From Bdellovibrionales bacterium (lineage in GTDB: Bacteria > Bdellovibrionota > Bdellovibrionia > Bdellovibrionales > JAGQZY01): a stretch of 37,052 bases of DNA. The position numbers and the translations under genes are program-made. Shown piece by piece: positions 1 through 37,052 of the stretch (position 1 is the first letter of the stretch; the number at the start of each line of letters is the position of its first letter). The notes under the pieces are model-generated. The model saw only the letters and a list, made by a program, of their open reading frames with translations, did no database searches and was not told the origin of the DNA. The DNA is taken from positions 1 through 37,052 of the forward strand of contig JAGQZY010000020.1 of the NCBI GenBank assembly GCA_020435205.1. The letters run 5' to 3'.

Positions 1-24
1 AAACCTTTGTCATTGGTATTCGCA

Positions 25-936
25 ATGACTTTTTTTGAAAAACTATATGCTCCCTTTTTTATTTTTTTCGAGTCCGATAAAAGATTGTTTTGGCTCTATC
101 TACTTTCGTCCTTGGTTATTGGTCTGGTTGCACTCTACCTTAGGGAAAAAAGTTGGAAAAAAAGCTTTCAAAAGTTCTTTAATAAAAAGTTTTTGTTTCA
201 TTCATCCCATCGACTTGATTTGAGTCTTTTTATTTTTAATATTTTCTTAAAAATGGGAGTTTTCGCTTTGGTCACATTCACTGCTGCCAGTGTCTCCTTA
301 AAAATAAACCAGTGGCTTAATGACTTCTTTCCCAGCTATCAGCCTCTAGCTATGGGTTATCAACAGGTGTTATTTGCCTACACCCTTACTAGTTTTATCA
401 TCCTCGACTTCTCAAGATTTTTTCAGCACTATATTTTTCATAAAGTTCCCTTTCTTTGGGAGTTTCATAAAGTGCATCATACTGCTCGTGTTCTTAGCCC
501 CTTGACCCTCTTTCGCACCCATCCGCTGGAAAGCTTGGTTGCATCTTTTCGTCGAATTTTAGTTTTAGGTTTTCTTGCAGGTCTTTTTACATTCCTAACT
601 CGGTCAATGATAGGGGTCTACGCCATATTAGGCGTCAATGCCTTTGATTTTTTATTTAATTTAGCAGGCTCAAATTTGCGCCACTCACACATTTGGCTTT
701 CTTTTGGTCCGTTTAATTATTTATTTATAAGTCCTGCTCAACATCAAATTCACCATAGTCGAGATCAAAAATACTACGATACTAATTTGGGTATCGTGTT
801 TTCTGTTTGGGATCAGATATTTGGCACGTTTTATCATCCAAAGAAAAAAGAATTTATTAGTTTTGGAGTGCGCGGGGAGGAGCATGCCAATCTTAAGGAT
901 GCGTTGGTCAAACCCTTTAGATCTTGGTTCACCTAA
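25..936 (+). CDS. Sterol desaturase / fatty acid hydroxylase family membrane protein
   Basis: Integral membrane di-iron oxygenase family that hydroxylates or desaturates lipids or sterols; the substrate here is unknown. Counting from the ATG at 25, the expected histidine clusters are present: HxxxH (HYIFH, about 135-139), HxxHH (HKVHH, about 148-152), a HSH pair (about 220-222) and a second HxxHH (HQIHH, about 240-244). Four to five hydrophobic segments surround them. The frame is open to the window edge, so an earlier TTG (position 7) or an upstream start cannot be excluded; ATG 25 gives about 303 residues, normal for the family. Its 3' end overlaps the convergent peptidase gene by 4 nt. The family assignment is firm, the substrate is not known. 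Confidence 0.88.
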   Translation: MTFFEKLYAPFFIFFESDKRLFWLYLLSSLVIGLVALYLREKSWKKSFQKFFNKKFLFHSSHRLDLSLFIFNIFLKMGVFALVTFTAASVSLKINQWLNDFFPSYQPLAMGYQQVLFAYTLTSFIILDFSRFFQHYIFHKVPFLWEFHKVHHTARVLSPLTLFRTHPLESLVASFRRILVLGFLAGLFTFLTRSMIGVYAILGVNAFDFLFNLAGSNLRHSHIWLSFGPFNYLFISPAQHQIHHSRDQKYYDTNLGIVFSVWDQIFGTFYHPKKKEFISFGVRGEEHANLKDALVKPFRSWFT

Positions 937-1409
937 GTTTTTTGTCGATCGACATGGCCTTTGTCTTCTAAATATCGAATGAAAAGATTGATAAACCCAA
1001 GCAGGAGCCCGCTCATCTTTTGTATCCACGGTGAATCAGAGTTATTGGCTCGACTTAAAAAGACGATCAAGCGTCTCATTTTCGATGAATACGAAGGGTT
1101 TAGGACAATAGCTTTGCGAGAGTCTCCCTGCAGACTCAAGCGAGAAACGACTCGGCCAAGGGGCTGCAGGTTGCGTCCTAGTTTTTTATCATCCCACTTT
1201 TCGCAGTCGCCTTTTGTTAGGCCTTCACCAATATAACGGTGGACCAAGAGTTCTGACTCATTGCCGTCATTCTTTAAAACAACAAGGTCGCCAGGGGTAA
1301 ACTTTTCGCAGGATTCCCAAACAAGTACGTCATTGCTGCGCAAGTAGGGCGCCATAGACTCGCTTTGTACGCAAATGACTTTCATTGGGTTATGGGCTTG
1401 TCTTTCCAT
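933..1409 (-). CDS. S24/S26 family signal peptidase-like protein, Ser-His (SipW-like) type
   Basis: Serine peptidase of the signal peptidase I superfamily. The nucleophile motif is SMAPYL (Ser18), followed by a GDLVVLK strand and then LLVHRYIGEG with His57 where bacterial Lep enzymes have lysine, and TKGD (65-68). This pattern is that of SipW, archaeal and ER-type signal peptidases (Ser-His dyad). At 158 residues it is short and lacks the usual N-terminal anchor; a hydrophobic stretch near the C-terminus (MSGLLLGFINLFIRY) might anchor it. A GAGGAA ribosome site precedes ATG 1409. It is divergent from an ABC exporter, which suggests processing of an exported peptide, but no substrate gene is visible. 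A non-peptidase S24-like fold is possible. Confidence 0.7.
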   Translation of the reverse strand: MERQAHNPMKVICVQSESMAPYLRSNDVLVWESCEKFTPGDLVVLKNDGNESELLVHRYIGEGLTKGDCEKWDDKKLGRNLQPLGRVVSRLSLQGDSRKAIVLNPSYSSKMRRLIVFLSRANNSDSPWIQKMSGLLLGFINLFIRYLEDKGHVDRQKT

Positions 1410-1425
1410 CGTTCCTCATTAAAAG

Positions 1426-1455
1426 CTAGATGTGGATCTAGGCTAAGGGCTAGCC
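1426..1455. repeat. Two abutting inverted repeats in a divergent promoter region
   Basis: CTAGAT-GTGG-ATCTAG (1426-1441) has perfect 6-bp arms. It abuts GGCTA-AGGGC-TAGCC (1441-1455) with perfect 5-bp arms. They lie between the signal-peptidase-like gene (minus) and the ABC operon (plus), just upstream of the ABC promoter. They could be an operator or an RNA hairpin in the 5' leader of the minus-strand gene. Function is inferred from position only. Confidence 0.5.
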
Positions 1456-1466
1456 GTAGTCACGCC

Positions 1467-1495
1467 TTGTTTTGCCACATTCCTGTCAATATAAT
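1467..1495 (+). promoter_or_regulatory. Sigma-70-type promoter of the ABC exporter genes
   Basis: TTGTTT (1467-1472) and TATAAT (1490-1495) are separated by exactly 17 nt, an excellent housekeeping promoter with a perfect -10. It points at the ATPase gene starting at 1555, leaving a leader of about 50 nt. The inverted repeats at 1426-1455 lie directly upstream. Confidence 0.65.
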
Positions 1496-1554
1496 AGCAA
1501 TGGAAAATTCAATGACAAGGTGAAAAGTCATTCTCGGCAAGGGATAGGAGTCCA

Positions 1555-2193
1555 ATGTCTCTGGAGTTTTTAGCGGTTAGCCATTTTTTTGAATCGGGAC
1601 AAATGATTTTACAAGACGTAAACTTCAAAATGGAAAGAGGTGACCTCGTCAAAATTGGCGGCAGCAATGGTGCTGGTAAAACAACTTTTCTGCGCATAGC
1701 CTCCTCCCATTTGCAACCGCGACAGGGTTTAGTAAATATCGATGGATTGAGCTTTCAAAAATCTCCAGACCTCTATAGGGACAAGATTAGCTGGCTGCAT
1801 TCGGGTGGAGATGGTTTTTTTCCTAGACTCACTGGCGAGGAAAACCTTCGTCTTTTTTTTCATTACCGATCGCCACAGATGGATTTAAAAGAGCTCATCC
1901 GTCAATGGGAACTTCTTCCCGTCTTTAAAAAAACTTTAAAGACTCAATTGTATTTGTGTTCATCGGGTATGAAACAAATTTTATCATTATTCCGAAGTTT
2001 AGAGACCCCTTCGGATTGGATTTTATTGGACGAACCTTGTCGCTCCCTTGATGCCGAAGCTGTTGCCTTTGTTGAAGAGAGGCTGCACAAAGCTTTGCCA
2101 AGTCGAGGGCTTTTGATTGTTAGCCATTCAAAAGATTTTGCAAAAAATATTGTTACTAGGGAATATAGGATTGCCGATACCAAATTTTTTTAG
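1555..2193 (+). CDS. ABC transporter ATP-binding protein, CcmA-like
   Basis: Cytoplasmic ATPase subunit of a small ABC-2 exporter. Walker A is GSNGAGKT (36-43), the Walker B region is WILLDEP (155-161), the D-loop is SLD and the switch histidine is His191 (IVSHS). The ABC signature is degenerate (LCSSGMKQ, 134-141, in place of LSxGxxQ), a form also met in CcmA-like proteins. The length of 212 residues matches a single nucleotide-binding domain. GGAG lies a few bases before ATG 1555. It overlaps the permease gene downstream, so the two are translated together. The substrate is not readable from sequence; heme-exporter identity is not supported because no ccm genes are nearby. Confidence 0.85.
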   Translation: MSLEFLAVSHFFESGQMILQDVNFKMERGDLVKIGGSNGAGKTTFLRIASSHLQPRQGLVNIDGLSFQKSPDLYRDKISWLHSGGDGFFPRLTGEENLRLFFHYRSPQMDLKELIRQWELLPVFKKTLKTQLYLCSSGMKQILSLFRSLETPSDWILLDEPCRSLDAEAVAFVEERLHKALPSRGLLIVSHSKDFAKNIVTREYRIADTKFF

Positions 2194-2986
2194 TGTCCTA
2201 TTTATTTTTTTAAAAAGAGAGTGGCGAACTCTCTATCCAAGCTCCTGGGCCCTTGTTAGTCTGCCCTTTGCAGAGCTATTTACCCTAACTATCTATTGGT
2301 TTACTGCCAAGGCGCTGTCTCCAAAACTTGAGTTTCAGCATGCCATTGGCTCTGACTATTTTCAGTACATTGTTGTCGGGGAGCTGACTCTTTTGATTCC
2401 TGCCGCATTTTTATATGGTTACTCAAAAATAGCACGAGAGCTGATAGCAACAAGAGGTATCGACTATTTAGCAGTTCAGCCCTTCTCAAAAGTTCGGTTT
2501 CTTGTTGAAATGGGCATCGCCATGGCGCTTATGCGCCTTGTGAACATGGCATTCACCCTTCTTTTGCTCATTATTTTCTTTTCAACGGCTCTACCTCCCT
2601 TGGCACTCACCAAAATGATCCTGCTTGTTCTTTCTAGTCTTCCTTCTTTTTTTGGACTTGGTTTGATGGCCATCAGCCTAATCTTAGTGAGCGGCCGTGG
2701 GGAAAGGCTTGTCGTTATGGTTTCCAATGCCTCCTACGTGTTGGCAGGCGTATATTTTCCAACCCAAGTCTTCCCTTCTCAGCTGGAACGGATCTTAAAT
2801 ATCGTTTCTCCCTTTAATTTACTTCTCAATAGTGTTCGTAAGGCATTTTTGAACCCTGGTGAGCAAAACCTCCTAGCCGATATGGGAGAGCTCTTTTTGG
2901 GGGGCTTAGTTTCCTTTGCTCTCGGATGGGCAGCCCTGCGGGTCGCTTTTGCCCGATTTCACCGACGGCAGCGCCCCTTAATTTAA
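2171..2986 (+). CDS. ABC-2 type transporter permease
   Basis: Membrane subunit partnering the preceding ATPase. About six hydrophobic segments are visible, with a conserved-looking stretch (GVYFPTQVFPSQLERILNIV) between the last helices that is typical of ABC-2/DrrB-type permeases. The start is uncertain. An ATG at 2117 overlaps the ATPase gene by 77 nt and adds 18 residues without a ribosome site. TTG 2171 lies about 8 nt after AGGGA, overlaps by 23 nt and gives the usual short cytoplasmic N-terminus, so I prefer it. Together with the ATPase it forms a half-size exporter. The adjacent SipW-like peptidase suggests a peptide or protein-fragment substrate, which is inference. Confidence 0.8.
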   Translation: MPIPNFFSVLFIFLKREWRTLYPSSWALVSLPFAELFTLTIYWFTAKALSPKLEFQHAIGSDYFQYIVVGELTLLIPAAFLYGYSKIARELIATRGIDYLAVQPFSKVRFLVEMGIAMALMRLVNMAFTLLLLIIFFSTALPPLALTKMILLVLSSLPSFFGLGLMAISLILVSGRGERLVVMVSNASYVLAGVYFPTQVFPSQLERILNIVSPFNLLLNSVRKAFLNPGEQNLLADMGELFLGGLVSFALGWAALRVAFARFHRRQRPLI

Positions 2987-3028
2987 TCTAAAGTATTGAT
3001 TATAGTATAAGTTTTTCATAACTCCCGC

Positions 3029-3056
3029 TTGACCAAATCCTTATTTGACCCCATGG
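3029..3056 (+). repeat. Paired TTGACC boxes, copy 1
   Basis: TTGACCAAATCC (3029-3040) is followed by TTGACCCCATGG (3045-3056). Almost the same two words occur in reverse order at 19274-19305. Both copies are intergenic and lie upstream of genes for exported proteins. The second TTGACC could serve as a -35 with TAAAAA 17 nt downstream. This may be a shared operator; it is based only on these two copies. Confidence 0.4.
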
Positions 3057-3098
3057 TTTGCCTCGCCTAAAAAGTGAGCACCAAAAGGAGAGGGGATT

Positions 3099-3734
3099 AT
3101 GAAATTTTTGAGTCTTATTTTTAGTTTTATTTTCGTTGGCCACAACGCCTTTGCTGCCTACAGTGTGCAAAAGTGTGAAGAGAAGGCCTATAACTTTGTC
3201 ACTGAGTTGGAAGAAGCTTTGGCCAAGGCTCAAGACCCTCCCATCGTAGGGGATTTGGTAACGCCGGCCTTTTTGAAGAGTGAATGGATAAAATTTGATG
3301 GCGACGCCATGACTTTTACTTTTGAAATTCCTCATCAAAGCATTAAAAATCAAGCCTGGGCCCACAAATATCATGTGACCTCCGAGAACAATAGCTGCCG
3401 TATTCTCTCCTATGAATTTAATGGAGCGACTGACGCAGTCACTTGTGTGAATCGCCATGTGGCAGAAAAGAACCTTAAAGATTATTTAGCACCACTAACA
3501 GGACAAGTTCCTGTGGACGATTTTCCTTGGCTTGATGAAGATGATGAATCATCAATCCTTTCTCTTAGTAAAATTGTCGAGGCCGCCTACAGCCTTCAGT
3601 ACAACTCGACAACAGAGAGTTATATGACAGGGGTGGTGTTCACTCAGGAATGTGCCTCAGCCGCCGAATGCTGGGGAAAATACGAAGTGAAATGTGATGG
3701 CACTGTGGAAGCCTGGTGGGAAGGCGAAGAATAA
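3099..3734 (+). CDS. Exported protein of unknown function
   Basis: Protein of 211 residues with a clear type I signal peptide (positive start, hydrophobic core to about residue 16, then an AFAAYS cleavage region near residue 19). The mature part is acidic. It has paired cysteines in short spacings (for example QKCEEK, NNSCRIL, VTCVNRH, QECASAAECW, VKCDG), suggesting disulfides and a periplasmic or secreted location. Strong AGGAGAGG precedes ATG 3099. I recognise no domain. It is monocistronic, with the TTGACC pair upstream and a hairpin at 3796-3815 downstream. Confidence 0.8.
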   Translation: MKFLSLIFSFIFVGHNAFAAYSVQKCEEKAYNFVTELEEALAKAQDPPIVGDLVTPAFLKSEWIKFDGDAMTFTFEIPHQSIKNQAWAHKYHVTSENNSCRILSYEFNGATDAVTCVNRHVAEKNLKDYLAPLTGQVPVDDFPWLDEDDESSILSLSKIVEAAYSLQYNSTTESYMTGVVFTQECASAAECWGKYEVKCDGTVEAWWEGEE

Positions 3735-3795
3735 GCCCAAACCCTGTTGGCTAATTTGTAGTCAGTAAACTCTACAGGTCTTCTCAAAATCGAAG

Positions 3796-3815
3796 GGGGC
3801 TCTCGGGAGAGCTCC
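3796..3815. other. GC-rich hairpin between exported-protein genes
   Basis: GGGGCTCT-CGGG-AGAGCTCC forms an 8-bp stem with one G-U pair and a 4-nt loop. It is followed by AAAAAG on the + strand, so it lacks a canonical U-tract for rho-independent termination of the upstream gene. It may be a 3'-end stabilising hairpin or a weak terminator. Confidence 0.4.
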
Positions 3816-3892
3816 AAAAAGTTCTAATAAAATTTGCTATTTAACGCGCCATGCTATATATCATGCTTTCAACCCTGTTGGAGGTTTTGCCG

Positions 3893-4363
3893 ATGATAAG
3901 AGCCATGGTTTCTCTTTGTTTTTTAATGATTTCCTTGCAAGCTCACGCCGTCGCATTTTGCGAATTGAAGTGGCCCATGGCTTCGGGAAAAACAAAAGTT
4001 CGTAGAATTCGAGTTACAGAGGCTGTGGATATTTATGCCTTTCCTGACGGAAAAGCATCGGCTGATGAAGGTGCTGTGACCAATTATGTGAATGCTCATC
4101 GGAAACCTGGTAAAGTCTATGACTACTCCGAAGAGGGAATTAAAAATATTATGGAAGCTCTTGATGGAACACTCATTTTTACTGTTGTTGTTGACGAGAG
4201 CGGGAAAAATTTATTGTCCACAGAGCTCTACCGCTACGATCGAGTAAAGTCACCACAGAGCGGGGCCATACCCTTGCGCCTTAGAGTGAATCATGACAAT
4301 CGTAAAAGACTGTCTATTATCCATTCTCAGACAGGGGCTAAGTTATTTTGCGTCGCTGAGTAA
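3893..4363 (+). CDS. Small exported protein of unknown function
   Basis: Protein of about 156 residues with a short signal peptide (LCFLMISLQAHA, cleavage after AHA) and two cysteines in the mature part (FCELKW and LFCVAE at the very C-terminus), possibly disulfide-bonded. The start is set by GGAGG at 3880-3884, 8 nt before ATG 3893; an upstream in-frame ATG at 3851 has no ribosome site. No domain recognised. The stop is 6 nt from the convergent TM2 gene. Confidence 0.75.
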   Translation: MIRAMVSLCFLMISLQAHAVAFCELKWPMASGKTKVRRIRVTEAVDIYAFPDGKASADEGAVTNYVNAHRKPGKVYDYSEEGIKNIMEALDGTLIFTVVVDESGKNLLSTELYRYDRVKSPQSGAIPLRLRVNHDNRKRLSIIHSQTGAKLFCVAE

Positions 4364-4397
4364 AAAATATTAAGGACGGGCTCGGTTGAGCTCGTCC
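4361..4397 (-). terminator. Rho-independent terminator of the TM2 gene
   Basis: On the minus strand GGACGAGCTC-AACC-GAGCCCGTCC forms a 10-bp stem with one G-U pair, formed from the last codons of the TM2 gene (4374-4397). It is followed by the T-rich run TTAATATTTTTTACT, which contains the stop codon. This is a classic terminator overlapping the end of the reading frame. Confidence 0.7.
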
Positions 4398-4825
4398 ACT
4401 TGTTCATTTAATGTCCAGAGATCATAGAGCCAACCAATGCCAAAGAGTCCGGCGGTCAATAAATACAGTATGCCGGTCAATATTTTGCCCATATATATGC
4501 GATGAACCCCAAAGACTCCTAAAAAGACAAGGAGTGCCCAGGTGACCGTGTAATCATATGGGCCTTCTTTGTAACGAGCATCAGCTTGGCGATCCATTCC
4601 GGGAATTAAAAATAAGTCGACAAACCAACCAACAAACAAGAGCCCAAGTGTGAAGAAATAAATAGTTCCTGAGATTTTTTTACCGTAATAAAATCGGTGG
4701 CATCCCATAAAACCAAAAATCCAAAGAATGTATCCGATAGCAACGCTGTGAGTGTTATTTGCGGGTGTTGTCATTGTGGCAAAAGTCCCAAGGAAGGCCT
4801 TAAGAGTCAACGCTGACTGGTCCAA
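4370..4825 (-). CDS. Tandem TM2-domain membrane protein
   Basis: Two copies of the TM2 module are visible. The first has GFMGCHRFYYGK followed by a GLLFVGWFVDLFLIP helix (about 34-75). The second has GVFGVHRIYMGK followed by GLFGIGWLYDLWTL (about 103-142). Each is a pair of helices joined by the conserved HRFYxGK-type turn, and each ends in a D-rich cap. Function of the family in bacteria is poorly known. The TTG at 4825 has a good GGGGAG site 6 nt upstream. An internal ATG at 4774 would give the more typical short N-terminus but has a weak ribosome site. Both remain possible. Confidence 0.82.
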   Translation of the reverse strand: MDQSALTLKAFLGTFATMTTPANNTHSVAIGYILWIFGFMGCHRFYYGKKISGTIYFFTLGLLFVGWFVDLFLIPGMDRQADARYKEGPYDYTVTWALLVFLGVFGVHRIYMGKILTGILYLLTAGLFGIGWLYDLWTLNEQVDELNRARP

Positions 4826-4929
4826 ATTTGACTCCCCGCTGCAGTCGGACAGGCCATTTCACTGTTACTTTTAGATGGTTCCGTTATAAGGTTTAAAAAA
4901 CAGAAATAAAACGTACAAGGAGCCCTTCT

Positions 4930-5745
4930 ATGAAAGCCAAGGCTATTCTATTTCCCTTAGTTCTCGCCTTTTTGATGACCTCTTGCGCCTCTGCCCTCAA
5001 AAAGCAATGTGAAAAAACCAACTGGTTTGAGTACGGTAAGGGTGTAGCCCTTAAGGGAAAGCGATTGAACAGTGATAATTTTATTCCCTCCTGTGAAAAA
5101 GAAGAGGTTCCCGTTGATCACGGTCAGGTCGACTTGGGATTTAAAGCGGGATTGACTCAGTACTGCTCCGAAGAGGGGGCTTACCAAACTGGCCGCAAAG
5201 GTCAGAGATTTACAGCCGATTTTTGTGGGGAAAAACTAAAAACCTTGAAGGCCCGTTACCAAAAAGGTTTAACCGATTTTTGCAGCCAGGATGGGTATAA
5301 AGCTGGATCAGAGGGATATGTCTATGAAAGCATTTGCCCTAAAAATTTAGAAAAGGGCTTCTTAAAAGAATATCGCAAAGGACGTATCGTTTTACTTGAA
5401 GGTAAAATTGATAGTAATGAAAGTGAGATCAATCGCTTACAATCTGAAATTCACAGCTGGGAGGCCGACATGCGCCAGAAAAGTCATGAGATTGTTCGTC
5501 TCTCTCATTCTAACCGCCAGTTGAGAACAACTCGTCGCTATGATCCTGATACGAAAACCTACGTAGAAGAAACCACCAGTGGTGAATCCGATGACGTCAA
5601 AAGAAAAATCGAGGATCTAGAGAGAGATCAAAACTACACTCGCAGTCGTATTGACTCTCACCGCCGCAAAATTGGTGAGCTCCAAAATACAAATCGCAGC
5701 TTGAAAGCAGAGATCAGAACTCTGCGCTATGCTCCGGCCACTTAA
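4930..5745 (+). CDS. DUF2799-family lipoprotein with C-terminal coiled coil
   Basis: Signal peptide II with lipobox MTSC (Cys19). The next about 120 residues carry repeated units of the form GFKAGLTQYCSEEGAYQTGRKG and YQKGLTDFCSQDGYKAGSEG, the hallmark of DUF2799: a Y/F-xxGLxxYC repeat ending in a glycine-rich turn. From about residue 155 to the end there is a charged helical, coiled-coil region, interrupted by a Tyr/Thr-rich loop (RRYDPDTKTYVEET). The protein probably sits on the inner leaflet of the outer membrane. The stop codon overlaps that of the convergent anti-sigma gene by 4 nt. The molecular function of DUF2799 is not known to me. Confidence 0.82.
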   Translation: MKAKAILFPLVLAFLMTSCASALKKQCEKTNWFEYGKGVALKGKRLNSDNFIPSCEKEEVPVDHGQVDLGFKAGLTQYCSEEGAYQTGRKGQRFTADFCGEKLKTLKARYQKGLTDFCSQDGYKAGSEGYVYESICPKNLEKGFLKEYRKGRIVLLEGKIDSNESEINRLQSEIHSWEADMRQKSHEIVRLSHSNRQLRTTRRYDPDTKTYVEETTSGESDDVKRKIEDLERDQNYTRSRIDSHRRKIGELQNTNRSLKAEIRTLRYAPAT

Positions 5746-6389
5746 TTTTTTCGCGCAAAAAATCGTCTTAAGTATGTGGTGCCCATGGCTATGGGTACCA
5801 ACAAAAGCAAGGGTCCATAGTGGGCAATTATGGAATGCATGGGGCTATACATGCACGATAGATGCATGAGTAAAGCGGGTACAAGGCCAGCACTTAGACC
5901 CATCATTGAATACTTCCATCCAGAAATATTAAAATCTATTTTACGAGTGACAAATTGAAAACTAAGGATGCCTATGAGGCCGTAGAGTAGGACCTCTTCT
6001 AGGCAGTAGGGACGAGCGCCTAAGCGTCCATGGTCAGGGGAGTCCAAATAAAAACTAGAAAGAACAGAAAGTGCAAGTCCGGCCCCCAAGAGCCAGCCCA
6101 TTACCTTTTGCCGCAGGGTCATTTGAGTACCAGGAATAAAGAATTGAAAGATCCAATAAGCAGAGTAAGCGCAAAATGAAAACCCAAGAATAATTTCGAG
6201 AGTGAAGCGAGGGTACTGAATAAGATCATGGGCAAAATGAGGGCGGAAATTTTGAAAGTACAGCATAGCCATTGCATTCAAAACAATGGCAAGAAGAACC
6301 CATAATAGAGTCTCGCGACCCGGGCGCCAGGGTTGCTGGGGTTTTAAGTCTTTAGCTAGGTTTTCTAAAAAAGCTTTTTTATCCATCAT
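5742..6389 (-). CDS. NrsF-type (DUF1109) membrane anti-sigma factor
   Basis: Protein of about 215 residues with six predicted membrane helices and a short cytoplasmic N-terminus, the arrangement of NrsF/DUF1109 anti-sigma factors. The family's two key cysteines are seen in YCLEEVLLYG (Cys129) and HLSCMYSPMH followed by AHYGP (Cys179). In Caulobacter NrsF retains sigma-F until heavy-metal or oxidative stress. Translation is coupled: ATG 6389 overlaps the sigma stop as ATGA. An in-frame ATG at 6395 is possible, and neither has a good ribosome site. I infer that it sequesters the sigma factor encoded upstream and senses thiol or metal stress in the envelope. Confidence 0.85.
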   Translation of the reverse strand: MMDKKAFLENLAKDLKPQQPWRPGRETLLWVLLAIVLNAMAMLYFQNFRPHFAHDLIQYPRFTLEIILGFSFCAYSAYWIFQFFIPGTQMTLRQKVMGWLLGAGLALSVLSSFYLDSPDHGRLGARPYCLEEVLLYGLIGILSFQFVTRKIDFNISGWKYSMMGLSAGLVPALLMHLSCMYSPMHSIIAHYGPLLLLVPIAMGTTYLRRFFARKN

Positions 6390-6910
6390 TTCCATTCAAT
6401 ATCAAATCGGTGTTTAACAACCTTTCTTAACTCTAAATAGCCCCTAGATATCCTCTTCCTCAGGGCCGGTTCTGTAATGCCTTCCTTTTTTGCCGCCTCC
6501 TCATAGCTGAGGCCTTCCAGCTGGGTCAGCACTAGGGCTCGCTCCAGTTTATCAGGGAGGGCCTGTAATAAGGTCCTAACATCCTGAGCGGAGGGCTCCG
6601 TAGAGGAATTCGTGGAAAGCTCCTCATTTGTGACAAGATCATCAAGACTTTGTTCGTTTCTTTTGGAGCGGGTCCTGAAGTAATCGGCAGCTTTATAGCG
6701 AATAATGGCTGATATCCAGGGTTTAAGCGGCCGATCTTTTTGAAAAGTCGACAGGTTTTTATGAATTCCGATCAAGCACTCTTGGGTCAGATCCTCGCTG
6801 TCCGCCATTCCCCCCAGTTTGGAGCGCACAACAGACTGAATATATGGATAGAGGAGCTCAAGCAGCTCAGCATAGGCCTGCTGGTCTCCCCCTTGCGCTT
6901 TCGCGATCAA
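6386..6910 (-). CDS. ECF RNA polymerase sigma factor (NrsF-associated)
   Basis: Small sigma-70-family protein of 174 residues with only regions 2 and 4. Region 2 shows DLTQECLIGIHKNLSTF and the -10 recognition helix with RYKAADYFRTRSKR. Region 4 shows LPDKLERALVLTQLEGLSYEEAA followed by a helix-turn-helix (EGITEPALRKRISRGY). There is no C-terminal extension. TTG 6910 is the first usable start, with AGGA directly upstream; no ATG is available before region 2. It is co-transcribed with the anti-sigma gene and divergent from DUF1223-msrAB. Its likely targets carry TGTCACAAA-N13-CGAAT. No copy of that motif is seen in front of the sigma gene itself. Confidence 0.92.
   Translation of the reverse strand: MIAKAQGGDQQAYAELLELLYPYIQSVVRSKLGGMADSEDLTQECLIGIHKNLSTFQKDRPLKPWISAIIRYKAADYFRTRSKRNEQSLDDLVTNEELSTNSSTEPSAQDVRTLLQALPDKLERALVLTQLEGLSYEEAAKKEGITEPALRKRISRGYLELRKVVKHRFDIEWK
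6608..6635 (-). promoter_or_regulatory. Candidate internal ECF promoter within the sigma gene
   Basis: On the minus strand TGTCACAAA (6635-6627) and CGAAT (6612-6608) are 14 nt apart. These are the same two boxes as at 6960 and 8887, but with spacing one nucleotide longer. It lies inside the sigma coding sequence about 220 nt before the anti-sigma start. It could allow feedback expression of the anti-sigma, or be coincidence. Confidence 0.3.
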
Positions 6911-6959
6911 ATCCTTGAGCTTATCCTCTAAGTCATCGAAAATACTAATAAAAAAATCC

Positions 6960-6986
6960 TGTCACAAAGTCTTATTCACAACGAAT
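6960..6986 (+). promoter_or_regulatory. ECF-type promoter of DUF1223-msrAB
   Basis: TGTCACAAA (6960-6968) and CGAAT (6982-6986) are separated by 13 nt. This is identical in both boxes and spacing to the element before the spondin gene. The CGAA-type -10 is typical of ECF sigma promoters. It lies about 33 nt before the TTG start at 7020, and its cognate factor is presumably the divergent sigma gene. Confidence 0.65.
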
Positions 6987-7019
6987 TCCCCTGTGTAGAC
7001 TCAAACAAAGAGGTGATTC

Positions 7020-7772
7020 TTGCAGCAAAAATTATCATATAAGAATTGGCTTGGGAATCTTGGCTTAGGAGTTTTTCTCATCTTGTGCGCGGTACCGTCC
7101 CTGGCCGACACGGCCTGGAAAAGTTCAGTGGAGAAGGTCCATCTGTTAGAGCTTTATTCCACTCAAAGTTGTAGTAGTTGCCCTCCAGCTCAAAATTGGG
7201 TCTCTACTTTAAAAAAGGAAAAGAATCTGTGGAAGACATTCATTCCTGTGGTTTTCCATGTGGATTACTGGGATTACCTGGGCTGGAAGGATCCTTTTTC
7301 AAAACCTCAATTTACCAATCGACAAAGACACTATGCTAAAGAGCTTCAATCCAAAACTTATACACCCATGTTTATTTTAGATGGTGAGGAATCTCGTCAA
7401 CGATCCAAGAGCCCTTTACAATCGAATGGGGAGAAGGTCGGTGTGCTGCAAGCCAAGTCAATGGGTGACCAATATGAAATTCAATTTACACCCTATTCGA
7501 AAACCGAAAAATCACTGACCCTGCGGTACGCTGTGCTTGGCAGTGATATCAAGACTGACGTCAAGGCTGGGGAGAATAGTGGCATGCAGTTGCATCATGA
7601 TTTTCTCACTCTCGAATTGGGCAAAGAAAGTCTAGTTCGCAAAGGAACCGCGTATTCAGGAAAAGTAAAAATTAATTTTGATAAAAATAAATCACCTCGG
7701 CAAGCCCTGGTTTTTTGGGTCACTCCTCAGAACAGTTTAAAGCCAATCCAAGCTGTTGGTGGATATTTATAG
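7020..7772 (+). CDS. Exported DUF1223 thioredoxin-fold protein
   Basis: Protein of 250 residues with an N-terminal export signal (hydrophobic about 12-26, cleavage near SLAD). The mature protein starts with a thioredoxin-like strand LLELYSTQSC and the redox motif Cys51-Ser-Ser-Cys54-Pro. It continues with the DUF1223 signature HVDYWDYLGWKDPF and a TYTPMFILDG segment with the expected cis-proline. GAGGTGA before TTG 7020 fixes the start. It is followed 9 nt later by msrAB and preceded by the ECF promoter. Inference: a periplasmic disulfide or sulfenate reductase, possibly the electron donor of MsrAB. Biochemical function of the family is not established to my knowledge. Confidence 0.85.
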   Translation: MQQKLSYKNWLGNLGLGVFLILCAVPSLADTAWKSSVEKVHLLELYSTQSCSSCPPAQNWVSTLKKEKNLWKTFIPVVFHVDYWDYLGWKDPFSKPQFTNRQRHYAKELQSKTYTPMFILDGEESRQRSKSPLQSNGEKVGVLQAKSMGDQYEIQFTPYSKTEKSLTLRYAVLGSDIKTDVKAGENSGMQLHHDFLTLELGKESLVRKGTAYSGKVKINFDKNKSPRQALVFWVTPQNSLKPIQAVGGYL

Positions 7773-7781
7773 GAGAGTAAA

Positions 7782-8885
7782 ATGAGAAAAATAATTTTAG
7801 TTCTAATTTTCGGAATGTTTTGGTCAGGTTCCACTTTTGCTAAAGAAAAGGCCACCTTTGCTGGTGGTTGCTTTTGGTGTATGGAGCCTCCCTTTGAAAA
7901 ATTAGCGGGAGTCGAGTCAGTGATATCTGGCTATATGGGTGGACACGTCGCCCGTCCAAAATATCATCAGGTTTCTAGCGGTACTACAGGACACAGAGAA
8001 GTCGTTCAGATTACCTTCGACCCGCAAGTGATTAGCTACGAAGATCTCTTGCAAGTTTTTTGGCGGCAAGTGGATCCTACTGACTCGGAAGGCCAATTTG
8101 TTGACCGTGGATTTCAATACACAACGGCGATTTTTTATCACAATCCTGAGCAAAAAAGAGTGGCAGAGGCATCAAAACAGAAAATGGATCAAAGCAAGAG
8201 GTTTAAGAAGCCTATATACACTCCGGTGATTGAAGCGAAAGAGTTCTACGCCGCGGAAGATTATCACCAGGACTATTATAAAAAGAATCCTATTCGCTAC
8301 AAGTATTATCGTTACCGCTCAGGCCGTGATCAGTACATCGATAAAATTTGGGGAAAGGAGCGAGACTATAAGCCTCAACACAGAAAGATGGCTGGTGATC
8401 AAGAGGAAATAAAATATAAAAAGCCTAGCTCAGAGGAAATTAAAAAGAAGCTCAATCCCTTGCAGTTTAAAGTCACTCAAAAAAATGGAACGGAAAGTCC
8501 CTTTAAAAACGAATATTGGGATAACAAAAAAGCGGGTATTTATGTGGATATTGTTTCTGGTGAGCCCCTCTTTAGTTCTCTGGACAAATTTGACTCTGGC
8601 ACAGGATGGCCTTCCTTTACTAAGCCATTGGTTAAAGATCATATTGTTGAAAAAGACGACAAAAGTTTGTTTTTTTCAAGGACGGAAGTCCGTTCAAAGT
8701 ATGGAGATTCTCATTTAGGCCATGTTTTTGATGATGGCCCGAAGCCCACGGGGCTGCGCTATTGTATTAACTCTGCTTCGTTAAAATTTATCCCCGTGGA
8801 AAAATTAGCCAGCGAAGGCTATAGCGAATATTCCAAACTATTTGCTGAGCACTCTGCCCCAGAAAAAATGAAAAAAGAAAAATAA
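7782..8885 (+). CDS. msrAB: Exported bifunctional peptide methionine sulfoxide reductase MsrA-MsrB
   Basis: Repairs oxidised methionine in periplasmic proteins, both S and R sulfoxides. Signal peptide 1-20 (STFAKE). The MsrA domain starts at once with GGCFWC (catalytic Cys30, second Cys33) and continues through SGYMGGH, GHREVVQ and the DYHQDYY motif. The MsrB domain (about 220-355) shows [20 protein letters not shown] and catalytic Cys328 in RYCINS. The zinc-binding CxxC pairs of many MsrBs are absent (VDIVSGEP). The usual SGCGWPSF cysteine is threonine, so MsrB has no visible resolving cysteine. Only three cysteines exist in the whole protein. It is in an operon with the DUF1223 gene under the ECF promoter. 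Confidence 0.93.
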
Positions 8886-8886
8886 T

Positions 8887-8913
8887 TGTCACAAATTGAG
8901 ATCCTCCTCGAAT
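8887..8913 (+). promoter_or_regulatory. ECF-type promoter of the spondin-domain gene
   Basis: TGTCACAAA (8887-8895), 13 nt, CGAAT (8909-8913): the same boxes and spacing as at 6960-6986, although the sequence between and around them differs. It sits in the 63-nt gap after msrAB, 35 nt before ATG 8949. The spondin gene therefore has its own stress promoter. Confidence 0.65.
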
Positions 8914-8948
8914 GACTGAATGAGCTCATTAACAAAGAGGAGGATATA

Positions 8949-9590
8949 ATGAAAATCTTGTTTGCAACTCTCAGTGTTTTATTAGCGGCTAGCGTGAGTC
9001 ATGCTACCAATCTATCAACCTATAAAGTCACGGTGGTGAATTTGACAAAAGGTCAGCCACTGACACCAGCTTTTGTGGCCGTCCATGCTCCTGGCTATAG
9101 CCTCTATGAGCTGGGCACAGAGGCCTCAGCCGGATTGCAGCTTCAAGCTAAAGATGGGGACGTGAGTGTATTAAAGGAAGAGGCATCGATGAATCCTGCG
9201 GTGAAAGTCACAACCGTCGGTTCTGGGGTCATTATGCCTGGCCAAAGTGACGAATTGACTTTCAGCTCGCAAAGCCGTCGTTTGATTTCTATCAGCAGTA
9301 TGCTGGCTCGTACCAATGATGCCTTTGTTGGTATTAAAAATGTCATGTTGCCTCAACAAAAGGGTCAGAAGCTAAGCATGTTGTTAAGAGTTTATGACGC
9401 TGGTGCCGAGGCCAATACAGAGTCTTGTGCCCACATCCCTGCGCCACCATGCAACAGTCATAACGCTAACACCCAGGATAATGAGGGTTTTGTAACTGCT
9501 CACCCAGGAATCCAGAATATTGGTGATCTTGAGCCCCTTCGCGATGCCTTCGGTGGGATCGGCGCCAAAGTTGTTATTGAGAAACTATAA
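8949..9590 (+). CDS. Exported spondin-domain protein
   Basis: Protein of 213 residues with a signal peptide (cleavage near SHAT, about residue 20). The mature part matches bacterial Spondin_N proteins: it opens with TYKVTVVNLTKGQPLTPAFVA and has the late DAGAEANTE and GIGDLEP-like segments (here NIGDLEPLRD) that bind metal and form the beta-sandwich. Two cysteines (SCAHIPAPPC) occur in a short loop. Role in bacteria is unclear. Such proteins are often seen with envelope-stress or redox genes, which fits the shared ECF promoter. AGAGGAGGA is a perfect ribosome site. It ends before a strong terminator. Confidence 0.85.
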   Translation: MKILFATLSVLLAASVSHATNLSTYKVTVVNLTKGQPLTPAFVAVHAPGYSLYELGTEASAGLQLQAKDGDVSVLKEEASMNPAVKVTTVGSGVIMPGQSDELTFSSQSRRLISISSMLARTNDAFVGIKNVMLPQQKGQKLSMLLRVYDAGAEANTESCAHIPAPPCNSHNANTQDNEGFVTAHPGIQNIGDLEPLRDAFGGIGAKVVIEKL

Positions 9591-9620
9591 TACCTTCCTG
9601 TGAAGGAATTGTTGACCACT

Positions 9621-9656
9621 GTCCAGGGCCGTCCGGCCCTGGACTCTTAATTTGTT
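9621..9656 (+). terminator. Rho-independent terminator after the spondin gene
   Basis: GTCCAGGGCC-GTCC-GGCCCTGGAC is a perfect 10-bp stem with a 4-nt loop (9621-9644), followed by TCTTAATTTGTT. It closes the sigma-dependent gene group before the LolA-like/RND operon. Confidence 0.8.
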
Positions 9657-9716
9657 ATCCTTCTTGAGTTTTGCTTCGACTGGGGCTAGTCTTTTCATGT
9701 TCCCAGGAGACAGCAG

Positions 9717-10469
9717 ATGAATTTTCTAGTAATCCTTTTGTTCTTAGTCAGTAGTCAAGCCCATGCTGATCGCGGCCTTGAAATAATGAAAAAAGCTGAA
9801 GAGTTTAACAATGGCTTTGTTGGTGAGTCTTCAACTATGGAAATGGTTCTCGTTAACGCCCATGGTGATAAGGTGGAGCGAAAAATGAATTCCAAAGTTC
9901 AAGAGGTTTCCGATGATGGTGATAAATCGATCATCACTTTCTTATGGCCGGCTGATGTTAAGGGAACAAAAATGCTCACCTGGTCCCACAAGACCGAAAA
10001 TGACGATCAATGGCTCTACCTTCCCGCCCTCAAGCGGGTCAAAAGGATCACCTCTACTAACAAGACAGGCTCTTTTATGGGCAGTGAGTTCTCCTATGAG
10101 GATTTGGGAAGTCAAGAGGTTGAGAAGTATACATATACTTTCAAGGGTGAAAAGGACATCAAGGGCCGGAAGGCTTGGGTCATTGAAAGAAAGTCTACGG
10201 ATAAAAACTCTGGTTATGGAAAGCAGGTGGTTCACCTGGACAAGGAATACCAGAACCCTCTGCAGATTGGATACTTTGATAGAAAAATGGAGCTGCTTAA
10301 AGTGGCGGAATTCTCCAATTACAAAAAATATGGAAAATATTGGCGGGCCTCTAAAATTGAAATGAAGAATGTTCAGACCAAAAAGAAATCCATCCTTGAA
10401 TGGAAAAATCGAAAACTGAATCAAAAATTTTCCGATGCGGATTTTAATCAAAACCGTTTAAAGATGTAG
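9717..10469 (+). CDS. LolA-like outer membrane lipoprotein-sorting family protein
   Basis: Periplasmic beta-fold carrier of the COG2834 group. Signal peptide 1-17 (SSQAHA). The mature part has the family features: FLWPADVKGTKMLTW, DDQWLYLPALKRVKRI, GSEFSYEDLG and late KVAEFSNYKKYGKYWRA. AGGAGA precedes ATG 9717. Family members typically sit in front of a barrel protein and an MMPL-type RND pump, exactly as here. They are thought to move a lipid or lipoprotein-like ligand between the membranes. It is not the housekeeping LolA: the length (250) and context differ. Confidence 0.85.
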   Translation: MNFLVILLFLVSSQAHADRGLEIMKKAEEFNNGFVGESSTMEMVLVNAHGDKVERKMNSKVQEVSDDGDKSIITFLWPADVKGTKMLTWSHKTENDDQWLYLPALKRVKRITSTNKTGSFMGSEFSYEDLGSQEVEKYTYTFKGEKDIKGRKAWVIERKSTDKNSGYGKQVVHLDKEYQNPLQIGYFDRKMELLKVAEFSNYKKYGKYWRASKIEMKNVQTKKKSILEWKNRKLNQKFSDADFNQNRLKM

Positions 10470-10477
10470 TTTATAAA

Positions 10478-11752
10478 ATGGGATTGTCCTCTTTGCGTCG
10501 TTGCCTACTCGGGTTTTTTATTTTTGGGTTTTCGCCCTTCATTTTTGCGAAATCGAACCTGCAAAGCCGGGGAGAGCTACGCATGGAATCGAGGGTGTTT
10601 GCGGATGACCATAACGATCAAACTCAGGACTTTGGTTACGGTTTGGCTGGTCGCTTAGAGTTGGACGATTCTCTAGATGATATGCAAAGTCGTATGCAAG
10701 TTTTTGCAAGGGTCGACAAAGAAGATCCTCATCGCCAGCGCTTAAATATTGAGGAACTTTATGGCCAGTGGAACCATGGGAACCTTTCCCTTTTTGCTGG
10801 CTTTAAAACCATCAACTGGAGCACGGCAGAAGCCTTTCATCCGACGGACGTTATCAATAGTCGCAATTTTGATGGTCCTTTTGAAAATGCTGAAAAAGTA
10901 GGGGAGTTGATGGCCGGGTTTCAATATGTGTCGAACAGCCTCAATTTCACAGCCTTTTACATGCCCTTGTTGCAAAAGCCCCAGTTGCCGACCAGCAATA
11001 ATAGACTTAGCTTTAGTCCCCAAGGCTTTGCCGTTGGCGCTCCCACCTTTGTAGGAAATGATGGCGAAGTTTTAAAATCCGGTGACCTTGTTCAGCAATG
11101 GGCGACGCGTGTGCAAGCGGTTCTTGGTGATTGGGAATTTAACTTTTATTGGGTTCATCACTTTGATCGGACCGATTTTCGTGGAGTGTTTGATTTCAAC
11201 CGAGGCCTTTTTGTTCCTGTTCTTAACCCAGTTGATCATTATGCATTTGCTTTTCAATATGTTGTTGGTTCTTTGATCCTAAAGTCTGAAAATGTGTTTC
11301 GAGACTTTAATGAGCAAATTACCATTGCGGATTTTGCTAATAGTATTCGCCGCGATGATTATTTTATGAGTTCTTTGGCCTTAGAGTATTTGATTGGCCA
11401 TAGAAGTGGATCTGAAAGTACGGTAGTGATGGAGTTTCAGGAAGTTTATGGAGTCGACGATTCTGTGCGCTACACGATCAATCCATTTCAGAGAGATCTC
11501 TTGCTAGGCCTTCGACATGCTTACAACGACATAAAAGGTAAAGAATTTTTTATTGGTATTATTGGTGATCTAGAGCGAAGCCGCGAAATTTTGCTTACGT
11601 CCAATTATTCACAACGTCTCAGTGATGTCTGGAAAGTTAAATTAAGTGGTCGTTATATTGATGCTCAACCCACAGGACCTCTTGATCTATCAGGAATGCG
11701 CCCACTCAACAACGACCATCAATTTGAAATTCATGTAAGCCGATTCTTTTGA
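10478..11752 (+). CDS. Outer membrane beta-barrel protein of the LolA-like/RND operon
   Basis: Protein of 424 residues with a signal peptide (about 1-24, FIFAKS). The mature sequence alternates polar and hydrophobic residues and is rich in aromatic and glycine residues. It ends in an aromatic-terminated strand (IHVSRFF), the usual outer-membrane barrel signature. It begins 8 nt after the LolA-like gene and ends 10 nt before the RND gene, with no ribosome site of its own, so translation is probably coupled. The position corresponds to the DUF1302-type barrel found in comparable operons, but I cannot confirm that family. Inferred role: the outer membrane end of a lipid or hydrophobic-compound path. 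Confidence 0.75.
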   Translation: MGLSSLRRCLLGFFIFGFSPFIFAKSNLQSRGELRMESRVFADDHNDQTQDFGYGLAGRLELDDSLDDMQSRMQVFARVDKEDPHRQRLNIEELYGQWNHGNLSLFAGFKTINWSTAEAFHPTDVINSRNFDGPFENAEKVGELMAGFQYVSNSLNFTAFYMPLLQKPQLPTSNNRLSFSPQGFAVGAPTFVGNDGEVLKSGDLVQQWATRVQAVLGDWEFNFYWVHHFDRTDFRGVFDFNRGLFVPVLNPVDHYAFAFQYVVGSLILKSENVFRDFNEQITIADFANSIRRDDYFMSSLALEYLIGHRSGSESTVVMEFQEVYGVDDSVRYTINPFQRDLLLGLRHAYNDIKGKEFFIGIIGDLERSREILLTSNYSQRLSDVWKVKLSGRYIDAQPTGPLDLSGMRPLNNDHQFEIHVSRFF

Positions 11753-11762
11753 GGAGGGGAGC

Positions 11763-14075
11763 TTGGCAAATAAACTAAATCGGAGTCAAAAGTTTGGTCA
11801 ATGGATTGTCAATAAACCGTGGATGGCTCTTGGCATAGGTCTATTGATGCTTGTGAGTTTGGGTGTTGGCTTAGGTCGATTGACCCAAGATTTTAGTTAT
11901 CGAGTTTGGTTTCCGGAAGACAACCCTCATTTACAAGCCTTTGATGCTTTTGAGCGCAAGTTTGGTAGTGATGATGTAGTGGTTATGGGGATTTATTCAG
12001 ATGATGGTATTCTTGATGAAAATTCAGCAAAAATGCTCGTCGAGTTGACGAATGATCTTTGGCAGATCACGGAAGTCATTCGTGTGGACTCTTTATCTAA
12101 TTTCAATTGGGTGCATGGGGAAGGTGATGATATCTTAGTGGAGCCCTTTATTGGGAGTAGTGACAATTTAAATGAAAGCTTTTTAGCCCAACGCCGAGAG
12201 GTGGCAATCCGCCATAAAAATATCAAGGGCTATCTTATCAGTGACGATCTGAAAACCAGCTTGATTTATCTAAACCTCAAACCCTCTTTGGATAGCAAAC
12301 TCGACTATGAAGCTGTCAATCATGAGCTTCGTGCTCTGGTGGCCAAATATAAAAATTCTCCAGAGTATTCTAGCCATGAAATCTACGTGACGGGTGCGCC
12401 AGCGCTGACGTTTGCTTTTCAAGAGAGTTCTCAAGAGGACATGAAAAACTTAATCCCCTTGGTCTTCTTGATCACTCTTGTTTTTCTAACCTTATTTTTC
12501 AAAAGCCTGTTGGGGACCCTTTTACCATTGCTTGTTATTTTCCCTAGCATTGTTGCGACCATGGGTTTTTCTGGATGGGTGGGTATTGAAATCAATGTCA
12601 TGACCTCGATCGTTCCCCAGTTTCTTATTGCACTTTCTATGGCCGTCATTGTGCATATTTTGGCTTCTTATTTTTCATTTTATCGAAAAGGACTCTCTAG
12701 GGATGAAGCCATTGCGCTTTCCGTTGAAAAAAACCTAGCACCCACTTTATTGACTAGCATTTCGACGGCAATTGGCTTCCTTAGCTTTTCGACTTCGAGC
12801 CTCATGCCTCTTGCAGAAATGGGAATTTTGGCAGGTGTTGGGACGCTATTTGCCTGGATTTTTAGTTATCTTGTAGCTTTGCCTATATTAAAATTTGTGC
12901 CACAAAAAAGAAGCGAAAATAAAAATTTGACCCTATCGGACATTTTGCAGCCTTCGCCAATTTCGTTTCAGATCACAGATACAATCATAAAAGCCAAATA
13001 TTTTATTATTTTAGTCTTTGTTAGTTTGGCTTTGACCTCAATTTATTTTGCCATGAAAACACGTGTTTCTTCAGACCCCTATAAATATTTTGACAAAACG
13101 TATCCCCTTAGCCTGGCAAATGATTTTGTAGAGAAACATGTTGGCGGTACGGTAGCTATTGAGACGGTGATTGAATCTGGCAAAAAAGAGGGTATTAAGG
13201 ATCCAGAATTTTTGAATAGAGCTTTACAATACCAAAATTGGTTAGAAGGCCAAAAAGTTATTACAAAAACGGTTTCGATTATTGATATTCTACGCGAAAT
13301 GAATCAAACCCTTAACGGCGGCGATCCGAATCAATATAAATTGGCTGAAAGCCAAGACCTGATCTCTCAGCAGTTGTTTTTATACACTATGAATCTTCCA
13401 CAGGGTATGGACATCAATAATCGGGTCACTATCGAAAACGATGCGATTCGCCTGACCTCGATGAGTTTTGAACATGATTCAGAAAGGTTTCTAGGCTTCA
13501 TTGATGAAATGGAAAAAAAAGGAAAAGAGATGGGACTTAATCTTTGGGTCACCGGCAAGGGACGTCTTTATCAAAGTAACAATGAGCTAGTGGTAAAATC
13601 CTTTCTAGTTTCCGTTTGCTTAGCCATTTTTTTAGTGGGTATCCTTATGTTGATTGGGCTTGGTTCAGTTAAAATTGGGTTATTGTCGATTATACCCAAC
13701 GCGGCCCCCTTGGTTATTGGGTCTGGGTTTGTGTATCTTTATGGCGCCACACTTGATATCGGTTCAGCCGTTGTCGGTTCGGTTTGCCTAGGGATTGCGG
13801 TGGATGACACTATTCACTTCTTAGCCAATTATCAAAAATTTCGTGATAGTGGGGATGATCCAAGAATTTCGATTGCAAAGGTATTTACCAATACAGTTCC
13901 AGCCTTGATTACGACCACAGTGGTCCTTGTTGCAGCCTTTGGTTGCTTTGTCTTTGCTTCTTTTGTGCCGAATCAAAAATTTGGAATATTTGTGGCTTTT
14001 ATCTTGATGGTAGCCCTTGTCGCAGATCTTTTACTATTGCCGGCCATCCTTTTGCTTATGGATAAAAAGAAATAA
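11763..14075 (+). CDS. MMPL/RND family transporter permease
   Basis: Inner membrane pump of 770 residues with duplicated architecture. There is one helix near residue 25, a periplasmic domain (about 45-215) and a first five-helix bundle (about 220-375). A second helix near 410, a second periplasmic domain (about 435-610) and a last bundle follow. The proton-relay type motif CLGIAVDDTIHFLANYQKF in the second bundle is typical of MMPL/HpnN-like pumps. TTG 11763 is preceded by GAGGGGAG. It is the last gene of the LolA-like - barrel - RND operon. Substrate unknown; families with this operon layout move lipids or hydrophobic molecules. Confidence 0.9.
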   Translation: MANKLNRSQKFGQWIVNKPWMALGIGLLMLVSLGVGLGRLTQDFSYRVWFPEDNPHLQAFDAFERKFGSDDVVVMGIYSDDGILDENSAKMLVELTNDLWQITEVIRVDSLSNFNWVHGEGDDILVEPFIGSSDNLNESFLAQRREVAIRHKNIKGYLISDDLKTSLIYLNLKPSLDSKLDYEAVNHELRALVAKYKNSPEYSSHEIYVTGAPALTFAFQESSQEDMKNLIPLVFLITLVFLTLFFKSLLGTLLPLLVIFPSIVATMGFSGWVGIEINVMTSIVPQFLIALSMAVIVHILASYFSFYRKGLSRDEAIALSVEKNLAPTLLTSISTAIGFLSFSTSSLMPLAEMGILAGVGTLFAWIFSYLVALPILKFVPQKRSENKNLTLSDILQPSPISFQITDTIIKAKYFIILVFVSLALTSIYFAMKTRVSSDPYKYFDKTYPLSLANDFVEKHVGGTVAIETVIESGKKEGIKDPEFLNRALQYQNWLEGQKVITKTVSIIDILREMNQTLNGGDPNQYKLAESQDLISQQLFLYTMNLPQGMDINNRVTIENDAIRLTSMSFEHDSERFLGFIDEMEKKGKEMGLNLWVTGKGRLYQSNNELVVKSFLVSVCLAIFLVGILMLIGLGSVKIGLLSIIPNAAPLVIGSGFVYLYGATLDIGSAVVGSVCLGIAVDDTIHFLANYQKFRDSGDDPRISIAKVFTNTVPALITTTVVLVAAFGCFVFASFVPNQKFGIFVAFILMVALVADLLLLPAILLLMDKKK

Positions 14076-14094
14076 GGGCCCCGATGTGGGGCCC
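14062..14094 (-). terminator. Hairpin terminator between convergent genes
   Basis: GGGCCCC-GATGT-GGGGCCC (14076-14094) begins right after the RND stop codon. On the minus strand it is followed by TTATTTCTTTTTATCC, a good T-rich tract, so it should terminate transcription arriving from the lipoprotein gene at 14129. On the + strand it lacks a T-run. Confidence 0.6.
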
Positions 14095-14128
14095 CTGAGT
14101 ATGACGTACACCGCCAGTTCTACCGCTA

Positions 14129-14659
14129 TTACTGGCAATACTTTTCAAAACGCTGTTGCTCTTGATCCTTAATCTCGGCTGGCACGGAGCCTTGCTCGAG
14201 AAGCTCTTTGAGCATATTGCAACCTTCCACATTGATGGATTGAACGGGGCCATTCAATGGATCATGGTCTTTAATCTCTTTATGCATTTTTCGAATCTCA
14301 GCGACAAATTTGGCTCGTAAATCCTCATCTTCTTTAAGTGCTTTGACACGATCTTCAAGATCTTTAATTAATTCTTCTTTCATAGCCTTCTCCTCGTTAC
14401 TCATATTCGATGGGCTGTTAGACTTGAGCTCACTAATCATCTGTTCCATGATCTCAATGTGGTTGGCGATAATCTCCTCATCCGTCATTTCAGATGGATC
14501 TTTAATTGATACAAGATCACCAACTTTTGCTGAATAGACACCCTCGCCAAGAGTTTCACTCAAATCGTAGGTTTCACCATTGAGACCCTTTGTTGTTTGA
14601 AATTGATTTCCACAGGCAGTAGCAATAATGAGAGTTAAAAAAATCAATAAATTTTTCAT
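14129..14659 (-). CDS. Helical lipoprotein of unknown function
   Basis: Lipobox ATAC with Cys16 after a short hydrophobic signal. The 176-residue protein is acidic and strongly helical from about residue 55 to 135, with heptad-like EELIKDLEDRVKALKEDEDL, so a coiled coil is likely. Two late cysteines (EGCNML, KYCQ at the terminus) may pair. AAAGGAGGA overlaps the stop of the upstream gene (14671-15042), giving an operon with 11 nt between reading frames. No family recognised. Confidence 0.75.
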   Translation of the reverse strand: MKNLLIFLTLIIATACGNQFQTTKGLNGETYDLSETLGEGVYSAKVGDLVSIKDPSEMTDEEIIANHIEIMEQMISELKSNSPSNMSNEEKAMKEELIKDLEDRVKALKEDEDLRAKFVAEIRKMHKEIKDHDPLNGPVQSINVEGCNMLKELLEQGSVPAEIKDQEQQRFEKYCQ

Positions 14660-14670
14660 AGATTCCTCCT

Positions 14671-15042
14671 TTATCGGCCGACTTGTACACCAACGTATTC
14701 CCAGTGACGATTGGCATTCAGTTGAAAAATTGAACTTGCATTAGGGTCACCAGCATTTGAAGTGGCTCCTGAATAGTCCGTTCCATTAAAAAAATAGCTG
14801 GTCACAGCGTCCGAAGTCGTGAAACCACACCAAACGTGATAGTCGTAGGCTCTCTGTCGGCAGCGATTTGGGCTGACATTAGCTAGTGGATCCCCATCAT
14901 TAAATAGAGTATTTGGCAGAATCATAGATCGCAGGCAGGGCCTTGTTGTATTGAGTACGATTTGGCAGGCACTCCCAGCCTGTGCAGTATTGACGGACAA
15001 AGCAATCCATCCACCGATTAAAAGTTTTATAAGTGTATTCAT
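14671..15042 (-). CDS. Small exported protein of unknown function
   Basis: Protein of 123 residues with a signal peptide (LIGGWIALSVNTAQAGS, cleavage near residue 22). Four cysteines lie in the mature part (SACQIV, RPCLRS, NRCRQR, VWCGFT), consistent with two disulfides. It is Asn/Thr-rich and has no domain I recognise. GGGAGG precedes ATG 15042. The leader carries a small hairpin (ATAGGC-AAAAC-GCCTA on the minus strand) and a copy of TTTAGGATAA (15076-15085). It is co-transcribed with the lipoprotein that follows. Confidence 0.7.
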   Translation of the reverse strand: MNTLIKLLIGGWIALSVNTAQAGSACQIVLNTTRPCLRSMILPNTLFNDGDPLANVSPNRCRQRAYDYHVWCGFTTSDAVTSYFFNGTDYSGATSNAGDPNASSIFQLNANRHWEYVGVQVGR

Positions 15043-15075
15043 GTTTACCTCCCGTAGGCGTTTTGCCTATCTGAT

Positions 15076-15085
15076 TTTAGGATAA
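15076..15085 (+). repeat. TTTAGGATAA element, copy 1
   Basis: Ten-base word identical to 16648-16657. This copy lies in the promoter region of the small exported-protein gene; the other lies in the divergent region between the TPR regulator and a lipoprotein gene. It is a candidate operator for the regulator encoded between them. Basis: two identical intergenic words only. Confidence 0.35.
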
Positions 15086-15133
15086 GTAAAATGAATAGAA
15101 GAGTGCCTTATAAAATTGAATAGAATGAATATT

Positions 15134-16606
15134 TCAGGAAGCTTTTGAAATATATGACTTTTTTATTTGGTATTGCGTATTCTTTCCGGAGCCCATTCGA
15201 GTAAGAAGACCTTGGGTTAAACAGTACTGAAGAAAACGCTGACAGGGGGTCAACGATAAAGAGAGTGCATCCATAATGTCTTGGCGACTGACTATATCTT
15301 GATGGACCTTTTGTGAAAGCTGCTTCCATAATATGGCTTCCTTGCTTGGGAGGGATTTTTCTAGATCTAAAGTAAGCGAAAATTGGCGAGAAATATTTAG
15401 TTTGTAGAATCCAAGGCTCTCTTCAATATCCATAGGTATATCAGCCTTTTGGATCCACTTTCTTGTGCGATCGACTAACTGATGAATCTTATTTGGAGAA
15501 GAGTAAATATCAAAGTTTTCCTCTGAAAAAAGAGAGGAGAATATGGCCCCAATAGATTGAGGGCGATAAAGATCACTCGCTAGAAAATAGACCAATTGAT
15601 GAATTTTCTTTCCTTGGTTAATAATACTTTTACCATCCAGCTCACCGTAATAGAGGTCTAAAGTAGGTCCACGACCCACCTGAACTCGACTCGGTAAGGA
15701 GTCTGAATGACTAAGAATTTTCAGGGCTCGATTTTGATACTCTTTAAAAGGTGTGCCATAAATTAATCTCTGGAATCGACCTTGTTCCCAATGGATTTGT
15801 AATCGGTACAGGTCAATTTCTCGAAGACTTTCCCAACTTTTAGCTGAGAGAGCTCTTGCCCGAAATTGAATGAGTGGATCTTGAGAGTTTTTTTGTAAAG
15901 ACTCGATAATAGCTAGCCATTTCATTACATAAATCGCATCCGAACTACTGTCCTTTGATAAGATCTCTCGAGAGCGCAAAATACTGGTTTTAGCGGCTTC
16001 TAAGTCTCCTCGTCGAACCTGAATTTGAGTGTCCAGCTCATAAAGATTTCCTCTGAGTTTATTATACTCATCGGCTTGAGTGACATTGATCAGCTTTGTT
16101 TTCACTTTTTCAGCTCGGTCGAGATCTCCAATAGAAACCAGTGCAGCCAAAAAATTAATGCTGCCCACGAGTCGATCATATTGCGAGATTAAGGGGGATT
16201 CTATGTATTTTTCCAGCAGAGGGGCCGCTTCGTGGTAACGCCATTGTGAAAAATAACAAAAACTTTTATATAAAAGGCACTTTGGATATTTGTTTTCGTC
16301 GATAAAGCTAAGTTTTTCAATGGCTTCGGAAAAGGACCCCACTTTTTGCAAAAGAACACAGTATTCGATGAGCTCTTCCGCAGTGACATCTTCACGGAGT
16401 TGCGCCTTTTCACTGTTGACAACCGGAGTGAGGATTTTAAGCCCAACCACCGGTGAACCAGATCTCCAGGCTAAATTGGCAAATCTATAACGGAGACGAT
16501 CAGGGATTTTTGAATAATTTAAGGAAACTAATTTATCGAGAGCCGGCTTCACCTGTCCCGAACGAATCATTTTATCTAAATCTTGTATCAAAACGAGATA
16601 ATCCAT
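15134..16606 (-). CDS. TPR-type protein with winged-helix-like C-terminal region, putative regulator
   Basis: Protein of 490 residues without signal or membrane segments. The N-terminal two thirds (about 1-300) is a helical solenoid with TPR-like pairs (for example LQKVGSFSEAIEKLSFI, CYFSQWRYHEAAPLLEKY, LVSIGDLDRAEKVKTKL). After it, about 325-400, a segment runs HQLVYFLASDLYRPQSIGAI, then a stretch ending VDRTRKWIQKA, then ESLGFYKL. Its spacing resembles the OmpR/SARP-type winged helix (recognition helix, then a GY-L wing). The extreme C-terminus (SLTPCQRFLQYCLTQGLLTR) looks like a second helix-turn-helix. AGGATA precedes ATG 16606. Regulation of the flanking exported-protein genes is inferred from position. 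Confidence 0.6.
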   Translation of the reverse strand: MDYLVLIQDLDKMIRSGQVKPALDKLVSLNYSKIPDRLRYRFANLAWRSGSPVVGLKILTPVVNSEKAQLREDVTAEELIEYCVLLQKVGSFSEAIEKLSFIDENKYPKCLLYKSFCYFSQWRYHEAAPLLEKYIESPLISQYDRLVGSINFLAALVSIGDLDRAEKVKTKLINVTQADEYNKLRGNLYELDTQIQVRRGDLEAAKTSILRSREILSKDSSSDAIYVMKWLAIIESLQKNSQDPLIQFRARALSAKSWESLREIDLYRLQIHWEQGRFQRLIYGTPFKEYQNRALKILSHSDSLPSRVQVGRGPTLDLYYGELDGKSIINQGKKIHQLVYFLASDLYRPQSIGAIFSSLFSEENFDIYSSPNKIHQLVDRTRKWIQKADIPMDIEESLGFYKLNISRQFSLTLDLEKSLPSKEAILWKQLSQKVHQDIVSRQDIMDALSLSLTPCQRFLQYCLTQGLLTRMGSGKNTQYQIKKSYISKAS

Positions 16607-16647
16607 AATTCTATCCTAATTTATAAGTCGGTATTATCTATATAAAG

Positions 16648-16657
16648 TTTAGGATAA
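16648..16657 (+). repeat. TTTAGGATAA element, copy 2
   Basis: Second identical copy of the word at 15076-15085, in the 120-nt divergent region between the TPR regulator (minus) and the lipoprotein gene starting at 16727. A related TTAGGATA on the minus strand (16612-16619) coincides with the regulator's ribosome site and is explained by that. Confidence 0.35.
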
Positions 16658-16726
16658 AAGTGTAGGTCGTCTTATCAGCTATAATATTTAAAACGAAAAT
16701 GCTATAATTAAAGAAGGTTGGGGGCT

Positions 16727-17572
16727 ATGTCTCAAAATAATAAAAGTTCATTAATCTCATTTTTCATATTATCAGCAATCGCTGGTTTGATTTTGCTCTT
16801 TCAAAGCTGTGGGCAAATTGTTGGTGAGGATTCTAGTCCTAACGAAAAGAGTCGATTCACCTCCCAGTCCAATGGGGATGGGTATGGCGGTAAAGCCAGT
16901 TACGCAAATTATGATTTTGATCACCAGTGTTCCAACTCTGGTGTGAGTGTCCGCAATCGCATTGAAAATATTGAGGGTGAGTTCTATCAGACAGTGAAAG
17001 ATTGCAAAAAAGTAGAACCCAACAAAGTAGAGAAAGCTGATGTTCAGATAGCAGAACATAACAAAGAGTTTGCCTTCAAAACAGAGACTTTATTTGAAGC
17101 AGAAAATGTGAACGGGATCAGTGAAATTCTTTGTCGTGGTGAAGGTTATGACGAAATGGATAGTCACTATGAGGCTGCTGATGTTTATATCCGGCAAGTC
17201 AATGGCAAGCTTTATGGCAATATCAGCTATGGTATCTATGAAAATGGTATTTTAGTGAAGGAAAAGCATGTTAAGGATCTTGAAGTTCAAAAGTTTTTTG
17301 CTCCAGATGGTCGCTTAGAGTCCTATGACAGTTTAATTCCATCTGAAAATAGTGGTGGTAGTGATTTTATTTTACAACTCTCTACGGATGGTCAAACAGC
17401 TACTCTACACGCTCTAGAATTAGCCGATTTTGGTGAAATTCTAACAATCCCTCCTGTTCCCAATGGGGAGGTGCCACTGACACCAGCTCTACCTCTTCCA
17501 TCAGAAGAGGATAGACCTGTGGCCATAGAAAACCTCAAGTGCTACAAACATAGCCAATCGGCAGGGCTTTAG
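16727..17572 (+). CDS. Lipoprotein of unknown function
   Basis: Signal peptide II with a long hydrophobic core and lipobox FQSC (Cys28). The mature part of about 250 residues has a few cysteines (HQCSNS, KDCKKV, EILCRGEG, NLKCYKH near the end) and a Pro-rich linker (about 245-265). No domain recognised. ATG 16727 is chosen over an in-frame TTG at 16718 because AAGG/GGGGG lies at the right distance. TATAAT boxes lie in the leader (for example about 16703). The gene is divergent from the TPR regulator, a probable target. Its stop overlaps the convergent DUF924 gene by 4 nt. Confidence 0.75.
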   Translation: MSQNNKSSLISFFILSAIAGLILLFQSCGQIVGEDSSPNEKSRFTSQSNGDGYGGKASYANYDFDHQCSNSGVSVRNRIENIEGEFYQTVKDCKKVEPNKVEKADVQIAEHNKEFAFKTETLFEAENVNGISEILCRGEGYDEMDSHYEAADVYIRQVNGKLYGNISYGIYENGILVKEKHVKDLEVQKFFAPDGRLESYDSLIPSENSGGSDFILQLSTDGQTATLHALELADFGEILTIPPVPNGEVPLTPALPLPSEEDRPVAIENLKCYKHSQSAGL

Positions 17573-18108
17573 AACGAAGAGTTTGGCCCTTGTAAAAATT
17601 CGATCTCTTCAGGGGTCGATGCTCGCCCGAGGATTTCATTACGATGGGGGTACCTGCCAAATCGATCGATGATTTTTTTGTGGGCAATCTCAAAATCTAA
17701 GCTTCCTTTAGATCCTGGCAGGGAAAAGATTCTGAGGGCCTCTTCATGGATGACTTTGGATTCAGAATGCATGTAGGGCATATAAACAAAAGATCGTTTG
17801 TCCTCATCAATTTGTAGATCGAATCCCATCTGCACGCACTCCTGAGCAAGAACCAGGGCAATGGGATCGTATAAAAAAGAACGAGGGTCCCCTCGATAAA
17901 TATTGCGAGAAAATTGATCAAGCACAATAATTTCAGCCAAGCGTCCCTCAGGAGTCTCTCGCCAAAGGTAAAGTTCGCCCTTAATGGCTTGAGTGTGAAT
18001 ATTTAAAAAACGATCGGAAATTTTCTGGTCAAGCTCTTCAGATTTTCTCCACCAATCTTTAGGGCTCAGTTCTTCAAACCAAAAACGAATCACTTCGTGA
18101 AAATCCAT
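17569..18108 (-). CDS. DUF924 family protein
   Basis: All-helical cytoplasmic protein, about 179 residues, matching DUF924. It opens with VIRFWFEELSPKDWWRKSEELDQKI and carries the family hallmarks LAEIIVLDQFSRNIYRG, FVYMPYMHSE and FEIAHKKIIDRFGRYPHRN. Function is unknown; a TPR-like fold is reported for the family. AAAGGAGGA overlaps the aquaporin stop codon and places the start at ATG 18108, not at the upstream in-frame start at 18129. It is the third gene of the arsC-aquaporin operon. Confidence 0.88.
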   Translation of the reverse strand: MDFHEVIRFWFEELSPKDWWRKSEELDQKISDRFLNIHTQAIKGELYLWRETPEGRLAEIIVLDQFSRNIYRGDPRSFLYDPIALVLAQECVQMGFDLQIDEDKRSFVYMPYMHSESKVIHEEALRIFSLPGSKGSLDFEIAHKKIIDRFGRYPHRNEILGRASTPEEIEFLQGPNSSF

Positions 18109-18119
18109 AGAATCCTCCT

Positions 18120-18809
18120 TTAGCAACACCCGTGGGGACTTTCACTCGCTTCACGGTGACAACGAATCCAATCATAGGTCTTGGCGCCAAAGATTGTACC
18201 GATGATAGGTGCTAAAAGATAGACCCATATTGAGCTATCAAAGCCCGCAAAAAGGGCGGGACCAAAACTGCGGGCTGGATTCATAGAAGCCCCGGTGAGA
18301 GGGCCACCCACAAGGGCGCAAAGGGAGACGGTAGAGCCTATGGCAATACCCGCAAGTTCACCAACAGCTCTGGAGTCGGTGGCGACGCTGGCAATAACAA
18401 ACATCAAAACAAAGCTTAAGAGGAATTCTAGTAAAACCCCAATAGGTAAGTTCACGGAGAGATGGGTGGCGCCAAAGGAATGGTCGTAACCCCATATAAA
18501 AAGATGAAGCAAAGACGCGAGACTGGCTCCCCCCATTTGAGCCGCTAAATAACCTGGTATCCGCAGGGTGGGGAATCGGCCCATTGACCAAAAACCGAGA
18601 GTCACTGCTGGATTGAAGTGGGCCCCAGAAATGTGGCCAAGAGAATAAATCATGATAGATACCGCGCCACCAAACACAAGTGGAATGGCTGAGGGGGTGA
18701 CTCCGGATCCAACGTCTACTAAAATGATAGAGCCACAGCCAAAAAAAACCAGGAAAAAGCTGCCAATAAACTCTGCTATGTATTGTGGAATGGGGTGAGT
18801 GATTTTCAT
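18120..18809 (-). CDS. aqpS: Aquaporin (MIP family), probable AqpS-like arsenite channel
   Basis: Six-helix channel with both pore motifs: HFNPAVT (NPA 66-68) and SMNPARS (NPA 177-179, then the selectivity-filter Arg180). By alignment to AqpZ in my head, the water-selective histidine of helix 5 is Ala165 (LCALVGGP), widening the filter as in arsenite- or glycerol-permeable MIPs. The C-terminus ends CHREASESPHGCC, an unusual Cys/His tail that could bind metalloid. Translation is coupled to arsC (ATGA, 4-nt overlap). In Sinorhizobium AqpS replaces ArsB and lets arsenite made by ArsC leave down its gradient; I infer the same here. Confidence 0.85.
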   Translation of the reverse strand: MKITHPIPQYIAEFIGSFFLVFFGCGSIILVDVGSGVTPSAIPLVFGGAVSIMIYSLGHISGAHFNPAVTLGFWSMGRFPTLRIPGYLAAQMGGASLASLLHLFIWGYDHSFGATHLSVNLPIGVLLEFLLSFVLMFVIASVATDSRAVGELAGIAIGSTVSLCALVGGPLTGASMNPARSFGPALFAGFDSSIWVYLLAPIIGTIFGAKTYDWIRCHREASESPHGCC

Positions 18810-19234
18810 AAATTTTCCAATTGGTTTTCCAGATCCAGGATAAAATCTTTAATTTCATCACGGACTCGTCGATAGACGTTAAGGGCCTCAGTGGTATTCG
18901 TCATCTTTTGGGTTAACCGTGGAGGGTCATCAAAGCCTCGATGAATCACTCGACCGGTACCGGGAAAATAGGGACAGGTTTCGTGGGCATCAGAGCAAAC
19001 TGTGATGACAAAATCCATGTTTTGAGTGGGTAGCTCGTCAATTGTTTTAGATTGATGTTTTGAAATATCCACGCCAACTTCTTTCATCACCTCAACAGCA
19101 TGGGGGTTTAATCCATGCTTTTGCGTGCCTGCCGAAAAAAACTGAAAATTATCGTCCTTGAGGTATTGAGCCCAACCTTCAGCCATTTGGGAGCGGCAGG
19201 AGTTGCCGGTGCATAAAAAGAGAACATTGATCAT
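18806..19234 (-). CDS. arsC: Arsenate reductase, thioredoxin-coupled (LMW-PTP fold)
   Basis: Protein of 142 residues with the P-loop CTGNSCRS (catalytic Cys8, Arg14). The redox pair is Cys80 and Cys87 in VCSDAHETCP, the three-cysteine relay of the S. aureus/B. subtilis type ArsC. The late Asp-Pro (FDDPP) general acid is present. It reduces arsenate to arsenite using thioredoxin. Start ATG 19234 has AGGA (in TAGGATAA) about 12 nt upstream, a weak spacing. It is first gene of the arsC - aquaporin - DUF924 operon; no arsR or arsB is found in the window. Confidence 0.92.
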   Translation of the reverse strand: MINVLFLCTGNSCRSQMAEGWAQYLKDDNFQFFSAGTQKHGLNPHAVEVMKEVGVDISKHQSKTIDELPTQNMDFVITVCSDAHETCPYFPGTGRVIHRGFDDPPRLTQKMTNTTEALNVYRRVRDEIKDFILDLENQLENL

Positions 19235-19273
19235 ATATTTTGCTTATCCTACCCACGCAGGGGGTGCAAGACA

Positions 19274-19305
19274 TTGACCCATGGCAGGGGTGTTTGACCA
19301 AATCC
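19274..19305. repeat. Paired TTGACC boxes, copy 2
   Basis: TTGACCCATGG (19274-19284) is followed by TTGACCAAATCC (19294-19305): the same two words as at 3029-3056, in opposite order. It lies in the divergent region between arsC and the lipoprotein gene at 19434. A small inverted repeat AATCA-TGGGG-TGATT follows at about 19323-19337. It may be a regulatory site for either gene. Confidence 0.4.
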
Positions 19306-19433
19306 TAACAGAACTCTCCTCCAATCATGGGGTGATTAAACCAATTGAGGGGCTCAGGTTTTCCATTCAGCTGAGGGAAGTTTGCTCTTGGTGAGTGATT
19401 CTTGAAAAATAATCTAAATTTTGGAGGTTACCT

Positions 19434-20129
19434 ATGAAGAGATCCTACTTTGTGGTCAGTTGTATTTTTTTATTATGCGTTGGTTGTTCGAGTCGAGGCT
19501 TTGATCGTGGAGATTTGCGAAAACAAATTGGTGTAGCGGAGCCGGTGGTCGATGAAGAGGCGATCGCGGAAGCTCTGAGTAAAAAACCAAATTTGCCCAA
19601 GTCTTTTCGCCTCGCTGTTTACTACAAGGAAAATACGCAAACTCACTGGCGCGCGTCCCGATGGCGTTGGCAAGAACAGGATAAAAAGATCTTTGATAAG
19701 GTGGCTAAAAAGCTAAAAAGTGAGGGTGTGGTTTCGCAAGTGATTCCCATTGTCAGCTCAGTTGTGCAAGGAGATGATTTAAAGTCGATTCGCCTCGCAG
19801 CGGCCCGCCATGGTGCCGATGCCGTTTTAGTGATAGGTGGTGTCGCGGACGTAGACAGATATATCAATGATTTGGGATGGACCTATACTCTCATCCTGCC
19901 AACACTTTTCATGCCTGGATCTCAAGCGGATTCCCTCTTTATCGTGAACGCAACACTTTGGGATGTACGCAATGAGTACCTTTATGCAACGGCAGAAGCC
20001 GAGGGTCTCCATGAGCAGACCTATGTTGCGGCCTTTGGAGACGAGGACAAAGAGTTGATTGCCAAGGCAAAAACTTCAGCACTAGAGAGTCTTTCCAAAG
20101 AGTTTGAAAAGATGGTGATCACTCAGTAG
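19434..20129 (+). CDS. Lipoprotein of unknown function
   Basis: Lipobox CVGC (Cys18), mature part about 213 residues. It contains an alpha/beta segment ARHGADAVLVIGGVADVDRY, followed by a hydrophobic TYTLILPTLFMPGSQAD and then ATLWDVRNEYLYATAEAEG. This order (Rossmann-like strand, membrane-type loop, 'DVR' strand) is seen in several envelope lipoproteins of the rhombosortase-target type, but I am not sure enough to assign it. A Trp/Arg-rich patch (THWRASRWRWQ) precedes it. GGAGG precedes ATG 19434. Monocistronic. Confidence 0.75.
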   Translation: MKRSYFVVSCIFLLCVGCSSRGFDRGDLRKQIGVAEPVVDEEAIAEALSKKPNLPKSFRLAVYYKENTQTHWRASRWRWQEQDKKIFDKVAKKLKSEGVVSQVIPIVSSVVQGDDLKSIRLAAARHGADAVLVIGGVADVDRYINDLGWTYTLILPTLFMPGSQADSLFIVNATLWDVRNEYLYATAEAEGLHEQTYVAAFGDEDKELIAKAKTSALESLSKEFEKMVITQ

Positions 20130-20144
20130 ACCAATAAACGCGGG

Positions 20145-21584
20145 TTATCCTAAAGGCGGGCTGTGCTGCAGGAGCTTTTGCTTTTGTTGGGGAAGCCTTT
20201 TGACTTCTAGGTGTAAAGGGACTTTCTCTTTCGAAATTGCAAATAAGTAATTGTGCTCAATATCTTCTAGGAATTGCGGACTGACTTTGCCCATGTATTG
20301 GTTGAGTGAATCGATCTGTGTATTTTTTATGGTGTCTGAATAGAAAACCAGTCCCTTACCATCCTCCCTGGGAGCAAAAAAATCACCAGGCTGCAGAGGG
20401 TATTGGGCTTGATTTAACCCCTTCATTAAGTGCTCCTCACTAAAACGGGTGTGGCCCAGGCTGATTTGTCCAACGGATTTTTGTTTAAAAATCAGCCAAG
20501 GGCTTTTTTCAAAAAAGCCTGTGCACTCGACAATGTCAAAAAGTCGGTAGCGCACAAAACCCATAGAGGTGGTAACCACGACTTCGTAGTTTTTACCAAC
20601 CTCGAGTTGCCAGGGTTTTAAAAGGTTTTCTTTAGTGGGTTCTTTATCGGTGGGCAAAAACTCAACCACATGGCCACTGGGATCCAAAGGGCCTCCTAGG
20701 CGATTGGCATCAATAGGAGTGGTAAAGCTTGCTTCCGTCGTGGTGTAAAAGGCATCAATGATTTTTACGTTAGGATCTAAAAGCTTTTCCAGCTCCGGGA
20801 GTTGTAGCTGGCAGATCGATGTTTTCCAGCAAAAAATGGTTTTAAGATCAGGCCAAAGCTCAGAGATATTAAAATCTTTACCTCTTAATTTTTCGAGGTG
20901 AACCTTTCTTTTTGGTGAAACGTCAAACTCATCCACTCTGGCCAAGTATTTTTCAAATTGAGTTTTAATATCTGTAAAAAAACGAACGATAACCTCGGGC
21001 ATGATGGCCATGATGGTATCTAACTCGGATGCCAAAGCTCTGACAGGAAGGTCATTAAAAAACGTATTGGCATCCCTAAGGTCTTCATCTTTCACAACAC
21101 TTCGCCAGCGAATAAAAAATGGCCGGGTGATGTAGTTAATATAGCTGATCGGGCAGTAGGGAAGACCGTTATCGAGAACCTTTTCACGAGGAGAGGAAAT
21201 AAACATGAGATTGCTTTCTAAAAAATGTTCTCTTTGGCTGAGCACGCTGTATAAAAAGGGTCCGCCGAGTCGCTGCAACTCCTTTTGAAAGACCTTGGTC
21301 ATGGGGTAAACCTTAGGAGTGGCTGTGGTGCCGGAAGTTTTAAGCCAAGCGATCACCTTGTGTCCTGTAAGAGGGCAAGTGTCACTCCAAAGTCCTTTGG
21401 CAATTCGTTCACGATAATCTTCGAAATCGGTGAGAGGGCAATCCTCTAGGCGACGGGAATCTCCAATATTCTTACGAATCACTTTCCAGCGCTTGACTTG
21501 AACTTTTTCGATATTTTTGCAATTCCGTTTCAATTGCCAAAAGCTGAACCTTGTGAAAAATTTAAGAACTTTTTTAAGAAGCAT
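20145..21584 (-). CDS. GH3 family acyl-adenylating enzyme
   Basis: ANL-superfamily protein of 479 residues similar to plant GH3 acyl-acid amido synthetases. It has the ATP-binding loop TSGTTATPK (83-91), the second motif DAFYTTTEASF (about 266-276, equivalent to GLYSTTE) and the hinge region VRYRLFDIVECTGF (about 340). Members activate a carboxylate as acyl-AMP and join it to an amine, usually an amino acid; the bacterial substrates are mostly unknown. GGAGG lies 4 nt before ATG 21584. It is alone, converging on the lipoprotein gene. The family is clear, the reaction here is inferred. Confidence 0.85.
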   Translation of the reverse strand: MLLKKVLKFFTRFSFWQLKRNCKNIEKVQVKRWKVIRKNIGDSRRLEDCPLTDFEDYRERIAKGLWSDTCPLTGHKVIAWLKTSGTTATPKVYPMTKVFQKELQRLGGPFLYSVLSQREHFLESNLMFISSPREKVLDNGLPYCPISYINYITRPFFIRWRSVVKDEDLRDANTFFNDLPVRALASELDTIMAIMPEVIVRFFTDIKTQFEKYLARVDEFDVSPKRKVHLEKLRGKDFNISELWPDLKTIFCWKTSICQLQLPELEKLLDPNVKIIDAFYTTTEASFTTPIDANRLGGPLDPSGHVVEFLPTDKEPTKENLLKPWQLEVGKNYEVVVTTSMGFVRYRLFDIVECTGFFEKSPWLIFKQKSVGQISLGHTRFSEEHLMKGLNQAQYPLQPGDFFAPREDGKGLVFYSDTIKNTQIDSLNQYMGKVSPQFLEDIEHNYLFAISKEKVPLHLEVKRLPQQKQKLLQHSPPLG

Positions 21585-21686
21585 TTGGCCTCCGCAAAAA
21601 TGAAGTCAAGACATAGTATATCCACAGATTCTTGGTCGTGGGGTGCTTTTCACAGCGGGTCAAAAGCTGAAATCAAAAAAATCCAA

Positions 21687-22034
21687 CTAGAGTCCAGATT
21701 CCTTATACTGTTGCACAGCTTGCATAGCCTCAACACCGTAGACAACAGATGGCCCACCGCCCATGAGAATAGCCACCCCTATGGTTTCGGCAATTTCAGC
21801 CGCAGTGGCGCCGCCAGCCATCGCGTCATGGACATGAAAGGCGATACAGCCATCGCAGCGTACGGTGATGGCGATTCCAAGGGCAATGAGTTCTTTGGTT
21901 TTGCTATCAAGAGCCTTTTTTTCTATGGCCTTTTCATGCAGTTGAGCAAAGCCTCCCATAACATCAGGGATTGCCGCACCTAGGTTTTGCATCCAGGTGT
22001 TAAGTTCTTGGTATTGGGATGGGAAATTTTTCAT
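21687..22034 (-). CDS. Carboxymuconolactone decarboxylase / AhpD-like protein
   Basis: Compact helical protein of 115 residues with the AhpD-type redox motif CDGCIAFHVHDA (CxxC then histidine) preceded by KELIALGIAITVR. The tail AEIAETIGVAILMGGGPSVVYG is typical of the family. Members act as alkylhydroperoxidase-like antioxidants; true muconolactone decarboxylases lack this cysteine pair. GGAGG precedes ATG 22034. It is on the same strand as the GH3 gene about 100 nt upstream of it, but a promoter between them is possible. Confidence 0.9.
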   Translation of the reverse strand: MKNFPSQYQELNTWMQNLGAAIPDVMGGFAQLHEKAIEKKALDSKTKELIALGIAITVRCDGCIAFHVHDAMAGGATAAEIAETIGVAILMGGGPSVVYGVEAMQAVQQYKESGL

Positions 22035-22131
22035 AAGGTCCTCCAGTGAGCCCCAGTTTTAATTCGGGCTTTTAAAATATCAAGGGGTTTTTAGGGTTGT
22101 TCAAATTCGGTCCAGGGAGTAGCATCGGCCC

Positions 22132-22491
22132 ATGTCACAGACCAATCCTAATTGCCCTAAATGTCAGTCCGAACACAGTTATCAAGATGGAGGCCTGTGG
22201 ATTTGTCCAGAGTGCTTTTACGAATGGACTCAGGCCGCTGAGCCCGAAGATTCGAAGGCCGCTACTGAAGCCATGGGCTTTGTTGATGCCAACGGAGTTC
22301 CCTTAGAGACCGGGGATACGGTGACAGTGATCAAAGATCTTAAGATGGGTAAGGACACCATCAAGTCAGGAACCAAGGTGAAAAACATCCGGCTTCTAGA
22401 TGATCCCGTCGACGGCCATGATATTTCTTGTAAGGTGCCAGGTTTTGGGTCGGTGTACCTAAAGTGCTCTGTGGTGAAAAAGGCAAAGTAA
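22132..22491 (+). CDS. yjdM: Zinc-ribbon protein YjdM (PhnA family)
   Basis: 119-residue protein. The N-terminal zinc ribbon has NCPKCQSEHSYQDGGLWICP followed by ECFYEW (two CPxC pairs). An acidic linker is followed by the conserved C-terminal barrel with DANGVPLETGDTVTVIKDL and VKNIRLLDD. This is the YjdM/PhnA family, once linked to alkylphosphonate use but of unclear function; it is not a phosphonate enzyme by sequence. It stands alone and is divergent from the AhpD-like gene. The ribosome site is weak (CAGGGAG about 16 nt upstream). Confidence 0.93.
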   Translation: MSQTNPNCPKCQSEHSYQDGGLWICPECFYEWTQAAEPEDSKAATEAMGFVDANGVPLETGDTVTVIKDLKMGKDTIKSGTKVKNIRLLDDPVDGHDISCKVPGFGSVYLKCSVVKKAK

Positions 22492-22509
22492 ATCTAGCTG
22501 AGGGATGGG

Positions 22510-22704
22510 TTAATGACCACCATCTGTATCAGTCATTTTTTTTAAAACAATGGAAATGCTTTCTTCGTCTAAGTCGGCCTCGATCATAAGACTTTTTGCT
22601 TTTGAAAAATCGTCGGAGTCAATGGCACTAAAAAAGGCCTCGAGCTTGCCAATGGCGGCTAGGCTTTCGAGGACGAGGCTTCCTTCAAAGTCAGTTTCAT
22701 CCAT
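22510..22704 (-). CDS. Small acidic protein of unknown function
   Basis: 64 residues, very acidic, helical, no cysteines and no signal: it contains LESLAAIGKLEAFFSAIDSDD and ADLDEESISIVLKKM, then a DTDGGH tail. It begins 6 nt after the nitrobindin-like gene, so probably translated from the same mRNA, but its ribosome site is weak. The two-helix pattern with amphipathic repeats looks like a real protein. No family recognised. Confidence 0.55.
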   Translation of the reverse strand: MDETDFEGSLVLESLAAIGKLEAFFSAIDSDDFSKAKSLMIEADLDEESISIVLKKMTDTDGGH

Positions 22705-22710
22705 TGGGAA

Positions 22711-23274
22711 CTACACTTGCTTCTTTAAAATATTTTTCTCTATGTGATGAAAAATATCGGTTTGTCCTTTAATTTTGATAAGAGTGTCTTCATAGTAAGA
22801 CAGGGTATGGCTATCCACTTGTTCAAATGTAACTTCGTAGCCCATGGATTTAAACTCTTCATCCAAAAAAATATTAGAGCAAATTCCGTAGGTATCGCTC
22901 CCGACCTTTGCCGCTAAGGTGAACTTTTTTGCATCAGCCTCTGCGGTTCCACCAGTATTGACGCTAATGCCTCGGGGAATTACAAAAGTTTTCATCACCT
23001 GCTTGTTCGCAGCATCCCACAAAAAATAGCCCACTTCTTGATGAAAAGGGTTGTCTTCGTCGCCCTCTTCCCAGGCTCGCGTTTTGTATTCAAGGGCCAT
23101 TAATAGCTGTTCATGATTTTCAATTTCGCCTACGGGCTCAAAGGTCATTTCTTGGCGAAACTTAGTGTTTTCCACTTGGCGATCCTCATCGGGAGCCCTG
23201 TTTTCGCCTGTCCAGCCTTGGCTTTGCCAGCGCCCCACCAAATAAGCCAGGGGGCCGTATTCTTTGTAATCCAT
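22711..23274 (-). CDS. Nitrobindin-like heme-binding beta-barrel (FABP/DUF1794) protein
   Basis: About 187 residues with features of the THAP4/nitrobindin-like barrel family: GPLAYLVGRWQSQGWTGEN at the start, HQEVGYFLWDAANKQVMKTF in the middle, then VIPRGISVNTGG. A lipocalin-type fold is expected. The heme-ligating histidine of nitrobindin lies near the C-terminus; histidines at DSHTLSYYED and FHHIEKN are candidates, not proven. AAAGGA is 6 nt before ATG 23274; a TTG two codons upstream is less likely. It precedes the small acidic gene by 6 nt. Confidence 0.75.
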   Translation of the reverse strand: MDYKEYGPLAYLVGRWQSQGWTGENRAPDEDRQVENTKFRQEMTFEPVGEIENHEQLLMALEYKTRAWEEGDEDNPFHQEVGYFLWDAANKQVMKTFVIPRGISVNTGGTAEADAKKFTLAAKVGSDTYGICSNIFLDEEFKSMGYEVTFEQVDSHTLSYYEDTLIKIKGQTDIFHHIEKNILKKQV

Positions 23275-23366
23275 GTTCAATCCTTTTTCGTTTAATTTAG
23301 GGTCATCTCCGTGATGAAATCAACCAAGAAGTTATAAACTCTCTTTTCTGCCATGGAAACCGTTAT

Positions 23367-23963
23367 CTAAAGGCCTTTCTGCCCGAGCGTTTCCACTTTT
23401 GTCAAAGTTTGCTTTATCTGAGCTTCCGATAGATTTTTAATTCCACCAAAGGCTGTCATTTTGACTGGGCGAAATCCACAAAAAGCCAAGATCGCTTTTT
23501 TAACCACTCGGTAGGGAGCGCTCCAGTGAATAAAAAAATTATAAAGGTAAGGGGCATCGGAGGTTACGATGATACGAGCACTGCGGCCTTTAAGGAGTTT
23601 ATCCCAAAATGGATCTTTTTTATGATACTGAAAAGCAAATCCAGGTAGCCAACAGCGATCAAAAAACCCTTTTAATAAAGCCGGCATGGTGCCCCACCAA
23701 ATAGGGTACACGATCACTAAATGATCGCACCATAGGATTTGCTCCTGGGACTGAACTAAATCGGGTTCAAGTTCCTGAATTTGGTGGTAGCCCTGGTGTA
23801 GGTTAAGGTCAAATTCTAAGTTTCGCAGTGTCAGTCGTTTGGTATCAAAACCACTACTTTCTGCCATGCTAAGGTAAGAGTCGGCCAGCGCACGACAAAG
23901 ACTCTTTTCATTTGGGTGGGCATCAATGACCAATATCTTCTTCACATTTTTTTTCTCAGTCAT
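23367..23963 (-). CDS. NAD(P)H dehydrogenase (quinone)-like flavoprotein
   Basis: Flavodoxin-fold enzyme of 198 residues, NQO1/MdaB/KefF-related. It begins ILVIDAHPNEKSLCRAL (FMN/FAD phosphate loop), then has the VYPIWWGTMPALLKGFFDRCW motif that binds the isoalloxazine ring, and a later ALKG-type helix equivalent. Two-electron reduction of quinones or other electrophiles is the expected role. AAGGAAAC precedes ATG 23963. It starts 9 nt after the SRPBCC gene, so the two are in one operon. Confidence 0.88.
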   Translation of the reverse strand: MTEKKNVKKILVIDAHPNEKSLCRALADSYLSMAESSGFDTKRLTLRNLEFDLNLHQGYHQIQELEPDLVQSQEQILWCDHLVIVYPIWWGTMPALLKGFFDRCWLPGFAFQYHKKDPFWDKLLKGRSARIIVTSDAPYLYNFFIHWSAPYRVVKKAILAFCGFRPVKMTAFGGIKNLSEAQIKQTLTKVETLGQKGL

Positions 23964-23972
23964 TTGGTTTCC

Positions 23973-24419
23973 TTATAAAATCCCATCCATGGACGACTCA
24001 AAATTTATAATTTCATCAACAAGTCTATCAAGGTTTTGTTCATTGGCCGCTTTTAAAAATTCTCGAGCATTTTTTACAAAGGTTTCATTTTCAAACTCAG
24101 ATTCCCAATCAAGTTGAGTTCCTATCGGAATAGCTTTGAAGGTAAAAGTGGCAGTGAATACGGGCTCGCAGATATGCTTCACCACAAACTTATTGGGAGG
24201 GTCAATTTCAATAAACTTAGACTCATTGGGGTAACTTTTTCCATCCGGGCCATGCATAGTAAAAATCCACTCACCTCCGGGTCGAATATCGCAAGTTGAA
24301 AAATGATTTGTAAACCCTTCCGGCCCCCACCATTTGGCTAATCGACGGGCATCGGTAAATGCAGAAAAAACTTTTTCAGGGCTTGCCTGAATTTTGCGAG
24401 AAGTTTTTAATGTGTCCAT
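23973..24419 (-). CDS. SRPBCC/AHSA1 family protein
   Basis: 148 residues with a START/Bet v1-like helix-grip fold: RKIQASPEKVFSAFTDARRLAKWWGPEGF at the start (the KWWGP motif is diagnostic), RPGGEWIFTMHGPDG in the middle and a long C-terminal helix. Ligand-binding or stress-related family of unknown specific role. AAAGGAC precedes ATG 24419. First gene of a pair with the quinone reductase-like gene. Confidence 0.9.
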   Translation of the reverse strand: MDTLKTSRKIQASPEKVFSAFTDARRLAKWWGPEGFTNHFSTCDIRPGGEWIFTMHGPDGKSYPNESKFIEIDPPNKFVVKHICEPVFTATFTFKAIPIGTQLDWESEFENETFVKNAREFLKAANEQNLDRLVDEIINFESSMDGIL

Positions 24420-24501
24420 AAAAGTCCTTTAAAAGTTGGCTGGCATATCATCGCCTTTAATTCCGTGTAATGACAAGCAAAGAGGTTGGTTGCGAAAGTC
24501 A

Positions 24502-25248
24502 TCAAATTTTAGCCGCTATATAGAAGCCATAACTGTAATAATCTTTAAACTTTTCATAAAGTTCAATTTCATTCTTTTCCATTTCAATCAACTGCAAGGC
24601 TTCTTTAGAGTTTCCTTGCTGCTCAAGGAACGAGGAGAATCGGCTTTGCAGAGGGGCATAATAGTTTTCGCTCCAACAAGATATTGGCAAGGGAAAGTAG
24701 CCGAGAAGCTTAAATCCTGACTCTTCTAAAATTCTTATTTTTTCAGAAGCTGTTGCAATCTCGGGATAGGCTGCTGACCAGTAGTCATCGATATCTTTGG
24801 GGCGATGATTCGTCAACCATGTGATTTCACTAACCGCCAAGACACCGCCCTGTTTTAGGTACGGCTTCCATAGATTCACTCCATTTTTAAAACCAATGTT
24901 ATAGATTGCCCCTTCAGACCAAATGACATCAAGCTCTTCTTGCGCAAAGGGGAGGCTATCCATAGAAATAGCCTTGGTCAGAATGTTTTTGAGACCCGCT
25001 TTTTGGGCCTTGGTGTTTAAAACCTCAAGAAACTCAGAAAAAAGATCGATGGCTGTGACTTTAGCATCAAGTTCTTGCGCCAGCACCAGTGTCGATGCTC
25101 CTGTGCCGCAGCCAATGTCAGCAATTTTCAATGAATGAGAGGTGGTCAGACCAGCGAACTCTATGGCTCGTCTGGTTTCAGCTAGGCCCCCTGGGCCCTG
25201 TCTTTCGTCTTCAATATGCAATTTCATTAAAAGCTGAAAATCATCCAT
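24502..25248 (-). CDS. Class I SAM-dependent methyltransferase
   Basis: 248 residues with a Rossmann-type methyltransferase core. Motif I is IADIGCGTGAST (about 40-51), motif II region VTAIDLFSEF, and motif IV VIWSEGAIYNIGF. The N-terminus (MDDFQLLMKLHIEDERQGPG) and C-terminus resemble UbiE/small-molecule methyltransferases rather than RNA or protein methylases. It is separated by about 20 nt from the GST gene upstream, so an operon is likely. Substrate unknown. Confidence 0.88.
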   Translation of the reverse strand: MDDFQLLMKLHIEDERQGPGGLAETRRAIEFAGLTTSHSLKIADIGCGTGASTLVLAQELDAKVTAIDLFSEFLEVLNTKAQKAGLKNILTKAISMDSLPFAQEELDVIWSEGAIYNIGFKNGVNLWKPYLKQGGVLAVSEITWLTNHRPKDIDDYWSAAYPEIATASEKIRILEESGFKLLGYFPLPISCWSENYYAPLQSRFSSFLEQQGNSKEALQLIEMEKNEIELYEKFKDYYSYGFYIAAKI

Positions 25249-25266
25249 AGGTTTTCCCGTCGAGGC

Positions 25267-25881
25267 TCAGTCAAAGGAGCCGACTTGATCAATAAATCGT
25301 TTGTACCCAGGGCGATCCTGACATTTTTTAACATACTCGGAGAACACCGGTTTCGCATCAAGAGCTTTCGTAAAGATATACCATTCTATATTGGATGCCA
25401 GGTAGAGATCAGCAGCCGTGAAGTGATCACCGATAAGAAAGCCGTTAGAGACGGCTTGTTCTAAGGTATTAACCACATCATCGTAGCTGCCATGCCCGAG
25501 CTGGCTAGAGCTGGGGGAATCCGTCCGAGGATGAGTTTTGTCGAGCATAGCCGGCTCTAGACAGGAGGCCGTAAAAAAGAGCCAGCGATAGTAACTGCCG
25601 CGCTTGGGGTCACCGATAGGCGGGGCCAAGCGAGATTGGGGAAAAAGATCAGCTAAGTAGGCACAAATCGCCGCATTTTCAGTAACAACAATCCCTTTAT
25701 GTTCCATGGCAGGAATTTTGCCCATGGGATTAATTTTCAAATACTCAGTCGACTTATTGTCTCGAGTTTCCCAGTTGAGTGATTTAATTTCGTAGTCAGC
25801 TTCAACCTCTTCAAGCATCCAATGGGCGATGCGACCTCTTGACATTGGGTTGTAATAAAATTTTATCTTATCTGTCATCAT
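25267..25881 (-). CDS. Glutathione S-transferase family protein
   Basis: 204 residues: N-terminal thioredoxin fold with FYYNPMSRGRIAHWMLEEV (Ser14 or Arg as possible glutathione-site residues), NPMGKIPAMEH with the conserved cis-proline, and VTENAAICAYLADLFP. The C-terminal helical domain carries LIGDHFTAADLYLASNI. It is a likely beta-like GST or GST-like detoxifier. Two adjacent ATGs (25881, 25878) follow AGAGGAC; the second has better spacing. It probably shares a transcript with the methyltransferase gene. Confidence 0.9.
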   Translation of the reverse strand: MMTDKIKFYYNPMSRGRIAHWMLEEVEADYEIKSLNWETRDNKSTEYLKINPMGKIPAMEHKGIVVTENAAICAYLADLFPQSRLAPPIGDPKRGSYYRWLFFTASCLEPAMLDKTHPRTDSPSSSQLGHGSYDDVVNTLEQAVSNGFLIGDHFTAADLYLASNIEWYIFTKALDAKPVFSEYVKKCQDRPGYKRFIDQVGSFD

Positions 25882-25987
25882 GTCCTCTCTTTTCCGCGTA
25901 ATGCGGAGTTTCTGGAAAAGGGGTTTAAAGCCGCATCGATGAAAAGCATTGCCAAGGCCGCTGAAGTCTCATCGAGAACTCTTTTTG

Positions 25988-27448
25988 CTAAATGGCTGTG
26001 CCTATTTTTTTTAACAATGTCTTTAAAAAAGCTGCATCTTTCATTTGTTTCATATCTAAATGGATACTGGGTTCAATACCAATGACCTCATTAGTTCCAT
26101 CAGCTCGTACACGCACACAGTCAGGAACGCGCACATCCAAGCCCGTGTTGGGAAGCTGGAACCGAATACCGCCATTCATGTACCCGCAGCCGGCACCATA
26201 GGTCCGACTCCCAATGAGGGTCGCTGTTTTGCTATCGAGATGGCGGGCGACGATATCCTCTGCGGCGGAAGCTGTATTATGGTTTACCAGTAAAAATAAT
26301 TTCCCACCATATTTTTTTTTGCCTTCATGCCTTAGCTCTTCATATTTGCATTGATCGCCTCTTCTAAAGCCGACAAGGGAACAATTGAGTTTGTAATCTT
26401 TTTCAGTCCAAATGGGGGTGCGGTCACAGATTTGTGAGGCTATTTTTATAGCTTCTTCCATGTCTGAAATTTTTTGTTTGTCATTAGGGGAGTTGCTTTT
26501 GATGTCCTGTAACATTTCTTTAAAATGATTAACGTGATGGGGATGCTTTACAAAGCCACTTTTGCCGCAAACAATGGGCTTTGTTGTGGTCAGTGCAGTG
26601 ATGTCCTCCACCCAGTCCGTACCCCCGCCATTATTCGTTACGTCTACCACCAGAGCATCCACTTTTGCTGCGCGGACTTTTTCAAGTGACTTGTAAAACT
26701 GATTAACAATAGCTTCTCTCATAAAGCTGTGGATGAAATCATCCTGACATTTTTCATCACAGGAGCTTTCAAATTTTGTTTTGTATTTTTCCCACGAGCC
26801 AATGCAAATCTTTGGGTAAACAGTAGTGCGAAAGTCGGACACTCGCACGATTCCGATACGTCTTTTATTGCCCTCAAAAACCAAATACGGAAACTCAACC
26901 CCGCCCCGATCTTTAACGGTGACTCCTGCAATCGGGAATCTAAAACCGTAATCTTTATCCCAAGTAAAATCCAAGGAGGTACAGGCTTTTTCAGCAGGTG
27001 TCGTTTTAGAGATTGGTAACTTTTTATTATCATTGGTCCGGTCACTTTTATCATTTTTGGGCTCACGAAGCTTAAAATGTCCATCGTGGAATTTTTTAAC
27101 AAAGCCTTTAAGGGCATCGATGGCTTGTCTTTCATTTTTAGCGGCTTTGATTTCGGATATTGTCTGTTTGTTTAGTTCATAAGGATCGATCTGGTAGTGC
27201 TTTAGTAAATATTCAAGATTTGCATAGCTTTTACTGATATGAGTTTTGAGTGCTTCAAAATCTTCTAGATAAGGGGTGGGTGAAAAATGTTTTGAGCAAA
27301 GCTCTTGACCCTTAGATTCGTCTTTTTGGCAAACTTTATTGACGCTGTCCCCGCAACCACCGGAATTAAGACAGCTGCCCATTTTGTCACAAGCTGTGAT
27401 TGAAGTTGCGGCAGTAAAAAATAAAATCAAAAATCTTAGTCGCATCAT
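25988..27448 (-). CDS. Lipoprotein S41 family peptidase
   Basis: Lipobox ITAC (Cys20), then a Cys/Gly-rich segment (KMGSCLNSGGCGDS). An N-terminal helical domain ends in KKFHDGHFKL, the usual S41 N-cap. The catalytic core shows VVDVTNNGGGTDW (oxyanion glycines) and LLVNHNTASAAEDIVARHL, with the nucleophile serine in TASAAE, then LIGSRTYGAGCGYM and IGIEPSIHLDM. No PDZ domain is visible. At least ten cysteines suggest disulfides. It is a membrane-anchored peptidase in the tricorn/Ctp group, substrate unknown. It begins 9 nt after the upstream lipoprotein gene and has GAGGA before ATG 27448. Confidence 0.88.
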   Translation of the reverse strand: MMRLRFLILFFTAATSITACDKMGSCLNSGGCGDSVNKVCQKDESKGQELCSKHFSPTPYLEDFEALKTHISKSYANLEYLLKHYQIDPYELNKQTISEIKAAKNERQAIDALKGFVKKFHDGHFKLREPKNDKSDRTNDNKKLPISKTTPAEKACTSLDFTWDKDYGFRFPIAGVTVKDRGGVEFPYLVFEGNKRRIGIVRVSDFRTTVYPKICIGSWEKYKTKFESSCDEKCQDDFIHSFMREAIVNQFYKSLEKVRAAKVDALVVDVTNNGGGTDWVEDITALTTTKPIVCGKSGFVKHPHHVNHFKEMLQDIKSNSPNDKQKISDMEEAIKIASQICDRTPIWTEKDYKLNCSLVGFRRGDQCKYEELRHEGKKKYGGKLFLLVNHNTASAAEDIVARHLDSKTATLIGSRTYGAGCGYMNGGIRFQLPNTGLDVRVPDCVRVRADGTNEVIGIEPSIHLDMKQMKDAAFLKTLLKKIGTAI

Positions 27449-27457
27449 TTGAAATCC

Positions 27458-28144
27458 TCAACGAGATAAGTCGAATTTAAATAAATGTCGATCCCACTTG
27501 AGTCTCGCTAAATGAATATTCTCGCCACCCCATTCGCCCTGATATTTATTGTCTTCTAAAAACTTCGCTTTGTAGACTGTCACGATCTTGCCAATGTGGG
27601 GGAAATCAAACATCATTTCGCAGTTTTTATTTGTCCATTCATTAAACTTAAGCTCACCAGAGCAGTTTGCTATCTGCTTCTTTAAAGTTTTAAGAACCTT
27701 AGCTGAAGCGATATCTTCAAATTTTAAGAGCTTTGCTGTTGACCCGTTAATTTCGTGAAAAATAACTGTTTGCTCACATGCGGGACCACATCCCCAGATA
27801 GTTTCAATAAGGAGATTCCTATCCTTGCCTACGAATAGGTAATAGGCGTAGTAGCCCTCCATGTAGCCGCCCATCTTTGCGTAGCCATTTTTATTGTCGA
27901 TGGTCACAAACCATCTTTCTTTTTTCCATTCGGGCGGTAAAATAAGTTGAATGAGACTTTGGATGTTGTATTTTCCACTGACTTGCTCAATGGCCTTTGG
28001 CCTTTCCATATTGTTGTTTCTTTTTGGCCCATCACTCGTCACGTGGGTCCGTGCAGTTGGGGTGGGGGAAGCTTTTTCTTTAGGGCCTACGCAGCCCAAA
28101 AGTGCAGAGAGTACGAATGCCATGAGTATCAAGTGTATATTCAT
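27458..28144 (-). CDS. Lipoprotein of unknown function
   Basis: Lipobox LLGC (Cys18), then a Ser/Pro/Thr-rich linker. The mature part of about 200 residues contains IQLILPPEWKKERWFVTIDN, IWGCGPACEQTVIFHEINGS, and late Trp-rich YQGEWGGENIHLARLKW. It may have a disulfide (GCGPAC) and a second pair (ANCSGE, KNCEMM). No family recognised. GAGGAGC precedes ATG 28144. It lies between two S41-peptidase genes and shares an operon with the downstream one. Confidence 0.75.
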   Translation of the reverse strand: MNIHLILMAFVLSALLGCVGPKEKASPTPTARTHVTSDGPKRNNNMERPKAIEQVSGKYNIQSLIQLILPPEWKKERWFVTIDNKNGYAKMGGYMEGYYAYYLFVGKDRNLLIETIWGCGPACEQTVIFHEINGSTAKLLKFEDIASAKVLKTLKKQIANCSGELKFNEWTNKNCEMMFDFPHIGKIVTVYKAKFLEDNKYQGEWGGENIHLARLKWDRHLFKFDLSR

Positions 28145-28255
28145 ATTAAGGGCTCCTCTATGTCATAGTTTTTTGAAACTTTAATGTTAGCTTGTCAACA
28201 AAGAGACAGTAACAGTTACGTCTATCTTCATCATGAAGCAAGTATTCTTTCTTGC

Positions 28256-29422
28256 CTAAAACGTATTCAAAACAAACTCTAGTGCATTTGTTCCATTTGG
28301 CACTTCAATGTCTGGTTTGTGACCAACCTTTTCCACAAATGAACCATCGTTAAATTTGATAAATTTTGTACTCATGGAGATTCTAATTCTTGAGTTAGGA
28401 AGAATGAGTAAGCCTTGATTCCCAAAGTGCGTGACTCCAGCAGTGTTTTGACCAACGACCTTTACATTTTTGAGTGTCCTAAGGGCTTGCATTGAGCTTT
28501 CACCGCTTGAACCACAATCCGAATCAATAAGAACGTAGACGGGCTTATTGTAGGGGCCACTTGAGGTTGAGACATTCAAACTGCTTGTGCCAAATGAGCT
28601 AGTATAATTTTTACTCGGAGGGTTGTTTAGTTTCTCGCGGTAGTGTTTTTCGTAGCGATCCCATGCGCCTTCGCTACCATTGCGAGCTTTTGAGATCATT
28701 TTGTTGAGAATTAAAATATAAGTTTCTGGATTAGTGCGCTCATAGTCCATTGCATAATCGGCTTTAATAACATCTTCACCCTTCAGTAACCCAGCCAACT
28801 GGAGGCCGCGGCTATCGTCACCGCCAGAGTTGCCCCGTAAATCAATAATAATAGCTGAACTCTTTTTTAAACCAGCAATCGCAGTTTCAAAGCCTTCCCA
28901 CTTTGTATCATCAAAGGCTGGAAACCTGGTGATTCCAATTATACCTATAGTTTTTCCATTTCTTTTTTTGGTTTGAACTTTGTATGCCTTTTTATCGTAA
29001 CCAACGGCTATATTTTTCCCAATGTCTGACTTCCTATCAGAACTTAGAGACTTCGGTAGGCAATTTTTGAGGTGGTAGGCTTGGAGATGGGCATCAGGTA
29101 GCCTGTTAAAGGCAACGGCAATGCTTTCACAAAGCTCGTCCCAGGAGGTAGTGGCTGGGTGTGGCAGCGATTTGAGTTCAGACTCCGCTTTGTCGATCAA
29201 AGGCTTTTCAATGAATTCGTACCCCGAGTAGCCGTTACGAAAAAACTGAAGCAATATCTCGATATCTTTGGATGCTAATTTTTTTGTGAAGATTGAGGAC
29301 TTCTTACTGAAGTCATTTTCGGAAATAATAAAATTTCGTGGATTTTGAGTTTTTGGTTTTGTCGTGCAACCAAGTGCTAAAATCAATGTGATAACTGCTA
29401 AATATGATATTAAAATATTCAT
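28256..29422 (-). CDS. Lipoprotein S41 family peptidase, second copy type
   Basis: Lipobox LGC (Cys19), 388 residues. Typical S41 layout: a helical N-part ending FNRLPDAHLQAYHL, then GKTIGIIGITRFPAFDD, AIIIDLRGNSGGDDS (oxyanion glycines), and YVLIDSDCGSSGESSMQAL with the serine in a CGSSGE context. It ends VGHKPDIEVP. No PDZ domain is visible. It is a distant relative of the 486-residue enzyme at 25988, not a recent duplicate. The weak ribosome site (GAGGTC) is about 12 nt upstream of the start. Substrate unknown. Confidence 0.87.
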   Translation of the reverse strand: MNILISYLAVITLILALGCTTKPKTQNPRNFIISENDFSKKSSIFTKKLASKDIEILLQFFRNGYSGYEFIEKPLIDKAESELKSLPHPATTSWDELCESIAVAFNRLPDAHLQAYHLKNCLPKSLSSDRKSDIGKNIAVGYDKKAYKVQTKKRNGKTIGIIGITRFPAFDDTKWEGFETAIAGLKKSSAIIIDLRGNSGGDDSRGLQLAGLLKGEDVIKADYAMDYERTNPETYILILNKMISKARNGSEGAWDRYEKHYREKLNNPPSKNYTSSFGTSSLNVSTSSGPYNKPVYVLIDSDCGSSGESSMQALRTLKNVKVVGQNTAGVTHFGNQGLLILPNSRIRISMSTKFIKFNDGSFVEKVGHKPDIEVPNGTNALEFVLNTF

Positions 29423-29739
29423 TTCGGAGCTGACCTCATAGTAAACATTGGCTTTACTACATACTGCTTACTACATTTTGTTGCAAACCCTGGGAATTAA
29501 CAGGGTTTCAAGGGAACTGAACAAGGTGGCTGGCAAAAGGCTTATCCTGCCAAGTTATTATTTTTACTTGGTTAAATCATTAACATTGGTTTCCACTCAC
29601 GATTTAGTCGTGAATGGTGGAGGCGGCTCCAGGCCAGATAAGCTATTAGAATCCCTCAGGAGAATTTATCTTAGTCATCATGAGGTCATCATTCAAGGAG
29701 GGTAACCTAAATTCAAAACGTAGAATTAAATTGAAATAA
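29423..29739. other. Gene-free interval with repeats, between two lipoprotein genes
   Basis: 317 nt between the two minus-strand lipoprotein genes. It holds a direct repeat TTACTACAT (29454-29462 and 29468-29476, 14 nt apart) near the promoter of the S41 gene and a hairpin AACCCTG-N8-CAGGGTT (about 29487-29508). It also holds an imperfect 10-bp hairpin with loop TTTAG (29593-29617) and the tmRNA-end copy at 29615. A plus-strand frame (29448-29705, 85 codons) has no ribosome site and unprotein-like composition. I do not call it a gene. Confidence 0.55.
29615..29625. repeat. Short copy of the tmRNA 3' end (possible att remnant)
   Basis: TGGTGGAGGCG at 29615-29625 equals 31113-31123, which is the reverse complement of the last 11 nt of the tmRNA, exactly from its CCA terminus. 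The two are in direct orientation and flank the gluzincin gene. tmRNA 3' ends are common integrase attachment cores, but 11 bp is short and no integrase lies between. Confidence 0.3.
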
Positions 29740-31044
29740 TTATTTTACAGATGGCCTGAAATGACCATCAGATCCTTTTTTTATCGTCCAATTTTTAGCG
29801 AGCTCAATAGTCCATCCATCACCTTTAACTAAAGTATCACCAATTTCTTGGGGCTCGCTCAGGATGATTTTGGTATTTGGAGTATTTTTGATCCGAACTC
29901 CATCTTCGACTTTCAGAGTTCCCCATTTATCTGTGGTTTGGTAGAAGGTGTAGATAAAATCACCTTCAGAAATAGCGAGAATCCCATTGGGGTCAAACAT
30001 CCCTGGTGACCCTGGAGTTGGCTTGATGAGAACTGAATTTGGTGAATCTATTTTCTTGAGATAGGTAGAAATTTTCTGCTTAATTTCATCTGCTCTTCTT
30101 CTCTCAAATTCATTGATATGTGTGAAATCATATTCAGCATATCCTTGAGTAGGTAACTTGATTTTAGGAACTTTTTGAATTTTGTAAGCCTTAGCCAATA
30201 GCTCACCAAAGCCTTTCGAGTTTTTCAAACCACTTTTCCAATTATATTCGGTCTTATCAAGTAGAAGTCCATACAGGGGGCCAGTGTAATAAGAGGCTGA
30301 CCGAGCGAGGCTGGTTAATTTTGGTACTTTTGAAAGTAGGTTTTTCAGATAGATGTTTTTATCGTCACCATTTTGTAAGCGAACGACTGTCCCAGTGTAA
30401 GCGGCTAGTCCTTCATTAAAATCGAGAACGTGTTCTTTTTCTTGAGCACCTTTGAATTTCTGAAATCTGAGTTTGCGAAATGCGAGTGCATTTTGAAGAT
30501 GTAGGGTTCGTGCCTTGGGTTCTGTGAGGGCCTGAAGTAATGCTTGCCATTCAAGGCGTATCAAAAGTCTCCCGTCGTATTGATCAAGGTGTTCTATGAA
30601 TAAGCTATTCGCAGGAAGCCCGAGATCGTTCTGAATTGAATGAAACGCCTCATGGTTCATCAATTCTATTCGATCCAGTTTGGATTCTGGTAAAGGCCAT
30701 AGAACCATCGACCACGTTTGGTCTTCCCATTCAATGGAAGTGTTGGCGTAAACCTTTGGACCATAATAACGGCCTGAAAAATACGAACCTTCTGGGGTGA
30801 ATTTCCCCTTTGGGTCGGGTTTTGTGGCAATAGACTCCATAGTATCCTTATTCAGAATTATCATCGGAACGCAAAGAGTGTGTTTCCAAGTTTTTTTACC
30901 TTCGCCAGAACAACTTTGTTCAAAGTCAGTAAGTGCGGTTGATCCGGATTCAACAAAAGAATCTTTTGATGTCTGCAGCTTATTCGTGCTGCAGTTAGTT
31001 GTAAAAAATAAAAATAGAAGAAGAGAGATCAATCGAAATAGCAT
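29740..31044 (-). CDS. Lipoprotein with gluzincin metallopeptidase motif
   Basis: Lipobox TTNC (Cys18), 434 residues. MNHEAFHSIQND contains HExxH (131-135), the zinc-binding helix. It is followed 76 residues later by FNEGLAAYTG, whose Glu211 fits the third ligand of a gluzincin (peptidase MA-like). Between them is EHLDQYDGRLLIRLEWQALL, a helical insert typical of family relatives. A C-terminal beta-like domain starts near 340 (SEGDFIYTFYQTTDKWG). Predicted as an envelope-anchored zinc metallopeptidase of unknown substrate. The ribosome site AAGGTGG is part of a perfect hairpin (31048-31076). Confidence 0.7.
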   Translation of the reverse strand: MLFRLISLLLFLFFTTNCSTNKLQTSKDSFVESGSTALTDFEQSCSGEGKKTWKHTLCVPMIILNKDTMESIATKPDPKGKFTPEGSYFSGRYYGPKVYANTSIEWEDQTWSMVLWPLPESKLDRIELMNHEAFHSIQNDLGLPANSLFIEHLDQYDGRLLIRLEWQALLQALTEPKARTLHLQNALAFRKLRFQKFKGAQEKEHVLDFNEGLAAYTGTVVRLQNGDDKNIYLKNLLSKVPKLTSLARSASYYTGPLYGLLLDKTEYNWKSGLKNSKGFGELLAKAYKIQKVPKIKLPTQGYAEYDFTHINEFERRRADEIKQKISTYLKKIDSPNSVLIKPTPGSPGMFDPNGILAISEGDFIYTFYQTTDKWGTLKVEDGVRIKNTPNTKIILSEPQEIGDTLVKGDGWTIELAKNWTIKKGSDGHFRPSVK

Positions 31045-31047
31045 TTC

Positions 31048-31076
31048 GCCACCTTATTAAAAATTCGTAAGGTGGC
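31048..31076 (-). promoter_or_regulatory. Hairpin that sequesters the ribosome site of the gluzincin gene
   Basis: On the minus strand GCCACCTTA (31076-31068), an 11-nt A/T-rich loop, and TAAGGTGGC (31056-31048) form a perfect 9-bp stem. The second arm contains AAGGTGG, the only ribosome site of the gene, ending 3-4 nt before ATG 31044. It sits between ssrA and the gene, 37 nt after the tmRNA 3' end. It could be translational control, an RNA thermometer or transcript-end processing. Confidence 0.5.
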
Positions 31077-31112
31077 ACATTAACATAGAATTGGATCGAA
31101 CCAAATCGAAAG

Positions 31113-31471
31113 TGGTGGAGGCGCCGGGAGTTGAACCCGGGTCCGCAAATTATTCACATTAAGGCCAGCTACATGTTTAGTCGTTGTTTGTTAAAACCAT
31201 GAACTTCCAACGACAAACTTTCATGGTCGTTGTTCCGAAGGATTTGAATCATCAAGCTCGGTACCACACTTAATGATCGAGATGGCTTAGGTGACACCTA
31301 CCTCCTCGACCCATCAACGAAGAGTTCAGCGAGCAATCGAACTACTTATTAGGCAGCCATTGCTGGAGCGAAAGTTTCGCCAATTAAATAATGCACGTTT
31401 TTAACGAGGTCCTCATGCGCCCCGACATGCTCCTTAAGCTTCAAAATCCACGTCGAAGCCATTACGCCCCC
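31113..31471 (-). ncRNA. ssrA: tmRNA (ssrA)
   Basis: About 359 nt on the minus strand. The 5' end starts GGGGGCGTAATGGCTTCGAC at 31471, the classic tmRNA opening. The 3' end carries the T-arm (CCCGGGTTCAACTCCCGG) and CGCCTCC-A-CCA, with CCA encoded at 31115-31113. The acceptor stem pairs GGGGGCG with CGCCTCC (one G-U). The tag frame is open through 31396-31352 and reads VHYLIGETFAPAMAA, then TAA TAA (31351-31346); the first residue is uncertain. It ends AMAA, akin to the usual LAA protease signal. A TATACT -10 lies about 40 nt upstream, so a short pre-tmRNA leader with a CCCTC-CGT-GAGGG hairpin is likely. Confidence 0.93.
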
Positions 31472-31714
31472 ATTCAACCCTCACGGAGGGCTCAATGTCA
31501 GCGCAATGGCTCGTTAGTAGTATAACATAATCCTTCAAGTTCAGCGAGCCAATAATAATAAAAACTAGTGATTTTAGGTGGTTGGGTTTGCAATCGGGTG
31601 AGGGCCAGTGTGTCTAGAGTCCATACAGGCAAACCCATAAATTTTATAAGGATGGGCAATATCCTTTCGTTTTTTTACCGGATCTTACACAATGGCCCCA
31701 GCCGAGGAGCCCCG

Positions 31715-33400
31715 ATGATCCAAAAGACCCTGATCCCTATTCTGTGCCTAGCTGCCCTTGTGGGCTGTGGGAAGAACTCCTCCTCCGAACCCACGACACC
31801 AACTGAAAAACCAGTGGCTTCCACAAGCCCCCTTTGCAGTGCTTGGCTGCAAGAAAGCTCCGATCAGCCCTCGCTGTCGTCGTGTGAACTCAGCCTTCAG
31901 GATCACTCGGAATCCTTGCACTCAGAGATCACAAAAATTTTACCGACAAAGAATGGCTACTTTACTTTACAAAACCTGCTGATCAATAACAACGACCCCG
32001 CTGAAAAGGTGGGGCTGAATGCAGCCATCGATAAACTCAAAGATGAGTATCGTGTGGTCTATTTTGATAAGGTCAGTGGTCAAAGCCAAGAGATCTTGCG
32101 CGTAGCCAGTCGCATCTATGACGCCGAAGTTTACCGCGGTCGATTGTATGTTCTTTTTAAAGACAAGAGCTTTCTCAAACTCATGACCTATCGCCTTGGC
32201 GGCGAAAAGAAAGAGTTTTTGATTTCCATGGGGCATTTTAAAAAACAAGACTGTCGACGACTTAAGTACGACAAACCTTGTTTGGCCGATGCCGCGAAAC
32301 AAAACCCAGAGTTGTTAGCAAAGTTTAAGGAAACGCAAGGCTATGTAACGGCCGGCCATCCTGAATTTGATATCCATGGTTACCAAACTAGTGCAGCAGA
32401 CTTAGCGATTAATAAAAAAACAGGCGAGGTTTTTGTTTATGCAGAAGAGGTTTTTAATTTAAAGGGAAATATTTATATTCTTAAAGAAATGCCTAACCAG
32501 TTTGTTGTGAAAAAGCGCACAACAATCTTTGAGAATTATGGTTCTCTTTATCCTGTTCCCATTGGTCTTACTGGTGGAACGGAGCTATTTGGGTTTTTAA
32601 GATTTTCCAGAGAAATTAAAAGGCACCTTGAGGTGCTGTCCACGGGCGAAGCCGTTGTCACTTATATGACAATCCCACGTCGCCATTATTTTGATGATAA
32701 GGTTAATTTTTCCAATTTTAAAACTTTAGAAAAGGTTATGCAGCTCCCTTTTGATAAAATGACGAGCACAGCGTCCCCCGACTTAACTGAGGACGACATC
32801 AGACAAGCCTACACAGTTCACTATTTTGTAGCCAAAATTAGCCCAAGTGGAAAATTGCTTTATCATAAGGCGGCGGCCGTGGTCGGTGGTGGCTATGACT
32901 CACCCCATTCTCCAATGCGTGAGGCTGACGGGGTGGGTTACGTGACGATCAGTCGTCTGGTGGGTTCGGATGCGAACACAAGTCTTTATAAAACTAAACT
33001 GTTGCAGTGGGACGTGAAGCAAGGTGTTCCTATCCGTGAAGTTGATCTTCCCGTTTATTCAAAAGGGGTGGCCGAGGTAACCTTAGCGACTCAACTGAGC
33101 CCTTCTGGTGACAGAATCTATATGACAGGAAACTCTGGTTTTACCCAAAACCCCAATGGCATGAGCCTTTACACGCCTGGGATGGCCTTCTTGCTTAGCT
33201 TTGATCTCAATACACAAGATTCAAAGGTTCAGTATTATCGCCTCAGTGATAGAAAAGATTATGGCTCAAGCTTAGCTCTACAAGACGATAAACTTTTGTT
33301 GGGCGTGGGCTATAAAGGGCCGCTCACCCATTCTGGTGATGACGACATTCGCGAAGGTTACCAGTCGAGTGGCATTGTAGAAATCATTTTAAATCCGTAA
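31715..33400 (+). CDS. Large lipoprotein, possible beta-propeller
   Basis: About 561 residues after choosing ATG 31715, which has CCGAGGAG just upstream; the in-frame upstream extension to 31568 has no ribosome site. Lipobox LVGC (Cys18) and a Pro/Thr-rich linker. The mature part has repeated beta-strand segments (YRVVYFDKVSGQSQEIL, YRGRLYVLFKDKSFLKLM, GEVFVYAEEVFNLKGNIY, RIYMTGNSGFTQNPNG), suggestive of a WD/YVTN-like propeller, but no repeat is clear enough to name. Surface or outer-membrane location is likely. Monocistronic, followed by a terminator. Confidence 0.75.
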   Translation: MIQKTLIPILCLAALVGCGKNSSSEPTTPTEKPVASTSPLCSAWLQESSDQPSLSSCELSLQDHSESLHSEITKILPTKNGYFTLQNLLINNNDPAEKVGLNAAIDKLKDEYRVVYFDKVSGQSQEILRVASRIYDAEVYRGRLYVLFKDKSFLKLMTYRLGGEKKEFLISMGHFKKQDCRRLKYDKPCLADAAKQNPELLAKFKETQGYVTAGHPEFDIHGYQTSAADLAINKKTGEVFVYAEEVFNLKGNIYILKEMPNQFVVKKRTTIFENYGSLYPVPIGLTGGTELFGFLRFSREIKRHLEVLSTGEAVVTYMTIPRRHYFDDKVNFSNFKTLEKVMQLPFDKMTSTASPDLTEDDIRQAYTVHYFVAKISPSGKLLYHKAAAVVGGGYDSPHSPMREADGVGYVTISRLVGSDANTSLYKTKLLQWDVKQGVPIREVDLPVYSKGVAEVTLATQLSPSGDRIYMTGNSGFTQNPNGMSLYTPGMAFLLSFDLNTQDSKVQYYRLSDRKDYGSSLALQDDKLLLGVGYKGPLTHSGDDDIREGYQSSGIVEIILNP

Positions 33401-33409
33401 GGCTTTGTC

Positions 33410-33440
33410 GGGACCCAGTCTGAGTGCTGGGTCTCATTTT
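33410..33440 (+). terminator. Rho-independent terminator after the large lipoprotein gene
   Basis: GGGACCCAG-N8-CTGGGTCTC (33410-33418 with 33427-33435) is a 9-bp stem with one G-U pair, followed by ATTTTGG. A perfect palindrome TGGCCGCGGCCA follows at 33449-33460, between this gene and the convergent methyltransferase gene. Confidence 0.7.
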
Positions 33441-33505
33441 GGCAGCGGTGGCCGCGGCCAATATTCTATTGGGGATGAAAGAGTTCTTTCAGATTCACTA
33501 AGACA

Positions 33506-34096
33506 TCAAGAAAAAATAGCCAAAAACTGAGGGTAATCTTTATCGTTCTTGTGGACCTTATTGATAATATGATGATCAAGCTTCATCTGAGCTTCTTTGG
33601 CCCAAGAGGCAATGTCCTCTTTTGAAAATCCATGATGCTGAACGCCCATAGCTTTATTGTCCGGGTGAAAGGTGCCATCCTCGTGATCGAGGTCAACAAT
33701 GGCAAGCTTTCCGTCAGGATTGAGCATAGTTTTCATTTTTTGAATCATAGCCATAGGGTTTTTAAGATGGTGAAAAGCCATGGAGCTTACGATCAAATCA
33801 AACTTTTTGTTTAGATTTTCGTTTTCTAGATCGATCAGCTGAGATTGAAAATTATCGTGGCCTTCGGTTTTTTTATTAAAAATCTCTAGCATGCCCTCAG
33901 AGGTATCCACACCCAAAAGGCTTTTGGCTTGGTCAGCGAACTCTAAACCAAAAAGTCCGGTGCCACAGCCAAAATCCATGATGTCGATGGGGCTCTTGTT
34001 ATTTAAAAGAGCTTTGGTTTGATCAGCCAAAGTCTTCATCATTTGAATCTTATCTTCGCTATCCCACTGGGCGGCCATTTCGTTGAAGTGTGACAT
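33506..34096 (-). CDS. Class I SAM-dependent methyltransferase
   Basis: 196 residues with a compact Rossmann core: motif I IMDFGCGTGLFGLEF (about 40-54), LLGVDTSEGMLEIF, and motif IV FDLIVSSMAFHHLKNP. Resembles UbiE/BioC-type small-molecule methyltransferases with the HHLKNP loop. ATG 34096 is preceded by GCGAGG; the TTG one codon before is less likely. It converges on the lipoprotein gene and is divergent from the helicase gene. It is unlike the enzyme at 24502 outside the core. Substrate unknown. Confidence 0.88.
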   Translation of the reverse strand: MSHFNEMAAQWDSEDKIQMMKTLADQTKALLNNKSPIDIMDFGCGTGLFGLEFADQAKSLLGVDTSEGMLEIFNKKTEGHDNFQSQLIDLENENLNKKFDLIVSSMAFHHLKNPMAMIQKMKTMLNPDGKLAIVDLDHEDGTFHPDNKAMGVQHHGFSKEDIASWAKEAQMKLDHHIINKVHKNDKDYPQFLAIFS

Positions 34097-34212
34097 CAAA
34101 ACCTCGCTTTTTATCCGATATCTGCCCTGGTAAAATAAGATGGGGCGGGGAATAAAGCAAGGTTTTGCCTCGAGAATGCTGACAATTCTTAAACCATCGA
34201 ATAAAAAAAGCA

Positions 34213-35964
34213 GTGGTGGAAACTCAGACTTACAAGCTTAGAGATTATCAAAAAAAGGCCGTCGACAACGCGCTTTCCTACTTTCGCAAAAAAAGGGACC
34301 CAGCCGTTATTGTTTTGCCCACGGGCTCAGGGAAAAGCTTGGTGATTGCCGAGCTTGCCCGCATCGCCAAAGGCCGCGTGTTGGTGCTGGCTCACGTGAA
34401 GGAGCTCGTTGAGCAAAACCATCAAAAGTACGAAAGCTATGGGTTGAAGGCGGGGATCTATTCAGCGGGTTTGCAAAAAAAAGATAAAGATCACAAAGTG
34501 ATTTTTGGCAGTATTCAATCGGTGGCCAGAGCCTCTAAAGATTTTTTTAATGATTTTACTTTAGTGATCATTGATGAGTGTCATCGCGTCGGTCTTGAGC
34601 AAGGGAGTCAGTACGATCAAGTCATCAAAGAGCTTAAAGAGCAAAATCAAGACATCTGCATTCTGGGCCTTACGGCGACCCCTTATCGTTTAGGCTTAGG
34701 TTGGATTTTTAACTACAGTGCTTTGGGGGCGGAGCGCACTAAAGAGGCCCGTTTTTTTAAACAAAGCGTTTTTGAACTTCCCTTAGAGTACATGATTCGC
34801 AATCGCTTTTTAACACCTCCCGTGAAAGTGGATATCCCGGTGACCTCTTATGATTTTTCCGAGCTTACTGAAAATGGCCGACGCTACACCATGGATGAGC
34901 TAGAAGAGGTTTTAAAAAAACAACGGCGCCTCACCCCTTTGATTGTGAAAAATATTATTGATATTACCGAAACCTATGATCGCAAAGGTGTCATGATTTT
35001 TAGTAGTACCGTCAAACACGCCCAAGAGATTTATGATTGCTTGCCCGAGGGTGAAGCTGAAATTGTATTAGGCGATACCGACGAAAAAAAACGAGATGAG
35101 ATCATTAAAAGATTTAAGGAGCGAAAAATCAAATACCTGGTGAACGTCTCTGTCTTAACGACAGGTTTCGATGCTCCCCATGTCGACGTGATTGCTATTT
35201 TGCGCCCGACCGAGTCCACAAGCCTTTATCAACAGATCATTGGGCGGGGATTGCGCTTGGATACAGGTAAAAAAGATTGTTTTGTCCTCGATTATGCAGG
35301 GATCACCCATGACATTTACAGTCCAGAGATCAGCGATAAAAAGCCTACACCCGAATCAGTGAATGTGCAGATCCCTTGTCCTCAATGTGGTTTTGAAAAC
35401 AACTTTTGGGGGCGAGTCGATGACGAGGGTTATATCATCGAACACTATGGTCGCACTTGCAGAGGGGGGATTCAAGATCCTGAGACCTTTGAGTTCAAGC
35501 CCTGCGGCTATCGCTTTCGCTTTAAACTTTGTCCCAAGTGTTCCTGTCAAAATGATGTGGGCGCAAGAAACTGCTGCGAGTGTGGCGAAGTGTTGGTGGA
35601 TGCGGATGCTAAATTAAAACAGGCCAGGCTTTCCAAAAACGCCCATGTTTTAAAGCCTGACAGTATTGAGATTTCTGAGCAATTCGATAAAAAGGGGAAC
35701 TCCTACTTAGAGGTCAAATATTACGACTTTGACGCCAATTATCTTTCAGAAATTCACTACCTCAATAATGCCACCGCGGTGAAAAAGTTTAATATTAACT
35801 TTTTAAGATCCCACATGAGACGACCTGAATTTGAGCTCCCCATCCAAACGGTAGCCGATGTTTTAAGATGTCGCCCCTTGTTTCGTATGCCCTCTTTTGT
35901 CATTGCTCGCAAACAAGGGAAGTACTGGCGTATCACCGAAAAAATCTTTGCCGAAGAGCTTTAA
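34213..35964 (+). CDS. radD: RadD-like superfamily II DNA helicase with zinc finger
   Basis: 583 residues. Q-like start [13 protein letters not shown], Walker A LPTGSGKS (GSGKS 38-42), DECH box IIDECHRV (about 127), motif [12 protein letters not shown], and motifs [15 protein letters not shown] and [12 protein letters not shown]-terminal region has two cysteine clusters (PCPQCGFEN and [20 protein letters not shown]) for zinc, as in RadD/YejH. RadD assists double-strand break repair and RecA-mediated recombination in E. coli. GTG starts at 34213 and 34216 are both possible; the upstream ribosome site is poor. It precedes dinB by about 65 nt. Confidence 0.87.
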
Positions 35965-35993
35965 AGCTAGGCCTATGGTGAAAATCTAAGGGT

Positions 35994-36022
35994 TTGACCG
36001 GTTGTCGGATAATGTGTACATT
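35994..36022 (+). promoter_or_regulatory. Promoter of dinB with inverted repeat over the -10
   Basis: TTGACC (35994-35999), 17 nt, TACATT (36017-36022) make a reasonable promoter. The -10 lies within AATGT-GT-ACATT (36011-36022), a 5-bp-arm inverted repeat that could be an operator. The predicted transcription start falls within a few bases of the ATG at 36029. The TTACN3GTAA box I recall for Bdellovibrio LexA is not present. Confidence 0.4.
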
Positions 36023-36028
36023 CTATGT

Positions 36029-37052
36029 ATGTCTGAGGGTGGGGAAAGCCAGCGCAAGGTCATTCATGTCGATATGGACTGCTTCTATGCAGCCGTTGAG
36101 ATCCGCGACAATCCCACTTTAAAAGGGAAACCTGTAGCCGTGGGTGGTCGGTCCAAAAGGGGTGTTCTCACCACGGCAAGCTATGAGGCTCGCAAGTTTG
36201 GCGTCCGCTCCGCCATGCCCACATCGGTGGCCTTACGCAAATGCCCAGACCTCATTTTGGTGCCGATCAACTTTGAAAAGTATCGCGAGGCCAGTCGCCA
36301 AATCCATGAAGTGTTTCAAGAGTACACCCACATCATTCAACCCCTTTCATTAGATGAAGCCTTCCTCGATGTCACCGATTGCAAAATGTGCGACGGAGTC
36401 GCTACTGAGATCGCTCGCGAGATTCGGCAAAAGATTTTTGAAAAAACCAAACTTACGGCCTCAGCGGGAATCGCCCCCAATAAGTTTTTAGCCAAAGTCG
36501 CTAGCGATTGGAAAAAGCCCAATGGTCAGTTCACTATTGCTCCTTCGCAAATCGAAAAATTCATTGTGGATTTACCAGTGGAAAAGATCCCCGGTGTCGG
36601 CAAAGTGACGAGCGAGAAGCTTCATAAAATGGGGTATAAAACCTGCGGTGATTTGCAAAAGTTAAGTATGGATGATTTGGTCAACCGCTTTGGTAAGTGG
36701 GGGATGAATTTGTTTGATTATTGTCGGGGGATTGATCAACGGGTGGTTTCCACTTCGCGAGAGCGCAAATCTTTGAGTGTGGAACACACCTATTTTGATG
36801 ATTTAAAAACTCTGGAGGAATGTCAAAAAAAGCTTCCTGGATTATTAGATGAACTCATCGCCCGTATTGACAAAAAAGACCTACGACCTCGCATTCAAGG
36901 CTTGGTAGTCAAAATCAAATTTTTTGACTTTCAACAAACCACCTTAGAACAAAGCCAGAATAAAGATCTGAGTTTACAGAACTTCCTCCCCATGCTCGAG
37001 CAAGCTTATTATCGAGAGGCGAAGCCCGTGCGCCTTATGGGTCTTGGGGTGA
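36029..37052 (+). CDS. dinB: DNA polymerase IV (DinB), 3' end outside window
   Basis: Y-family translesion polymerase; 341 codons are visible and the frame is open at the window end. Diagnostic motifs are IHVDMDCFYAAVE (catalytic Asp near residue 15), RGVLTTASYEARKFGVRSAMP, QPLSLDEAFLDVT (catalytic DE), SAGIAPNKFLAKVASDWKKP and the HhH-type IPGVGKVTSEKLH. ATG 36029 gives a short MSEGGESQRK tail before the first motif. There is no ribosome site ahead of it, and the predicted promoter start lies at the ATG, so leaderless translation is possible. A TGA-limited ATG at 36025 is ignored. Next to radD, both genes concern DNA damage tolerance. Confidence 0.93.
   Translation, partial: MSEGGESQRKVIHVDMDCFYAAVEIRDNPTLKGKPVAVGGRSKRGVLTTASYEARKFGVRSAMPTSVALRKCPDLILVPINFEKYREASRQIHEVFQEYTHIIQPLSLDEAFLDVTDCKMCDGVATEIAREIRQKIFEKTKLTASAGIAPNKFLAKVASDWKKPNGQFTIAPSQIEKFIVDLPVEKIPGVGKVTSEKLHKMGYKTCGDLQKLSMDDLVNRFGKWGMNLFDYCRGIDQRVVSTSRERKSLSVEHTYFDDLKTLEECQKKLPGLLDELIARIDKKDLRPRIQGLVVKIKFFDFQQTTLEQSQNKDLSLQNFLPMLEQAYYREAKPVRLMGLGV

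Follow-up and report, generated by a model that had tools for sequence, protein, structure and literature searches.

Does a perfect hairpin that encloses the ribosome site of the gene behind ssrA regulate that gene, belong to the end of the ssrA transcript, or lie there by coincidence? The question is raised by a 37,052-nt stretch of DNA from a Bdellovibrionales bacterium, hereafter the window. It is argued here, with moderate confidence, that the structure is a lineage-specific, static and probably incidental stem-loop in the 68-nt gap between the CCA of ssrA and the ATG of an accessory gene for a putative, metallopeptidase-like lipoprotein; on the most likely reading no switching trigger is indicated and a conserved regulatory element is unlikely. 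The features concerned are:

31113..31471, minus strand: ssrA (tmRNA), called by ARAGORN and Rfam; upstream of the hairpin on the same strand
31057..31086, minus strand: nine-codon open frame MLMCHLTNF, its TAA in the loop with a second TAA adjacent
31048..31076, minus strand: perfect hairpin, GCCACCTTA-N11-TAAGGTGGC, nine perfect pairs
31076-31068, minus strand: 5' arm, GCCACCTTA
31067-31057, minus strand: loop, CGAATTTTTAA, 11 nt
31056-31048, minus strand: 3' arm, TAAGGTGGC
31049..31055, minus strand: AAGGTGG, putative Shine-Dalgarno sequence (SD), entirely within the 3' arm
29740..31044, minus strand: open frame of a putative HExxH lipoprotein, 434 aa, ATG at 31044, with an HEAFH motif

Read on the minus strand downstream of the ssrA CCA, the gap continues as ...TTAATGT GCCACCTTA CGAATTTTTAA TAAGGTGGC GAA ATG, and the hairpin starts 36 nt past the CCA. 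The stem contains five G-C pairs and zero mismatches, and in folding an outer U-G pair can extend it to ten pairs. AAGGTGG is followed by exactly 4 nt (CGAA) and then the ATG; the AGGTG within it is a five-base match to the generic anti-SD complement, with an aligned spacing of 7. The sequence bears out the initial annotation in its coordinates, its nine perfect pairs and 11-nt loop, its placement of the whole AAGGTGG inside the 3' arm before the start codon (the spacer being 4 nt), and its position of the hairpin between ssrA and the lipoprotein gene, with ssrA found by two methods.

The tmRNA carries the tag GETFAPAMAA, ending in MAA; most of the listed tags of the order end in LAA, and that of the genus mate appears, from a reading of L042 by eye, to end in IAA. 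One paper describes tmRNA as highly abundant in Bdellovibrio bacteriovorus (PMC3627812). An integration site at ssrA was considered and rejected, as the last 24 nt of the gene recur nowhere else in the window, even with up to five mismatches allowed. The lipoprotein gene is regarded as real because homologues in genomes G003 (42% identity; 41% in a three-way alignment) and G061 (37%) align across almost its entire length and agree on its start. Its TTNC is a lipobox-like sequence, and HEAFH is of the HExxH type. A Pfam search with the 434-aa protein gave no match, a PDB search returned a single match to a transporter (E 0.087) that was disregarded, phage records gave no match, and a scan of genome contigs with the protein yielded no further homologue. 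Searches of the order, class and phylum place the full-length protein in 3 of 368 phylum genomes, including the window's own, in two families of the order (weak partial matches in G083 and G301 were left out of the comparisons); the gene is sporadic and was possibly transferred.

In folding, the lipoprotein ribosome site has an opening energy of 16.1 kcal/mol, compared with a mean of 6.6 (sd 3.0) over 328 gene starts sampled in the genome; it ranks second among them, with the hairpin centred exactly on the SD. The genome background covers 361.5 kb, counting the window, out of 2.83 Mb, and the starts come from a simple gene caller of our own (open frames of at least 100 codons, start picked by SD and codon), so that some of the 328 will be wrong. 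The only other start at or above 16.1 kcal/mol is overlain by an intrinsic terminator in L077. At about 19245-19265 of that contig the terminator, which has a T-tract, appears to lie right on the start called for a 201-codon frame, and this start call may be wrong. The SD of the lipoprotein gene is paired in the predicted ensemble, as in RBS-sequestering hairpins, and the 113-nt leader folds better than its shuffled versions (z -2.4; 5 of 200 as good). Predicted folding and opening energy thus back the initial claim of a ribosome site hidden by the hairpin, and such a stem should hinder translation, probably lowering it.

The repeat by itself is ordinary: the window has four perfect inverted repeats of at least nine pairs with loops of 3-20 nt, and 12 dinucleotide shuffles average 3.8. 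Those that also hold at least five G-C pairs occur twice against about 0.4 in the shuffles, and in 361.5 kb of the genome 17 times against 8.75 (8 shuffles); judged by the listed flanks, many of the 17 are terminators with a short loop and a T-tract. The subclass to which this hairpin belongs (at least nine pairs, at least five G-C, loop of at least 9 nt, no T-tract on either side) numbers 2 against 4.25 in 16 shuffles of the same 361.5 kb, and these long-loop, T-tract-free hairpins are not in excess. Chance alone should give 0.5 starts as occluded as this one per 328 genes, the mean of 40 rounds in which shuffling was confined to the upstream part of each leader. A bare nine-pair inverted repeat is therefore not beyond chance, and as a cover for a ribosome site the stem is rare per gene, but by extrapolation to a few thousand genes at this rate, several such starts per genome would be unremarkable. 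The figures bear on the static reading from both sides: the opening energy of 16.1 against a mean of 6.6 kcal/mol and the chance expectation of 0.5 in 328 count for it, yet a place among the two most occluded of 328 starts, the centring on the SD, a nine-pair stem with five G-C pairs that is uncommon in any one window, and the leader's z-score all speak against it.

The comparison with relatives favors the static reading. The exact inverted repeat is present once in its own genome and in 0 of 58 relatives (59 genomes in total), and no other copy of the leader was found in the genome. The same-genus genome G001 has an ssrA that is 86% identical and lacks the lipoprotein gene; the region past its ssrA is unrelated to that of the window, and the best hairpin there is weak, at -4.2 kcal/mol. 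Past ssrA in the same-genus genome (L042 2623-5318) come a small frame and, as the first large one, an 831-aa frame that from its translation resembles a restriction-type helicase. The flank of ssrA varies within the genus. At two further homologues of the lipoprotein gene the opening energies are 2.7 and 4.3 kcal/mol, no stem of more than five pairs covers the ribosome site, and no tmRNA gene lies within the stretches fetched. The stem is absent from every relative examined; recent selection on it may have occurred, the homologues compared being two and neither conspecific. The hairpin is most likely ordinary and static because the relatives examined do not share it and chance produces stems this strong at gene starts.

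A possible but rather unlikely alternative is that the hairpin belongs to ssrA, as a 3' structure at which the transcript stops or which marks its end, or one that blocks exonucleases and guides trimming; its overlap with the next ribosome site would then follow only from the shortness of the gap. Such a role is conceivable because the order has an excess of hairpins past ssrA: of the 50 ssrA loci, 47 extend far enough downstream, the present one included (G005, G028 and G057 were dropped as their contigs ended too soon), and a hairpin of -10 kcal/mol or lower starts within 70 nt of ssrA in 42 of the 47, against a mean of 26 (largest 31) in 12 rounds of shuffling; at -15 kcal/mol the count is 30 of 47 against 9 (largest 12). 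This is a real tendency of the order, of which the present hairpin, the strongest downstream of ssrA at its own locus, may be a weak instance without a T-tract, and in this genome a terminator, the one in L077, covers another called start. However, a T-tract follows the hairpin at 15 of the 47 loci (5.2 in the shuffles, largest 8), while here the stem runs into GAAATGCT, with T at 2 of 8 positions and 3 of 8 at best; a terminator scan does not list it, 2 of 12 shuffles of the sequence downstream of this ssrA fall to about -12 kcal/mol or below (-14.5 and -12.0), and the ssrA of the same-genus genome has no strong hairpin. A canonical intrinsic terminator was rejected on the missing T-tract and the scan. 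One study scores hairpins as possible terminators whether or not they have a poly-U stretch (PMC8355165). No paper listed in the literature searched deals with a hairpin between ssrA and the gene behind it. Of the suggestion that the stem is an end structure for ssrA read-through transcripts, the part that stands is the order-wide excess over shuffles; the missing T-tract and the weak same-genus hairpin count against it.

It is improbable that the stem is a regulated switch, opened by a small RNA or an RNA-binding protein, or else by ribosomes at work on the nine-codon frame, so that the lipoprotein is translated. The predicted burial of the entire SD would suit such a switch, as would the upstream frame, which crosses the 5' arm, terminates in the loop and shares the reading frame of the lipoprotein gene; but the stem is not conserved, the frame has no SD and is probably incidental, and comparable frames precede 32 of the 328 starts, 10 of them in frame. 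Rfam matches no family besides tmRNA at gathering score anywhere in the window, a described thermometer family included. The stem also appears too stable for temperature sensing: the predicted mean unpaired fraction of the SD is 0.0004 (0.04%) at 20 °C and 0.0023 (0.23%) at 37 °C; it rises to 0.0035 at 42 °C and to 1.4% at 60 °C, hence staying under 2% throughout. An RNA thermometer is unlikely because the SD is predicted to stay nearly fully paired up to 60 °C, and it was excluded on that predicted stability. The proposal of translational control, by temperature or otherwise, thus finds no backing, with no examined relative carrying the stem and no repeat or operator family seen to which it belongs.

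A DNA operator, or a piece of a dispersed repeat, is a very improbable reading of the inverted repeat. The 9-11-9 palindrome could bind a dimeric protein, but its exact form is single-copy in the genome, the leader has no second copy, and its relaxed form occurs at 14 places in the 59 genomes (tallied from the forward columns) against 17 for a reversed control pattern; a repeat or operator family was ruled out on that count. Hardly credible is a single transcription unit of ssrA and the lipoprotein gene in which the hairpin would make tmRNA maturation and lipoprotein translation mutually exclusive; ribosomes translating the in-frame nine-codon leader would open it, and lipoprotein synthesis would then report tmRNA processing or initiation stress.

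In the favored static reading, the stem would form and pair the SD in any transcript of the region, whether started at a promoter of its own or extended from ssrA by read-through, and translation would be low by default; the arrangement most likely arose by chance as the gene came to adjoin ssrA. A real switch would mean that, in a lineage of Bdellovibrionota, a secreted metallopeptidase-like lipoprotein has its translation linked to a stable housekeeping RNA gene, a link that the evidence does not show. The useful outcome is a negative one: striking stems placed exactly over a ribosome site are expected by chance, on extrapolation, several times per genome, so that any one of them calls for conservation or expression data before it is taken as regulation.

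Among known systems, the hairpin resembles the RNA thermometers of the ROSE and fourU types in having a paired SD upstream of the start, but differs in its perfect stem with five G-C pairs and no mismatches, predicted to remain closed to 60 °C. With intrinsic (Rho-independent) terminators downstream of ssrA it shares the strand and a position 36 nt past the CCA, but it has an 11-nt loop and no T-tract. From static RBS-sequestering hairpins of 5' UTRs, a known class, it differs in being known from sequence alone, with neither trigger nor conservation; it matches them in that a stable local stem takes up the SD in its 3' arm, and its kind is thus already known.
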